A DNA stretch of 64,000 nt from Truepera sp. Its GTDB lineage: Bacteria; Deinococcota; Deinococci; Deinococcales; Trueperaceae. Shown in pieces: positions 1-64,000 of this stretch. Each line of letters starts with the position of its first letter. Within the stretch, counting starts at the first letter, position 1. The notes beneath the pieces are model-generated. The model was not told the DNA's origin and did not search any database. It saw only the letters and a list, made by a program, of their open reading frames with translations. The stretch lies in NCBI GenBank assembly GCA_018333895.1, contig JAGXSJ010000137.1, positions 1 to 64,000 on the forward strand. The letters are read 5' to 3'. Both the position numbers and the translations under genes were made by a program.

Positions 1-97
1 TCAGCTCTTGCAGGTTGACGCGGGTGCTCTGCAAATTGTCACGCATACCGTTATACAGATTGCTGCCGTCGATGAAGATAGCGACGCGTTCTAACAT
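1..97 (-). CDS. NYN-domain (LabA/DUF88-like) protein, N-terminal part, truncated by window edge
   Basis: Minus-strand translation from ATG at 97: MLERVAIFIDGSNLYNGMRDNLQSTRVNLQEL; the IFIDGSNLY motif is typical of NYN domains. Not in the ORF track because it runs off the edge. Confidence 0.75.
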   Translation of the reverse strand, partial: MLERVAIFIDGSNLYNGMRDNLQSTRVNLQEL

Positions 98-228
98 ATG
101 GCTCCCTTGATGCGATACTCTGATAGCGATAGCCCTCGTGGCCTGTAAGCCCTGCTACCTCCTCCGCTGTAGGCCTACGGTAGTAGTCTACTGCTTGCCT
201 GGGCAGATGTGAAGCGTATACTGCTGGC

Positions 229-690
229 ATGCCAGTCGAGTCCTTTCAGTTAGATCACACCCAGGTCGTGGCGCCGTATGTTCGGTTAGCCGGGCGCTAC
301 CTTACGGCTCACGGCGACGAGATCCGCAAGTTTGACCTGCGCCTGGTGCAACCCAACCGGCAGGAGCTGCCTACCGCCGCGCTGCACACCCTCGAGCACC
401 TGTTCGCCGGCTATCTGCGTGACAGTTTAGCTGACAAGGTGATCGACGTCAGCCCGATGGGCTGCCGGACCGGCTTTTACCTCACGGCCCTCGGTGAGCC
501 GAGTGAGGAGGTGGTGAGGGAGGCTCTGCTCCAGGCGCTGCGATCGGTAGTGGCGCACAGCGGAGCTATTCCCGGCTGCAGCGAGCGCGAATGCGGCAAC
601 TACCGTGACCACTCACTGCCGGGAGCACAGGCCTGGGCGCGCGAAGTTTTGCAGCGTGAGATCATCGTGCAAGAGACTGTCTGGCTGTGA
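229..690 (+). CDS. luxS: S-ribosylhomocysteine lyase
   Basis: 153 aa with LuxS motifs HTLEHLFAGYLR and DVSPMGCRTGFYL. Confidence 0.95.
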   Translation: MPVESFQLDHTQVVAPYVRLAGRYLTAHGDEIRKFDLRLVQPNRQELPTAALHTLEHLFAGYLRDSLADKVIDVSPMGCRTGFYLTALGEPSEEVVREALLQALRSVVAHSGAIPGCSERECGNYRDHSLPGAQAWAREVLQREIIVQETVWL

Positions 691-752
691 AGGTGACATT
701 TCTCATCGAATTACTACCAAGCCATTAGCTCTCTCATGAAAGTCGGACTATA

Positions 753-1439
753 ATGCAGCTCATGGAGCGTAGACCGCAGATCTTGATCGTTGAAGACGAA
801 AAGGAGATCGCCAAGTTTATCGACTTGGAGCTCCAGGCTGAGAACTACGAGACGGTCGTCACCTATGACGGCGTTACCGGCCTGTCGAAGTTTCGCGAGC
901 TTAATCCGGATCTGGTGGTGCTCGATCTGATGCTGCCGGTGCTCGATGGCCTCGAGGTGGCCCGCCGGATTCGCAAGACCTCCAATACCCCGATTATCAT
1001 CCTCACCGCTAAGGACTCGGTCGATGACAAGGTGACCGGCCTCGACTCCGGCGCGGACGATTATCTGGTCAAGCCGTTTTCCATTGAGGAGCTGTTGGCC
1101 CGCGTGCGGGCGCATCTGCGCCGCGTCAACCCGGCGGTGACCGGTGAAGTGCGGGTGGCGGACTTGGTCATGAACCTAGATGGGCGCGAGGTATTTCGCT
1201 ATGGGCGGCGCATCGAGCTATCGGCCAAGGAGTTTGAGCTGCTCGAGCTGTTCGCCCGCAACCCCGGTAAGGTTTTCAACCGCTTCGAGATCGAAGAGAA
1301 GGTGTGGCCCGAGTACACCGGCGGCAGCAATGTAGTAGACGTCTATGTCGGCTACCTGCGGCGCAAGCTGGAAGGCGAGGGTGAGCGCCGCCTGATTCAT
1401 ACCGTTAGAGGAGTCGGGTACGTCCTGCGTGAAGAGTAA
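753..1439 (+). CDS. OmpR-family response regulator
   Basis: Receiver domain ([27 protein letters not shown]) plus winged-helix C-terminus ([21 protein letters not shown]). Confidence 0.93.
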
Positions 1440-1453
1440 GGGGCGCTAGCGCC

Positions 1454-2917
1454 ATGCCGCTCCGGGCCAGACTGACGATCTTCTTCTCAGCCTTCCTAGC
1501 GGTGGTGCTAGCGGTGGTGGCCATTGCTGTTTATACCCTAACTGAACGCTCGCTCATTAGCTCGCTAGAGGAGCGTGCTCTGGAGGCGCTGAGCGAGTTT
1601 AAGGTGGGCAACTACGGCCGCGGCCTACAGCTGTTGCCTGGAGACGCCTACTTTGAGCCGGTTATCTATTTTCCGCCCTTTAGCCCGCCCTTGGAACACG
1701 GTCAACCCTATCGCCAAGGGCTGAGGGTAACCCAGGATTTCCGTCCTAACCCTACCGATGATCAGGTCTTTACGCTGCTATCAGATCGTGACTTCGCTAC
1801 CGTGATCGATGATGGGGTGGTAACGAGCCGCGTCACACTGCCAAACGGGCGCACGCTGCTGGTGATGGCCAGCCGGGCTGACATTAATATCGGCGGCATC
1901 CTCTATCCGGGGATGGTGCTGGTAGGGCTGCCGGCCGATACCGTTCAGGCCACCCTGGCGCAACTGGGTTTGGACCTGGTGCGCACAGTGCTTTTTGCGC
2001 TAGCGCTCTCAGCTCTGGGCGTCTGGCTCTTGTCGCGGCAGGCTCTGGCGCCGGTCAAGCGCGTGACCGCGGTGGCTCGCGTGATTAGCGGCCGCGATCT
2101 CTCGCAGCGGGTGACGGTGCCTCAGACTCGCGACGAGATGAGCGAGCTGGCTGACACGCTAAATAACATGCTTGACCGCTTGCAGGAGTCGTTTGAGACC
2201 CAGCGGCGCTTTACCGCTGACGCCAGCCACGAACTGCGTACACCTGTAACGGCGATTGTCGGACACACCAACTACTTGCTCCGCCGGACCAAGCCGACCC
2301 CCGAGCAGGTCGACTCGCTCACAGTCATCAAGCGGGAGGCCGAGCGGATGGCCAAGCTAGTCAATGACTTGCTCGAGCTAGCTCGAGCCGATGCTGGATT
2401 CTCGGTCGAAAGGCAGCCGGTTAATGTGGTCGAGGTGGCTGAAGCGGTGCATATGGACCTGGCCCTATCGGCCGGAAACGTCGACATCCGGGTCTCCTCG
2501 GCGCAGCCGGTGATCGAGGTGCTAGGCGACGCTAGCCGCCTCAAGCAGGTCTTGCTCAACCTGGTTCAGAACGCCATCAATGCTGGGGCCCAGCAGGTAG
2601 CGGTGTCGCTGGCACAGGAGCGCGACGCAGTGCGGATCGAGGTGCTCGATAACGGTCCGGGGATTCCCGCCGAAGCCATCCCGCACCTTTTTGATCGTTT
2701 CTTCCGCATCGACGGCGCCCGCAGTGGTCGCGGCAACGGCAGCGGCTTGGGCCTAGCGATCGTCAAGTGGATCGTGCAGCAGCATCAAGGTGAGGTGCTG
2801 GTCGAATCCAAGCTGGGCGAGGGAACGGTCTTTACCGTCACTCTTCCTGCTCATAGCAGCAAGCAGACCGAGGCTCGAGCCCTAACCCGCCCGCGCACCG
2901 ATCGCCTCCCCGCCTAG
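1454..2917 (+). CDS. Sensor histidine kinase
   Basis: TM regions, HAMP, H-box DASHELRTPVTAI, N/G boxes (QNAINA, DNGPGIP, GSGLGLAIVKWIV). Confidence 0.93.
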   Translation: MPLRARLTIFFSAFLAVVLAVVAIAVYTLTERSLISSLEERALEALSEFKVGNYGRGLQLLPGDAYFEPVIYFPPFSPPLEHGQPYRQGLRVTQDFRPNPTDDQVFTLLSDRDFATVIDDGVVTSRVTLPNGRTLLVMASRADINIGGILYPGMVLVGLPADTVQATLAQLGLDLVRTVLFALALSALGVWLLSRQALAPVKRVTAVARVISGRDLSQRVTVPQTRDEMSELADTLNNMLDRLQESFETQRRFTADASHELRTPVTAIVGHTNYLLRRTKPTPEQVDSLTVIKREAERMAKLVNDLLELARADAGFSVERQPVNVVEVAEAVHMDLALSAGNVDIRVSSAQPVIEVLGDASRLKQVLLNLVQNAINAGAQQVAVSLAQERDAVRIEVLDNGPGIPAEAIPHLFDRFFRIDGARSGRGNGSGLGLAIVKWIVQQHQGEVLVESKLGEGTVFTVTLPAHSSKQTEARALTRPRTDRLPA

Positions 2918-2940
2918 GGTAGACTAGCCGCTGGAGGTTA

Positions 2941-3876
2941 GTGATGACGGTATTCGTACTGGTCGGTATCGTGGTGATTGTTGCTGGTTTAGCCTTGCTG
3001 GTGCAAGGGATCCAGGGGCAGCAGCGAAAAGCGCAGAGCTTAGGCGGCCTGCTGATGGTTGCTGGGGCGGCGGTAGCGGTCTTGGCGTCAGCCTTTGTGG
3101 TGGTGCCGGCAGGTAACGTCGGCGTGGTCTTTAACATCTTTGGCGGCGTGCAGAGCCGCCCACTCGGGGAAGGGCTTCACATCGTGCTCCCGGTGCTGCA
3201 ACAGGTGACGCTGTACGATGTGCGCCAGCAAGAGCTGACGCTGGCTGCCGCCACTGGCGACAAGATCAACGCCCGCTCAGCCGAAGGCCTGGAGATCGAC
3301 GTCGATGTCACAGTGCTCTTTCAGGTAATCCGCGATAGCGCTCCCAAGCTGCACCAGGATATTGGGCCGCTGTACGAAGCGATTCGCATCCGACCCGAGG
3401 TGCGCTCGCAGATCCGCGACGGCATTTCCGAGTATCGCGCCGCCGATCTGATCAGCGTCAAGCGGGCCGAATTGCAGCAGCGGATTCAGAACAACCTAGT
3501 AGAGTCGCTACAGCGCGATAATATTCGCGTCTTGAACGTGCTGCTGCGCGATGTGCGGATTCCCGAGACGATCACTCAGGCGATTGAAGAGAAACAGGCC
3601 GCCGAGCAGCAGGTCGAGGTGGAAGAGAACCGCCGCCGCCAGGCGGAGATCGCCGCGCAGCGCCGGGTGATCGAAGCCGAAGGGGAGCGCGACGCCCAGA
3701 TCGCTCGAGCCGAAGGCGAGGCGCAAGCCTTAGCGTTGCGCGGCGAGGCGCTGCGCGCCAACCCGGAGATCATTCAGCTCGAAGTGGCCCAGCGCTTGGC
3801 GCCCTCGATCCAGACCATCATGCTGCCGACCGATGGCAACTTCCTGCTCGATGTGCGCGGCCTGATTGGGAGGTAG
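2941..3876 (+). CDS. SPFH/prohibitin-family membrane protein
   Basis: N-terminal TMs, prohibitin-like core (VPAGNVGVVFNIFGG, RDVRIPETITQAIEEKQAAEQQVE). Confidence 0.85.
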   Translation: MMTVFVLVGIVVIVAGLALLVQGIQGQQRKAQSLGGLLMVAGAAVAVLASAFVVVPAGNVGVVFNIFGGVQSRPLGEGLHIVLPVLQQVTLYDVRQQELTLAAATGDKINARSAEGLEIDVDVTVLFQVIRDSAPKLHQDIGPLYEAIRIRPEVRSQIRDGISEYRAADLISVKRAELQQRIQNNLVESLQRDNIRVLNVLLRDVRIPETITQAIEEKQAAEQQVEVEENRRRQAEIAAQRRVIEAEGERDAQIARAEGEAQALALRGEALRANPEIIQLEVAQRLAPSIQTIMLPTDGNFLLDVRGLIGR

Positions 3877-3879
3877 CGC

Positions 3880-4881
3880 TTACGCCAAGCGGACCCCCTC
3901 GCTGCTTACGATCTCCCCGATGATGTACCCCTCGAGCTGCGCGGTGACTGAAGCGGCATCCTCGGGCCCGACTACCAGCAGGAAGCCCGCCCCCATATTG
4001 AACACCTCGAACATCTCCGCCTGAGAGACCGCGCCCCGCGCGGCGATCAGCTCAAAGATGGCGGGTACGGGCCAGCTGCCGAGGTCAATGGCAGCGCCCA
4101 GCCCGGCGGGAAGAATGCGCGGTAGATTGCCGGAGATGCCGCCGCCGGTGATGTGCGCCATCCCCTTAATAACCCCTGGCCCTAACAGCGGCGTTACTGC
4201 GGGGAGGTAACAGCGGTGCGGCATCAGCAGCGCCTCGCCGACGGTATGGCCCTCGAACGGCTCGTTTAGAGCTGAGCCGAGTACCGCCCTGGCTAGGCTG
4301 TAGCCGTTGGTCTGCAAGCCGCCAGACATCAGCGCAATGAGTTGGTCGCCAACACTGATGCCGCTGCCGTCAATTATGGCGCGGCGCTCCACTACCCCGA
4401 CGATAGTACCTACCAGGTCGAACTCGTCTGGGGCATATACGCCCGGCATCTCGGCGGTCTCGCCGCCTAAGAGCGCCATGCCGTGGGTGCGGCAGGCCTC
4501 GGCTACCCCGGTCACAATCTGGGCGACGATCTGGGGCTGTAGCCGCGCCGCAGCCAGATAGTCGAGAAAAAATAGCGGGCGCGCTCCTTGCACTAAGATA
4601 TCGTTGATGCAGTGGTGGACGATATCGTAGCCGATGCTGTGGTAGCGCCCCAGGGCGGCGGCGAGTTTGGTCTTGGTGCCCACGCCGTCGGTAGAGGCGA
4701 CCAGCACCGGCTCCGCCAAACTCTGTAGCGCTGTGGCAGCGTACAGCCCACCGAAGGCGCCTATCCCGGCTAATACCTCCGGAGTGTAGGTGCTTTTGAC
4801 TGCCTGCGTGATTAGCGCTAGGGCTTCTGCCTTGGCTCTGAGGTCAACCCCGGCACTCTGATAACGAGGTTCTTGGTTCAT
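3880..4881 (-). CDS. purM: Phosphoribosylformylglycinamidine cyclo-ligase
   Basis: YQSAGVDLRAKAEAL, ASTDGVGTKTKLA, HHCINDILVQGARPLFFLDY, LLGGETAEMPG; start moved to the internal ATG at 4881. Confidence 0.95.
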   Translation of the reverse strand: MNQEPRYQSAGVDLRAKAEALALITQAVKSTYTPEVLAGIGAFGGLYAATALQSLAEPVLVASTDGVGTKTKLAAALGRYHSIGYDIVHHCINDILVQGARPLFFLDYLAAARLQPQIVAQIVTGVAEACRTHGMALLGGETAEMPGVYAPDEFDLVGTIVGVVERRAIIDGSGISVGDQLIALMSGGLQTNGYSLARAVLGSALNEPFEGHTVGEALLMPHRCYLPAVTPLLGPGVIKGMAHITGGGISGNLPRILPAGLGAAIDLGSWPVPAIFELIAARGAVSQAEMFEVFNMGAGFLLVVGPEDAASVTAQLEGYIIGEIVSSEGVRLA

Positions 4882-4934
4882 GAGGTGATTGTACCGAGGG
4901 ATGCTTACTAACATCCCTTCAGCGTAATAAAAAC

Positions 4935-4966
4935 TTCACACGCAAAGATATTGTGATGAAAATCAC
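4935..4966. promoter_or_regulatory. Related motif in the purM/priA divergent intergenic region
   Basis: TTCACACGCAAAGATATTGTGATGAAAATCAC; contains GTGAT-N4-ATCAC. Confidence 0.5.
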
Positions 4967-4983
4967 TACGTTATGATGACGCT

Positions 4984-7155
4984 ATGCCGCCTATCCTTCA
5001 GGTGCTGCTGCCGCTGCCGCTACCACCCTTTGACTTTTTACCCACCCACGGCGCGGCGCTCCCTGCGGTGGGTCAGCGCATCGTAGTGCCGTGGCAACAG
5101 AGCCTCCGGATCGGCCTAGTAGTCGGTATCGCTCAAGAGCGGGGGCGGCTAGCCGGTGAGCTGAGAGAGGCCATCGGCACCCTCGACGCCGGACCGTTTC
5201 TTAACTCGGCAGCACTAGCGACGCTCCAGCGAGTGGCAGACTACACCCTCGCCCCGGCCGGGACCGTGTTGGCCGACCTGCTGCCAACCGGTTTGAGCGA
5301 AACTTTGAGCCACGAGGTGCGGGCGCTGCTGGGGGTAACGGGGGTGCCGATCGGCAGGGAGTGGTTCCCAGCGGTAGGGCTTAAACCTGGACAGCTCGAG
5401 CTCTACCGGCGCCAAGGCTTGATCGAAGAGCGGGTAAGCGTGCTGCAGCCGACTGCAACACGGCTTACCGCCTGCCGTGACGTGGACGCTGCTCTGAGCC
5501 CTAAGCAGCGCAAAGCGCTGGAGGCGCTGCAAGCCCTAGGGCTAGCGATCAGCGCGGCGGCGGTAGCCCGGGAGGCCGAGGTCTCTGAGGGGGTGGTACG
5601 GGCCCTGATAAAAAAGGGCTACGCCCGCTACTTACCGGTCGAGGCCGAGCCGCCCGCTTTGCCTAGCTATTGGGGCGCTGCACTGGAGTCTGTGCTCCCT
5701 ATCCCACCTGAGGTGATCTGCCTCAGCGGCGGCCGCCGCCGCGAGCGCTTGGCGGCACTGGTACCAAGCTTATTAGCGACCATCGCAGCTGGCGGCTCGG
5801 TACTGGTGTTAGTGCCGGAGCAGGCGCTGATCGCTGAAACTGCCGGTGGCCTAGCTGCACCGTTGCCGGTGGCGGTGCTCAGCGGTGAGCTGAACGATGC
5901 GCAGCGCCGGCGCCTGTGGCTCGAGCTGCCTAGTTACGGGCCGGTGGTGCTGGTTGGTACCTATCTAGCCCTGCTAGCGCCACTTAGGAACTTGCGGCAG
6001 GTGGTGGTGCTAGAAGCGGCCAGCCCAAGCTACAAGCTCGCTGCGGGATGTCGCGTCTTCGTCCCGACGGCGGCGCGCTTGCTGGCTGAGGCCAGCGGCG
6101 CAGCCCTGCTCGAGAGCGACGCGCTAGCTAGTGCCGAAATGTGGCTACGCGGTAACGGCCGCTGTCATCAACTGCCGCGGACAGAGCCTCGTCTCCACGT
6201 GATAGATCTCAATCGTCAGGCCAACTGGCCGCTCAGCGCCGACCTGATCAAGCTGCTTAAGCAGGTAGCGGAGCGGGGGCGCCAGGCAGTGCTGTTAGCC
6301 CCGCGCCGCGGCTTTTCAGCCGGGCTGAGCTGCCAAGACTGCGGCTACTTGGCGATCTGCCCGCACTGCGATTTGCCGCTGCGCTACCACCGCGATGGTT
6401 ACCGCTTACGGTGCCACCAGTGCGGCTTTAGCGCCGAACTGCCGCCGCACTGCCCGCAGTGCAACGGTCACCGGCTGCACCCAGCCCGCGCCGCCGGGAC
6501 GCAATGGATTCAGGGTGCGGTCCAGGAGCTTCTGCCCGGATTTAACTGCTGGCGCTTCGACAGCGACCAGCGCGACAACCTGCGCAGCCTCCATAACGGC
6601 CAGCCCGGTGTGGTAGTGGGCACTTCCGCCCTGCTGCGCCAGCCGCCGCTACCTAACGTTTCGCTAATTGCGATTACGCTACTCGATACACTGCTCTACC
6701 TGGGCGACTACCGCGGCGAAGAGGAGAGCCTCCGGTTGCTCTTTAACCTGGTTGAGCTGACCGAATCGCGCCGCCCGCTGACGGTAATCCAAACCTTTCA
6801 AGCTGATCACCCGCTATTGCGGGCGCTCCAAAAGCCGGCGTTGCTTGATGCTTTTATGGACGAGCTGCTGGCGCGTCGCCGCCGCTTGGGCTATCCGCCG
6901 TTTACCCGGCTAGCTAAGATACAGGTGGCGGCGAAGGAGCGGGCTGCCGCCGAGCGCGTGGCAAACTGGCTGGCTTCGGCGCTGAGGACGTTAGGTGCTG
7001 AGCTAAGCGAGCTGTTGGGCCCGGCCCCAGCGCTGCGCCTGAAAGGGCTTTACACCGTTCAACTGCTAGTGCGCACTGCTGACGACGACCGGTTAAGAAC
7101 GTTGCTGGCGGCGGCGCGGGAGTATCGCGGTGAGGCGCGGGTGCGCATAGAATAG
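4984..7155 (+). CDS. priA: Primosomal protein N' (PriA-like), helicase motifs degenerate
   Basis: PriA layout with paired zinc Cys motifs (CQDCGYLAICPHCDLPLRYH...CHQCG...CPQC); Walker A and DEXH motifs not recognisable. Confidence 0.88.
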   Translation: MPPILQVLLPLPLPPFDFLPTHGAALPAVGQRIVVPWQQSLRIGLVVGIAQERGRLAGELREAIGTLDAGPFLNSAALATLQRVADYTLAPAGTVLADLLPTGLSETLSHEVRALLGVTGVPIGREWFPAVGLKPGQLELYRRQGLIEERVSVLQPTATRLTACRDVDAALSPKQRKALEALQALGLAISAAAVAREAEVSEGVVRALIKKGYARYLPVEAEPPALPSYWGAALESVLPIPPEVICLSGGRRRERLAALVPSLLATIAAGGSVLVLVPEQALIAETAGGLAAPLPVAVLSGELNDAQRRRLWLELPSYGPVVLVGTYLALLAPLRNLRQVVVLEAASPSYKLAAGCRVFVPTAARLLAEASGAALLESDALASAEMWLRGNGRCHQLPRTEPRLHVIDLNRQANWPLSADLIKLLKQVAERGRQAVLLAPRRGFSAGLSCQDCGYLAICPHCDLPLRYHRDGYRLRCHQCGFSAELPPHCPQCNGHRLHPARAAGTQWIQGAVQELLPGFNCWRFDSDQRDNLRSLHNGQPGVVVGTSALLRQPPLPNVSLIAITLLDTLLYLGDYRGEEESLRLLFNLVELTESRRPLTVIQTFQADHPLLRALQKPALLDAFMDELLARRRRLGYPPFTRLAKIQVAAKERAAAERVANWLASALRTLGAELSELLGPAPALRLKGLYTVQLLVRTADDDRLRTLLAAAREYRGEARVRIE

Positions 7156-7159
7156 TTTT

Positions 7160-7192
7160 TTCACGCACAAATAGTATCGTGACTATTTTCAC
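7160..7192. promoter_or_regulatory. Related motif between priA and smpB
   Basis: TTCACGCACAAATAGTATCGTGACTATTTTCAC. Confidence 0.55.
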
Positions 7193-7250
7193 TTTATAAC
7201 AATCTGATTACCAACCTGCCAAGCGCTGTGGCGTATCATAGACACAGCTT

Positions 7251-7679
7251 ATGATTAAGAACCGCCGCGCCACCTTTGACTACGAGCTACTCGAAGCCTT
7301 CGAGGCCGGACTGGTTTTGACCGGCAGCGAGGTCAAATCGCTAAGGCAGGGGGGAGCGACGCTGACCGAGGCCTTTGCCCGCATCAAGGGGGACGAAGTC
7401 TGGCTGGAGGGGATGCACATAGCGCCCTACAAGGATGCTAGCTACAACAACCATGAGCCGCTGCGCAGCCGCAAGCTGCTGCTGAACCGGCGCGAGATCG
7501 CCGAGATTAAGCGGGGGCTTACGCGCCAAGGGTTGACCCTCATCCCGACTCGCCTCTACTTTAAGGAGGGTTGGGCTAAGCTAACCGTGGCGCTGGCTCG
7601 CGGCAAAAAGCTTCACGACAAACGCCAGGCGGTAGCCAAGAAAGAGGCTGAGCGGGAGATGGAGCGAGTGCGCCGATGA
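7251..7679 (+). CDS. smpB: SsrA-binding protein
   Basis: NRRATFDYELLEAFEAGLVLTGSEVKSLRQGG, KKLHDKRQAVAKKEAERE. Confidence 0.96.
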   Translation: MIKNRRATFDYELLEAFEAGLVLTGSEVKSLRQGGATLTEAFARIKGDEVWLEGMHIAPYKDASYNNHEPLRSRKLLLNRREIAEIKRGLTRQGLTLIPTRLYFKEGWAKLTVALARGKKLHDKRQAVAKKEAEREMERVRR

Positions 7680-9010
7680 TGCGTGTCCTGGTGTTTACTC
7701 TGCTGCTGTCGCTAGGCGTAGGTATGGCGCAGCAGCGGCTAGTAGTCAACGGGGTAGAGGTACCCGGACTTACCACCACGCTGGTAGCCGGTAGCTCCTA
7801 CGCTGCCGCCGAACCGCTGGCTCGAGCCCTGGGCGCTAGCTTCAGCTTCGACCCGATTAACCAGCTAGCCCTGTTTCAGTTAGCCGGGCGGGTGGTGCTG
7901 CTAAGCGTTTTTAGCGATGCCCGCAGCGCTGCGGCCGCCACTGAGGCTATCCTCATCGATGGGCGCCGGCTCGCTAGCTCGGGCGGGATTCTAATTGAAG
8001 GGGTCGTCTTTGCCCCGGTACGGTCGCTGGCCGTGGCTTTTGGCGGGAGCGCCGCTGTGGTGCAAGAGCAAAACGCCGTCACGGTGGTGCTGCCGCGAGC
8101 CAGGCTGGAGCGCGCCGAGTTAGGCCCAGCGCCCGGCGGCCGCTACGAGCGCTTTGTGTTTGAGTTCAGCGGGCTGCCTCCGATCGACACGCGCGAGCTG
8201 CCCGCGCTGAATACCGTGCAGTTCCGCTTCGACCGCAGCGACCTAATCGCCGAGCGGCGTTTCAGTGGCCGCTACTTCGTCGAGGCGGTGCTAGTTCCTA
8301 ACGCTGGGCGCATCGACTTCCGCCTCACTCTGACGCCCGATAGCCGCTATGAGTGGTTCCTGACGCCAACTCCACAGGGCGTCAGCATCGTGATCGATAT
8401 CTTCAGCGCTACGATGGCTGCTGCTCCGGTAACTACCGACCGCCCTCGGCTCAGCGTCGTGCTAGACCCAGGGCCAGGTACCCTGATGCTGGCCCAGCAG
8501 TTGGCAGCCAGTCTGGAAACCGATGGTTATCCGGTACGCCTGACCCGCGACAGCGAGGTGGAGGTTCCGCTGGAGGCGCGCGCTAGTGCCGGCATTGGGG
8601 CTGGGGTGTTCATCTCATTACAGGCAAGCACCTTGCCACCCGGCCAGTATCGGGCCTATTATCTGGCAGAGGCGGCTGACTTAGAGGTGCTTAACGCGGC
8701 CATCCGCCAAAATGCCGAAGCCGCTGCGCGCAGCGAAGCTACCGATAGCCTGCGCCGCCGCCTCCTACTCGGCCTGGCCCCGGATCTAAGCGCCGGGCCA
8801 CAGCTCGCCCAAGTGATGACTGCCGCACTGAGTCAGGCTGGCAACTTCGCACCGCTAACGGTCGAAGGCGCTCCCCTCTTAATTCTCACCGGCGCCGCCG
8901 GGCGCGGGGTGGTGCTCGAGCTGAGCAGCAGCGATCTAGCTAACGCGGCGGTGCGCCAACGCCTGGTTGATGGGCTAAGCCAGGCGTTAGAGCAGTTTGC
9001 TGCAAGGTAA
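7676..9010 (+). CDS. N-acetylmuramoyl-L-alanine amidase-like protein with copper-amine-oxidase-like N-terminal and AMIN domains
   Basis: Signal peptide, stalk domain (VNGVEVPGLTTTLVAGSSYAAAEPLARALG), AMIN region (YERFVFEFSGLP), Amidase_3-like C-terminus (VVLDPGPGT, VRLTRDSEVEVPLEARAS). Starts within the last codons of smpB. Confidence 0.75.
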   Translation: MMRVLVFTLLLSLGVGMAQQRLVVNGVEVPGLTTTLVAGSSYAAAEPLARALGASFSFDPINQLALFQLAGRVVLLSVFSDARSAAAATEAILIDGRRLASSGGILIEGVVFAPVRSLAVAFGGSAAVVQEQNAVTVVLPRARLERAELGPAPGGRYERFVFEFSGLPPIDTRELPALNTVQFRFDRSDLIAERRFSGRYFVEAVLVPNAGRIDFRLTLTPDSRYEWFLTPTPQGVSIVIDIFSATMAAAPVTTDRPRLSVVLDPGPGTLMLAQQLAASLETDGYPVRLTRDSEVEVPLEARASAGIGAGVFISLQASTLPPGQYRAYYLAEAADLEVLNAAIRQNAEAAARSEATDSLRRRLLLGLAPDLSAGPQLAQVMTAALSQAGNFAPLTVEGAPLLILTGAAGRGVVLELSSSDLANAAVRQRLVDGLSQALEQFAAR

Positions 9011-9013
9011 GCA

Positions 9014-9628
9014 GTGCCTCGGCCCTTACAGCTTCGCCACTATCGCTATACCGCTCTCACTTCGTTCGGGCCTCACTTCGTTCGGGCCGGCGCCGCGCTG
9101 CGTGCGGCTTACCACCCGGTTACCTTTATTGGCCTGTTAATCCTGTTGGTCGGGGTGGTGAACCTCTGCTCCGTGCCGCCGCGCCAGCGCGTTGAACGCG
9201 CCACCGTTACGCTAGAGACGATCGCCTTAGCGGACGAGCCACCTGTGGAGCTAGAGGTTGTGTTGGTCGGCGATGCCGGGGCGACAAATACCCGCTTGGT
9301 AGAGCTGCCCGCCTCACCGGACGCCGCACTAAGGCTAACGGGCCTATTAGCAGCGCTGCGGGAGGTCATGCGGGAAGACGGCCGGTGGCCGCCAGAACTC
9401 CCCGCTCCCCAACTCTTCTTGCTCGAGCGCCGCGGGGTTACAGTGGCAGTACTCAACTTTTCGCTAGCTCAGCGGCCCACGGTCACCATCTCCCAGGAGC
9501 ACCAGCTTTACGCCTCGCTAGCAGCCACTCTGCAACGGCACGGGGTAGGGGAGATGCGGATTTTGATTAACGGCCACCCCAGCCCGGTGTTTATCAATCA
9601 TCTGGCTCTCAGGCGCAGCCTGGACTGA
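9014..9628 (+). CDS. GerMN-domain membrane protein
   Basis: Single TM then GerMN-like domain (LVELPASPDAALRLTGLLAALREVM...RGVTVAVLNFS); position after the amidase is consistent. Confidence 0.6.
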   Translation: MPRPLQLRHYRYTALTSFGPHFVRAGAALRAAYHPVTFIGLLILLVGVVNLCSVPPRQRVERATVTLETIALADEPPVELEVVLVGDAGATNTRLVELPASPDAALRLTGLLAALREVMREDGRWPPELPAPQLFLLERRGVTVAVLNFSLAQRPTVTISQEHQLYASLAATLQRHGVGEMRILINGHPSPVFINHLALRRSLD

Positions 9629-9771
9629 ATCGCCTCACTCTGAGATCAGGTCGCGGATTTTTCACGCCCTCACCCCCAGGCGGGTTCGGCAGCGGTTCGA
9701 GCGATTATCGCTCGTGTTCTTCCATAAGCGCAGTAGATGTAGTACTATGACACCAAGGTTGGAGAGACTCA

Positions 9772-10224
9772 ATGGCCGGACAGACCTTTACCCCCACCCG
9801 TTCCCCAGCTATGCCGCTGGGCGTGCGCATCTTGCACCTTGAGGCAGAGAACGACCTGCGGGTGGCCCAATACATCAACGAGGGGCTGTTGCCTTCGGTG
9901 CTAGAGCACCTCGCCGAGCACTTAAGGATGAGTGTGAGCGACCTGCTCGCCTTAGCCGGCATCAAGAGCAGCACCTACTTCGAGCGCAAGCGCCGGCGTC
10001 GGCCACTCTCTCCCGAGGAGTCTAGCCGCGTGTATCGCCTCGCCAAGGTGGTCGAGGCCACCGAAGCCTACTTCGAAGGCGATCGGGAGGCCGCCAGGCG
10101 CTGGCTATTAAATAAGAAGATGGCTCTAGGCGGCGAGGCTCCGCTCGAGTTTGCCCGCACGCCCGAAGGCAGCGACTACCTGATCAGGCTGCTCGGCCGC
10201 ATGGCGCACGGTATCCCCTCCTGA
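9772..10224 (+). CDS. Xre/MbcA/ParS-type (DUF2384) antitoxin
   Basis: LSVSDLLALAGIKSSTYFERKRRRRPLSPEESSRVYRLAKV followed by KKMALGGEAPLEFARTPEGSDYLIRLLGRMAHG, typical of RES-cognate antitoxins. Confidence 0.85.
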   Translation: MAGQTFTPTRSPAMPLGVRILHLEAENDLRVAQYINEGLLPSVLEHLAEHLRMSVSDLLALAGIKSSTYFERKRRRRPLSPEESSRVYRLAKVVEATEAYFEGDREAARRWLLNKKMALGGEAPLEFARTPEGSDYLIRLLGRMAHGIPS

Positions 10225-10709
10225 GCCTCACTGCCTACCGCATCAGCAAGGCCACCTACCAGACCACCAGCATGACGGGCATGGGGGCTTTTCTGCACGG
10301 GGCTCGCTGGAACGCGCCTGGGCAGTATGTGGTCTACGCTAGCGGCAACCTGAGCTTAGCCATGCTTGAAGTGTTGGTACACCTAGATGACGCTGAAGCG
10401 CTTTGGGCCGTGCCACACGTCTACCACTCCCTGCGCTGGCCAGAAAGGATCATCGCCACACTTGACCGCAGCGCCCTACCCAAAGGGTGGAACGACCGCC
10501 CCGAGACTTTAGTCAGCCAAGCGGTTGGCAATGAGTGGCTGGAACGTCAAGCGAGCGCTGTACTGGCAGTGCCGAGCGTGGTCACCCCGCCTGAGCTACG
10601 CTTCCAGCCGCTCTATATGAACTACCCAATCAACCCTCGGCACCCAGATTTTGCTGCAGTAGCGGTGGGCCAGGTTTACGGGCTCGAGTGGGACACGCGC
10701 TTGCGCTAG
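10221..10709 (+). CDS. RES-domain toxin (start moved upstream to CTG)
   Basis: ORF track starts at ATG 10272, but the in-frame upstream codons LSLTAYRISKATYQTTSM restore the YRIS N-terminus; GARWNAPGQYVVYAS and LEVLVHLD motifs follow. Confidence 0.8.
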   Translation: MSLTAYRISKATYQTTSMTGMGAFLHGARWNAPGQYVVYASGNLSLAMLEVLVHLDDAEALWAVPHVYHSLRWPERIIATLDRSALPKGWNDRPETLVSQAVGNEWLERQASAVLAVPSVVTPPELRFQPLYMNYPINPRHPDFAAVAVGQVYGLEWDTRLR

Positions 10710-10762
10710 CTCATTACCCCTGTTCCTCACAGCGGTTTTCACAAATACTGAGTCGCCTTAGC

Positions 10763-10864
10763 GCAGGTATCATCTCTGCAAAGGCGTCCTGCGAGTAAAC
10801 CGCAGGATAGAGAACGATTCGCAGTCCTGCGAGCACCCGCAGGATCAAACCAGATGATACCTGC
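10763..10864. repeat. MITE-like element copy M1
   Basis: Perfect 13-bp terminal inverted repeat GCAGGTATCATCT (10763-10775) / AGATGATACCTGC (10852-10864). Homology with copy M2 extends leftward to about 10730 (CAGCGGTTTTCACAAATA). Contains two nested short palindromes. Confidence 0.85.
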
Positions 10865-10866
10865 TA

Positions 10867-11331
10867 TCAGTCGGTAGTCTCAACTACCGTGGTGCCGCCC
10901 AGGCGGTCGCCCCAGCGCCGTCCCTCTTTGTCGGTAGCCACCAGGATGATCTCAATCAGAGCAATAACCGGTGCAGCGACCCACAAGAGCGCCAGCGCGA
11001 TCCAGCCGATAACCGGAATTAGCACCAGGACTAGGCTGATAAGGCCCAGCGCCAACATCCAGTTGCGTTTAATGGAGGTAGTTATATCCATCGGCTGACC
11101 ATCCAGGCGGATCGGCTTGAGCTTCATCAGCGTCTTGCCGACCGAGCGGCCCCGCAGGTACTCGTAGTCGAGGCCGTCGCGCAGGAGGATATAGAGGCCG
11201 CCGATGATGCCACCGACCCAGGGGATGAGACCAACCACCCCGGCAATAGCACCGTCGATGATGGCGGCAATGAAGCGCTTGCCCAGATCGGCCTTGGCTG
11301 TCTGGGCCACGGGCTGGGGAGAGGGTTCCAT
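10867..11331 (-). CDS. RDD-family membrane protein
   Basis: LGKRFIAAIIDGAIAG ... GRSVGKTLMKLKPIRLDGQPM with TM segments. Confidence 0.85.
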   Translation of the reverse strand: MEPSPQPVAQTAKADLGKRFIAAIIDGAIAGVVGLIPWVGGIIGGLYILLRDGLDYEYLRGRSVGKTLMKLKPIRLDGQPMDITTSIKRNWMLALGLISLVLVLIPVIGWIALALLWVAAPVIALIEIILVATDKEGRRWGDRLGGTTVVETTD

Positions 11332-11375
11332 AGTTGCCTCCTATTGACAACGTGCAGCGCTAGTGTAGCACACTC

Positions 11376-12716
11376 TTACGGATACATCCGCGTCAACATG
11401 CGCGGGAAGGGGATGACTTCGCGCAGGTGGGTCACGCCGGTCAGCCAGGCCAGGGTGCGCTCGAGCCCCAAGCCGAAGCCCGAGTGGGGGACGCTGCCGT
11501 ACTTGCGCAGGTCGAGGTACCAGGCGAACGCCTCCTCGGGCAGCTGGTGTTCGACTAAGCGCTGTTTTAAGAACGCATAGTCGTGGATACGCTGGCTCCC
11601 GCCGATGATCTCGCCAAAGCCCTCGGGGGCGATCACGTCGGCGCACTTTACGCGAGAGGGGTCGTGGTCATAGGGCTGCATATAGAACGCCTTGGTCTTA
11701 GCCGGCCAGGAGTGGATAAAGAGAGGCCGATCAAAGGCGTTGCCGAGGATGGTCTCGTGTGGTGCGCCAAAGTCGTCGCCCCAGCTTAGCGGCTCGCCGT
11801 GCTCGGCCAGGAGCGCTAGGGCCTCGTCGTAGCTAAGCCGCGGATAGTTACCCTGGGCGCTGGGCAGGAGCTTACTAACCTCGCGCCCCAGGAGCGCCAG
11901 CTCCTGCGCGCGCTTATCTAGCACGCGGCTCACCAGGTAGACTAGCAGCTCCTCTTGTAGCTGCATACTCTCTTCGTGCTCCAGGTAAGCGACCTCCGGC
12001 TCGATCATCCAGAACTCCAGCAGGTGCTTGCGGGTCTTGGACTTCTCGGCGCGGAAGGTCGGGCCAAAGGTGTAGACCTTGCCATAAGCCAGCGCCCCAG
12101 CTTCGGCATAAAGCTGGCCGGACTGCGACAGGTAGGCGGTGTCCTCGCCAAACAGATCGATCTCGAAGAGGTTAGTGGTCCCTTCCACCGCGGTGGGCAT
12201 AAACAGCGGCGCATCGAAGCGCAAAAAGCCGCGCTCGGCAAAGAAATCGTGAATGGCCCGCTCGAGCTCATCGCGGATGCGCATAATCGCCCACGGCCCA
12301 CGGTGGCGCAGATAGAGGTGGCGGCGCTCCATGAGAAAGTCCACCCCGTGCTCTTTGGGAGTAATCGGGTACTCGTCCTGCGCCGCATCCTGCGGCGCAA
12401 GCGCGCAGGACGCAGGATGCGGCGGGGCGACAACCCTGACCCCAGTTACCGCCAACTCGACCCCGGAGGGCGAGCGCTCATCGGCACGGACCGTGCCTGT
12501 TACCACCACACTGGTCTCTTGCGTCAGCGACCGTGCGGTAGCAAAGACCGCTTCAGCTACCTCGCTCTTGACCACCACCCCCTGAACGAAGCCGGTGCCG
12601 TCGCGCAGTTGCAAGAAGGCGATCTTGCCGCTGCTGCGCGAGCCGGTCAGCCAGCCCTTAAGCTCTACCGTTTCGCCGATATGCCTGGATAACGCTTCGA
12701 TATAGACGTGTGGCAT
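11376..12716 (-). CDS. asnS: Asparaginyl-tRNA synthetase, carrying an in-frame palindromic insertion
   Basis: OB-fold, [58 protein letters not shown]. Start set at [10 protein letters not shown] (12716). Confidence 0.95.
12376..12424. repeat. Nested palindromic repeat inside asnS
   Basis: 14-bp inverted repeat CGCCGCATCCTGCG (12381-12394) / CGCAGGATGCGGCG (12411-12424) around an inner TCCTGCG...CGCAGGA hairpin; encodes [19 protein letters not shown]. Confidence 0.9.
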
Positions 12717-12732
12717 AAGAGAGTCTATCAAG

Positions 12733-13533
12733 CTACCGCCGCAGGGCCAGCTCGAAGGCTTCTGCCGCGCCGCACGCCTCGACATCGCCCACCACGGTCG
12801 GGTAGCGCGTCAGCAGCTCAGGCTCACTGTTAGCCATCACCACCGGATGACCGACTCGCTCGAGCATGGGCAGGTCGCCGCGGCTATCACCGACCGCCAT
12901 GATGTTAGCTAGGTCGATCTTGAGGTGCTTGGCCAAGTGCTCCACTGCCGTCCCCTTAGAGACTCCCGCTTGCGTGATGCTGATAAAGTAGGTGTCCTTT
13001 AGTACCGGCGAGCTGGCGCGGCTGATCTGCATGTTGTTAAGCTTAAGCGCTTCTACGATGCTAAGTTGAGCGGAGGTTACCACCCACTGCGCACGCACTA
13101 TCGGCTCACTGGCTAAGACGCTTTTGAGGTCGCGCACCACGGCGCTCATAGCGATCATCTGGGCGTGCGCTTCGCTTAAGGGGGTCTTGCGCTCGACGAA
13201 CATCTCACCAGGAGTGTAGAGCTCGAGCACCAGATTGCGCTCGCGCGAGAAGGCGATGACCTGCTCGGTTACCGCCCCAGGCAAGGCATGAACCGAAAGC
13301 GGCCGACCGTCAGGGTAGCTAATTACCGCTCCGCTATGGAAGATATGGGGGTTGTTCGGCCCTAAGCGCTGTGCCACCTTCTGAGCGCCACCGCCACAGG
13401 GACGGCCGGTGCAGACCGCCGCCTTGACACCCGCCGCCTTAGCCTTTTCAACCGCCTGCCAGACACACTCCCGGACCAAGCCGCTGCTGCCGATCATGGT
13501 GCCGTCTAGATCCACGATAACGAGTGGAATCAT
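12733..13533 (-). CDS. HAD-superfamily hydrolase (Cof-like)
   Basis: [43 protein letters not shown]. Confidence 0.88.
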
Positions 13534-15293
13534 GCTATAACTTTCAAGCGCAGCTCCGCTAACTGCGCCGAGGTGAGTGCTCTGGGTGCCCCGGTGAGCG
13601 GATCTACGCCGCGCTGATTCTTGGGAAAAGCGATGACCTCGCGCAGGCTGCTGGCCCCGGCCAAGAGCATCACCAGGCGATCCAGCCCCCAGGCGATGCC
13701 GCCGTGGGGTGGAGCGCCGTAGGCAAGCGCCTCCAAAAAGAAGCCGAAGCGCTCCTTAGCCTCAGCCTCGCTAAAGCCTAGCGCCTCAAACATCTTGAGC
13801 TGCACGTCGTAGCGATGGATACGGAGCGAACCACCGCCGATCTCGTTGCCGTTTAAGACCAGGTCGTAAGCCCAGGCCCGCACCGCGCCGGGATCGCTAT
13901 CCAACTTGGCCAGGTCCTGGTCGTGCGGGCGGGTAAAGGGGTGGTGCATGTAGGTGTAGCCGCCCCGCTCTTCGTCGCGCTCGAGCAGGGGGAAATCGAC
14001 CACCCACAAGAAGACCAGTGCCTGCGCATCATAGAGGGCTAGGTCGCGGCCCAACTTAGTGCGCACCGCCCCGAGCGCCGTACAAGCTATCTGCCAGCGG
14101 TCAGCGGCGATTAACAGCAGATCGCCCGGCTGTGGCGCCTGAGCCAGCAGCGCTGCCTGCTCAGCTTCGGATAAGGCCTTGGCAATAGAGCCGCTAAACC
14201 CGTCGCCCTCGCGGCGCAACCAGGCCAAGCCCTGGGCGCCGTGCTGCTTAGCGTGGAGCTCGAGCTCTGTCAGCGTTTTGCGGCTGAGCTTGGCCAACGC
14301 AGCCGGTATGGGCAACGCCTTGATCGCCCCGCCGGCCTCCAGCACAGCGCTAAAGCTGCGCAGCGCAGTAGCGGCAAAGACCGCACTCAGATCCGTGAGC
14401 CGCAGTTCAAAGCGGAGATCGGGCTTGTCCGAGCCGTAACTAGCCATCGCCTCCTGGTAGCTTAGACGCGGGAAAGGGGTAGCTACTTCCCGACCCAGGG
14501 CGGTCTGCACCACGTGGGCCATCAAGCCCTCGTTTAAAGCCAGCAGATCGTCTTGGTCAATAAACGACAGCTCCAGGTCGAGCTGGGTAAAGTCGGGCTG
14601 GCGATCGGCGCGCAGATCCTCATCGCGGAAGCAGCGGGCAAGCTGAAAATAACGGTCAAATCCGGCCATCATCAGGAGCTGCTTGAATAGTTGCGGCGAC
14701 TGCGGCAAAGCGTAAAAGGCACCGGGCTGCACCCGTGAAGGGACGACATAATCGCGGGCGCCTTCCGGCGTGGACAGCGTCAGCAGCGGTGTTTCGACCT
14801 GAATAAAGCCCTGGGCGTCGAGGTAATCCCAGATCGCTTTGCTAATAGTGTGCCGCAAGCGAATGGGGTAGGCCGCCTCGGGGCGGCGCAGGTCTAGGTA
14901 GCGATGTTGCAAACGCAACTCTTCGCTGATCTCGCGGGCATCGACCGAGCCGTCGATCAAAAAGGGCGGCGTCTTGGACTCGGCTAGGATGACCAGATTG
15001 CTGGCCAGCAGTTCGACCTCGCCGGTGGCCAGGCGGGCGGTGCGCTGGCCCTCTGGGCGGAGGCGTACCGTCCCGGTGATCTCTAGCACGTACTCAGCCT
15101 TAGCCCGCCCGGCTTCGGCAAAGACGGGTGCCGTGTCCGGCACCGCGACTACCTGGATTAACCCGGCCCGGTCGCGCAGGTCGAGGAAAATTAGCCCGCC
15201 TAAGTCTCGGCGACGATTGACCCAACCCTGTAGGGTCACCGTCTGTCCGGCGTGCTGGGCACGTAGTTCACCGCAGTAGTGTGTTCGCTTCAT
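13530..15293 (-). CDS. aspS: Aspartyl-tRNA synthetase (bacterial type, GAD domain)
   Basis: [75 protein letters not shown]. Confidence 0.97.
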
Positions 15294-16587
15294 GATCCCT
15301 CGCTTGATGGCCGCGTAAGAATGCTGCTAGCTCGCCTTCGGGAACCTCAAACTGCGCTCCCGAGGCCAGCTCCTTGATCTGATAGCTCCCGTGCGCCCGC
15401 TCGCGGCTGCCGCGCAGTGCGGCCAAGACAGCGCCAGCTCGGTCCGCTTCCTTAAGCCCTTTGCCGGGGTTGCGCGGCGCATAGGCGTGGAGCACGACAC
15501 CGTGCCGACGGAGCGTAAAGGCCGCTTTGGCCACCTCGCCGACCGCCTCTTCGTCCATGGGGATCAGGTAGAGCAGCGGACGGACAGACCCAGTTGGCAG
15601 CGCCCCCTCTTGCTGCAAGGCATCGAGCAAGCGCTCGAGGCCAAAGGCCCAGCCGACCCCCGGCGTGGGCGGACCGCCGAGCTGCTCAACTAAGCCGTCG
15701 TAGCGGCCGCCGCCGCACAGCGCCGACTGCGCCCCGATAGCGCCGTGGTGAAACTCGAAAGCGGTGCGGCGGTAGTAGTCCAGGCCGCGCACCATGTTGG
15801 GCTCGAGCTCAAAGGGGAGCTGCCAATCCGACAGGTAGGCCTGGACCTGGGCGAAGTGAACCTTGGCTGCCTCACCCAGAAAATCCAGCGGGCGCTTTAA
15901 GCTGGCAACAACCGCCTGATCTTCGGCACTCTTACTGTCTAGCACGCGCATCGGATTAAGGCGCAAGCGCTCGCGGCTGGCTTCGGAGAGCCTATCCGCC
16001 AGGGGTGTCAGCGCCTCACGTAGATAGTGGTTATAGGCCTGGCGGTCCTCGGGGTCGCCAACCGAGCCGAGTTTGACAACCAGCCCGCGCAAACCCAGCT
16101 CGCTAAATATCTGATACAACAGGGTGATAGCCTCAGCGTCCAGCAGCGGCGCGTCCAGCCCCAGTAGCTCGCAGTTGACCTGATGAAACTGCCGAAAGCG
16201 CCCGCGCTGCGGCTTCTCGGCGCGAAAGACCGGGCCGATGCTCCAGAGCTTGATGGGGGAGGGCCAGACATACAGACCGTGCTCGATAAAGGCGCGCAGC
16301 ACACCGGCGGTAAACTCGGGCCGGAGGGTAAGCGAGCGAGCGCCGGCATCAAAGAAGGTGTACATCTCCTTTTGCACCACCAAGTCGGCCGACTCGCCGA
16401 CCGACTTGGTAAAGACTTCGCTGTATTCAAAGATGGGCGGAGTAAGCTGCACCGCTCCTGCTCGCTCGAGCACCTGTTTGGCGACCGCGGCGATCCTGGC
16501 CCACTGGGCGTGCGCTTCGGGGAGCGTGTCGTGCGTCCCTTTGACCCGAGCGAAGCGAGAGTGATTCTTGGCGGCTTGGAGCTTCAT
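15268..16587 (-). CDS. hisS: Histidyl-tRNA synthetase
   Basis: [67 protein letters not shown]. Confidence 0.96.
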
Positions 16588-16641
16588 ACCGGCTCAGTCT
16601 AACCCGCCGGCCTAGTCAACGAGAGCTGTCGAGCCCAGCTT

Positions 16642-17010
16642 CTAGCGATTGCTAGGTAGCGCGTTGCTCCTTACGCCATCGACTACTACCAGCGCAAAGC
16701 CAACTCCCACGCCGTTTGGCGCACCGACCACAATGCGGTTAGGACTCCACTCCCGCACGTCGGGGATGCGAAAGCCGCCCTGCCCTGAGCTGTCGGCGCC
16801 TATGACCACATAGCTGGTTTCGCCCGGAGCGCCAAAATAGCGGCCTTGTAGGACGATTACATCCTGCCTAACCGTCACCGAAACAAGGGTCGGAAGGATG
16901 TTGTCTTGCACGGTTGTGGTGGGGGCACAGGCCGCCAGCAAGAGCAGCGCCAAGCCCAATAGAACGAGATGCCTTAGAAGCTTCACGATAGCCTCCTTAC
17001 TACGCACCAT
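16642..17010 (-). CDS. Small lipoprotein, IPT/TIG-like
   Basis: Lipobox-like LLLLAAC after a hydrophobic stretch; start placed at MVRSKEAIVKLL (ATG 17010). The longer ORF runs into the upstream tandem palindromes. Confidence 0.6.
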   Translation of the reverse strand: MVRSKEAIVKLLRHLVLLGLALLLLAACAPTTTVQDNILPTLVSVTVRQDVIVLQGRYFGAPGETSYVVIGADSSGQGGFRIPDVREWSPNRIVVGAPNGVGVGFALVVVDGVRSNALPSNR

Positions 17011-17039
17011 ATTACCCTCAGCGCGGCACGTCAATGGCA

Positions 17040-17095
17040 TCCTGCAAATATCTGCAGTCCTGCAAGTATCTGCAGTCCTGCAAGTATCTGCAGGA
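17040..17095. repeat. Tandem array of three TCCTGCAARTATCTGCAG palindromes
   Basis: 18-bp period units starting at 17040, 17058 and 17076, ending TGCAGGA. Confidence 0.92.
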
Positions 17096-18154
17096 TTACC
17101 ACTCATCCACTACCGCCTTCAGCGCGCGGTCATCGGCCTTGGCATAGTTGCGGGCCATATCCAGGGTGGCATGTCCCAGGTGATCGGCCACCTTGGTTAT
17201 GTCGCCGGTCTGGCGCTGCAACAGGGTGCCGGCAGCATGGCGCAGGGCGTGGAGCCCTTGAAACCTAACGCCAGCGGCGCGGCAGGTGCGGGCTAGCCGT
17301 TCGCGGGCGCTGAGGCGCGAGCGGAAGGGGAGAACCCACCCATCCTGCAACTTGTGTGCAGGACCACCCACCCCCAGGTCCTGCCCCTGCGAGTGAACCG
17401 CAGGGGCACACGCAGGATGGGGGGGACGGACTAGCTGACCAAGTGCCTCGGAAAGCGTCTTAGACAGGTTAACGGTGCGCTTTTTGTCACCTTTACCGTG
17501 CAGGACGACGAGTTTACGGTTTACTAGATCAACCTCCGACCAGCGCAGCGCTAACATCTCGCTGATCCGTAGACCAGCGTGCGCCCCCAACAGGATCAAA
17601 GCGCGGGTGACGGGGTCGGCTACCGCCAGCAGGCGCGTAACTTCAAGCTGGCTGTAAGCGCCCTGGCGCTCCCACGGGGCGGTTTTGTCCTTGGCAGCTT
17701 TAGCGTCAGCAAACGGTTCGGCTTCAGTAGCGCCGGCCCAGCGCAGCGCCTTGTAAAGGGCCTTACCGGCGGCGATCTTGACACGCACCGTGGCGGGCTT
17801 GCGGCCGCGGCACTCCATGGTGCGGAGCCAGACCGCGGCGGCGTCGCGACCAGGGCGTAATAGGTTTTCTCCCTGCCAAGCAGCCAGCAGATCCTTAACC
17901 CCACGGCGATAGGCCTTATAGGTGTTGACCGATACCAGCGCGCCCGACTCGCCGTGCAACGTTAGGTGCGCTTCAGTTAGCTGCCATAAGGTTTCAAAGT
18001 CGCGCTCGTTGGCAGCTCTAACGGCCAAGCGGCGGAGGTCGGCGGTGCTGAGGCTAGCAAGAAAGCGGGCGCGGCCTACCTGGTCCCCTGCAGATACTTG
18101 CAGGGCTGCAGATACTTGCAGGCTGGCAATGGCTAATTCTAATGGGTCTGCCAT
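17096..18154 (-). CDS. Tyrosine recombinase/integrase with two in-frame palindromic insertions
   Basis: Catalytic set visible: AGLRISE (R), GKGDKKR (K), HALRHAAGT (HxxR), LGHA (H), ARNYAK (Y). Start placed at MADPLELAIA (ATG 18154). Confidence 0.9.
   Translation of the reverse strand: MADPLELAIASLQVSAALQVSAGDQVGRARFLASLSTADLRRLAVRAANERDFETLWQLTEAHLTLHGESGALVSVNTYKAYRRGVKDLLAAWQGENLLRPGRDAAAVWLRTMECRGRKPATVRVKIAAGKALYKALRWAGATEAEPFADAKAAKDKTAPWERQGAYSQLEVTRLLAVADPVTRALILLGAHAGLRISEMLALRWSEVDLVNRKLVVLHGKGDKKRTVNLSKTLSEALGQLVRPPHPACAPAVHSQGQDLGVGGPAHKLQDGWVLPFRSRLSARERLARTCRAAGVRFQGLHALRHAAGTLLQRQTGDITKVADHLGHATLDMARNYAKADDRALKAVVDEW
17339..17421. repeat. Compound nested palindrome inside recombinase gene
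   Basis: Outer 10-bp inverted repeat CCCATCCTGC/GCAGGATGGG around two hairpins (17343-17363 and 17379-17417). Confidence 0.88.
18086..18123. repeat. Two-unit tandem palindrome near the 5' end of the recombinase gene
   Basis: CTGCAGATACTTGCAGGG / CTGCAGATACTTGCAGGC, 18-bp period; encodes SLQVSAALQVSAG. Confidence 0.88.
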
Positions 18155-18156
18155 CA

Positions 18157-18184
18157 CCCTACGATAACACGTCTTATCGTAGGG
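18157..18184. promoter_or_regulatory. 11-bp inverted repeat abutting the recombinase start codon
   Basis: CCCTACGATAA (18157-18167) / TTATCGTAGGG (18174-18184), two bases from the ATG (18152-18154, minus strand). Confidence 0.6.
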
Positions 18185-18218
18185 TAGACGCTGTCCTGAG
18201 CAACGCGAAGGAGGCGCA

Positions 18219-18293
18219 TCCTGCGGCGCAAGCGCGCAGGACCGCAACCCGGTCAACGCTCGGCCTGCAATCCTGCGAGCAGTCGCAGGATTG
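18219..18293. repeat. Two intergenic palindromes
   Basis: TCCTGCGGCGCAAGCGCGCAGGA (18219-18241) and CAATCCTGCGAGCAGTCGCAGGATTG (18268-18293). Confidence 0.88.
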
Positions 18294-18481
18294 CCGCCGC
18301 AGGATCAGCGCTGGTCGCCGATATGCCGTCCCTAACAGCTTTTCTGCAACGACGCGCTATAATGCGTTTTAAGGGGCCTCCGGCACGAATTAAGGGGTAA
18401 GGGTGCGGGGGCAGTGGCGGGTAGAAACTCTTGTTGGGCTATCTTAAGGTGCCGTTAAGGAACGATGGCTAATGTACGGCC

Positions 18482-18910
18482 ATGCTCGCCAATGCCAATT
18501 ACGTCACCCAGACGGAGCCGGTCTCAATCTATGCCGGCGCGCTCGTTCACGACATCGGCAAACTCTTTTTCACCAGGCGCATACTGCGCGGCGCCACTCC
18601 GCTTAACGCTGAGGAGCGCGCCATCATCTGGCAACATCCGGCGCTGGGCGCGGAGCTAGCCCCGAACTTTGGTCTGGTCGACTATATCGACATCATTGCA
18701 CAACACCACGAGCGCTTCGATGGCAGCGGCTACCCCTGGGGCCTGCGTGGTTCACAGATAAGTTTGGCTGCGCGGGTGGTCGCCGTAGCCGATGCGCTCG
18801 AAGTGATGACCACCGGCCGACCTTACCAACCCGCCAAGCCGCTGCACACCGCCATCGATGAGCTAGAGTCGCTCTCCGGCGCACAGTTCTGCCCACAGGT
18901 CATAGAGGGT
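18482..18910 (+). pseudogene. HD-GYP domain remnant (N-terminally truncated, C-terminus diverged)
   Basis: ALVHDIGKLFF, HHERFDGSGYPWGL, ARVVAVADALEVMTTGRPY are clear HD-GYP motifs. An in-frame TAA lies at 18470 just upstream; homology appears to stop near SGAQFCPQVIEG. Confidence 0.65.
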
Positions 18911-18948
18911 GTAGCGGGTGGCCGGTACGAGTTTAGTTGCGGATTTAG

Positions 18949-20328
18949 CTACGGCATGTCTGCAAATGCCGCCAGCAGCGCCGTGCTCACCTCGATGCCG
19001 CGATAGTAGTTAACAAGGTCGAACTTCTCGTTGGGCGAGTGAACCTTATCTGACTCCAAACCCAAACCGACCATCACCACCTGGGCACCGAGCAGCTCTT
19101 GAAAGGTGCTGACCACCGGGATGGTGCCACCGGTGCGGGCAAACACTGCCGGGCGACCGAACACGGTAGCTAGGGCTCGAGCTGCCACCTGCACCGCCGG
19201 CGCCTCGAGCGGTCCTGCGGCGCAAGCGCGCAGGACCGCCGGTAGCGCGCCGTGCAGCTCGGTGACGGTGACTTCGACCCCTGGCGGAGCTAGGCGCTTA
19301 AGGTGCGCGGCGAGTTTGGCCGTAATATCGTGCGGGTCTTGGTTCGGCACCAGGCGGCAGGAGATCTTTGCCCGCGCCTCAGCCGCGATGACGGTCTTGG
19401 CCCCGTCCCCTTGAAAGCCGCCGCCGATGCCGTTGCAGTCTAGCGTCGGGCGCGCCCACAGGCGCTCGAGCAACGAATAACCGGCCTCGCCAGGAGTGGC
19501 TGCCAGCCCGGCTTCGCGTTTGAAGTGCGCCTCGTCAAACGGAACCTGGCGGAAGGCTTCGCGCTCGGTATCGGTAAGCTCGAGCACAGCGTCATAAAAA
19601 CCCGGCACCGTGACGCGCCCCTGCTCGTTATGCAGCTGCGCAATGATCTTGGCCAGCGCGTTAATAGCGTTGGGTGCGCCGCCGCCATAAGCTCCGGAGT
19701 GCAGGTCGCGCCCGGCGCCGCGCACTAGCACTTCGACATAGGCCAGACCTCTAAGGCCGTAGGTGATAGTGGGAGTATCTGGAGCCACCATCGCCCCATC
19801 CGAGATAAGTACGATATCGGCAGCCAACTGCTCGCGGTGAGCCTCGATCAAGGGGGTGAGGTTAGGGCTGCCGATCTCCTCTTCCCCTTCGATCAAAAAG
19901 GTAAGGTTGACCGGCAGTGTGCCGGTAGTAGCTAAGAGCGCCTCGACCCCCTTGATATGCGCGTAGAGCTGCCCCTTGTCATCCGACGCACCCCGCGCCA
20001 CAATCAAGCCGTTCTCGACCACCGGCTCGAAGGGCGGCGAGATCCACAAGTCGAGCGGCTCTGGCGGCTGCACATCGTAGTGGCCGTAGATGAGTACGGT
20101 CGGAGCGCTATCGGAGACGCGATAGTGGGCCACCACCACCGGATGGCGCGGTGTCTCGAACAGTTGCACCTCAAACCTCAGCTCGGCCAGCTTGCCGACT
20201 ACGAACTCAGCGGCGCGGCGCACCTCGCCTTGTCGGGTCGGGTCGGTGCTGACCGAAGGGATCCGCAAAAGATCGAGCAGTTCGCTAAGGTGGCGCTGCT
20301 GGTTGGCTGTTAGATAGTCCTTAAGCAT
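18949..20328 (-). CDS. M20-family dipeptidase
   Basis: LLRIPSVSTDP, VLIYGHYDVQPPEPLDLW, ASDDKGQLYAHIKG, IEGEEEIGSPNL, LHSGAYGGGAPNAINAL. Confidence 0.93.
   Translation of the reverse strand: MLKDYLTANQQRHLSELLDLLRIPSVSTDPTRQGEVRRAAEFVVGKLAELRFEVQLFETPRHPVVVAHYRVSDSAPTVLIYGHYDVQPPEPLDLWISPPFEPVVENGLIVARGASDDKGQLYAHIKGVEALLATTGTLPVNLTFLIEGEEEIGSPNLTPLIEAHREQLAADIVLISDGAMVAPDTPTITYGLRGLAYVEVLVRGAGRDLHSGAYGGGAPNAINALAKIIAQLHNEQGRVTVPGFYDAVLELTDTEREAFRQVPFDEAHFKREAGLAATPGEAGYSLLERLWARPTLDCNGIGGGFQGDGAKTVIAAEARAKISCRLVPNQDPHDITAKLAAHLKRLAPPGVEVTVTELHGALPAVLRACAAGPLEAPAVQVAARALATVFGRPAVFARTGGTIPVVSTFQELLGAQVVMVGLGLESDKVHSPNEKFDLVNYYRGIEVSTALLAAFADMP
19209..19239. repeat. Palindrome inside the M20 dipeptidase gene
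   Basis: GCGGTCCTGCG...CGCAGGACCGC, 11-bp stem; encodes [10 protein letters not shown]. Confidence 0.9.
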
Positions 20329-20339
20329 GAGCGAGTATA

Positions 20340-20774
20340 TCAGCCGCCCTCCCCCTCTCCCCTTTCTTCACCCTTAGGCGCCATCAGCGCTGCGGTAAGT
20401 TTGAGCATCCGCTCGTTGAGGCGCGACTGCAGATAGTCGATCCGCCCTTCAAGCTGATCTTGCAGGTCGTCAAGCCGATTGCGCAGGCGGATGATCTCCT
20501 CTACCCCCGCCAGGTTGACGCCTAGCTCTTGCGTTAGGCGGCGGATCTCGCGCAGACGCTCGATATCGCGCTGCGAGTAGAGCCGGGTCTTGCCGGCGCT
20601 GCGGCTGGGCTCAATCAGCCCTTTGCGCTCGTAGAGGCGCAGCGTCTGGGGGTGCATGTCCACAAGCTCCGCCGCCACGCTAATGACGTAAAGCGGGCGG
20701 TCCTTGGCGATCACTTCGTCCTCGGCGCGCTGCCCTTCGGCAGGCTCAGGGCGGCGTTTGTCAGACTCAGCCAT
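20340..20774 (-). CDS. MerR-family heat-shock regulator (HspR-like)
   Basis: [46 protein letters not shown]; adjacent to a dnaJ-like gene. Start at MAESDKRR. Confidence 0.85.
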
Positions 20775-20784
20775 AGCAGACTCC

Positions 20785-21696
20785 TTAAGTGAGCGCGTCG
20801 CGCAACTTGCGCCATAACCCTTGCCAGACGGCAATCTTGAGCTTAATTAGCAGGTCTCCCCCAGCCAATCCGCCACCGGAGATACGGACTACCTGGCCAT
20901 CCTTGACCTGGGCGGGGATCTTAACGCTCAGCCCGAGCACCCGGCTCTCGGTCCCGCGCGCGGCTTCGAGTGCGGTAATCGGCAGCTCCGTAATGAGATC
21001 CTGACCATCAAAGCGAACACCGGCCGGGAGCCGTACCTGTACCGTAACGAAAGCGTCCCCGGGCGGACTACCCGGGCCACCGAGCCCCCTTAGGCGCAGC
21101 TTGGCACCGGGCCTAATCCCGCTAGGGATGGTGACTTCTACTGCCGCTCCACTGCGCACTACACCCTGGCCGTTGCAGATCGGACACGCCGGGCTAGCCC
21201 CTCGGCACTGCGGACAGACGCTCGGCCCCGGCAGGTAGACACGGCGCACCGCTCCGGCTCGAGCCTCCTCGGGGCTAATATCGAGGCTTACCGTGCGCTC
21301 CTCGCCAGGGAGCAGTGAGCGGCGCCAAGCCGCCGCCATTAGACCAAACAGGGTGTCAAAAACCATATTGCCGGTACGGGGCATGCCCATCTGACCTAAG
21401 TCGATGCGGATGTCGGCTTCCTGAAAAACGGTCTGCCAATCGACCCGGCTGAAATCGGGCCGGGCCGGGCTATCGCCGTAACGGTCGTAGCGTGCCCTCA
21501 GCTCAGGATCGCGCAACGTGGCATAGGCTTCCGAGATAGCCTTGAACCGCTCCTCGGCAGCCTTATCGCCCGCATTGCGATCAGGGTGGTACTGCATGGC
21601 CAAGCGGCGATAGGCGGCCTTGATCTCGTCTGAGCTAGCCTGCCGAGAGACCCCCAACAGCCCATACGGGTCGCGTGCCGTTGTCACAGCTTGCAC
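20785..21696 (-). CDS. DnaJ-family chaperone
   Basis: J domain ([32 protein letters not shown]), reduced Cys cluster ([18 protein letters not shown]), C-terminal DnaJ domains. Confidence 0.92.
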
Positions 21697-21809
21697 TATA
21701 CATTACCTGAGCCTGATCATGTTAATACTATTAGCATCATCTGACTAAGGTGGCCTAAGGCGTTGCAATGAAGCGGGGCGGTGCTATTGTAGGGGCTGAA
21801 AGGAGTCTC

Positions 21810-22757
21810 ATGCGTCTACTAGTCATCATGCTAACCCTCAGCCTCGCGCTAGCGAGCGCTCAGGAAGGGGTTGAGGAGAACCAGGTAGTGTTACGCGTTG
21901 GCGAAGCGGTCATCACTAGAGCCGAATTCGATCAGCGCTTTACCGTGTTTGTAACTAACATCGCCGCGCAACAAGGCTTGCCGCTGAACGCTGAAACCCT
22001 GCCGCTGCTTAATACGCTGCGACCCATCTATTTAGATCAACTAGTAACTGAGCAGGCGCTGCTACGCGAAGCTCAGCGGCGTCACCTCACGGTGCCAGCG
22101 GGGTATGTCGAAGGGCAGCTAGCCGGTATTCGCGCCAACTTTGCTTCGGACGAGGCCTATCAGGAGGCCCTGGCACGCGCGGGTTTTGCCAGCGAAGCGC
22201 TGCTAGCCACGCTAATCAGCGAGGCAAGTTTGCTGGATCAAGTTATCACTGCATTGCAGAACGAGCTTGATATTAAAGATCACCACCTTCAGCTCTGGTA
22301 CGACAACAATCGGGCCCAGCTCGAGCAACCGGCTCAAGCCTGCGCACGCCACATCTTGGTGGCTGACGAGGGCACGGCCAATGCGCTCAAAGCTGAATTG
22401 CAGGCCGGTGCTGACTTCGCTGCACTGGCCCAGGCTAACAGCTTGGACGGTGGCAGCGCCCCTCAGGGTGGCGACCTCGGCTGTTTTCCGCGCGGGGCGA
22501 TGGTGGCACCGTTTGAAGAGGTGGCCTTTACCGCGCCGCTAGACGTCGTCAGCGCACCAGTGAGGAGCCAGTTTGGCTACCACTTGATCCTGCCCTACAA
22601 CCGCACCCCGGCCTACTTGCCTCCGCTGTCCGAGGTTGAGGCCCGAGTGCGCGCTGCGGTTGAGCAGGAGGTGCTAGCCGCGCTACTCCGCGCCTACCGC
22701 GAAGGCCCAGAGATCGAAGTCTTTGCAGAGCGAATCACTGAAGAGAAAATAGAGTAA
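21810..22757 (+). CDS. Secreted parvulin-type peptidyl-prolyl isomerase (SurA/PrsA-like)
   Basis: Signal peptide, ARHILVADEGTANALKAELQAGADFAALAQANSLDGGSAPQGGDLGCFPRGAMVAPFEEVAF. Confidence 0.9.
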   Translation: MRLLVIMLTLSLALASAQEGVEENQVVLRVGEAVITRAEFDQRFTVFVTNIAAQQGLPLNAETLPLLNTLRPIYLDQLVTEQALLREAQRRHLTVPAGYVEGQLAGIRANFASDEAYQEALARAGFASEALLATLISEASLLDQVITALQNELDIKDHHLQLWYDNNRAQLEQPAQACARHILVADEGTANALKAELQAGADFAALAQANSLDGGSAPQGGDLGCFPRGAMVAPFEEVAFTAPLDVVSAPVRSQFGYHLILPYNRTPAYLPPLSEVEARVRAAVEQEVLAALLRAYREGPEIEVFAERITEEKIE

Positions 22758-22783
22758 AAAAGCCGTATTTCGGTAGTCAGTAG

Positions 22784-22803
22784 GGGCGACCACGTGGTCG
22801 CCC
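22784..22803. repeat. Perfect 20-bp palindrome GGGCGACCACGTGGTCGCCC
   Basis: Read directly; followed by ATTTTC, possibly acting as a terminator for the upstream gene. Confidence 0.75.
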
Positions 22804-23052
22804 ATTTTCACCCTACGGGCAGGTCTCCCCTACTTATACTCCGCTAGCTGGAAAGTAGGTGGTAGGCGGTGGGCAGTCTAGAAACAAGAAACCGCTTACC
22901 GCTGAACCGCCTGAATAGTGATGTTGTCAATCTCTATGTGTGATATTTCACAATACATCTGATTGTGCAATTTCTGTTTAATAAATCTGACCTTTTTCAC
23001 CGACCTCTGCTACACTTAAGCCAAGAACTTGCTCCCCTAGAAAGGACCACTT

Positions 23053-23595
23053 ATGACCTTCAAGCAAAGTCGGCTACTCATCTCCCTAGCGGCACTAACC
23101 GTGGCGTTAACGGCCTGTACCATCACCTTCATCCCAGGCGACATCACCCTACGCGGCACCGTGCGCTTTGGCATCGAGGTTGGCGATATTATCACCCGCT
23201 TCGAACCTACCCGTGGCGTCGGGGCCCGTTATCGCCCCGGCGACTCCATCTCCTTTGTGATCCGCACCACCAACGACGGCTACATCACCCTCACTTCGAT
23301 CAGCCCTGACGGCACCGTCGACGTTTTTCAGCGCAACATCTTCGTGCGTGGCGGAATAGACAATATCGTCCCCACTCGCGGCAGGTTCATCGTCAGCTCA
23401 CGCGGAGGCCGCGACTACGGCGTCAATCGCGTCCGGGCCCTCTTTACGCCCGAACCCACCCGCGGGCGAGTCACCTACCGCGGCGTCTGGAGTGATAGCG
23501 ACTGGACACAGAGCATCAGAGTAGAGCTCGAGCCCTTCCCGGTCACCGCACGCGACGTGCGTGAAACCAGCTTCGTCATTGTCCGGCGGCGCTAA
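23053..23595 (+). CDS. Lipoprotein with DUF4384-like domain
   Basis: Lipobox-like ALTAC; GDSISFVIRTTNDGYITLTSISPDGTVDVFQRN. Confidence 0.65.
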   Translation: MTFKQSRLLISLAALTVALTACTITFIPGDITLRGTVRFGIEVGDIITRFEPTRGVGARYRPGDSISFVIRTTNDGYITLTSISPDGTVDVFQRNIFVRGGIDNIVPTRGRFIVSSRGGRDYGVNRVRALFTPEPTRGRVTYRGVWSDSDWTQSIRVELEPFPVTARDVRETSFVIVRRR

Positions 23596-23635
23596 GTAGG
23601 CGACCGATGCGGTAGACTAAGGATAGGAGGTCTAC

Positions 23636-24364
23636 TTGGCAGGTCATAGTAAATGGGCTCAAATCAAACGCAAAAAGGCTGCCAACGACAAACAGCGCGG
23701 GGCCATCATCAGCAAGCATATCCGCGCCATTCAGGCTGCTGTGCGCTCCGGTGGCAGCGGCGACCCAGCGGCCAATCTAGCCTTAAAGAATACGCTGGCT
23801 GCGGCCAAATCTGACAGCGTCCCGCAGGACAACATCGACCGCGCTATCGAGCGGGCGGTCGGCGGCAACGAAGGGGGCGGCTTTGACGAGGTAGTCTACG
23901 AAGGCTACGCGCCGGCCGGAGTGGCTCTGCTTGTCGAGGCTTTGACCGACAACCGCCATCGAACCGCAGCCGAGGTTCGTCACGTCTTCACTAAGTACGG
24001 CGGCAACATGTCGGGTAGCACCGCCTGGCAGTTCGACAGTAGAGGGGTTTTCGTGCTGCGCGACACTAGCGAGCGGGTTCAGGAGCTAGCCATCGGACTT
24101 GGGATTGATGATCTCGAACTCGATGGCAGCACACTGACCTTGTACACTGATCCCGGCTCGCTCTATACAGTGCTAGAAGGGCTACAGGAGGCGGGGCTCG
24201 AGCCCGAGGTAAGCCAATTGACCAAATTGCCGCAAACTGTCACAGCATTAAGTCCTGCGGACTCCGCCAAGGTGCTGCGCTTAATCGAAGCGCTGGAAGA
24301 GCTTGACGACGTACAAAACGTCTATAGCACTGCGGAGTTTGCTGAAGTAGTTGAGGCTAGCTGA
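23636..24364 (+). CDS. YebC/PmpR-family transcriptional regulator (TTG start)
   Basis: AGHSKWAQIKRKKAANDKQRG, VPQDNIDRAIERAVGG, YEGYAPAGVALLVEALTDNRHRTAAEVRH. Confidence 0.95.
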   Translation: MAGHSKWAQIKRKKAANDKQRGAIISKHIRAIQAAVRSGGSGDPAANLALKNTLAAAKSDSVPQDNIDRAIERAVGGNEGGGFDEVVYEGYAPAGVALLVEALTDNRHRTAAEVRHVFTKYGGNMSGSTAWQFDSRGVFVLRDTSERVQELAIGLGIDDLELDGSTLTLYTDPGSLYTVLEGLQEAGLEPEVSQLTKLPQTVTALSPADSAKVLRLIEALEELDDVQNVYSTAEFAEVVEAS

Positions 24365-24368
24365 CTTT

Positions 24369-25073
24369 ATGCACATCCCCACCCTCTCCTGGAGCAATCT
24401 TCCCAAAGTCAACACAGCGCAAATGGAGCATCTCATCACGCTGGCCACCGGCAAGTACGGCCTTGATATGCGGGTGCTGATCGAGCACATCGGCAGGAGT
24501 ACGGCAGACCTATGCCAGCACCTGGTCCCTGAGGGGCCGGTGCTGGTGGTTGCCGGCCGAGGGGGTAACGGTGGGGCGGGCCTGGCTGCCGCCCGGTTGC
24601 TGGCTGGGCTCGGTCGCGCCGTCTGGGTAGCCCCCATTCACGAGGCTGAAAACTACTCCGGCATCCCCAAGGAGCAGCTCGAGGCGCTTAAGCACTACCC
24701 CAGCGTGCGGATCAAGAGCAGTATCCCCAAGATGAAGTTCGCCTGTGCCCTGGATGCCGCTGTAGGCACCAACTTAGAGGGTCCACCGCGAGGCCGCACA
24801 CTTGACGCACTAACCGTGCTAAACGCCATGGACACCTGCACCGTGGTCTCCCTCGACATTCCTACCGGGCTAACTGCTAACGATGGCACTACGCCCGGTC
24901 AGGTGGTGCAAGCCGACGCCACACTCTGCATCGGGCTACTCAAACCGGGTCTACAACACCGTGCTGTGGGCGATCTTTACCTAGCCGACGCGGTCATCCC
25001 CCCCTCGTTGCTAGCCGAAATCGGCCTTCAACCCTTCACACTGCCCGCCTGGGTCTGCCGGGTGCTACCCTAG
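24369..25073 (+). CDS. nnrE: NAD(P)H-hydrate epimerase (YjeF N-terminal domain)
   Basis: VLVVAGRGGNGGAGLAAARLL, VSLDIPTGLTANDG, ATLCIGLLKPGL. Confidence 0.82.
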   Translation: MHIPTLSWSNLPKVNTAQMEHLITLATGKYGLDMRVLIEHIGRSTADLCQHLVPEGPVLVVAGRGGNGGAGLAAARLLAGLGRAVWVAPIHEAENYSGIPKEQLEALKHYPSVRIKSSIPKMKFACALDAAVGTNLEGPPRGRTLDALTVLNAMDTCTVVSLDIPTGLTANDGTTPGQVVQADATLCIGLLKPGLQHRAVGDLYLADAVIPPSLLAEIGLQPFTLPAWVCRVLP

Positions 25074-25534
25074 CGCGGCATAATCGAAAAATTAAACGCC
25101 TGAATACCCAACCGATCCTCAACCCGTACCCGGTGCGGGTCAGTGTTGCTGCCACGAAATAGTTGAATGACTAGAGCGTAGTCACCGGGCGGAGCGTCAG
25201 GGCGTAGTCGCACGCGCACAGCCGTTTCTACCCCGCGCTGCCAGACCTCGCCAGGCTTGGCTACTTGGAACACCTGGTTCTGACTCTCAGCGCTGCGAAA
25301 GAGGCGGTGCGCCGCCTGGGGGTAGCCCCGGGCGGTATCGCGCTCGACCACGTTGAGGAAAGCCACGGCTATCGGGACCACCTCCTCGCTGACCAGGCAG
25401 AAGATAAGGGTGATCTCGATCTCATCTCCCGGACGGTAGTAAGGCGCCAGGTCGGTTGTGGCTTCCAGGCGCTGCGCCCATGCTAGCGGGAACGATATCA
25501 GAGCGAGTACGGACACCAGGTAAAGAGCCTTCAC
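25070..25534 (-). CDS. Secreted hypothetical protein
   Basis: Signal peptide (MKALYLVSVLALISFPLAWAQ) and beta-rich sequence; convergent 4-bp overlap with nnrE. Confidence 0.55.
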   Translation of the reverse strand: MKALYLVSVLALISFPLAWAQRLEATTDLAPYYRPGDEIEITLIFCLVSEEVVPIAVAFLNVVERDTARGYPQAAHRLFRSAESQNQVFQVAKPGEVWQRGVETAVRVRLRPDAPPGDYALVIQLFRGSNTDPHRVRVEDRLGIQAFNFSIMPR

Positions 25535-25599
25535 CGTACCCAGGATAGTACCAGATGCTGCTGAGCATGGCAGTAATAGGTAGGTTATAGAATTGGATC

Positions 25600-27549
25600 A
25601 TGGCCAAACTCCGCCCAGACAGCCTACTTGAGCTCACCTTCTTATCCGACCCTCAACTCAGTCCTGACGGGCGTTCCCTCGTCGCGGTCAGCACCATCAT
25701 CGAGCCGGGCAAAGGTGAAGGAAGTAGTTACCAGCCCCCCCGCTATCACAGCCGCCTGGTGCTGTATCAGACTGATGGGTCCGGTCACCAGGTCTTTACA
25801 CAGGGGACAAGCGACAGCAAGCCGCGCTTCAGTCCTGACGGCAGCAAGCTGGCCTTCTTAGCTAAGCGCAGCGACGACAAGCAGCCCCAGCTCTATCTAA
25901 TGTCACTTAGCGGCGGCGAAGCCGAGCGCCTGACCCAGCTAAAATCGGGGGTTTCGTCGTTTGTTTGGCATCCTGATAGCCAGCAGTTAGCCTTTATCTC
26001 CCGCGGTGACTGGGAAGACCGGGCGGCCCAAGAAGAGCGGGCGCGAGTTATCGAGCGGATGCACTACAAGTCGGACGGGCGCGGCTTTCGGCCGAGCGAA
26101 ATCGCTCAGGTCTATCTTATCTCGCTAGGCGATAAGGCGCCAAGGCGGCTCAGCAGCTTTGCTGCCAATCCGAGTGAGCTAGCCTTTCACCCTGACGGCC
26201 AGTCGCTCTATGTCTGCGCAGCGACTTGCCCAGCCGACGAGGATCGCTGGCATAGCGGGCTGTGGCAACTTCCGGCCACAGGCGGCGAGGCAGCCCTGAT
26301 GATAGACAGCAGCCAGATGGTAAGTGATGTAGCGCCCTCACCAGACGGCGCCGGGCTAGCTCTGATGGCGCCCGCCGAACCCGGCAACTTGGCCAGCCCG
26401 GTAGGCTTGTGGCTCTGGCAGGGTGGCCGCTTAAGTCTGCTAACCGGCGAGCTCGACGCGCAGCCCGGCATCGGCGGTGACAGCCGCTACGGCGACTCCC
26501 CCAACCGGCCCGCCTGGTCGGAGGACAGCCGCAGCCTAGTCATCAACGTCAATCGGGCTGGACGAAGCGCGCTTAGCCGTGTGTCGCTAGCGAGCGGCAA
26601 CATCCGGGCGCTGCACAGCGGCGACCGAGCGGTGACGGCGTTTAGCTATGCCGCCGGACGCCTGGCGTTCCTAGCCGAGACACCGAGTCGGCCTGGCGAG
26701 CTGTTCACCCTGGGGCGCGGGCGCGAAACGCAGCTCAGTCAGGTCAACACCGACTTTGTAGCGCGCTACCGCCTGGCCGAGGCTACCGAGCACACCACCC
26801 GTGCCGAGCGCGGCCCTCGACTGACTTACTGGACCCTAGCGCCGCGCAAGCCTCGTAAGGATAAGGCGCTGGTGTTGCAGGTTCACGGCGGGCCTCATAC
26901 CAACTACGGCTACGGCTTTTACTTCGAGTTTCAACTGCTCGCAGCACGCGGCTATACCGTGGCCTACGGCAACCCGCGCGGCAGCACCAGCTACGGCAGC
27001 GGCTTCGCCCAGAGCATCCTGGGCGGCTATGGCACCATAGACTCCGCCGACGTGCTGGCCATAGCCGACTCGGCCCGCGCAAGCCACACCGACTCCGAGG
27101 CTCCCATCCATCTAGCGGGTGGCAGCTACGGCGGCTTCATGACCAACTGGCTGATCACTCAGACCGCAGTCTTCCGCTCAGCAGTGACGCAGCGTTCGAT
27201 CTGTAACTGGCTGAGCTTTTATGGTACCTCCGATATCGGCTACCGCTTTAGCGAATATGAAGTGGGCGGTAATCCCTGGGCTGATACCGACAAGCTCTGG
27301 GCGCAGAGTCCACTTAAACACGTTGCCAACGTCACCACTCCGCTCTTGATTATCCACTCCGAGGAAGACCACCGCTGCCCAATCGAGCAGGCCGAGCAGT
27401 TCTATATCGCCCTTAAGCGGATCGGCAAGGCCGAGGTCCGCTTCATCCGCTTCCCCGATGAGTGCCACGAGCTATCGCGCTCGGGGCGGCCTGATAGACG
27501 AATAGAGCGTCTCAAGGCAATTGTGGACTGGTTCGAAACTCATCCCTGA
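25600..27549 (+). CDS. S9-family prolyl oligopeptidase / acylaminoacyl-peptidase
   Basis: WD40-like N-terminal repeats and catalytic HLAGGSYGGFMTNW, plus LIIHSEEDHRCPIEQAEQFY. Confidence 0.92.
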   Translation: MAKLRPDSLLELTFLSDPQLSPDGRSLVAVSTIIEPGKGEGSSYQPPRYHSRLVLYQTDGSGHQVFTQGTSDSKPRFSPDGSKLAFLAKRSDDKQPQLYLMSLSGGEAERLTQLKSGVSSFVWHPDSQQLAFISRGDWEDRAAQEERARVIERMHYKSDGRGFRPSEIAQVYLISLGDKAPRRLSSFAANPSELAFHPDGQSLYVCAATCPADEDRWHSGLWQLPATGGEAALMIDSSQMVSDVAPSPDGAGLALMAPAEPGNLASPVGLWLWQGGRLSLLTGELDAQPGIGGDSRYGDSPNRPAWSEDSRSLVINVNRAGRSALSRVSLASGNIRALHSGDRAVTAFSYAAGRLAFLAETPSRPGELFTLGRGRETQLSQVNTDFVARYRLAEATEHTTRAERGPRLTYWTLAPRKPRKDKALVLQVHGGPHTNYGYGFYFEFQLLAARGYTVAYGNPRGSTSYGSGFAQSILGGYGTIDSADVLAIADSARASHTDSEAPIHLAGGSYGGFMTNWLITQTAVFRSAVTQRSICNWLSFYGTSDIGYRFSEYEVGGNPWADTDKLWAQSPLKHVANVTTPLLIIHSEEDHRCPIEQAEQFYIALKRIGKAEVRFIRFPDECHELSRSGRPDRRIERLKAIVDWFETHP

Positions 27550-27643
27550 CACCGCTTAGGCTATTCGGTCGGGTTTGCGTTCCTCCCTGACTAATCAACC
27601 TGAGAGCAGTCAGATTCCTGACACCAATTGGATTTGGCCTAAA

Positions 27644-28465
27644 TTACCGGCTGCTACCGAGGAGTAGGCCGCGCTGCAGGTGGCGCTGCAGGTAGAGGAA
27701 TAGGAGTACGGCCGGCAGCGTGGCCGTCAACGTCGCTGCCATCACCTGTTGCCACTCGACAACGTATCGCCCGCCGACAGCAGAGAAGATCGCTATGGGC
27801 AAGGTATAGTTCTCAACCGAACGCAAGAGCGTCAGCGCCAACACGAATTCGTTCCACACCCAGATGAAGGTGAAGAGGGAGGTGACGGCGATAGCGGGGA
27901 GCGCCAGTGGCAAGAAGATGTAGCGGATGCTCTGCAAGCGGTTAGCGCCGTCGACCAGAGCAGCCTCCTCAAGCTCCGTGGGCAGGGCCTCGAAGTAGCG
28001 ATAGAGCATCCAGGTAGCAAAGGCGATATTGAAAGCAGCGTAGACCAGGATGATCGCCAGTAAGGTATCGAGGAGGTTGAACTGCACCATCGCCCGGAAG
28101 ATGCCCACCACCAGCACGAAAGGTGAGAGCATCTGGGTGACAAGGAGATACTGCTGAAAAACCCCTTTGCCCCAAAACGCGTAGCGGGCCATGGCGTAGG
28201 CTGCAAACACACTCACCGCCAACACCAGCAAGCTTGCCAAGGCAGTCACTATCAGGCTCGTGAGCAGCGCGTTCCCAATGTTTAGCGCGTCCCACATGGC
28301 GGTGAAGTTCTCCCAGGCAAACCTGCTCGGCAACCACCGCGGTGGGAAAGAAAAGACTTCGGCCCTAGGTTTTAGAGCGGTAGAGAGCATGACAGCAAAG
28401 GGGAAGAGGATTACCAGGGCCAAAGGGGCAAGCAGGAGCCAGTAGATGAAGCTGCGCTTAAGCAC
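27644..28465 (-). CDS. Sugar ABC transporter permease (MalG-type)
   Basis: Six-TM permease with EAA loop (ELEEAALVDGANRLQSIRYIFLPLALPAI). Confidence 0.9.
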   Translation of the reverse strand: MLKRSFIYWLLLAPLALVILFPFAVMLSTALKPRAEVFSFPPRWLPSRFAWENFTAMWDALNIGNALLTSLIVTALASLLVLAVSVFAAYAMARYAFWGKGVFQQYLLVTQMLSPFVLVVGIFRAMVQFNLLDTLLAIILVYAAFNIAFATWMLYRYFEALPTELEEAALVDGANRLQSIRYIFLPLALPAIAVTSLFTFIWVWNEFVLALTLLRSVENYTLPIAIFSAVGGRYVVEWQQVMAATLTATLPAVLLFLYLQRHLQRGLLLGSSR

Positions 28466-29342
28466 GAGACTCCCCCCGTCGGGTTAGCAAGGCGAAAAGG
28501 ACGCTAATGGCCAGCAGGATGGCGAACATGATCAGTGACAGCGTCGCCGCCACGTCGAGGTCGCCAAAGCGAAAGGCGAGCTTATAGAGATAGGTGACCA
28601 GGATATCGGTGGTATTGGCCGGCCCGCCCTCGGTAAGCACCCAAATGATGGGAAAGGAGTTGAAGACGTAGATGACGTTGAGGATCACCGCCAGGTTAAA
28701 AAACGGCTTAAGCAGCGGCAAGGTGATGTAACGAAAAAGCGGCAGGCCGGTGGCGCCATCGACCCTGGCAGCATCGTAGATTTCGCCGGGCACGGAGGAC
28801 AAACCCCCTAAAAACACCGTTACCGTAAAGGGGATCGAGACTAGAATGCCGATCCCGATAGCTATTGGAAATGAGGTCTGGGCAGTAGCCAACCATACAA
28901 TCGGAGCGTTGATGAGGCCCAGGTCCATGAGTGTCGCGTTCAGTAGTCCGTGCTGGCCGCTCAGCGCCCAACGCCAGACGATGGCCGTCATAGCGAGCGA
29001 CACAGCCCAGGGCAAGAGGATGATGGTGCGAGCAATGCCGCGGCCAATAAATGGCTCGTTCAAGATCAGCGCAACCGGTAGCGACAGGAGTACTGTGCCA
29101 ACAACGATGCCGAAGGTCCAGACCAGCGTTCGGTAAAGGCTGGGAGCGAAGAGGGGATCACGCAAAAGATCGCTGAAGTTCTGCAAGCCGACGAACTGCT
29201 GGAGCATCCCAAAGCGATTGACCTCGTGAAGTGACATCCGCACCAGGTCGTAGACCGGATACCCTAGCGCAAAAAGGGTGAGCGCTAGGCTGGGGGCTAG
29301 CAGGAGATACGGGATAAGGCGGTTTAATTTGAAAAGTCGCAT
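28458..29342 (-). CDS. Sugar ABC transporter permease (MalF/UgpA-type)
   Basis: EAA loop EIYDAARVDGATGLPLFRYITLPLLKP; overlaps the next permease. Confidence 0.9.
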   Translation of the reverse strand: MRLFKLNRLIPYLLLAPSLALTLFALGYPVYDLVRMSLHEVNRFGMLQQFVGLQNFSDLLRDPLFAPSLYRTLVWTFGIVVGTVLLSLPVALILNEPFIGRGIARTIILLPWAVSLAMTAIVWRWALSGQHGLLNATLMDLGLINAPIVWLATAQTSFPIAIGIGILVSIPFTVTVFLGGLSSVPGEIYDAARVDGATGLPLFRYITLPLLKPFFNLAVILNVIYVFNSFPIIWVLTEGGPANTTDILVTYLYKLAFRFGDLDVAATLSLIMFAILLAISVLFALLTRRGESRA

Positions 29343-29392
29343 GATACTTAGGAGCCGGCGGCAAGGATGGTCTTACCGCCGGACAACCGGTG

Positions 29393-30601
29393 CTATCTAC
29401 CGAGGATACGGTTAATCTGCTCTGCTGCTTCGTTGAGTGCCTGTTCCGGCGGTGCCTGCTCTAGGTAGACGAGTTGCAGCGCCCGAACTGTAATGTCAGC
29501 AATCCTCTCCCACTCGGGGACGATCGGCGCGAAGCGAGCATGGGGAAGCAGGTCGACAATTGTGCCAAGCCTCGGGTGTTCGGCAAAGTAGAGATCTTCG
29601 GCGACCGCCTTAAGGACCGGCAACATCCCCTCGCCCTGGGTGAAACGGAAGCGATACTCGGGCTGAAAGGCGAACTCCAGGAACTGCCAAGCCGCCTCTT
29701 TGGCCCGCGAAGTGCTGAACATCATAATCGTGTCTGTCACCCCCATGGTGGCCGGGCGCTCTTTGAAGGGGAGGGCTGCAACGCCGTAGTTAAGGTCAGG
29801 CGCCTCTGCAGCGAGATGGCCGATAAACCAGGGGCCAGTAATCATCATCCCGAGGCGCCCTGCTTTGAAGAGCTCCTGCAGATCTTCGCGACCGTAGGCC
29901 GTCGGGCCTGGCTGGGTGAGACCGTCCCGGATCAGCTGGCGGTAAAACTCGGCAGCCGCTACCGCCTCCGGGCTGTTAATACCGCTCTGTCCGTCGTCGG
30001 TAAGGATATCCCCGCCAAAGGTCCAGAGGGCGTAGTACCAGTAGACGTCGGCTTCGATCTCCCCACCCTGCAAGCCAAAGCCAAACGCATCGGTCTCTTC
30101 TACGATGCGCCGGGCGGCTTCCCGAAGCTCATCCCAGCTTACCGGCGGCTCCGTGATGCCTGCCGCTTCGAAAAGATCCTTGTTGTAGTAAAAGGCTCTA
30201 ACGGACGCCGCCACCGGTAGGCCATAGGTCTTGCCGTCCAGGATAGACGGGGTAAGGAAAGCCTCGATGAACTGGCCTCTAAAAGCGTCGGTCATAAAGG
30301 CGTCTAGCGGCTCGGCCAGACCCTCTGCGACAAACTCGGCCAGCCAGCGGGTGCCGATGATCGAGATATCGGGCGCCCGCCCGCCCGCGATATCGGTGGT
30401 CAATCGCATGAAGAGAAGATCCCAGGGAACCACTTCGATGCGCACCTCGATATCCGGATGTGCGCGTTGAAAGTCCGCTGCAACGTCCTGAAAGAAGGGG
30501 CCGGTGAGGCCGCTGTATTCGGCAATCACCACTCTGAGCGAGGTTTGGGCCGCAGCGAGCCCCCACACCAGCAAAAACAGAACTACTAAAAGCCGCTTCA
30601 T
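29393..30601 (-). CDS. ABC transporter sugar-binding protein (family 1)
   Basis: Signal peptide; DFQRAHPDIEVRIEVVPWDLLFMRLTTDIAGGRAPDI, GLPVAASVRAFYYNKDLFEAAGI. Confidence 0.92.
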   Translation of the reverse strand: MKRLLVVLFLLVWGLAAAQTSLRVVIAEYSGLTGPFFQDVAADFQRAHPDIEVRIEVVPWDLLFMRLTTDIAGGRAPDISIIGTRWLAEFVAEGLAEPLDAFMTDAFRGQFIEAFLTPSILDGKTYGLPVAASVRAFYYNKDLFEAAGITEPPVSWDELREAARRIVEETDAFGFGLQGGEIEADVYWYYALWTFGGDILTDDGQSGINSPEAVAAAEFYRQLIRDGLTQPGPTAYGREDLQELFKAGRLGMMITGPWFIGHLAAEAPDLNYGVAALPFKERPATMGVTDTIMMFSTSRAKEAAWQFLEFAFQPEYRFRFTQGEGMLPVLKAVAEDLYFAEHPRLGTIVDLLPHARFAPIVPEWERIADITVRALQLVYLEQAPPEQALNEAAEQINRILGR

Positions 30602-30913
30602 GGTGTCTCCCTTTCCAGTATGGACGATATAACGATTGGTAGCGGAGCTGTCTCAGTCAGGCGCTTTGGACAACGCCACCTGCGACAACTTTCGGGCAAC
30701 GCCTACTATCCCGTGACCTCCTCTCCGGCTTCTTGAGCCAGAAGCCAGCGCGACTTCAGCTATCCAGCAGGCCTCACCACCTCAAGGTGCCTCTTGACCA
30801 TAACTGAACCTTAGGTTTAAGGATAGCGAACTTTTCTTGAAATGTCAAGGTCACAAGTTGAACTTTTTTGATAATATATGATAGGATAGGGTGGATTGTA
30901 AAGGAGTGCTGCT

Positions 30914-30982
30914 ATGGACAGTAGCCTTGACGCCGCTGAGTTCACTTTTCAACCGCCTATGCCCAGGGCTCTAAACGGATGA
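30914..30982 (+). CDS. Possible 22-aa leader peptide
   Basis: MDSSLDAAEFTFQPPMPRALNG* with AAGGAG at 30901-30906; its TGA overlaps the downstream ATG (ATGA). Confidence 0.4.
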   Translation: MDSSLDAAEFTFQPPMPRALNG

Positions 30983-31956
30983 GAACCCTCTTGGTTGTCA
31001 GTGGTGGCGATGCTCCCGGGGTGAATGCCGCGCTCTACCATTACACGCGGGCTGCGGCTCTTAACGGCGATGAGGTTTTCGGCGCCATCGGGGCGTTCGA
31101 GGGTCTCCTGCAAGAGCAGCTCAAACCGCTCAGCCCACAGGAGCTGGATCCAGTGGTCGGTCAGGGTGGCAGCTATCTCCCTTCGAGTCGCGAACCGGTG
31201 CTTAAAGAGGCGTCCAACTGCGAGCGGCTAAAAGGCGTTCTGGAGCGACACTGCATCGACAACCTAGTGCTTTTCGGCGGTGACGGCACCTTAAGCAACC
31301 TGGCTGCCATCCTACAAAGCCTTAATATCGCCTGCCTCGGCATTCCAGCGACCATCGACAACGACGTGCCGGGCAGCGAGCTAACCCTCGGCTTCGCGTC
31401 GGCGTGCAGCATGGCCCAGCAAATGATCGACGGATTACGGGCCACAGCTCGAGCCCTCCCCGGGCGCGCCTTTGCCGTCGAAGTGCTCGGGGGCCACACC
31501 GGCTTCCTGGCACTCGATATTGCCTATGCCGCAGGAGCGGACGCTGTGCTCATCCCCGAATATGCTTATGACCTAGGGCGCATAGCCAAGCGCCTCCAAG
31601 ACGCGGCCAGAACTTATCGCTACGGTCTGGTCATCTATTCGGAGGGGATTGGCGACAGCCAGCGCTTTACCCAAGCCATGCACGCACACGGGCTTCACGT
31701 GCGCAGCAGCAAACTCGGGCACGCCCAGCGGGGCGCACCGCCGGTCCACCAGGATCGCAAACTTGCCGCCGATATGGCGCTGCTGGCCTATCACACCCTC
31801 CAGCAGGGGGCACGCCAGGGCACAGTGTTAGTGCAACAGGGCAAGGTGCGCTTTCTCAGAACCACCGTCGCAACACTGCCCCGCCGCCTCCCCGAGCGCT
31901 CGCTTTATGAGCGCGTTAACGGGCTGCCAGCGGCACCCAGGGAGAACACCCGATGA
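30979..31956 (+). CDS. PfkA-family sugar-phosphate kinase
   Basis: VVSGGDAPGVNAALYHYTRAA, LFGGDGTL, GIPATIDNDVPGSELTLGFASA, EVLGGHTGFLALD. Confidence 0.9.
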   Translation: MRTLLVVSGGDAPGVNAALYHYTRAAALNGDEVFGAIGAFEGLLQEQLKPLSPQELDPVVGQGGSYLPSSREPVLKEASNCERLKGVLERHCIDNLVLFGGDGTLSNLAAILQSLNIACLGIPATIDNDVPGSELTLGFASACSMAQQMIDGLRATARALPGRAFAVEVLGGHTGFLALDIAYAAGADAVLIPEYAYDLGRIAKRLQDAARTYRYGLVIYSEGIGDSQRFTQAMHAHGLHVRSSKLGHAQRGAPPVHQDRKLAADMALLAYHTLQQGARQGTVLVQQGKVRFLRTTVATLPRRLPERSLYERVNGLPAAPRENTR

Positions 31957-33011
31957 GCGAATACCCCAACCACACCTATCAGGAGATCATGAGTCAACCC
32001 CAGTCCTGGCACGAGGCCCTGCAACGCTTCGAAGCCGCCAAGGAGGAGTTAGCTGCGTTATGGCAGCGCGAGCAGCTTGAGCGCGTCATCTTCACCGGCT
32101 GCGGCTCGACCTATTACCTGTCGCTGATGGGTGCACGCCTCTTTCAGCGTCTCACGGCTGTCCCCACCCAGGCTTATCCGGCCTCCGAACTAGTGCTCTT
32201 CCCTGACTCGGTCTATCTCAAGGCATCGCGAACGCTGCTAGTAGCGGTCTCGCGCTCCGGCAGCACCACCGAAACGGTCGCCGCGCTCAAGCTCTTTAAG
32301 GAGCTAAACCTCGGTCCAACCTTGACCCTAGGCTGTTACCGCGACAGCCCCTTAGCCCAGCAAGCAGACGTAGCCCTGATTGTGGACAGTGCTCGCGAGG
32401 CCAGCGTGGCGCAGACGCGCTCGTTCAGCAGCATGGCAGTGTTGGCACAGTGCCTAGCTCATTATCTGAGTCCAGAGCGGAGCATCGAACGACTGCTACC
32501 GTTGCCCGGAGCCTGCCAGCGGCTACTGGCGACCTACCAGGGGCTGGCTCAAGCCCTGGCTGAAGATGCCACCATCCAGCGTTTCTTCTTCCTGGGCACA
32601 GAAGCGCTTTATGGCCTTGCCTGCGAAGCCATGCTCAAGATGAAAGAGATGTCGCTGAGTTACAGTGAGGCCTTTCACACGCTCGAGTTCCGGCACGGCC
32701 CCATGTCGATGGTGGATCCGAGCGCCTTAGTGATTGGCCTTGTCTCTGACAGCGCCCTGCTCCCTGAGCAAGCGGTGCTAAAGCAGATGCGCTGGCAAGG
32801 TGCCAGAACGCTAAGTATCAGTGAGGACGGCCTAGCTGAAGCGCAGTTCACGGTTGCGCTGCAATCAGGTATCCCTGAAACAGCCAGAGCCATCCTCTAT
32901 CTGCCCGTTTTGCAGCTCTTGGCCTATTACCGGGCCTTGAGGAACGGCCAGAATCCCGATCAACCCGTTAATCTCGCGGCGGTCGTGACCCTGGATTCGC
33001 TGCTGGGCTAG
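31953..33011 (+). CDS. SIS-domain sugar-phosphate isomerase/deaminase (AgaS/GlmS-C-like)
   Basis: VIFTGCGSTYYLSLMGARLFQRL, VAVSRSGSTTETVAALK, CEAMLKMKEMSLSYSEAFHTLEFRHGPMSMV. Confidence 0.87.
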   Translation: MSEYPNHTYQEIMSQPQSWHEALQRFEAAKEELAALWQREQLERVIFTGCGSTYYLSLMGARLFQRLTAVPTQAYPASELVLFPDSVYLKASRTLLVAVSRSGSTTETVAALKLFKELNLGPTLTLGCYRDSPLAQQADVALIVDSAREASVAQTRSFSSMAVLAQCLAHYLSPERSIERLLPLPGACQRLLATYQGLAQALAEDATIQRFFFLGTEALYGLACEAMLKMKEMSLSYSEAFHTLEFRHGPMSMVDPSALVIGLVSDSALLPEQAVLKQMRWQGARTLSISEDGLAEAQFTVALQSGIPETARAILYLPVLQLLAYYRALRNGQNPDQPVNLAAVVTLDSLLG

Positions 33012-33061
33012 GTGCTGAGCATAAGTGAGGGTTTATCAACCTAAGATTGGAGTCAGAGATC

Positions 33062-34048
33062 GTGCCAACACTCACCATCGGCAAATGGAACGGGCTGAAA
33101 AGGACAAGCAACGAAGCGGGCACTTTTAGTATTGTGGCCTTCGATCAGCGCGATAGCTATCGTCAGATGCTAGCGAGCAAAACCACCTATCGCGAAGCTG
33201 TCAAGATCAAGCAGGCGGTCGTTGAAGCGCTCTCGCCCTATGCCAGCGCCTTCTTGCTTGATCCGGAGTACGGTCTAGAGCCGGCTCTCTACCTGCACCG
33301 TACCAGCGGATTGATCCTGGCGGTCGAGAAGAGCGGTTACAGTGGGGACGCGACCTACCGCCGCACTGAGCTCTACGCGCACTGGAATGTGGCCAAGATC
33401 AAGCTTGCTGGCGCGCAAGCCGTTAAGTTGCTGGTCTACTATCACCCCAAGGCCGGTGCGCTAGCTAACGAGATCGAATCGCTCTCCGCAGACATTGCTG
33501 AACAGTGCAGAAACCACGACCTCTGCTACTTCCTTGAGCCGTTAATTTATAGCCTTGACCCGCGGCTGCCCAAAGCAAGCCCGGAGTTTGCCCGCCAGCG
33601 CCCTGAGCTAATTTGTGAGACCGCCACCAGGCTGGCGGCTACCGGACCGGATGTGCTTAAGCTCGAGTTCCCGGTAGATGTGACCTTCGATCCTGATCAG
33701 TCGCGCTGGCGTGACGCTTGCGCAGCCCTGAGCGAAGCCTCGCCGGTGCCGTGGGTGCTCCTCAGCGCCGGCGTGGAGTTTGAGCTCTTTAAGCAGCAGC
33801 TCGAGCTCGCTTGTGCCGCTGGTGCCAGCGGCTTCCTGGCCGGACGGGCGATCTGGCAGGAGGGCGTTAGCATGAGCCCGGAGTCCCGGCAAACTTTTTT
33901 GACTAAGACAGCGGTACCGCGCCTCCACCAGCTGACGGAGATCGTTAACGCTCATGCCCGGCCCTGGACGGCTTTCTTTTCCCCGGCACCTTTAGGGGAA
34001 GAAAGCGCCTTTGCCAAGTACGGCGCTTACAGCGGTTTTCACAAATAA
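33062..34048 (+). CDS. LacD-family class I aldolase (tagatose-1,6-bisphosphate aldolase-like)
   Basis: FSIVAFDQRDSYRQML, DPEYGLEPAL, VKLLVYYHP, DVLKLEFPVD. GTG start preferred over the track's TTG at 33047. Confidence 0.82.
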   Translation: MPTLTIGKWNGLKRTSNEAGTFSIVAFDQRDSYRQMLASKTTYREAVKIKQAVVEALSPYASAFLLDPEYGLEPALYLHRTSGLILAVEKSGYSGDATYRRTELYAHWNVAKIKLAGAQAVKLLVYYHPKAGALANEIESLSADIAEQCRNHDLCYFLEPLIYSLDPRLPKASPEFARQRPELICETATRLAATGPDVLKLEFPVDVTFDPDQSRWRDACAALSEASPVPWVLLSAGVEFELFKQQLELACAAGASGFLAGRAIWQEGVSMSPESRQTFLTKTAVPRLHQLTEIVNAHARPWTAFFSPAPLGEESAFAKYGAYSGFHK

Positions 34049-34062
34049 TGAGTCGCCTTAGC

Positions 34063-34146
34063 GCAGGTATCATCTCTGCAAAGGCGCCCTGGAGAACGAT
34101 TCGCAGTCCTGCAAGCACCTGCAGGATCAAACCAGATGATACCTGC
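34063..34146. repeat. MITE-like element copy M2
   Basis: GCAGGTATCATCT (34063-34075) / AGATGATACCTGC (34134-34146); homology with M1 starts at about 34030, inside the aldolase 3' end. Confidence 0.87.
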
Positions 34147-34194
34147 TATAAGTGAGCAACCGGCTCGCCAAAGGGGTAAGATCGGTTAACCATC

Positions 34195-34953
34195 ATGATC
34201 AAAGAAGATCGTCTCCACTATATCCTCAACCAGGTGCGCCAGAGCGGCAAGGGCATCGTGGGCGAGCTGAGCGCTGCGGCCGGGGTCAGCAACATCACGC
34301 TCAGACGCGACCTCAAAGAGCTCGCCGAGCAAGGTCTGATCCGCCGCGTTCATGGCGGCGTGGTCTATCCGGCGCAGTCACCGCAAGAGGCGCCGGTCAT
34401 CCAGCGGATGAAAGAGAACCGAAGCTTCAAAGAGCGGATTGCCAAGGTTGCCTCAGCCCTGATCCAAGACGGCGAGTCTCTCTTCATCGGCTCTGGCTCG
34501 ACCACGGCCCTGGTCGCTAGGGGGCTGAAGGGGCGGAGTCTAAGCGTTGTCACCAACGCCATTACGGTGGTTAATGAGCTAGCCGGCCAGGAAGGTGTCA
34601 ACGTGGTGGTCTTGGGCGGCATGCTGCGGGCTTCTGAGCTATCGATGCTCGGCCACATCACCGCACAGGCGCTCAAAGAAGTGCGCGTGAGCAAGGTGAT
34701 TATTGGGATTCACGCCATCGATTTGCGCGCGGGGCTCACCAACGACTACCTACCGGAGGTCTTGACCGATAGGGCGATTTTAGACCTCGGCTCCCAGGTG
34801 GTTCTGGTAGCTGACCATAGCAAGTTTGGCAAGGTCGCTTCGGCCTTCCTGGCCCCGTTAGAGCGACTTTCGACGGTGGTCACCGATGACCAGACCGATG
34901 CGGGGATGCTTTCGGCGCTACGCCAGCTAGGCATCACCGTGGTGCTCGCCTAG
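34195..34953 (+). CDS. DeoR-family transcriptional regulator
   Basis: N-terminal HTH (RLHYILNQVRQSGKGIVGELSAAAGVSNITLRRDLKEL) and DeoR sensor domain (GSGSTTALVARGL). Confidence 0.93.
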   Translation: MIKEDRLHYILNQVRQSGKGIVGELSAAAGVSNITLRRDLKELAEQGLIRRVHGGVVYPAQSPQEAPVIQRMKENRSFKERIAKVASALIQDGESLFIGSGSTTALVARGLKGRSLSVVTNAITVVNELAGQEGVNVVVLGGMLRASELSMLGHITAQALKEVRVSKVIIGIHAIDLRAGLTNDYLPEVLTDRAILDLGSQVVLVADHSKFGKVASAFLAPLERLSTVVTDDQTDAGMLSALRQLGITVVLA

Positions 34954-34992
34954 GGCCGCGTGGTGCGTGATCTACCCAAGAGGCGCAGCGAT

Positions 34993-35958
34993 ATGAGCCG
35001 GTTATGCGCTATCGGAGTCGATATCGGTGGGACCCATACCAAGCTTGGCGTGGTGGACGCCAGCGGGATTATTCGGCACTTTCGGAAAATCCCTACCGCA
35101 GCGCGGGGCGGCTTAGCGGCCTTCCTCGAGCGGATATTCGCGGAGATTCAGCACCAACTAGAGCTTACTGGGCCTAATATCGCGGGCATCGGCGTAGCCA
35201 TGCACGGCCACCTCGACCAAGAGCGCCGTGGGCCTATCCTCTGTAACAACACGCCAGACCTGCGGGGTATCGATATCAAAGGGCACTTGCAGAGACGCTT
35301 TGGCTACCCCGTCGTTATCAATAACGATCTCACGGCGCACGCATTGGCCGAGTACCGCTACGGCAGCGGCCAGGGCTGTAGACGGTTTCTCTGCCTAGCG
35401 CTGGGCACGGGCTTAGGGGCTGGGGTGATGGTGGGCGGTGAACCGGTCCGGTTTATCGAAGGCACCCCCGGCGATGTGGGACGCCTAGTGCTCGAGCCGA
35501 CTGGCCCGGAAGATGCCTACGGCGTGCGTGGATCCGCCGAGGCCCTGTGTGGCGTACCGGGTATCGAGCGCCTGGCTAAAGCCCGTTATGGCATAGCCAA
35601 AACCGCCTACGAGGTGATCGAGGCAGCCCGCTTGGGGCATGACCCCATAGCCATAGAGATCATGCAGCAAATTGGCGAGTATGTCGGCCAGATCCTGGCC
35701 CTCGTCTGTCCCATCTATCTACCGCAGCGCATCGCTCTTACCGGCGGCACAGCCGAAGCTGGGGAGGTTTTACTGGCAGCCTGCCGTAAGCGTTTCCTAG
35801 CCACGCTGGGTGGCTACTATCAACGCCTGGCTGCGCTCGCGCCTGATTACTACCGTGAGCCCGAGATCGTGGTGGGCAAGCTGCGCAGCGAAGCTGGGCT
35901 GATTGGCGCGGTAGTCGAGTTGTTCGGATCGCTGGAGTGGGCAACACACCGGTGTTAG
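34993..35958 (+). CDS. ROK-family sugar kinase
   Basis: IGVDIGGTHTKLGVVD, NNDLTAHALAEYRYG, LALGTGLGAGVMVGG. Confidence 0.9.
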   Translation: MSRLCAIGVDIGGTHTKLGVVDASGIIRHFRKIPTAARGGLAAFLERIFAEIQHQLELTGPNIAGIGVAMHGHLDQERRGPILCNNTPDLRGIDIKGHLQRRFGYPVVINNDLTAHALAEYRYGSGQGCRRFLCLALGTGLGAGVMVGGEPVRFIEGTPGDVGRLVLEPTGPEDAYGVRGSAEALCGVPGIERLAKARYGIAKTAYEVIEAARLGHDPIAIEIMQQIGEYVGQILALVCPIYLPQRIALTGGTAEAGEVLLAACRKRFLATLGGYYQRLAALAPDYYREPEIVVGKLRSEAGLIGAVVELFGSLEWATHRC

Positions 35959-35974
35959 CGCTTTTGGAGGTGAT

Positions 35975-36109
35975 ATGATCCCCCAGCCCGCGCGTTGTGA
36001 GCCTACCAGTCAGGAGTTTACCCTAAGCCCAGAGACGGTTAGCTGTGCCCCCAACTGTCAAGCGATAGCTACCCTGCAACGAGCGTCGGCTATCCGTTGC
36101 CGGCCGTAG
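35975..36109 (+). pseudogene. N-terminal remnant of a GH20-type beta-N-acetylhexosaminidase (tentative)
   Basis: GGAGGTGAT Shine-Dalgarno then MIPQPARCEPTSQEFTLSPETVSCAPNC...; (I)PQP...FTLSPET resembles a GH20 N-terminal domain; stop at 36107. Confidence 0.5.
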
Positions 36110-36197
36110 GGGAGGGTAGGGAGGGCTCCTGCCTCGCACGTATAACCAAGCCTTGGCCCGCCCTTGGTGGCGAGCAGTTAGCTGTGCCGAGTCGCGA

Positions 36198-37412
36198 CTA
36201 GCGGTAGAGGTCCTCCCGAGAAAGCGGCACCGCGACCCGTCCGTAAGCGTCCGGTTTGGCCAGCAGCGCTTGATGCACCGCGAGGTGGGCAAAGGCGAAC
36301 TGATATGCTGCGGCGCTCATGAAAAAGCGCCTCAACCTGGCCTGCTCGAGGCCGGTTTCGCGGGCCGCCGCCTCCCAGTTGGCCTCCAGCTGGCGCCGCC
36401 AGCATCGCAAGGTGCGCGCATAGTGCTGGCGCCAGTCCTCGACGTCACACACTTCGAAGCCGGCCTCCTCGGCCGCTTTGAGGCTTTGCCAGAGCGGCAC
36501 GATTTCGGTGTCCGGAAAGACGTAGCGCTGGTTGAGCTCACCCGAAATAACGCGGCTCAACGCCTTTGGCGACCTCGGCCCGGCCGAGATCGCATGGTTG
36601 AGCATCAGCCCGCCGGGTCTGAGCCGCTGCCAGGCGACTTGGAAGTAGACCGGCAGCTTCTCGCCGCCTACGTGCTCGGCCATGCCGACGCTGGCAATTT
36701 TGTCGAACTCGCCTGTCAGGTCGCGGTAGTCACAGAGTTCGAGCGCCACCTCCCGACCCAGCCCGGCCAGGTGCACGCGCCTTTGCGCTTCCTCCAACTG
36801 CCGCTGCGAGATGGTGATGCCCTTCACCTTGACGCCGTAACGCTCTGCCGCGTAGATGACCAGACCGCCCCAACCGCAGCCGATGTCGAGCAGGCGCTCG
36901 CCCGGTTTAAGGCGCAGCTTGCGGCAGATCAGCTCGAGCTTGGCCTCTTGGGCTTCGTCGAGCGTCTCGTGACCGGAAGGGAAGTAGGCGCAGGAGTAGA
37001 CCATGCGCTTGCCCAGCCACAGCTCATAAAAGCGGTTGGAGAGGTCATAGTGATGCTGGACGGCCTGCCGGTCCCGCGCTTTGGAGTGTTTGGGCCCGCG
37101 CAAGTGGGCTGCTGGGAGCTGGGCGCGCGTGCCCGCGTGCCGGCGCAGGATCGCTGCCTCTCGCGCCAGCTGCGCCCAGTCCAGCAGCGAAAGACGCGGT
37201 TCGAGCACCTCGAGCACCTCGAACACCGCCTCCGGATCGCCCTCGATGTTGAAGTCGCCGTGCAGATAGGCCTCCGCCACGGAGAGGTCTAGCGGCAGCT
37301 CGAGCATCCGTCCGAGCGCCTCACTTTGGGTCAGGACCAACGTCGCTCGCGGCGGCTCCGTGCCGGCGGGAAGGACCGTCTCGTCCCAGAGGCGGATGCG
37401 GTATGAGGCCAT
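36198..37412 (-). CDS. Cyclopropane-fatty-acyl-phospholipid synthase family methyltransferase
   Basis: HYDLSNRFYELWLGKRMVYSCAYF, GERLLDIGCGWGGLVIYAAERYGVKVKGITIS, SVGMAEHVG. Confidence 0.93.
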   Translation of the reverse strand: MASYRIRLWDETVLPAGTEPPRATLVLTQSEALGRMLELPLDLSVAEAYLHGDFNIEGDPEAVFEVLEVLEPRLSLLDWAQLAREAAILRRHAGTRAQLPAAHLRGPKHSKARDRQAVQHHYDLSNRFYELWLGKRMVYSCAYFPSGHETLDEAQEAKLELICRKLRLKPGERLLDIGCGWGGLVIYAAERYGVKVKGITISQRQLEEAQRRVHLAGLGREVALELCDYRDLTGEFDKIASVGMAEHVGGEKLPVYFQVAWQRLRPGGLMLNHAISAGPRSPKALSRVISGELNQRYVFPDTEIVPLWQSLKAAEEAGFEVCDVEDWRQHYARTLRCWRRQLEANWEAAARETGLEQARLRRFFMSAAAYQFAFAHLAVHQALLAKPDAYGRVAVPLSREDLYR

Positions 37413-37515
37413 TGTAATCGAAATCCGGCCGAGCGTGTTGAGGTGGTGTTCGTTTCAGGCCTGCCGAGATTTGGACTACTGATGCGCCAGCCCGCTTAAA
37501 AAGCTCTCTGCGCTT

Positions 37516-37545
37516 TTGGACATTCGCGCTTCGGTGTGCTACACT
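37516..37545 (+). promoter_or_regulatory. Candidate rpsO promoter
   Basis: TTGGAC (37516-37521), 18-bp spacer, TACACT (37540-37545) with TG upstream. Confidence 0.45.
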
Positions 37546-37622
37546 TGACGGTTGGAGACGGGGGTTGGCGTTTACCTTTATTGCACGCCGGCTCTAGTCT
37601 ACCCGAAAGCGCAGGTATTTGC

Positions 37623-37892
37623 ATGGCACTAGACCCACAGCACAAGGCAAGCATCATGGCCGAGTACGCCAAAACGCCCGGCGACACCGGCTCGGCGGAA
37701 GTTCAGGTAGCGCTGCTCACTGCCCGCATCGAGTCGCTGAGCGGCCATTTACAGCAAAATACCAAGGATCACCACGGGCGGCGCGGCCTGCTTAAGATGG
37801 TCGGCAAGCGCAAGCGGCTGTTAAAGTACCTCGAGCAGAGTAATTACGAAGGCTATAAAGCGCTCATCGGTCGCTTGGGCCTGCGGCGCTAA
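37623..37892 (+). CDS. rpsO: 30S ribosomal protein S15
   Basis: [53 protein letters not shown]. Confidence 0.97.
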
Positions 37893-37915
37893 GTAACGTG
37901 CGGCAAGACCTCATA

Positions 37916-37991
37916 GCAGGTATCATCTGGCTTGAGTTGGCGTCAGCCTACGAATCGTTGTTCAGAGCATCTTGGCAGCGATGATACCTGC
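37916..37991. repeat. MITE-like element copy M3 (inverted relative to M1/M2)
   Basis: GCAGGTATCATCT (37916-37928) and GATGATACCTGC (37980-37991); reverse complement aligns with M1/M2 including AACGATTCG, without the internal palindromes. Confidence 0.82.
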
Positions 37992-38032
37992 GCTGAGCCG
38001 ACTCAGTAGAAAATCGCGGGCCGCTCTCGTTA

Positions 38033-38057
38033 GCGAGGCGCCGTGCCTCGCTTTTTT
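38033..38057 (+). terminator. Rho-independent terminator/attenuator between rpsO and pnp
   Basis: GCGAGGC-GCCGT-GCCTCGC followed by TTTTTT. Confidence 0.8.
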
Positions 38058-38085
38058 GCTCAGCAGTGGAAAGTAAGGAGAAGGT

Positions 38086-40269
38086 GTGAATATTCCGGTA
38101 GGTAAACAGTACAGCACCATGCTAGGCGGTCGCGAGCTGGTCATTGAGACCGGCAAGTACGCCAAGCAGGTCTCAGGCTCGGTAACGGTGCGCTATGGCG
38201 ACACGATGGTGCTGGTTACCGCCCAGCTGTCAGACGAGGTTAGCCCTGGCGATTTCTTGCCGCTGACAGTAGAGTACGAAGAGCGGCACTACGCCATCGG
38301 CAAGATCCCCGGTTCGTTCATGCGCCGTGAAGGGCGCCCCGGCACCCAAGCGACGCTGAACGGCCGCTTAACCGATCGACAGATTAGACCCTTGTTCCCC
38401 AAAGGGCTCCGTAACGAGATTCAGGTCATCATCACCGTGCTTAGCGCCGACCGGCAGCACGACCCGGCCACCTTAGGGGCGATTGGCGCCTCCGCTGCGC
38501 TGAGCCTAAGCGACATCCCCTGGGATGGACCGACTGCTTGTTTAACAATGGGCTATCGCGACGGCCACTATCTCGTCAACCCGACCCTGACCGAGCTTGA
38601 GACCTCGCAGCTCGAGCTAGTTATTGCCGCCAGCAAGGACGCGGTATTGATGGTCGAGGCCGGTGCCGATGAGCTGCCCGAAGAGATAATGGTGGGCGCC
38701 ATCGAGCTAGCGCACCGCGAGCTGCAGCCGGTCATCGCCTTAATCGAGCAGTTGCGCGCCGAGCTAGGTCAGCCCAAAGCACCTGTTAAACCGCCGGTGG
38801 GGCTGCCTGACGACCAGGTAGAGCGCGTCTACCAGGAGGCTCGAGCTGCCGGGCTTTACGAGGTGCTGCTGACCCCCGGCAAGCACGAGCGGAGTGCAGC
38901 GCAAAAGGCGTTGCGCGAGGCTATCATTGCGCGGCACGTCCTCGACCCTGAGGCCGAGGGGGCCGCTGAGCACATCAATCAGCTCAAAGAAGCTTTCGCC
39001 AAAGCCGTTCAGCGCGAATCGCGGCGCATGGTGCTAGAAAACGGCATCCGCTCGGATGGGCGCCGCCCTGAGCAGATCCGCAACATCTGGATCGAAACCG
39101 GCCTCTTGCCTACCGCCCACGGCTCGGCAGTCTTTACCCGCGGCGAGACTCAGGTGTTAGGCGTGACCACGCTGGGCACCCGCAAAGACAACCGCCTGGT
39201 GGATGACCTTGGCCTCGAAGAGACCGAGGAGTTCATGCTGCACTACAACTTCCCGCCTTACTCGACCGGCGAGGTCAAGCGGCTGCGCGGAGTAGGGCGG
39301 CGCGAGCTGGGCCACGGCAACCTGGCACGTCGGGCGCTGCTGCCTTTACTTCCCGACTTCGAGAGCTTCCCTTACGTCATCCGGGTAGTCGGTGAAACGC
39401 TCGAGAGCAACGGCTCGAGCTCCATGGCTACAGTCTGCGCCGGCTGCTTGAGCCTGATGGACGCCGGCGTGCCGATCAAGAAGCCGGTAGCGGGGATCGC
39501 TATGGGCCTCATCAAGGAAGGTGAGCGCTACCAGATCCTCTCCGACATACTAGGCTCTGAAGACGCCCTGGGTGACATGGACTTCAAGGTGACGGGCACC
39601 CGCGACGGCGTTACCGCGCTACAGATGGACATCAAGATCAAGGGGATCACCCCGGCCATCATGAAGGAGGCGCTGGAGCAAGCGCGGGCAGGTCGGCTAC
39701 ACATTCTGCAGGTGATGGCCGAAGCCTTGCCGGAGCCGCGCGCCGAGCTGTCCAAGAACGCCCCGCGCATCCTCACCGTGCGCATCCCGGTGGACAAGAT
39801 CGGCACCATCATCGGCCCCGGCGGCAAGCAGATCCGCGAGCTTGAAGCGCTCGGCGCACAGATCGACATCGCCGAAGACGGCTTGGTCAGTATCTACAGC
39901 GCCGATGCGGCTGCCGCCGAGCAGGTGCGCTCCGCTATCGAGGGGATGACCAGCAGCGCCGAAGTCGGCATGATCTACGAAGGTACGGTAGCTAAGATCG
40001 TGGACTTTGGCGCTTTTATTACCCTGTTCCCTGGCACCGACGGGCTGCTGCATATCTCGCAGATTGCCCAGGGGCGCGTTAACCGCGTCGAAGACCACCT
40101 CAAGGTCGGTGACAAGATCAAGGTTAAGGTCAACAAAGTTGACGAGCGCGGCAAGCTCGATTTAATCCGGCCTGAGCTCGAGGGGATCGTGCCACCTCGT
40201 AAGCCGCCCGCGCCACGCGGTGATCCTGCGGGTACTCGCAGGACGGAGGAGCGCGGCGGGCGACGTTGA
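38086..40269 (+). CDS. pnp: Polyribonucleotide nucleotidyltransferase (GTG start)
   Basis: Two RNase PH domains, KH ([21 protein letters not shown]), S1 ([29 protein letters not shown]). Confidence 0.97.
40224..40243. repeat. Palindrome inside the pnp 3' end
   Basis: TCCTGCG-GGTACT-CGCAGGA encoding DPAGTRRT. Confidence 0.92.
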
Positions 40270-40565
40270 TGATCTGCTGGTAGCCTACTCGCGCTAAAAG
40301 GCCTGTCAGCAGCGAGAAGCGAGAAAAGAGTAAGCACCACGCTTATCGAGGGAAGTAGCCACTGGGTTGTAGAACCCCTACCACCCACTCTTTCCTCTTT
40401 CCTTCGCTATCGCTCAGGACAGCTCCTCGCTACTCTTTGCTCAACTTTAGCTCTGGCTATCCGAACGGGTGGCTAATAGGACACCAACCCCGCCAGGTAC
40501 CAGGGGTAGACTGTAAAGCATGGCCGCTGGTCCCAGCGGCATGAACTAGGGACAATGGGAGGCTT

Positions 40566-42254
40566 ATGGCAAAATCACACCGGCAATCAGCGCCGCCTAA
40601 CGGCGGAGCCGAGAAGCAGCTCAAGTTCATCCCTTTAGGGGGGATGGGCGAGATCGGCAAGAACATGTTTGCTTTCGAATACGAAGACGAGATCATGCTA
40701 GTCGACGGCGGTCTCGCTTTCCCCAACAGCGACATGTTGGGCGTCGATATCCTGGTGCCCAAGATCGACTGGGTGATCGAGCAGGCCCACCGCATCGTCG
40801 GCTGGGTGCTCACGCACGGCCACGAAGACCACATCGGCGGCCTGCCGCACATGATCAAACTGCTGCCTAAGCTCCCCATGTACGGCGCTAAGCTCACTCT
40901 GGGACTCTTGCGTAGCAAGTTCGAGGAGTTTAAGCTCACCGAGCAGGACGTAGACCTACGCGAAGTCTCGCCGGACGACCGGATCAAACTCAGCAAGTTC
41001 TTTACTGTGGATTTCTTTCGCATGACCCATTCCATCCCCGATAACTCAGGGTTGATCATCCACACCCCGATCGGAAGGATCGTCCATTCAGGCGACTTCA
41101 AGCTCGACTACCATCCTGCTGACGGCAAGACCAGCCACCTGCACAAACTTGCTCAGGCGGGTCAAGAAGGGGTACTGGTGCTGATCTCAGACTCCACCAA
41201 CGCCGAGCGGCCCGGCTACACTCTCAGCGAGCGGGACGTCAAAACGGCGATCGAGCAGATCGTCGCCAAGACGCGCGGACGGGTGATCGTGACCACCTTT
41301 AGCTCGCACATCCATCGCCTGCAGAACCTGATCTGGGTGGCCGAAGCGCACGACCGGCGGGTGGTAGTTGAGGGCCGCTCGATGATCAAGACCACCGAGA
41401 TTGCGCACGAGCTTGGCTACCTCGCCATTAAGCAGCCGCTAGTAGCCATCGACGAGATGGAGAACTTAGCCGACGACAAGGTGCTGTTTCTATGCACCGG
41501 CTCGCAGGGTCAGCCGATGTCGGCGCTATCGCGCTTGGCAGCAGGCACCCATGCCAAGATCAAGCTCAAACCCGGCGACACTGTAATCATCTCATCTAGC
41601 CCCATCCCCGGCAACGAAGAGTACGTGGGGCGCGTCATCAATCAACTTTACCTGCGCGGTGTAAATGTCTATTATCCGCCGACCTACCTAGTGCATACCT
41701 CGGGCCACGCCAGCCACGAAGAGCTGAAGCTGATCTTGGACTTAACCCGCCCGAAGTTTTTCCTCCCCTTCCACGGCGAGCCCCGCCATCAGATCAATCA
41801 CATCAAACTGGCTGAGGCGATGGGGGCGCCGCCACAGCGGAGCCTAGTAGCGGTCAATGGCGATGTCATCCAGATCAGCCGCAACGAGATGAAGCGCGTT
41901 GGGCAGGTTCCGGCCGGGGTGGTCTATCTCGACGGGTTAGGCCGCAGTGGCGACGAGGTGACCGAGCCGATCATCCGCGACCGGCAGATGTTGGCCGAAG
42001 AGGGGGTGGTGATCATTATGGCTATCGCCGGACAGCACCCCAGCGTGGAGGTCATCAGCCGCGGCGTGATGCACAACCACCAGGACATCCACGCCGAGAT
42101 CGAGCGGATGGTTTTAGAGAGCGTTAAGCGCGGCGTGCGCGAAAAGCGCAACCTCAGCGATATCCGCGACGACATCTTCTATCCGGTGCGCCGCTACCTG
42201 CGCAAGGCCACCGGCCGCAGCCCGCTGATCATTCCGACCGTGCTCGAGCACTAG
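40566..42254 (+). CDS. rnj: Ribonuclease J
   Basis: FIPLGGMGEIGKNM, LTHGHEDHIGGLPH, HTSGHASHEELKLILDL. Confidence 0.95.
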   Translation: MAKSHRQSAPPNGGAEKQLKFIPLGGMGEIGKNMFAFEYEDEIMLVDGGLAFPNSDMLGVDILVPKIDWVIEQAHRIVGWVLTHGHEDHIGGLPHMIKLLPKLPMYGAKLTLGLLRSKFEEFKLTEQDVDLREVSPDDRIKLSKFFTVDFFRMTHSIPDNSGLIIHTPIGRIVHSGDFKLDYHPADGKTSHLHKLAQAGQEGVLVLISDSTNAERPGYTLSERDVKTAIEQIVAKTRGRVIVTTFSSHIHRLQNLIWVAEAHDRRVVVEGRSMIKTTEIAHELGYLAIKQPLVAIDEMENLADDKVLFLCTGSQGQPMSALSRLAAGTHAKIKLKPGDTVIISSSPIPGNEEYVGRVINQLYLRGVNVYYPPTYLVHTSGHASHEELKLILDLTRPKFFLPFHGEPRHQINHIKLAEAMGAPPQRSLVAVNGDVIQISRNEMKRVGQVPAGVVYLDGLGRSGDEVTEPIIRDRQMLAEEGVVIIMAIAGQHPSVEVISRGVMHNHQDIHAEIERMVLESVKRGVREKRNLSDIRDDIFYPVRRYLRKATGRSPLIIPTVLEH

Positions 42255-42290
42255 GCAGGGCCAAGGTCCGGCGCCATCTACGCGCGGGCG

Positions 42291-42467
42291 CTGGATCGAA
42301 AAGTTGCTCGACGACAACTCTGCGGGATCGTGCTGACCGAGGTGCGCCAAGGGTTGCGGCCTTACGAGGAGAAAGTCGCCCTCGACCTGTTCGAGACGTT
42401 GCCCTATCTCGAGACGACCCGTGAGGATTACGAGCGTGCAGGCGAGCTCGTCACCTTCACGATATAG
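42291..42467 (+). pseudogene. VapC-like PIN-domain toxin remnant
   Basis: Reading frame ALDRKVARRQLCGIVLTEVRQGLRPYEEKVALDLFETLPYLETTREDYERAGELVTFTI*; LTEVRQGL...FETLPYLETTREDYERAGEL is PIN-like, lacking N-terminus and distal acidic residues. Confidence 0.6.
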
Positions 42468-43426
42468 TCCGGGTTTTCTCCTCTGAGCACCTTGAGCACA
42501 TTGGTCACGGCTGTGGAGTCCATGGCATAGAGCGACTCCTGGGTAAATGCGCCAATATACGGTAGCGAGATAACGCTCTGGTGAGTGACGAGCTGCCTGA
42601 GTGTGTCACTACTTGGTGGAATTTCGGGGTAGACATCCAGGGCGGCCCCGGCCAATAGTCCCTCGGCCAACGCTCTGAGTAAGTCCAGTTCATTTACCAG
42701 CTTGCCGCGCGCGGTGTTAATCAGATACGCTCCCCGCTTCATCAGCTTGAGGCGGTCATAATTCAAGAAGCTCGTTGCTTCCTCAGTAAGGTTGCAGTGC
42801 AGGGTTACGATGTCCGCAGTGGCCAATAACGGCTCAAGCTCCAGGCGCTCGAGCCCTGGCGCAACCGAGGCAGGATCAACATAAGGGTCGTAGTAGCTAA
42901 GCTTCACTCCAAAACCACTAAGCTGCGTGGCAACCGCTCTCCCGATCCGGCCCAAGCCGATGATACCGACTTTCCTGCCGTGGAGATTAACACCAATGAA
43001 CTGCGACCGCCGCCACGCGCCGTTTTTTACATCCTGGTCGGCGGCCGGAATTTTCCGGAGCAAGCTCAAGATCAGGCCCACCGTCAGCTCCGCGACTGCC
43101 GTAATCTCTTCCGGCACTGGCGTGGTGGTCACGACAATGCCCAGCTCGGTGGCTGCTCGAAGATCTATTTCCGAGTAGCCAATTCCCCGGCGGGCAATGA
43201 TCTTAAGGCGCTCGGCAGCTGCAAGCACCCGAAGCGTATAGGGCTCGACACCGGCGATGACGCCGTCCACGTCCCAGATGCCCTCAACGAGCTCCTGCTC
43301 GGTTAGGAACCTCCCCGTCCGGTTCACCCTAACTTGAATCCCCTCCGGGATCAACTCCAGCGCTGGTTTGACTACGTCCGGGTCCACCACCCATATGATC
43401 GGCTGCTTCATAAGCACCCCGATCAT
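42428..43426 (-). CDS. D-isomer-specific 2-hydroxyacid dehydrogenase (phosphoglycerate dehydrogenase-like)
   Basis: GRKVGIIGLGRIGRAVATQLSGFG, LINTARGKLVNE, ALDVYPEIPP. Confidence 0.9.
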   Translation of the reverse strand: MIGVLMKQPIIWVVDPDVVKPALELIPEGIQVRVNRTGRFLTEQELVEGIWDVDGVIAGVEPYTLRVLAAAERLKIIARRGIGYSEIDLRAATELGIVVTTTPVPEEITAVAELTVGLILSLLRKIPAADQDVKNGAWRRSQFIGVNLHGRKVGIIGLGRIGRAVATQLSGFGVKLSYYDPYVDPASVAPGLERLELEPLLATADIVTLHCNLTEEATSFLNYDRLKLMKRGAYLINTARGKLVNELDLLRALAEGLLAGAALDVYPEIPPSSDTLRQLVTHQSVISLPYIGAFTQESLYAMDSTAVTNVLKVLRGENPDYIVKVTSSPARS

Positions 43427-43582
43427 AACCCTTACTATTCAAACTATTCAAGCTGTTCAGCTTGAGAAGCGTTCTCTTAAGTCACGGTTTGTGCTTGCTT
43501 TGCCAAGCCAGAGTCTTCTTGGGGTGAGGTAGTATACGCTTGTGGGGTTGTCCCGCAAGCTACAGGCTCTGTTAGGAGAAGG

Positions 43583-43861
43583 ATGAAACTGACCGATAAC
43601 GAGATCCGCTTACGACTCGCAGCGCATCCGGCCTGGTCGCTGGAAGGGGACAAGCTCCGCCGCAGCGTCAAGTTCAAGACTTTTATCGAGGCGTTCGGGT
43701 TTATCAGTCAGGTGGCGCTGTGGGCGGAGAAGCTCAATCACCACCCCGAGCTGTATAACAGTTATAACCGCGTCGTCATCGACCTGACCACCCACGATAC
43801 CGGCGGTATCACGGCGCGCGACTTCGCGCTGGCTCAAAAGATCGACGCCTTGCTAGGGTAG
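43583..43861 (+). CDS. 4a-hydroxytetrahydrobiopterin dehydratase
   Basis: [60 protein letters not shown]. Confidence 0.93.
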
Positions 43862-43864
43862 CTC

Positions 43865-44578
43865 TCACGGTGCCTCCTCGCCTTCGGGCAGCGCTGCCGG
43901 CGGTGCGTCCTGCGGCTTGCGCGCAGGATGCGGTGGGCGCGCTAGCGTGGCCGGTGGCGTCTCCGCCGGTGCGCCGAAGATATAAGCGGCTTGCAAAAGC
44001 GCTAGGTCGGAGCGGTCTACTACTCCGTCGCGGTTGATGTCCGCCGGGAGGTTCACCCCGCTGCGCCCAAAGCTCTGCGCCAATAGCCACAGGTCGTAAA
44101 AATCCACCACCCCGTCGCGGTTGATATCTTCCGGAACCACCTCTCGCTGCGCCCGCAGGGCGTTTAAGTCATCGGCGGTCGGCGCGCTGGGCGTATCGTG
44201 GGTAAAGCGCGGGTTCATGATTCCCCCCTCGCTCGGCGATAGCCCTAGCAAGACACCGACCTCGTGCAGCAGCGCGCGCTCTTTGAAGGGACTCGCCGGA
44301 TTGAGGCGGACTTCCAGCGTGCGCCGTCCGGCCTCGGTCCGCGCTACGGTCAGCGAGTGGGTGTCAGGCCCGAAGGCAGCGGCGCTGCCGTAGCCGATCA
44401 AAGTATCGGCCTCTTCGGCTAGCCTCGCCGTTACCTCTACCCCTTCCGCGCCTCTCCAGGCAGCGAAGGCAGCGGCCACCCGTTCCTCTAAGTCGAGCGG
44501 GCCGCCGCGGGGGTCGACGCGATAGGTAAGCGCTAGAGCACTACTAACCAGCAGGAGGATGACCGGCCAGTATCTCAT
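43865..44578 (-). CDS. Secreted matrixin-like protein with two dockerin-type repeats; zinc motif degenerate
   Basis: Signal peptide; LLHEVGVLLGLSPSEGGIMNP; DINRDGVVDFYDLWLLAQSFG and DINRDGVVDRSDLALLQAAY. Confidence 0.8.
   Translation of the reverse strand: MRYWPVILLLVSSALALTYRVDPRGGPLDLEERVAAAFAAWRGAEGVEVTARLAEEADTLIGYGSAAAFGPDTHSLTVARTEAGRRTLEVRLNPASPFKERALLHEVGVLLGLSPSEGGIMNPRFTHDTPSAPTADDLNALRAQREVVPEDINRDGVVDFYDLWLLAQSFGRSGVNLPADINRDGVVDRSDLALLQAAYIFGAPAETPPATLARPPHPARKPQDAPPAALPEGEEAP
43908..43928. repeat. Palindrome inside the dockerin-protein gene 3' end
   Basis: TCCTGCG-GCTTGCG-CGCAGGA encoding PPHPARKPQDA. Confidence 0.88.
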
Positions 44579-45084
44579 CGGTTCTCCAGCAGTGGCTCGA
44601 GCGCTGTTAGAATGGCCTCAGTGTCGCCACCCTCGCCGTCTAGCAATAACGCGCCGGCCTCGTCGAGGCTAAGCAGGCGCTCCTGAGCGTCCACAAAGCC
44701 GAGTTCAGTTAGACGCCACAGCCCCTGGTTGAAACCGACAATGGGCGAGTAGTAGGGGGCATCGTAGGCTAACAGCAACACCTCGTCGCCTATTGCCAAG
44801 CTGGGCATCCCCACCACGCTGATACTGAGGCCCGTCTCTAGCACACCGCCGTAAAAGGCTAGGCTAAGGGTATCCCCGAGTTCCCCAGCTAGCGGGCGGG
44901 TTACCGTCAGGGTCACCACCGTCCAGGGCTCGCCGTCACGGGCCTCTACGGCGACGTTTTCGACCACCCCGAATACAGCTAAGTCGGCTTTCTGTGTCAG
45001 CTCCTCCAGAGTCAAGGCGGTAAAGGTAGTGGCTAGCGCCCAGGAGAGACTGAGTACCGCCAGCAATAAGCTAAGCCGCTTCAT
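44575..45084 (-). CDS. Secreted hypothetical protein in the dockerin operon
   Basis: Signal peptide; LEELTQKADLAVFGVVENVAVE; 4-bp overlaps with both neighbours. Confidence 0.6.
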   Translation of the reverse strand: MKRLSLLLAVLSLSWALATTFTALTLEELTQKADLAVFGVVENVAVEARDGEPWTVVTLTVTRPLAGELGDTLSLAFYGGVLETGLSISVVGMPSLAIGDEVLLLAYDAPYYSPIVGFNQGLWRLTELGFVDAQERLLSLDEAGALLLDGEGGDTEAILTALEPLLENR

Positions 45085-45848
45085 GGCTGTCTGCGCTCCT
45101 CCTCAGGTTCGGTCAGCTCATCGACTAATCTACCCGCAGGAACCCCCTCGCGGAGCTGGCTAAAGGCGTGCCTGCCCCCTTGCGAGAGGAACTCGGTGCA
45201 AGCGATTAGCTCCATAGTGCTGGGGGCAAGCGGCTCAAAGGAGAGCTCAAAGACGCCGTGCTCACCGTTTAAGCTGCCGCCCAGGACGGCCACGTCAATG
45301 TTGATGGTGCCCCCCTGATGGTGCCAGAACAGCGCTAAGTCATTGCGGATGGGCCGGATACTATCCGGAATCAGTCTAAAGCGGGTAGGATCAAAACTGA
45401 GCAGGGTGCGCAAAGCCTGCAACTGGCGAGCCTGGGCGACTCTCACACGCAGAGTAAAGGGCTGACGCAGCTCGGTGAGCGGTACGTTCAAGACCAGCGC
45501 GGCCGGGGGCGGCTCGGTGACCTGGATGGTGAACTCGCGAAAGGTTCGGGACAGGTTGGCATCAAAGATCTCAATGGTGAAGGTATAACGCCCGACCTGC
45601 GTGGGGACGCCGCGTACCGTGCCACCTTGCAAGCTGAGTCCGGGCGGTAGTTCCCCGTCTTTAAGCGCGTAGCGATACGGCGATAACCCGCCAGCGACCT
45701 GAATTGTCACGCTGTAAGGCTCGCCAAGGAAAGCGGTCTCAAAACCGGTAGCGCGCAGCTCGAGCGGAGTCCCTGGCGTACTGACCTCACCGCAGGCGAT
45801 GAGCAGCGCCAGCACCAGCAGCGCCAGCGGATAGGGGCGCATACGCAT
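45081..45848 (-). CDS. Lipoprotein with He_PIG-type Ig domain and cohesin-like domain
   Basis: Lipobox-like LLIAC; putative Ig domain (GLSPYRYALKDGELPPGLSLQGGTVRGVPTQVGRYTFTIEIFDA); C-terminal half (LRVRVAQARQLQALRTLLSFDPTRF...NIDVAVLGGSLNGEHGVFELSFEPL) looks cohesin-like. Confidence 0.6.
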   Translation of the reverse strand: MRMRPYPLALLVLALLIACGEVSTPGTPLELRATGFETAFLGEPYSVTIQVAGGLSPYRYALKDGELPPGLSLQGGTVRGVPTQVGRYTFTIEIFDANLSRTFREFTIQVTEPPPAALVLNVPLTELRQPFTLRVRVAQARQLQALRTLLSFDPTRFRLIPDSIRPIRNDLALFWHHQGGTINIDVAVLGGSLNGEHGVFELSFEPLAPSTMELIACTEFLSQGGRHAFSQLREGVPAGRLVDELTEPEEERRQP

Positions 45849-45968
45849 AGCCGTAGCGTATCAGATGGCGTATTTGAATGATGTACGGCAGGGGTTAAAG
45901 CTCAGCTTCTGCGAAGAAGCATGGTAAGCTGACCAAAACCCCCAGCCTGCCTTGGGCAAGGAGCTGCT

Positions 45969-48900
45969 ATGCCGGAGTACACGCTACTAACCGACCCCCT
46001 TAATCCGAATCAGGCGCTGGAGCGCGAGTTTCACATGAATCGAGCCGCCAGGCAGCGCTATCAGGTTAAGAGCGCCCTCTTTGGCACCCACGGCAACGTG
46101 ATCTTTGCTGACTACAGCGCCGCGCAAGAGCTAGCCCATAGCATCAACACCGCCCGCCTTCCGGAGACCGCAGTTAGCGCTGGTGATCTGGCGGCGCTGG
46201 GCCTGCTGGACGAGCTCTATCACCTGCTCATAGACGCCTACCGCGAAGAGGTAAACCCCGAAGTGCTGGCTAAAGCCTACCGCCACATTGAGCAGGCGCT
46301 CGGCGAGCAGGCGCAAAAGACCCTGCATCAGTTCGCCGCGCAGTTCCCGGCGGCAGCGGTCTACCGGGGTGAACAGGTGTTAGATAACTACCTGGCTGGC
46401 CAGACCGCGGGCGTACCCCATCGCCAGATTGTGCTAGAAGAGCTCTTGATGCTCTGGCTCGATAATGAGAATCCGGCCTGCGAGCGCTACCGCGAACTGT
46501 TCGACGACAGCTCGCTGCGCGAAGTGACGGCGTATTCGCAGATTATTACGGAGCTTAAACGCTTCTTCGATCAGGAGCCGGGCTTTGGCCCCGATGGCGC
46601 CTCGCTCTTTGCGCTGCTGCGCGCCCCAGCCCTTCATAGCCCCACCTCGTTGGCGGGCCAGCTAGAGTATATCCGCGCCTACTGGACACCCATCTTAGGG
46701 GCGCGCTTCGAGCGCTTCACGGTGCGCTTGCTGCTATCGCTCGACATTTTCAAAGAGGAGGCGAAGTGGGGCTTGGTCGGCGGCGAACCCGAAACGGTGG
46801 TGCTAGACGAAGCCGCTTTGCGCGGACCGGCGCGCCGTGGCCCGGTCGAGTACGAACGTTTCAGCCCCGACCAGTCGTGGATGCCGCGCCTGGTGATGAT
46901 CGCTAAAAGTACCTATGTCTGGCTTGACCAGCTCTCCAAGCAGTACCAGCGCCCCCTTCACCGGCTCGATCAGATCCCCGACCAGGAGCTCGATCGCCTA
47001 GCCGAGTTCGGCTTTAGCGGCCTGTGGCTGATCGGCCTGTGGGAGCGGAGCCCTGCCTCGGCGCGGATCAAGCACCTAATGGGCAATCCCGACGCGGTCG
47101 CCTCAGCCTATTCGCTCTACGACTACACCATCGCCCACGACCTGGGCGGCGAGAGTGCCTATCAGAACCTGCGCGACCGCGCTTGGCAGCGCGGCATCCG
47201 CCTGGCCTCGGACATGGTGCCAAACCATATGGGGATCGATTCGCGCTGGGTTATTGAGCACCCCGACTGGTTCTTGTCGCTGTCGCACCCGCCCTACCCC
47301 GGCTACACCTATAGCGGTCCGGATCTCTCGAGCGACCCCCGCGTCGGCATCTTTATCGAAGATCACTACTACCACCAGAGCGATGCGGCGGTGGTCTTTA
47401 AGCGCGTGGATCGCTGGACTGACGAGGCCAGGTACATCTACCACGGCAACGACGGCACCAGCATGCCCTGGAACGACACCGCCCAGCTCAACTACCTCCA
47501 GGCGGAGGTGCGCGAGGCGGTAATCCAGACCATCTTAGCGGTAGCCCGCCGGTTCCCGATCATCCGTTTCGATGCGGCTATGACGCTGGCCAAGCAGCAC
47601 GTCCAGCGGCTCTGGTTCCCCGAGCCGGGGCAGGGCGGGGCCATCCCCTCACGCGCTCAGTACGGCAGTATGTCCCATGAGACGTTCGAGGCGCTGATGC
47701 CTAACGAGTTCTGGCGCGAGGTGGTCGACCGCGTAGCAACTGAGGTGCCCGATACGCTGCTGTTAGCTGAGGCGTTCTGGATGCTGGAGGGCTACTTCGT
47801 CCGGACGCTGGGGATGCACCGGGTCTACAACAGCGCCTTTATGAACATGCTGAAGCGCGAGGAGAACCAGAAGTACCGCCAAACTATCAAGAACATCATC
47901 GAGTTCGAGCCGGAGATAATCAAGCGCTTTGTCAACTTCATGAACAACCCCGACGAGGAGACGGCGGTAGCGCAGTTCGGCCAGGACGGCAAGTACTTCG
48001 GTGTGTGCGTGATGATGGTCACGCTACCTGGACTGCCCATGTTCGGCCACGGCCAGCTTGAGGGCTATCACGAGAAGTACGGCATGGAGTACCGTCGCGC
48101 CAAGTGGGACGAGGAGCCCAATCAGTGGTTAATCGAACGACACCGGCGCGAGATTGTGCCGCTACTGAAGCGCCGCAGCCAGTTTGCCGAGGTCGAGAAC
48201 TTCTTGCTATACGACTTCTATCAGGACGGCTATGTCAACGAAAACGTCTTTGCCTACACCAATCGGCACCAGGGCCAGGCCTCGCTGGTGGTCTACAACA
48301 ATAAGTACGAGGCGGCGCAGGGCTGGCTCCGGCAGTCGCTGCCATACAAAGCTGAATTGTCGGGCGATCCTGCGGATACTCGCAGGACGGGGCGGAGTCA
48401 GACCAAGCTGCTGGCCGAGGGGCTAGGGCTAAGTTGGGGCCAGGAGCGCTTTTGCACCATGCGCGAGCACCCGTCCGGCCTGGAGTACCTGCGGCGTAAC
48501 CGCGAGCTGTTCGAGCAGGGGCTCTACCTAGAGCTTGGCGCCTTCGGCTATCAGGTCTACTGGGAGGTGCGCGAGGTCGTCGATGTCAATGGGCTCTATG
48601 CCCAGCTCCACCGCGAGCTAGGCGGGCGCGGCGTGCCGAGCATCGAGATGGCCTTGTCGGACCTTAAGCTGCGGCCACTGCATGAAGCCTGGGCCGGGCT
48701 GTTTGCAGTTTCGCTGCTGCAAGGGCTAGCCGAGGGCGATACCGGCGTGCTGGCGCCGCTAGAGGAGGCGCTGGCCTGGTTTTGGCACCAGGCGGCGGCT
48801 TACGGCTTTATGGGTGACGCCGAGGTGCTGACGGAGAAATGGGAGCGCATCGCCAATATGCTCGAGCGCTTGGCCGGTGAGGAATGGTCGGGCGATCCTG

Positions 48901-49532
48901 CGGATACTCGCAGGACGACGCTACAGCCCTATCTGACGCTCGAGCCCAGCGGCTGTGCGGTGCTTCTAGCCGGGGAACTACTCTCCCAACTCGAAGACGT
49001 CACACCGGGCTTGGTCGAGAGGGGGCGCTTAGTGCAGGCGCTCTGCCGCGCGTTGGAACGGCTTGGCATGTCGGCTGAGGAGGCGGCGCGCCGCGCCGAG
49101 TTACCCACTGCGGTCCGGCGCCATGAGCTTAAGCCTTTGCTGGAAGACCCCTCTGCCGAGGCCGTAGCAGCCTTCTGGCAGCGGTTCCTGGACGACCCCA
49201 TAGCGGCTAAACTGTTGCTAGTCAACGAGCACCAGGGGGTTCGCTGGTTTAACCGCGAGGCCTACCGCGAGCTAGTCGCCGCGCTAGTGCAGACAGCGGC
49301 TCTGGCCGGGGCGGAGAGCGGGGGGCTGCGCACTCTGGCACAGCGGTTTAGGGAGGTCGAGGGGCGCTCGAGCTATCAGCTTAACAAGCTCATCAGCGGC
49401 CAGACGTCCTACGGCGATCCTGCGAGTATCCGCAGGACGCAGGATCAGCGTGCGGAGGATACGCTGCAAAGCTCTCGCGATAAACCGCCAGTCAGCGATG
49501 AGGTTGAGGAAAAAGTGGAGAGAGAGGAGTAG
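45969..49532 (+). CDS. Large GH13 alpha-amylase-family glycoside hydrolase with three in-frame palindromes
   Basis: GLWLIGLWERS, LASDMVPNHMGID, IIRFDAAMTLAKQH, LLLAEAFWMLEGYF. Confidence 0.85.
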   Translation: MPEYTLLTDPLNPNQALEREFHMNRAARQRYQVKSALFGTHGNVIFADYSAAQELAHSINTARLPETAVSAGDLAALGLLDELYHLLIDAYREEVNPEVLAKAYRHIEQALGEQAQKTLHQFAAQFPAAAVYRGEQVLDNYLAGQTAGVPHRQIVLEELLMLWLDNENPACERYRELFDDSSLREVTAYSQIITELKRFFDQEPGFGPDGASLFALLRAPALHSPTSLAGQLEYIRAYWTPILGARFERFTVRLLLSLDIFKEEAKWGLVGGEPETVVLDEAALRGPARRGPVEYERFSPDQSWMPRLVMIAKSTYVWLDQLSKQYQRPLHRLDQIPDQELDRLAEFGFSGLWLIGLWERSPASARIKHLMGNPDAVASAYSLYDYTIAHDLGGESAYQNLRDRAWQRGIRLASDMVPNHMGIDSRWVIEHPDWFLSLSHPPYPGYTYSGPDLSSDPRVGIFIEDHYYHQSDAAVVFKRVDRWTDEARYIYHGNDGTSMPWNDTAQLNYLQAEVREAVIQTILAVARRFPIIRFDAAMTLAKQHVQRLWFPEPGQGGAIPSRAQYGSMSHETFEALMPNEFWREVVDRVATEVPDTLLLAEAFWMLEGYFVRTLGMHRVYNSAFMNMLKREENQKYRQTIKNIIEFEPEIIKRFVNFMNNPDEETAVAQFGQDGKYFGVCVMMVTLPGLPMFGHGQLEGYHEKYGMEYRRAKWDEEPNQWLIERHRREIVPLLKRRSQFAEVENFLLYDFYQDGYVNENVFAYTNRHQGQASLVVYNNKYEAAQGWLRQSLPYKAELSGDPADTRRTGRSQTKLLAEGLGLSWGQERFCTMREHPSGLEYLRRNRELFEQGLYLELGAFGYQVYWEVREVVDVNGLYAQLHRELGGRGVPSIEMALSDLKLRPLHEAWAGLFAVSLLQGLAEGDTGVLAPLEEALAWFWHQAAAYGFMGDAEVLTEKWERIANMLERLAGEEWSGDPADTRRTTLQPYLTLEPSGCAVLLAGELLSQLEDVTPGLVERGRLVQALCRALERLGMSAEEAARRAELPTAVRRHELKPLLEDPSAEAVAAFWQRFLDDPIAAKLLLVNEHQGVRWFNREAYRELVAALVQTAALAGAESGGLRTLAQRFREVEGRSSYQLNKLISGQTSYGDPASIRRTQDQRAEDTLQSSRDKPPVSDEVEEKVEREE
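48368..48387. repeat. Palindrome in GH13 gene, copy 1
   Basis: TCCTGCG-GATACT-CGCAGGA, encodes GDPADTRRT. Confidence 0.93.
48896..48915. repeat. Palindrome in GH13 gene, copy 2
   Basis: TCCTGCG-GATACT-CGCAGGA, encodes GDPADTRRT. Confidence 0.93.
49418..49437. repeat. Palindrome in GH13 gene, copy 3 (opposite loop orientation)
   Basis: TCCTGCG-AGTATC-CGCAGGA, encodes GDPASIRRT. Confidence 0.93.
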
Positions 49533-49577
49533 GTGGTAGGGGCTACACTGCCCACAACCCACTTACTACTTCCTGTC

Positions 49578-49597
49578 TCCTGCGGATACTCGCAGGA
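49578..49597. repeat. Intergenic palindrome between the GH13 gene and ruvC
   Basis: TCCTGCG-GATACT-CGCAGGA. Confidence 0.92.
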
Positions 49598-49612
49598 TAA
49601 AGTGCTGAACGC

Positions 49613-50113
49613 TTAGCCAACCGCCTCCTGCAGCCGCCGATAGCTGAGGTGCGTCAGCGCTAGCGCCAAGGCGTCGGCCACGTGATGGCTGTCAGGGCTG
49701 TGGGGGAGCCTCAGCATGGCCCGCACCATGAAGGTGACTTGCGCCTTGCTGGCCCGGCCCGACCCGACCAGCGCCTGCTTGACCTGCAACGGGCCGTATT
49801 CGAAGACCGGCACACCGTGGCGGGCGGCAGCTAGCAGCGCCACCCCGACCGCCTGGCCGACCTTGAAAGCAAGGTCGCGCTGCTGGTGAAAGTACTGCCC
49901 TTCAATAACCAGTGCGCCAGGCCGGTGCGCCAGGATAAACGCCTCGGTCGCCTGGTAGAGCGCCAGCAACCGTTCCGCTTGTGGGCTGCGCGGGCTGGTG
50001 CGAACTAACGCACTGCCGAGCAGCGTGACCTCCCGGCCCAGTTCGCGCACTGCGCCGAGGCCCAGATTGGCCAAACCGGGGTCGAGGCCAACCACTACTA
50101 GCGGAGCAGACAT
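49613..50113 (-). CDS. ruvC: Crossover junction endodeoxyribonuclease RuvC
   Basis: VVGLDPGLANLGLGAV, LVIEGQYFHQQRDLAFKVGQAVGV, VADALALALTH. Confidence 0.94.
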   Translation of the reverse strand: MSAPLVVVGLDPGLANLGLGAVRELGREVTLLGSALVRTSPRSPQAERLLALYQATEAFILAHRPGALVIEGQYFHQQRDLAFKVGQAVGVALLAAARHGVPVFEYGPLQVKQALVGSGRASKAQVTFMVRAMLRLPHSPDSHHVADALALALTHLSYRRLQEAVG

Positions 50114-50140
50114 GGCTCTAGCATGACATGCCGGTGCGCT

Positions 50141-50905
50141 CTAAAGTTTAGGCACCACCACCGGCCCCAGCCCAGGCGGATGCAGCACCTCGGCGGCAGC
50201 GCCGTAGACCTGGCGCAGCAGCGCCGAAGTAACCACCTCAGCGGGGGGGCCCTCGGCCACCAGGCGGCCCTGGTTTAGCACCAGCAGCCGGTCGCAGGCC
50301 CGAATGGCCAGATTGAGGTCATGCAGCACTACCAACGCCGCGAGGCCGTTCGCCGCTTCGCGGCGGATGAGCGCCACCAACTCGGCTTGATAGCTCAGGT
50401 CGAGGTGGTTGGTGGGTTCATCCAGCAGCAGGAGCTTCGGCTCTTGGGCCAGGGCTCGAGCCAACACCACCCGCTGCCGCTCACCGCCGGAAAGGGTAGC
50501 GGCTAGGCGGTGGCGGAAGCGCCAGGTGTCGGTGCGGCGCAGCGCCTCTTCAGTTATCGCCTCGTCGCGGCGCGATGGCTGGGAGAGCCAGCCCAGGTGC
50601 GGCGTGCGGCCCATGGCGACTAGCTCCAGCGCGGTAAAACCGTCTGGCAGTTCGGCGGCTTGCGGTACTACGGCGGCGATCCGGGCTAGCTCGAGCCTGC
50701 TCAGGCTGCCAAGCTCGCGACCCGCTACCATCACCATACCGGCGTCAGGGCTCAGGATACGAGTCAGCAGGCGAATCAAGGTCGACTTCCCTGCCCCGTT
50801 CGGCCCTACTACCCCCAACACCTCACCCGCTGCCAGGCTAAAGCTGAGGTCGACTACGACCGGCGTCCGTCCGTAGCGGAAGGTGAGGCCCTGGGCGCAG
50901 AGCAC
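50141..50905 (-). CDS. Cobalamin/iron-type ABC transporter ATPase
   Basis: VVGPNGAGKSTLIRLL, LSGGERQRVVLARALAQEPKLLLLDEPTNHLDL. Confidence 0.93.
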   Translation of the reverse strand: MLCAQGLTFRYGRTPVVVDLSFSLAAGEVLGVVGPNGAGKSTLIRLLTRILSPDAGMVMVAGRELGSLSRLELARIAAVVPQAAELPDGFTALELVAMGRTPHLGWLSQPSRRDEAITEEALRRTDTWRFRHRLAATLSGGERQRVVLARALAQEPKLLLLDEPTNHLDLSYQAELVALIRREAANGLAALVVLHDLNLAIRACDRLLVLNQGRLVAEGPPAEVVTSALLRQVYGAAAEVLHPPGLGPVVVPKL

Positions 50906-51963
50906 TAGCCCTCCCGCCGATGCAGGCTCGAGCGCCGCAGCACCGCCAGAAAGAACGGCCCCCCCACCAGCGCCGTAATCACCCCGACCGGCAGTTCGCT
51001 CGGTGCGATTACGGTGCGGGCCAGTAAGTCGGCCAGCACCATAAACACCGCACCGGCCAGGCAGGCCAGCGGGATCAACCGGTAGTGATCAGCTCCGACC
51101 CACAGCCGCACCGCGTGCGGCACCATCAACCCGACAAAGCCGATCACCCCCGATACGCTGACCGCAGCGGCGGTAGCCAGGGTGGCCGCCCCAATCAGCA
51201 GCAGCTTAAAGGCCTCAACCGGCAAGCCGAGCTGCGCCGCCTGCTCCTCGCCGAGCGCCAGCAGGTTAAGCGCGCGATGGCTGAGCCAGATGACAACGGC
51301 TGCCACTAGGACAAACGGTAAGGCCGAAGCGAGTTTGGCCCAGCCGGCAAAGGCGAAGCTGCCCAGCAGCCAGGCCAGCACCCCGGCCGCCTGCTCCCGC
51401 GCTGCCAGCATGGTCAGCGAGGTCGCGGCGGTGAGGATCGAGCCCACCACCACCCCCGCCAGGATCAGTGCCACCAGCGGCAGGCCGCCCCCTTGCCTGG
51501 CCAGCACGGTCACTAGCAGGGCCGCGGCCAGTGCGCAGATGAAGGCTACCAGCGGCACGCCAAGCTGCGCCAACAGGGGCACCGTAGCCGAAAAGGCCAG
51601 CACCAGGCTGGCCCCGAAGCCCGCGCCGCTGGCTACTCCTAGCAGGTAGGGGTCGGCTAGCGGGTTGCGGAACAGCCCCTGATAGGCCACTCCAGCCAGC
51701 GCCAGCGAGCCACCCACTAGCGCCGCTAGCAGGACGCGCGGCAGACGCATTTGCCAAATGATGGTATCAAGTGGGCCGCTCAGTTCGCCGGTCAGGCCGC
51801 GCCAGACCCCGCCCACCACCTCGCGCAGGGAGATGGGGACAGCGCCTATGCTCGCTGCCAGCCCGATTACCGCTAACAGGATAGCCAACCCTAAGAGCGG
51901 CAGGCCTAGCGGCAGGCGGCGCGGCGCGGCCGCAGTAGTCAGCGCGGCAGGGTCAGAAAGCAT
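50905..51963 (-). CDS. BtuC/FecD-type ABC permease
   Basis: LPRVLLAALVGGSLALAGVAYQGLFRNPLADPYLLGVASGAGFGA, GVIGFVGLMVPHAVRLWVG. Confidence 0.93.
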   Translation of the reverse strand: MLSDPAALTTAAAPRRLPLGLPLLGLAILLAVIGLAASIGAVPISLREVVGGVWRGLTGELSGPLDTIIWQMRLPRVLLAALVGGSLALAGVAYQGLFRNPLADPYLLGVASGAGFGASLVLAFSATVPLLAQLGVPLVAFICALAAALLVTVLARQGGGLPLVALILAGVVVGSILTAATSLTMLAAREQAAGVLAWLLGSFAFAGWAKLASALPFVLVAAVVIWLSHRALNLLALGEEQAAQLGLPVEAFKLLLIGAATLATAAAVSVSGVIGFVGLMVPHAVRLWVGADHYRLIPLACLAGAVFMVLADLLARTVIAPSELPVGVITALVGGPFFLAVLRRSSLHRREG

Positions 51964-52834
51964 CAGGATGGAAGAAGCTCGCCAGCAACCTGACCGCCGC
52001 GCCCAAGTTGGGACCGGGGCGATTGATGAGATCGACCTGGGCTGACGTTAATTCGATGATCGCTCCCTCCACCACCGCAGTCAGCGTCGCCCAGCCTGGC
52101 CGCGCCGCCACGGTGGCAACACTCTCGCCGTAGGGGGCGCTTGCCAGCACGATAATCTCCGGGTCAGCGCTGATGACAAACTCCGGATCGAGCATCGGGA
52201 AGTCGCCTAGCTCAGCCGGGACGATGTTCTGCCCCCCCGCCTTAGCGATTAGCACACCGATGAAGCTGCCGGGGCCGACGCTAAAGGGGGTAGCATCGAG
52301 CTCGTAATAGACGGTCGGAGGTGTGCGGCCGGCGACCGCCGCCACGACCGCCGCGATCTCTGCCCGCACGCTGGTGGCTAATTGGGCAGCCTCCTCCTGA
52401 CGATTGACAAGCTGGCCGATAATCTCAAAGAAGGTGAAGGCGTCCTCAAAGCGCTGCGGACTCCCGGCATACACCGTAAGACCGGCCTGGCGCAGCGCCC
52501 CGGCTAACTCGCCGAACTCGGAGACCAGCACCAGGTCGGGCTCGAGCGCCACAATCGCCTCTAAGCTGAAACCGAAGAGACCGCCGCCCAGCGTGGGGAG
52601 GCCGCTAGTGTTAGGGATGCCGGCGCTAAAGTCGTCGATTCCCACTAATGTCAAACAGCCGTTTAGCGCGCAGACTGTCTCGGTGTGGCTAGGCAGCATG
52701 CTGACTACCCGCTGCGGCTCACCGGTCAGCGTCAGCGTGTAGCCCTGCTCGTCGGTCAGCGTTAGCGGGTACGAGCTGGCTAGCGCAGTAGCCAACCACA
52801 GGGCCATGATTAGCAGGGTGCGAAAAAGCAACAC
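51953..52834 (-). CDS. BtuF-type substrate-binding protein
   Basis: VVSMLPSHTETVCALN, LVGIDDFS, LVLVSEFGELAGALRQAGLTVY. GTG start (52834) behind AAGGAGG. Confidence 0.9.
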   Translation of the reverse strand: MLLFRTLLIMALWLATALASSYPLTLTDEQGYTLTLTGEPQRVVSMLPSHTETVCALNGCLTLVGIDDFSAGIPNTSGLPTLGGGLFGFSLEAIVALEPDLVLVSEFGELAGALRQAGLTVYAGSPQRFEDAFTFFEIIGQLVNRQEEAAQLATSVRAEIAAVVAAVAGRTPPTVYYELDATPFSVGPGSFIGVLIAKAGGQNIVPAELGDFPMLDPEFVISADPEIIVLASAPYGESVATVAARPGWATLTAVVEGAIIELTSAQVDLINRPGPNLGAAVRLLASFFHPDAF

Positions 52835-52849
52835 AGGAAACCTCCTTCG

Positions 52850-53045
52850 GGTCTCCTGCGAGGGCAACGGGGGCGTTTGTTGCGCCCTAGCCTTGTCCTC
52901 GCAAGGGGTGCTGCGGCTTAGTGGCCGGTACTCGGACTTTTACCGTTGCGGGACAGCGCCGGAGTTTCACCGGACTTCCCCGACCGACAAGCCCGCCAGG
53001 TTGCTGGCGTAGAGCCAGCATAGGGTTTGCCCGGAGCGTTTGTCA
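52850..53045 (-). ncRNA. Cobalamin riboswitch
   Basis: Minus strand reads GGGGAAGTCCGGTGAAACTCCGGCGCTGTCCCGCAACGGTAA...AAGTCCGAGTACCGGCCACT, matching the B12-riboswitch core and B12 box, immediately upstream of btuF. Boundaries approximate. Confidence 0.93.
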
Positions 53046-53079
53046 ACCGGCTAGGCAGGTCGAGTGGTAGCCTGGCAAG

Positions 53080-54102
53080 GTGACTCAGCTCCTCGCTCCG
53101 TCTAATTTTCCGTCTAACCTAACGTTGTCGGTCGGGCCGCCACAGTTGCACTTCACCCCGCCGCCGCGCTTCAGCACCACCAGCTTTGAAAACTACGCTC
53201 CGCAGCACCCATCGCAGAGCGCCGCGCGCGATGCGGTGCGTGAGTTCGCCATCGCCGCGCCTCGACCCTCGGCAACAGGCTCCTGGCTGCGCTGGCGGCC
53301 TCGCCACCGGCCGCAACCCGGTAGCGGGCTTTACCTTGATGGCGGCTTTGGCGTCGGCAAGACGCACCTCTTAGCTGCCGCCTATCACGAGAGCAGCAGC
53401 GTCAAGAGCTATCTGAGCTTTCAGGAGTTGGTCTACAGCATCGGCGTGTTAGGCATGGCAGGAGCGCAAGAAGCCTTTCGCGACAGCCGCCTGCTCTGCC
53501 TCGATGAGTTCGAACTCGACGATCCCGGCAACACCCTGATGGTCAAGACCTTCCTAGCAGCAGCGTTCGCACGTGGTACGGCGGTCATCACCACCTCCAA
53601 CACCCCGCCTGAAGCACAGGGCCAAGGCCGCTTCAACGCTGAGGAGTTCAGGCGCGAGATTCAGAGTATCGCCGAGCGCTTTACGGTGCTGCGGCTAGCA
53701 GGGCCGGACTACCGCCATCGCCTGCAAGCTGGCGCACTGCTGTCCCAGCAGGAGTTTGCCGCGCTGCTGGCGCGTGAGACCCGGCTACCGGTCATCCGCC
53801 TGGAATGGCTCGAGCTCTTAGCGCTGTTAAGCCGCTATCACCCCATCCGCTACGGCGAGCTGCTTAGGCCGGCAGGCAGTGTCTATCTGGCCAACCTGAC
53901 GCCGCTTAAGGATCAGAACAGCGCGCTGCGCTTCGTACACTTCGTTGACAAGCTCTACGACTTAAAACTCGGCCTGCGAATCAGCGGGGATCTGCCTATT
54001 AGCGAGCTGTTTGATGCCAGCTACCGCCATAGCGCCTATGCCGCCAAGCACTTCCGCTGCCTCTCGCGTCTGCTCGAGCTACTCGGCGAAGGCCGACAGT
54101 AG
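53080..54102 (+). CDS. ZapE/AFG1-like ATPase
   Basis: GLYLDGGFGVGKTHLLAAAYH, LLCLDEFELDDPGNTLMVKTFL, TTSNTPPEAQGQGRFN. Confidence 0.88.
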   Translation: MTQLLAPSNFPSNLTLSVGPPQLHFTPPPRFSTTSFENYAPQHPSQSAARDAVREFAIAAPRPSATGSWLRWRPRHRPQPGSGLYLDGGFGVGKTHLLAAAYHESSSVKSYLSFQELVYSIGVLGMAGAQEAFRDSRLLCLDEFELDDPGNTLMVKTFLAAAFARGTAVITTSNTPPEAQGQGRFNAEEFRREIQSIAERFTVLRLAGPDYRHRLQAGALLSQQEFAALLARETRLPVIRLEWLELLALLSRYHPIRYGELLRPAGSVYLANLTPLKDQNSALRFVHFVDKLYDLKLGLRISGDLPISELFDASYRHSAYAAKHFRCLSRLLELLGEGRQ

Positions 54103-54339
54103 TCCGCAACTCGGCCATCCTGGGTCTACGATCACATCTCAGGAAAGGGCGCCGGCACGCGCTCCGATATCCGATAACGTGACTTTGGCCGGCACAGCTA
54201 CTTTAGGGGTAGAGGTCGTTCAGAAAACGGCTACCCTGCTGACAGGGGCAAGATACCTGTCGCGCTCACCGCAAGCCAGCTACTTGCTACGCCGTCCAAG
54301 GGATTTTTCGAATGCCCTCTAGTGTTATAATTTTATTAT

Positions 54340-54372
54340 GTGATAGATTTCACGACACTATTTGTGCGTGAA
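54340..54372. promoter_or_regulatory. Conserved intergenic motif TTCAC-N14-GTGA-N6-TCAC (minus orientation)
   Basis: Reverse complement TTCACGCACAAATAGTGTCGTGAAATCTATCAC; nearly identical to 7160-7192 and related to 4935-4966. Confidence 0.6.
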
Positions 54373-54387
54373 AGTTATGTTTCGCTG

Positions 54388-55671
54388 CTAACCCGGCTCG
54401 AGCTGCGACTCGAGCGTTGGCAATATCAGGGTGAAAGTGCTACCTCGGCCCAGCTCGCTGACCACCTCGATGCGCCCCTGATGCTGCAAAGCGATCTGTT
54501 GCGCGACATGGAGGCCGACCCCTGCCCCCTGGCCGCCGGAGTAAAAGCGCTCAAACAGCCTGGGCAGGTCGCGCTCGGCAATTCCAGGGCCCCGATCAAC
54601 CACCGCCAGGCGGACCGTCTCAGCAGCGGCTGCGAGGCGCATAGCCACAGCAGCAGCGTCGCCGGTAGCCTGCACCGCGTTGCGCACCAGGTTGCGCACC
54701 AGTTGGGTCAGGCGTTGCACATCTCCCACCACCGGTGCCGTGGCGGCCACGGCCACCGTTACACCGGGATATTCACGCGCTACCCGCTCCATCACCGCTG
54801 CAAGATCGACGATCTCCCAGTTCAGGGCTAGCTCGAGCTCGCCCCGCGCCAGCGTCAGCAGATCCTGGGAGGTATAGAGCAGCTCAACGGCGGCATCGTG
54901 GGCGGCGCCGACCCCCACGTCGTCAGGGCGCTGTGCCAACAGCCTCGCGAGATGCGCCGCTACCAGGGTCAGCGGCGCGGCCAGCTCATGGGCAATCTCG
55001 GCTAGCGCCGCGCGCTCAGCCTCCTGCCGGGAGCGAATCCCCTCCAGGGCGGTATTCAGAGCATGAGCAACGGACGCTACCTCATCGTCTGGCCCCTGAT
55101 AGCTAGCCAGGCGCGGCCTGACCGGATCGACGGCACGGGCCTGAGTCGCCAGCGAGGCGAGCGGATCGAGCGCTCGCTGTAGTAAGCCCAGCCCGAGCAG
55201 CAGCGCCAGCAGCGCAATGATCGCGCCGCTCAGCAATAGCGCTCTTAGCAGCTCCTGCCTAACCAACAACGCCTCATCCAGGGCGAGGCCGACCCGAATA
55301 GTGCCAAGTGTGGCGCCGCCAGGCGAGTTCCAGGGGACGCTCGCCACCAACAGGTGCCGGCCGCCCAGGCTAACAGAGGTCGGCTCGGTAGCGAGCGGCA
55401 AAGCTTCGCCGGCCCCAAACGGCAGCACCACCTGGCCCGCCGCACTGACCATCTGCACCACCAGGGCGCCCTGGTTGCCCCCCACTAGCCGGGCGCCCAC
55501 CTCGACCTCCTGGGTCAGTAGCTTAAGCCGCTGTAGGTCGCGCTGCAGCAGGTCTTCAAGCTGCGCCTGTTGCTGCCTAATAAACAGCAGATAGGCCAAG
55601 CCGCCAAACAGGCCCAAGCCGACCAGCAGCAGCACGCTTAACAGCAGGCTCAGGCGCAGGCGGAGCGTCAC
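54388..55671 (-). CDS. Sensor histidine kinase
   Basis: LAEIAHELAAPLTLVAAHL H-box, RNLVRNAVQATGD, VVDRGPGIAERDLPRLFERFY, GVGLHVAQQIALQHQG. Confidence 0.92.
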   Translation of the reverse strand: MTLRLRLSLLLSVLLLVGLGLFGGLAYLLFIRQQQAQLEDLLQRDLQRLKLLTQEVEVGARLVGGNQGALVVQMVSAAGQVVLPFGAGEALPLATEPTSVSLGGRHLLVASVPWNSPGGATLGTIRVGLALDEALLVRQELLRALLLSGAIIALLALLLGLGLLQRALDPLASLATQARAVDPVRPRLASYQGPDDEVASVAHALNTALEGIRSRQEAERAALAEIAHELAAPLTLVAAHLARLLAQRPDDVGVGAAHDAAVELLYTSQDLLTLARGELELALNWEIVDLAAVMERVAREYPGVTVAVAATAPVVGDVQRLTQLVRNLVRNAVQATGDAAAVAMRLAAAAETVRLAVVDRGPGIAERDLPRLFERFYSGGQGAGVGLHVAQQIALQHQGRIEVVSELGRGSTFTLILPTLESQLEPG

Positions 55672-55674
55672 GAG

Positions 55675-56337
55675 CTAGCGCACCACGTAGCCCAGGCCCC
55701 GCACTGTGCTGATTAGCCCTTCGACCCCGGCGGCGGCGAGCTTCTTGCGCAGATTGGAGATGAAGACCTCAATCGTGTTCGAGCCGGGCAGGTCGCCCTG
55801 ATAGAGGCGCTCCTCCAGAGTCTCCTTAGAGAAGATCCGCCCGCGCTGCTCTAAGAGCAGCAGCAACACCTTGAACTCCTGAGCAGTCAGAGGGAGCAGC
55901 TCACCGCTGGCATAGCACGCCCCCGACTGCGGGTCGAGTGAGAGCGCGCCATGTTCGATCACCTGGAGGTCGGCTTGGCGGCTTCTGAGGCGCACATGTA
56001 CGCGGGCCAGCAGCTCTGGCACGCTAAACGGCTTAGTGAGGTAGTCGCTGGCGCCGGCGTAGAGCCCTTCGACGCGGCTCTTGACGTCGCTGCGCGCGGT
56101 CAGCATCAGGATATTGGCTGGCGCTGCGCGGGTCAGCCACTGCGCCACCTCCAGGCCGTCGATGTCGGGGAGGTTAAGGTCGAGGATCACCAGATCGAAA
56201 CGCTCGTTCTCGGCCTGTGCCAGCGCGTCGGCGCCGGTGTGGACCGCCACCACCTGATAGCGCGCCTGCCTAAGCTCACTACTCAGCAACTGCGCCAACT
56301 TAAGATCGTCCTCTACCACCAGGATCCGGGCGCTCAT
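55675..56337 (-). CDS. OmpR-family response regulator
   Basis: ILVVEDDLKLAQLL, DLVILDLNLPDIDG, LTKPFS, ISNLRKKLAAAGVEGLISTVRGLGYVVR. Confidence 0.94.
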   Translation of the reverse strand: MSARILVVEDDLKLAQLLSSELRQARYQVVAVHTGADALAQAENERFDLVILDLNLPDIDGLEVAQWLTRAAPANILMLTARSDVKSRVEGLYAGASDYLTKPFSVPELLARVHVRLRSRQADLQVIEHGALSLDPQSGACYASGELLPLTAQEFKVLLLLLEQRGRIFSKETLEERLYQGDLPGSNTIEVFISNLRKKLAAAGVEGLISTVRGLGYVVR

Positions 56338-56774
56338 GGAAGTCTAGCCGGATCGAGGCGCAGGCCGCGGGTAATGCCGGTCGCGCGGTTGGTGAGCCGG
56401 GCATGCACGGTCGGCGCGCCCTGGGCTAGGTGCAGCTCGAGCTGATAGCCGCTACTAACAATAGGTAAGCCGCTGCGGGCATCGACCTCAAAAAAGGCGG
56501 TGAAGCCCTGCACGCTAAGCAGCACACTGGCCGGCTGAGCGTCAACGGTGGTAGCTACCGCCTGCTCGAGCCGCTCTACGCGCCTGTCCAACACGGCCTG
56601 CACCATCGTCCTCTGCCTGGCCTCAGCGGTAAAAGGAAGGCCGCCCCAAGCGTCGGCTGAGAAGGTCAAATGCACCACCTGCACAGCCGCGGGCTGCACC
56701 GCCGGGGCGCAGCCCGACAGCACCAGCCACAGCCCTAACAGCCACACAATCCGCGAGGTTAGCCCAGACCGCAC
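56334..56774 (-). CDS. Lipoprotein of unknown function
   Basis: Lipobox-like LVLSGC; 4-bp overlap with the response regulator. Confidence 0.55.
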   Translation of the reverse strand: MRSGLTSRIVWLLGLWLVLSGCAPAVQPAAVQVVHLTFSADAWGGLPFTAEARQRTMVQAVLDRRVERLEQAVATTVDAQPASVLLSVQGFTAFFEVDARSGLPIVSSGYQLELHLAQGAPTVHARLTNRATGITRGLRLDPARLP

Positions 56775-56800
56775 GTACCCTCCCCAGGCTTCAGGCGGGT

Positions 56801-57349
56801 TCAGCCGTCATCGCCATCGTCGTCATCGCCATCGTCGTCGTCGCCATCATCGTCGTCATCATCGCCATCATCGTCGTCCTCTCCTCCCGCGTCATCGTCG
56901 CCACCAGGCGGCGCCGCGTCGCGGCCCCGGTCGCCGTCATCGTCCAACAGGTCGTCATCAAAGTCCAGGCGCCCGCTAAAGGTCCCCTCCGGCACGCGCC
57001 GCAGCAACAGCCTTAGGTCGGCAGCCTGCACCAGTGCTGCAAGCGGCTGCCAAGTTCCGGCATCGTCCAGCAAAAGCGGCACCCCCGTGGCATCGACCCG
57101 CCCCTGGCGCACCTCAACGGTGCCCGTCGGCGCCAGGATCAGCATCACAAAATCCTGGAGGCGCTCGCTCAGCATCAGCTCGAGCCGGCTCTCCACCACC
57201 CGCCCATAGCCCAGCACTACCTCACCGCGGCTATCGGTGATGATCAGCTCGCTGCCGACTGGCAGCGACACGGCCAGCGCCGCGCCCGCCAGCAGGCAAC
57301 AAGCCAACAGTAACCCTAGTACTCGGAACATCAGTAACCTCGTAAGCAT
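56801..57349 (-). CDS. Secreted protein with Asp/Gly-rich C-terminal tail
   Basis: Signal peptide; tail DDDDGDDDDDDGDDDDGDDDDGDDG. Confidence 0.7.
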   Translation of the reverse strand: MLTRLLMFRVLGLLLACCLLAGAALAVSLPVGSELIITDSRGEVVLGYGRVVESRLELMLSERLQDFVMLILAPTGTVEVRQGRVDATGVPLLLDDAGTWQPLAALVQAADLRLLLRRVPEGTFSGRLDFDDDLLDDDGDRGRDAAPPGGDDDAGGEDDDDGDDDDDDGDDDDGDDDDGDDG

Positions 57350-57356
57350 TCTACCG

Positions 57357-57387
57357 CACAGGGCGGACAGTTGCTGTCCACCCTGTG
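57357..57387. other. Intergenic stem-loop between the two Asp-tail genes
   Basis: CACAGGGCGGACAG-TTG-CTGTCCACCCTGTG; no T-tract on the minus strand. Confidence 0.55.
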
Positions 57388-57410
57388 CCGGCAGCTCTCA
57401 TTTATCCCAG

Positions 57411-58364
57411 TTAGCGGTCGTCATCATCGTCGTCGTCGTCATCGTTGTCATAGTCATCGTCGTCGTCATCGTCATAGTCATCATCGTCGTCGTCATCGTC
57501 ATCATCGTTGTGGTAGTCGTCATCTTCGCGCTGAGCCTCGCGTTGGTCGATAAACTTAGCTACGATGGTGGTGACCTCTTCCAGGCTGGGGTCACGCCCC
57601 ATCGCCTCTGTCAGGAGCGCCAGCGCGGTGGCTTCGTCGATGCCGGCCTCGACCAGATCGATCAAGGCTGCCGCTAAGGTGCTGTACTCCTGCAGGAAGA
57701 TCCGGTGGTCGATGCCGAAAGCGTCAGCGCGCAGAGCCAGGAAGGCTTGGGCCGCTGCCACTGACAGGCCGGCCTCTGTAAGGTCGATCTTAGCCGCTAC
57801 GATGGTGGTCGCTTCCCGCAGGCTGGGGTCGGTCGCGATAGTCTGGCGCAGCACTTCCAGGGCTTCGGCTTGGCTCAGCCCGGCCTCCATCAGATCTACC
57901 GTTGCCCAGACCAGGGTAGTAAACTCCGCCTGGAACAGCTCCGCGGTTACACCCAGGGCCAGCGCTTCGGCCTCTAGCGCCCACACCGCCGCTTCGATCC
58001 CCGCGATATCGACTCGCGCGATATCGTCGGCGTCTTCGCGCCAAACCTCAAACTCCAGGCCGGCCGCCTGTAAGGTGTCGCGCAGCGAGATTAGCTCCGC
58101 GCCGCTGATGACCACTACATCGTTGGTCTCGGTAACCATCACCTCGAACGACCCCACCGTGCCATCGCGCTGCGAGATGGTCAGGGTGGCAAAACCGCTA
58201 AAGCCCTGCAGCAGGTCGAGATCGAAGTTATCGTAGACCAGTTTGCCGGCGCCGATCAAGCGGCCGGTGTCGTCTGTTAGCGTTAGCTGCCCAAAGGGGA
58301 GCTCGAGCGCCAAGGCGAGACTAAGACTAAGACTGATAAGGAGTATGGTTGCCAGCTTCTTCAT
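57411..58364 (-). CDS. Secreted protein with poly-Asp C-terminal tail
   Basis: Signal peptide; tail EDDDYHNDDDDDDDDDDYDDDDDDDYDNDDDDDDDDDR. Confidence 0.7.
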   Translation of the reverse strand: MKKLATILLISLSLSLALALELPFGQLTLTDDTGRLIGAGKLVYDNFDLDLLQGFSGFATLTISQRDGTVGSFEVMVTETNDVVVISGAELISLRDTLQAAGLEFEVWREDADDIARVDIAGIEAAVWALEAEALALGVTAELFQAEFTTLVWATVDLMEAGLSQAEALEVLRQTIATDPSLREATTIVAAKIDLTEAGLSVAAAQAFLALRADAFGIDHRIFLQEYSTLAAALIDLVEAGIDEATALALLTEAMGRDPSLEEVTTIVAKFIDQREAQREDDDYHNDDDDDDDDDDYDDDDDDDYDNDDDDDDDDDR

Positions 58365-58439
58365 AACTTACCTCCAAGCAACAGCTTGCAGCGGCTACCT
58401 TAAGGTCACCTTAACGGCTTGTTCGGCTATAGTGGCGTC

Positions 58440-58709
58440 ATGACCTACCCAGCTTTTGAGGCCCGTGATCTGATCGGCGCCGTGCTGCTAAAGGACGCTG
58501 CACTGCTGAAAGACTGGCGAGCCGCCTCGCAACGCGGCGACGTTCTGGCCGTCACGGTGCAAGGGATCGTGGTCAAGGACGCTGCCCTGGTCGAAGCGAT
58601 TAAGCGCGCTGCGCTGCATCCTGCGCACATCCTGCAACTCGTGTGCAGGACGCAGGATACGGCCTACCGTTGCGACCCCGCCACCGCCACCGTGTCGGAG
58701 CCGTCGTGA
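58440..58709 (+). CDS. Small hypothetical protein with repeat-derived C-terminus
   Basis: MTYPAFEARDLIGAVLLKDAALLKDW...; C-terminal HPAHILQLVCRTQDTAY is encoded by a palindrome; stop overlaps the next start (GTGA). Confidence 0.5.
   Translation: MTYPAFEARDLIGAVLLKDAALLKDWRAASQRGDVLAVTVQGIVVKDAALVEAIKRAALHPAHILQLVCRTQDTAYRCDPATATVSEPS
58619..58657. repeat. Nested palindrome in the 58440 ORF
   Basis: Outer TCCTGCG/CGCAGGA (58619-58625, 58651-58657) around inner TCCTGCA-ACTCGTG-TGCAGGA (58630-58650). Confidence 0.9.
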
Positions 58710-59482
58710 AGCTGCCGCTCGGCGACGCCATCGTCACGGTGGGGCTTAGCCTCGGCCCGCCGGTGATCTTTTTGCACGCCTTCCCGCTCGACGGCCGGAT
58801 GTGGGCGCCGCAGTTGGGGGTTGTCAAGGAGCTAGGCTTCACGCCGCTGACGGTAAACGCACCGGGTTTTGGCGGCTCGAGCCTAGTCGGGCTCTGCGAC
58901 ATGGAGCGCTACGCCGATAACGCTTACGCCGTTTGGCAAGCGCTCGAGCTGACCCCGGCGGTGGTGGTCGGCCTGTCGATGGGCGGCTACGCCGCGCTGC
59001 GCCTCGTTGAGCGCCACCCCGAGCTGCTGCGCGGCCTGGTGCTGGCCAACACCAAAGCCGAGGCCGATACCCCGGAAGCTGCCGAGGGGCGGCGGCAGAC
59101 GGCGCAGCGCGTGCTAAGCGAAGGGAGCACGGTGCTGCGGGAGACGCTGCTGCCGAAGCTGGTCTATGCCCCCAGCCCGGCACTGCGCTCTCAGCTCGAG
59201 GCCGCCCTGGCCGAAGCGCCACCCGAGGCGGTCAGCGCTGCGCTCCGGGGGATGGCTATCCGCCCCGACTCGCGCCGGCTGTTGGCAGACATTACCGTCC
59301 CGACCCTGGTAATCGGCGCCGAGCACGACCCGCTGACTCCTCCAGCGTTAGCTGCAAGCCTGGCTGAAGCTATTCCAGGGGCTGCTCTAGCGGTTATCCC
59401 CGGCGCCGGGCATCTGAGCAACCTTGAGGCGCCGGAAGCGTTCAACGCGGCCTTGCACAGCTTTCTGCAGGGACTGGCCTAA
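58706..59482 (+). CDS. Alpha/beta hydrolase
   Basis: VIFLHAFPLDGRMWAPQL, VVGLSMGGYAALRL, VIGAEHDPLTPP, GAGHLSNLEAPEAFN. GTG start at 58706. Confidence 0.9.
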   Translation: MKLPLGDAIVTVGLSLGPPVIFLHAFPLDGRMWAPQLGVVKELGFTPLTVNAPGFGGSSLVGLCDMERYADNAYAVWQALELTPAVVVGLSMGGYAALRLVERHPELLRGLVLANTKAEADTPEAAEGRRQTAQRVLSEGSTVLRETLLPKLVYAPSPALRSQLEAALAEAPPEAVSAALRGMAIRPDSRRLLADITVPTLVIGAEHDPLTPPALAASLAEAIPGAALAVIPGAGHLSNLEAPEAFNAALHSFLQGLA

Positions 59483-60629
59483 GCCCTTCCCGCTGCAAGA
59501 TGTCGGCCACGATCCGCGCGCTGCCACCCGCCTCCCCCATCCGTTCGCGGCCTGCGCGAGCAGCGCGCTCGTAGCGCTCGGAGTCGGACCAGAGCGCCCG
59601 CAGCGCCGCCGCCAGGGCTACCGGTTCCGCCGGAGCCACGGTTAGGGCCGCGCCCAACAAGCGAGTCTGGTTGCGCAAAAAACCGCGTGAATAATAGGGC
59701 GCGACCGGAAACGCCACTACCGGCTTGCCGAGTGCCGCGGCCTGCTCATGGGCGGTGCCGGCAGTGCCGATGACCAGGTCGCAGGCGTGCAGGATGTCGG
59801 CAAAGCGCTCGCGCAAAACCGGCACCGCAGTACTGCCGCAGCGCAGCCTGATCCGTCCTGGAGCGAGCACTTCGCGCTGCCACCCTGCTGGCGACGGGAG
59901 CGCGTCCAGCTCCAGAGCCCAGGCCACCACCCCCTGTGCTTCCGGCCAGTGAGTCATGGCCTTCAGCATCAGCGCTAGCGCCTCGGCGGCATAGCCCCTG
60001 CTCCCCGGCAAGAGCGCCACTACCGGCGGTTTTAGACCCAACGGCCGCGGGATAACGCTCAGCGCGTCGAGCATGGGGTTGCCCAGGCTGGTCACCTGCG
60101 GCACCCCCTTGGCTCTGAGGAGCACAGCGGTAGGCTCATCGCGGACGTAGACCTGCCGGACCAGGCGGCGCATCAGGAAGCGCTCGAGCCCGGTGAACTC
60201 CTCCATGAACAACCGGTGCGGGGGAGGCCGGCCCTCAGCAGCATGGTAGGCCGAGATCAGCGGCTGCACCTGGTAGCGCCGCTGCGTCCTGACCTGGCTG
60301 GCTAGCAGCAGCGCGTACACATCGCCCACTACCAGCAGCAGGTCGGTCTTAAGCCGCCGCAAGTCGCGGAGCTGCCGCCAGGTCATAGCCAGGAAGCCGG
60401 CGCGCAGGTCAGCTACTAGTAGCCGCGGATGGTGCAGCAGTAAGCCTCCGCTCGGCATCACCCGGCGCGGCCCCAGAATCGGGATGTTTAGCGGCTCGTA
60501 GGCCCGGCCCGCATCTACAATCGGGAAGGCTTGCACCTGCCAAGAGGGAGTAGCCTTAAGCAGCTCGGCGGCCAGCAGCGCGCCGACAGCATCCTCGCCA
60601 TAACCGTTGGAGAGGATCGTTGTTACCAA
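59442..60629 (-). CDS. Lipid-A-disaccharide synthase-like glycosyltransferase
   Basis: LSNGYGEDAVGALLAAELL, VALLPGSRGYAAEALALML, DLVIGTAGTAHEQAAALGKPVVAFP. Confidence 0.75.
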   Translation of the reverse strand: MVTTILSNGYGEDAVGALLAAELLKATPSWQVQAFPIVDAGRAYEPLNIPILGPRRVMPSGGLLLHHPRLLVADLRAGFLAMTWRQLRDLRRLKTDLLLVVGDVYALLLASQVRTQRRYQVQPLISAYHAAEGRPPPHRLFMEEFTGLERFLMRRLVRQVYVRDEPTAVLLRAKGVPQVTSLGNPMLDALSVIPRPLGLKPPVVALLPGSRGYAAEALALMLKAMTHWPEAQGVVAWALELDALPSPAGWQREVLAPGRIRLRCGSTAVPVLRERFADILHACDLVIGTAGTAHEQAAALGKPVVAFPVAPYYSRGFLRNQTRLLGAALTVAPAEPVALAAALRALWSDSERYERAARAGRERMGEAGGSARIVADILQREGLRPVPAESCARPR

Positions 60630-61187
60630 TTAAAACTCCCACACTCGCAGCACGATCTGCCCCTGGTGCAAGCGGGCGATCTCCGGTAAGGCGGGTCGGC
60701 TAGCATGGTCGCCCGCTTGGGCTAAAGCGCCGGCAATGCGCAACTGCGGCGACAGGATCTGCTGCGCCCAGATGAAGGCCTGTTCATTCCCGCCGGCGCC
60801 GGCATGCGCCAGGCCGCGTAGCGTTCCGATGACGATGATGTCGTCTTCGGCGATCAGCTCGGCGCCCGAATTGACGTCGCCCAGGACGATGACCGAGCCG
60901 CTCGACTCGACGCGCGCCCCGCTACGGACGGTGCGGGTGATGATCACCGTCTCACCGCGCGCGGCGGTCACCGCACCGGGTGGGCGCACCTCCAGCACCT
61001 CGCCGCCAGCCTCCTTAACCGCTTGGGCCGCCGCTGCTAGCAGCTCCCAGGGCAACCGCTCGGTGACTTCTAGATGGACTCTGCTGAGCAATTCGCGCTG
61101 CTCGGCGACCGCTGCCTGCACCGCCGAGGCAGTATCTTGTGCGTCGAGGCTTAGGACGATACCGCCGCGCGTACCGCGAGTCTTCAT
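60630..61187 (-). CDS. minC: Septum site-determining protein MinC
   Basis: VRSGARVESSGSVIVLGDVNSGAELIAEDDIIVIGTLRGLAHAGAGGN. Confidence 0.9.
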   Translation of the reverse strand: MKTRGTRGGIVLSLDAQDTASAVQAAVAEQRELLSRVHLEVTERLPWELLAAAAQAVKEAGGEVLEVRPPGAVTAARGETVIITRTVRSGARVESSGSVIVLGDVNSGAELIAEDDIIVIGTLRGLAHAGAGGNEQAFIWAQQILSPQLRIAGALAQAGDHASRPALPEIARLHQGQIVLRVWEF

Positions 61188-62962
61188 GGACTAACTCCCC
61201 AATAAGCGGCCATAAAATCGCGGGCGGTAGGCACCGCCACCGTAGCGCTCGAGCCGCCGTGCTCGATAAAGACTACCACGGCCAGCTCAGGATTTTCGAT
61301 CGGGCCGTAGCCCATAAACCAGGCGTGAAAGTAGCCGTCGCCACGTGGGTTTTGCGCCGTGCCTGTCTTTCCGGCCACGTTGATGGGAAAGACGCGCGGA
61401 CCCATCACTCGCTGGGCAGGGAAGTCGGTAAATAGCATCCGCAAGCCTTCTTGCAGCGTCCGCCAGTGGCGTCCCGGCACTGCCGTCACCTCGGAAGCCA
61501 CCGGCTCGTCGCCGATGGCCTTGATCAGTCGTGGCTGCACCCTAGTACCCCCTAGCGCCAGGGTCGAGATGAGCTGCGCCACCTGCAACGGCGTGGCCAG
61601 CATATCGCCCTGCCCAATAGCGATATTAAGCGTGTCACCAGGGCGCCAGGGGTGCCCCCTGACCTCGCGCGAGGAGGCGTCGGTAGGCACGCGCCCGGCC
61701 TTCTCTTCCGGTAAACCCACTCCGATTCGCTGCCCAAAGCCGAACTCTAATGCGCGCTCGGTAAGGCTACGCACAAACGGCGCCCAGCCCACCGTCCAGC
61801 CGGCGGTGCCGGCAATCGCGTTCCAGAAGAAAGTATTACAACTGTCGGCAATAGCCTGTCGGACATCTTGGTTGCCACGAAACCCCGGCGCCCAGTTGCG
61901 CCAGGTAATGCCGGCGAAGGTGAATGTTCCAGAGCACGGGAAGCGGCTCCCGGGAGCGATGAATCCCCCCTCTAAGAGCGCCGAGCCGGTGACCAGCTTA
62001 AAGGTCGAAGCCGGCTCATAGGCCTCCACCGCCCGATTGAGCAGCGTGAAGTTGACGCTGTCATTAAGCAGCGCCGTAATCTGCTCGGCCGGGCTAGGAC
62101 GGCGAGTAAAGAGGTTCTGATCAAAGGTGGGCTGGCTGGCCATGGCCAAAATGTCGCCAGTCTGAGGATTAAGGGCGATGATAGCCCCCCGCACTACCGA
62201 CTCCGGTGGCAAGCCCCGGCTACGCCGGTCAGCGTTTACATAAGGCAGAGCGTTCTTCAGCGCCTCTTCGGCCAGGTGCTGCACGGTCGGATCGATCGTT
62301 AAAGTCACATCTTGCCCCGGCCGGGCTGGCAAGATGGTGCGGCGGTTAAGCACCGTCCCGCGGTTATCCACTTCGACGAGCGCAGCTCCGGGCACCCCAA
62401 AAAGCACGCTCTGCAGGCCAGCTTCGAGCCCCATCTGACCCACTAGGTCACCCAAGGCATGACCGGGGAAGCGCCACGGATCGGCTTCAGTGGTGTAACC
62501 CACCACGTGTGCCGCTAAATTGGTGGGGTAGGTGCGCTCTACCCGCTGGCGCAGGTAGAGGTTAGGTTGGCCGGCGGTAAGCTCCTGGAGCGCCGGGATC
62601 AGCTCCTCGCGGATGTTCCAAGCTATGACCGCCGCCCCCTCAAGACGTTCGCGGGCGTTGTTAGGGTCTGGCGGACGCGGGTCGCCCGTTAGTCCCAGCG
62701 AGAACCGAATCCGCTCCCAGTTTAGAATCTCCCCGCCGCGATACATCAAGTCCACGGCGATCCGGTTATCGGCCAGCACCGTGCCGTCGCTAGCAAGAAT
62801 CCGCCCTCTGAGCGGCATTATCCGTTCTTGGCGCAAGAAGTTCTCGGCACTGAGGGCACGAAACTCCTCGGCCAGCGCAAACTGCAAGTACATTAGCCGT
62901 CCCACAAAGATCGCCAACACCGTCAAGATCAGGGCTAAGAACAGGCGGAGGCGATAGCTCAC
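61184..62962 (-). CDS. mrdA: Penicillin-binding protein 2 / transpeptidase (GTG start)
   Basis: EPASTFKLVTGSALLEGG, ADSCNTFFW, VAGKTGTAQNPRGDGYFHAWFMGYGP. Start at VSYRLRLFLAL overlapping the mreD stop. Confidence 0.93.
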   Translation of the reverse strand: MSYRLRLFLALILTVLAIFVGRLMYLQFALAEEFRALSAENFLRQERIMPLRGRILASDGTVLADNRIAVDLMYRGGEILNWERIRFSLGLTGDPRPPDPNNARERLEGAAVIAWNIREELIPALQELTAGQPNLYLRQRVERTYPTNLAAHVVGYTTEADPWRFPGHALGDLVGQMGLEAGLQSVLFGVPGAALVEVDNRGTVLNRRTILPARPGQDVTLTIDPTVQHLAEEALKNALPYVNADRRSRGLPPESVVRGAIIALNPQTGDILAMASQPTFDQNLFTRRPSPAEQITALLNDSVNFTLLNRAVEAYEPASTFKLVTGSALLEGGFIAPGSRFPCSGTFTFAGITWRNWAPGFRGNQDVRQAIADSCNTFFWNAIAGTAGWTVGWAPFVRSLTERALEFGFGQRIGVGLPEEKAGRVPTDASSREVRGHPWRPGDTLNIAIGQGDMLATPLQVAQLISTLALGGTRVQPRLIKAIGDEPVASEVTAVPGRHWRTLQEGLRMLFTDFPAQRVMGPRVFPINVAGKTGTAQNPRGDGYFHAWFMGYGPIENPELAVVVFIEHGGSSATVAVPTARDFMAAYWGVSP

Positions 62963-63453
62963 AGCAGCTCCTTGCGAAACAGCGAGCTCTTGGCTACCAA
63001 CGCCTCGCCCCACGGCAGCAGCCAGACGGCCGCCAGCAGGGTGAGGACGGTTTCCGGGAGGGCTATTCGCGTCAAGATACCAACGACATCGCCAGGCTCG
63101 TGCAGCCACCAGAGCAGGATTAGAAAAACCAACCACTTGGCAATCTGAGCGAAGCCAACGATCAGCAGGCGCTCGAGCAGTCCCCCGTGGCTGATTAGGG
63201 AACGCGCCAACGAGGCCACTAGCGCCGCGCCGGCTAAGCCCAAAGCGTGAAAGCCCAGCGCTCCGTGCCCCATTACGTCCTGCAACAGACCTACACCGTA
63301 GCCGAGCACTACCAATTGCCAGGCAGGGAGCCGCCACAGCGTGGTCAGCATGGCCAGCAAGAACAGATCCGGTGTCGGCCAAGGGGCTAGCAACACCGTA
63401 AGCGCACCCTGGAGAATCAACAGTGCAAGGTAGAAAAGCAACAGGCGCACCAC
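62959..63453 (-). CDS. mreD: Rod shape-determining protein MreD
   Basis: Multi-TM protein upstream of PBP2; TPDLFLLAMLTTLWRLPAW...GLLQDVMGHGALGFHAL. Confidence 0.82.
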   Translation of the reverse strand: MVRLLLFYLALLILQGALTVLLAPWPTPDLFLLAMLTTLWRLPAWQLVVLGYGVGLLQDVMGHGALGFHALGLAGAALVASLARSLISHGGLLERLLIVGFAQIAKWLVFLILLWWLHEPGDVVGILTRIALPETVLTLLAAVWLLPWGEALVAKSSLFRKELL

Positions 63454-63600
63454 CTCTTTACTCTACCGCGCAGGGGTGAGATATATTGCATATACCCCCG
63501 GCAGCAAGACCGTATCAGGGCTGGTATCCTTAGGCGCTGGGTCGCTAACGACCTGCTTGGGAGGCTTACGGTTAACCAGGCTGACTCTGTCTCTAACACT

Positions 63601-64000
63601 GTGCCGCGGAGCAGTGCGCGCCACGCCCTGACCCTGATGATCGGCACTCTGGCGAGCCGCATTAGCGGGCTGGTGCGCGCCTCGCTGCTGTTGCAGCTCT
63701 TCCCGCAAGCGGCGACCGACGCCTTCAACGTGGCCTGGAAGGTGCCCAACCTGTTTCGCGAACTGCTGGCCGAAGGAGCGCTCACCAACTCTTTTATCCC
63801 CATCTACAAGGCGCTGCCGCGTGAGGAGGGCCGTCGGCTGGCCGGGGCGCTCTTTGCAGCCTTAGCGCTACTCAACGCGCTCTTGCTGGGGCTCGCCATC
63901 TGGACTGCGCCGTGGCTTGTCGGGCTGCTGTTGCAACCAGACTCGGTGGTGGACTTCGAGCTGGCGGTGCAGCTTACCCGGATCATCTTCCCGGTCTTGG
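63601..64000 (+). CDS. murJ: Lipid II flippase MurJ, N-terminal part, truncated by window edge
   Basis: GTG start, VPRSSARHALTLMIGTLASRISGLVRASLLLQLFPQAATDAFNVAWKVPNLFRELLAEGALTNSFIPIYK. Missing from the ORF track because no stop lies in the window. Confidence 0.92.
   Translation, partial: MPRSSARHALTLMIGTLASRISGLVRASLLLQLFPQAATDAFNVAWKVPNLFRELLAEGALTNSFIPIYKALPREEGRRLAGALFAALALLNALLLGLAIWTAPWLVGLLLQPDSVVDFELAVQLTRIIFPVL

Follow-up and report, generated by a model that had tools for sequence, protein, structure and literature searches.

Cyanobacterial small dispersed repeats of the SDR5 type measure approximately 20-27 nt and insert precisely into other repeats and into genes, and no transposase is known for them. 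REPs, which are 20-40 bp long and tagged by GTAG or CGTC, are in many cases intragenic, tRNA synthetase genes included, and some lie within longer palindromes; those of the GTAG type are often found close to RAYT genes (PMC3733652). The Rickettsia elements RPE-4 and RPE-6 belong to the CGTC type, and CGTC elements have no associated transposase (PMC3733652). Deinococcus radiodurans carries SNRs, mosaic short repeats that have been described as noncoding (PMC1978522).

The subject of this work is an 83-bp segment of a 64-kb window (the whole stretch of DNA that was analyzed) from a Trueperaceae genome. The segment is very probably a stack of at least three lineage-specific, very short mobile palindromes of the REP/RPE-like kind, which have entered a surface loop of an Xer-like tyrosine recombinase without breaking its reading frame; this judgement covers the identity of the elements and their insertion, the mobilizing enzyme being weighed separately. 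The family to which they belong is unrelated in sequence to the SDR5 type, and unlike the latter, which targets RNA genes and tandem heptamers, it targets ORFs and its own elements. With REPs (GTAG and CGTC superfamilies) and BIMEs it shares high-copy stem-loops, some intragenic and some within longer palindromes, but it has no constant GTAG or CGTC tag and is associated with a RAYT at only one of the two RAYT genes examined. In placement it resembles RPE-1, RPE-4 and RPE-6 of Rickettsia, which are also short palindromes in frame in many unrelated ORFs that are probably still functional (PMC3733652); the proteins hosting the present family are likewise likely to be readable, judging from their open frames and from the catalytic residues kept in the recombinase. 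Unlike the RPEs, the family has another sequence and another host, lacks the CGTC tag of RPE-4 and RPE-6, displays a net step of 18 nt, and has copies that nest in the loops of their own kind. SNRs come from the same phylum, and the family stands at background level in all 110 other genomes of the class that were searched, D. radiodurans not being identified among them.

The source genome is a MAG of 2.84 Mb in 178 contigs, with approximately 8% estimated contamination, of which a sample of 1.07 Mb (about two fifths) was read directly and the remainder was covered by pattern search alone. Assembly as a MAG could affect repeats and contig ends, but nested copies recur at many loci.

The compound palindrome

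The segment and its host gene comprise the following features:

17096-18154, minus strand: Xer-like tyrosine recombinase, 352 aa from the ATG at 18154
17339-17421, minus strand: compound palindromic insert in the recombinase linker, at least three units of 18-nt step
17339-17348 and 17412-17421: outer arms, CCCATCCTGC and GCAGGATGGG
17343-17363, minus strand: E-type unit TCCTGCAACTTGTGTGCAGGA (plus-strand letters)
17379-17417, minus strand: hairpin TCCTGC...GCACACGCAGGA, opened by the inner unit
17382-17408, minus strand: inner A-like unit TGCCCCTGCGAGTGAACCGCAGGGGCA, 10-bp stem

The earlier note had described an 83-bp compound palindrome with an outer inverted repeat and two inner hairpins, and its coordinates, arms, hairpins and encoded peptide were all confirmed. 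As single-stranded DNA, the 91 nt from 17335 to 17425 fold at -32.1 kcal/mol versus a shuffle mean of -18.0 (z -5.4; minus strand, z -5.6), and none of 200 shuffles folds as well as the real sequence. The inner core TGCGAGTGAACCGCA, said to match the copy at 10787-10807, does so closely (14 of 15 bases) and not exactly, since one loop base differs (AGTGAAC versus AGTAAAC).

Removal of one 18-nt unit from the inner hairpin leaves a 21-nt hairpin of family size, and removal of three such units, the inner one and the ACTTGTG hairpin among them, reduces the linker from the observed 35 aa to 17 aa. The outer inverted repeat is largely automatic, because every member of the family has TCCTGC/GCAGGA arms and two members are adjacent here; the fold adds a GTGTG/CACAC pairing inside the outer arms, so that the past unity of the outer pair as one element is ambiguous. 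The compound palindrome holds at least three family units; since TCCTGC/GCAGGA is common to all arms, it can also be parsed as a single element, bounded by the outer arms, with two more inside. With the closest relatives of the recombinase only about 50% identical to it, neither the precise limits of the units nor their number (three or four) is certain.

A hairpin family limited to one genome

The family consensus is (R)TCCTGCG-loop-CGCAGGA(Y), 20-23 nt in length, with no constant tag. The pattern TCCTGC-N4-30-GCAGGA has 20 matches in the window versus 0.21 expected, and the TCCTGC/GCAGGA pattern has 222 matches in the source genome, while its reversed control has none. In its strict form, TCCTGCG-N4-9-CGCAGGA, the hairpin occurs 174 times in the source genome versus 0-2 times in each of 110 other genomes of the same class (controls, 0-3), and a looser pattern yields 185 matches versus 0-11 in the relatives, whose controls reach 0-21. 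The family is dispersed, present in high copy number and limited to the source genome among the genomes searched, and its 174-222 copies, with stems of at least 7 bp, are short dispersed stem-loops like REPs in general. In the 1.07-Mb sample the loops fall into types B AGCACC (35 copies), A AGTAAAC (26), E ACTTGTG (10), F AGTACC (9), G AGTATC (7), D CGCTTGCGC (4) and the TGCA-armed C (3).

The arms vary in pairs (CTGCG..CGCAG versus CTGCA..TGCAG). Copies were chosen on stem positions 1-6, which biases pairing there; position 7, outside this selection, pairs in 71% of 72 distinct copies, with several pair types, versus 22-31% just beyond the stem. The flanks of 57 distinct sites read R-T before CC and A-Y after GG, and carry neither a GTAG tag nor a clear target consensus. 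Nor was a CGTC tag found: some copies read CGTCCTGC, but among distinct sites position -3 is A in 47% and G in 44%, and position -4 is mixed. In viral contigs, neither of the two most frequent core types has an exact copy, which leaves spread of the family by phage unsupported.

The own-genome sample, for example at L038 16516 and L048 8140-8195, also holds other high-copy short repeats: ACAAGGCTTCGCCCGACAATTC (29 copies), TGACCCGAGCGAAGCGAGAGTGAT (17 copies), arrays of the heptamer-like TACTTGAATACT and a CRISPR-like repeat, GTTTCAAAATGCTTAGCCCCGAAAGGGGATTGCAAC (13 copies).

Copies elsewhere in the window include:

34107-34126: B-type unit with paired arm changes (CTGCA...TGCAG)
40224-40243, plus strand: F-type unit in the C-terminal tail of PNPase (38086-40269)
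43908-43928, minus strand: family hairpin in the C-terminal part of the ORF at 43865-44578
48368-48387, plus strand: G-type unit, in frame within a gene of the alpha-amylase family (45969-49532), encoding SGDPADTRRT
48896-48915, plus strand: second G-type unit in the same gene (45969-49532), peptide SGDPADTRRT
49418-49437, plus strand: third unit in the same gene (45969-49532), peptide GDPASIRRT
49578-49597: intergenic G-type unit

Strongly conserved stems with paired changes, together with the intergenic position of some copies, are also what one would see if the hairpins were kept by selection for a host function, as terminators, mRNA stabilizers or protein-binding sites, and their placement in genes were incidental. 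This explanation is quite improbable: about half of the copies are located within conserved ORFs, among them genes for tRNA synthetase and peptidase (a figure for the 64-kb window, where genes were called), copies are nested in one another, and the family is missing from all other genomes of the class that were searched.

Insertion events and nesting

The insertions can be followed at sites that exist in both empty and filled form, at proteins whose relatives lack the extra residues, and at copies opened by other copies:

10732-10871, plus strand: filled copy of R115, a dispersed repeat of about 115 bp, with A-type (10787-10807) and B-type (10825-10844) units
12376-12417, minus strand: nest of units in the gene for asparaginyl-tRNA synthetase (11376-12785), its frame kept
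19209-19239, minus strand: D-type unit within a gene for an M20 peptidase (18949-20328), which keeps its frame and gains 6 aa net
58619-58657: E-type hairpin nested within an TCCTGCGCACA...CGCAGGA hairpin

R115 is present in 17 filled and 18 empty paralogous copies that differ by exactly 18 nt; empty sites read, for example, GCGCCCTGG or ACGTCCTAG, and a filled site GCGTCCTGCGAGTAAACCGCAGGATAG. An Xre/MbcA-type antitoxin and RES-domain toxin pair (9772-10709) lies immediately upstream of the R115 copy of the window. The 18-nt repeat ATTGTCGGGCGAAGCCTT exists with and without the ACTTGTG hairpin, the difference, from GGGCGAAGCCTT to GGGCGACCCTGCGACTTGTGCGCAGGGCTT, being +18 nt with one or two junction substitutions. 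The M20 peptidase has six residues at 19209-19239 beyond all of its 19 relatives, which are constant in length there. The net insertion step is thus 18 nt in the three measurable cases (R115, the 18-nt repeat and the M20 peptidase), and part of the outer arms of each hairpin must therefore derive from the target. The glycosidase sites were left out of this measurement because relatives are too variable there. That the difference represents gain and not loss is supported by relatives in the protein cases, and is presumed for the repeats, R115 included.

In the asparaginyl-tRNA synthetase (AsnRS) the nest adds 13-14 aa that are lacking in 19 of 19 relatives, which is not a clean multiple of 6 aa. 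As with RPEs, then, copies lie in frame in unrelated ORFs and are absent from homologues, the recombinase, AsnRS and M20 peptidase having been compared with 19-25 relatives each. At 12376-12417 and at 58619-58657 one hairpin has been split open by a second, and L041, L049, L074 and L096 hold comparable nests; copies occupy other repeats and the loops of fellow copies. The suggestion that elements insert into one another is supported by these nests and by the paralogous empty and filled sites. A separate locus, L113 16354-16573, consists of a repeat of approximately 100 bp in three tandem copies, each with the same AGTATC hairpin between GAGTGAA and TCGAAGGGCTC; here a different common repeat has apparently received the hairpins.

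C-type units stand in tandem with a period of 18, and two such arrays flank or enter the recombinase gene:

17040-17095: three tandem C-type units, period 18, directly past the recombinase stop
18086-18123, minus strand: pair of C-type units in tandem at period 18, close to the N-terminus of the recombinase, encoding LQVSAALQVSAG

These arrays resemble local duplication, and with outer arms that are partly local sequence they could speak for a palindrome that arose on the spot, perhaps through fold-back template switching while the recombinase gene was being replicated, with no mobile family involved. Such an origin is very improbable, since the same cores and loops are found at dozens of unrelated loci and the units of the recombinase are members, or close likenesses, of the A, C, D and E types that are dispersed in the genome. 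General 18-bp tandem duplication was considered as well and set aside, period 18 being just mildly enriched (6 arrays, several of which are the elements themselves). Identical cores at unrelated loci, paralogous empty sites and absence from relatives show that the elements have spread, and approximately 200 copies of a palindrome of about 20 nt appear to have done so only within their own Trueperaceae lineage.

A candidate mobilizing enzyme

Each copy may move in single-stranded form, folded into a hairpin, with the replication fork as the most likely place, and copies whose loop or arms make a suitable target would take up further copies, giving rise to nests. A step of 18 nt is divisible by three, so that proteins struck in a flexible linker would stay readable and the insertions could escape purging.

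The likeliest enzyme is a RAYT-type HUH/Y1 transposase of the same genome, a candidate whose chances are at best about even. The RAYT gene at L048 7042-7740, on contig C37, has its best match in NF047646 (REP-associated tyrosine transposase) at E 3.5e-14, below the curated NCBIfam cut-off, and five family hairpins of several types lie within approximately 250 bp upstream of its start, with none close downstream, forming the second-densest cluster of the 1.07-Mb sample. A second RAYT gene, on contig C16, has no family hairpins adjacent, and the link between RAYT and hairpins is for this reason only suggestive. As regards a possible descent of the family from an IS200/IS605 element in miniature form, an IS200-type TnpA is encoded at C110:370-726, where the sole nearby family hairpin is part of an R115 copy. 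The middle of the L048 gene contains a nearly six-copy 18-bp tandem repeat, CATCAGGGCGACCACCGG, and its hairpin region spans 7808-8061; RAYT relatives from two other genera of the order (L217 2467-2563 and L219 1764-1812) carry the same two palindromes, GGGGCAACCCTTGTGGTTGCCCC and GGGCAGGCACAAGGCCTGCCC, within the coding region.

The densest hairpin cluster of the sample is the recombinase locus itself, 17040-18294, with 8 strict hairpins in 1.3 kb versus approximately 0.14 expected; within this locus, two members lie upstream of the gene:

18219-18241: D-type unit upstream of the probable recombinase start
18267-18294: family hairpin with a 12-bp stem, upstream of the recombinase

This density would fit a tyrosine recombinase that itself acts on the hairpins, as integron integrases act on folded attC, its gene having been hit as the source. 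Such a role is scarcely probable: the recombinase is also present in relatives that lack the hairpin family (in G001, G003 and G014 it shares a contig with AspRS/AsnRS), insertions of 18 nt with no pre-existing site are unlike the strand exchange of tyrosine recombinases, and the second-densest cluster adjoins a RAYT gene. The dense cluster is read instead as accumulation in a tolerant gene, with the RAYT as the candidate enzyme.

The host recombinase

The recombinase matches Pfam PF00589 (1.1e-20) and PF02899 (1.6e-6; N-terminal SAM-like domain), and an upstream TTG at 18256, if used as the start, would give a protein of 386 aa. It is called only 'Xer-like' because its scores lie well under the curated cut-offs for its closest NCBIfam models, XerC (81.3 bits versus 335) and XerD (67.8 versus 329.6). 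Relatives were found by an alignment-based scan of genome contigs, a single-protein scan having given none, and those named come, with few exceptions, from MAGs of Trueperaceae or other Deinococcota.

None of the catalytic residues (R, K, HxxR, H and Y) is missing in alignments A1 and A2, and they are in frame, as had been proposed, and the insert was correctly placed between the catalytic Lys and HxxR with the frame kept: the Lys-HxxR linker measures 35 aa, versus 11-22 aa (median 16) in 25 relatives (alignment A2), where it is variable in length but shorter. An uninterrupted homologue with an equally long loop of unrelated sequence would have counted against insertion, and none was seen among these 25 relatives or in another set of 29; gene decay, raised as a further objection, has left no sign in an ORF that is open and matches both Pfam domains. 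Although the relatives' linker does vary over 11-22 aa, a naturally long, low-complexity Pro/Gly loop of the lineage is hardly credible as an explanation, given that 35 aa lies beyond that range and that the extra DNA consists of family hairpins with a fold z of about -5.5.

In the predicted structure (mean pLDDT 77.8, pTM only 0.47), insert residues 244-270 have pLDDT below 50 and lie between helices 232-241 and 280-294, so that the insert probably sits in a variable, disordered surface loop. It is probably tolerated because of its placement in a variable loop, and is predicted to be probably neutral for the recombinase. A second intact tyrosine recombinase is encoded on contig C16, and the host recombinase could therefore be dispensable.

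Implications

The present family stands apart by its net step of 18 nt, by copies that nest in others of their kind, and by its presence in a single genome among those of the class that were searched. For the questions of how REP/RPE-like palindromes move and whether their insertions into proteins matter, the source genome offers empty and filled paralogous sites, nests that record the order of insertion, and a RAYT beside a dense cluster, so that net length, target and enzyme are directly testable. It is conceivable, though doubtful, that the net length of the mobile unit is always 18 nt, however long its hairpin, because frame-neutral units survive in coding sequence; if so, it would be a selfish element tuned to genes, using its own copies as landing sites, and among the smallest described. 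The locus extends in-frame palindromic insertion to the Trueperaceae (Deinococcota).
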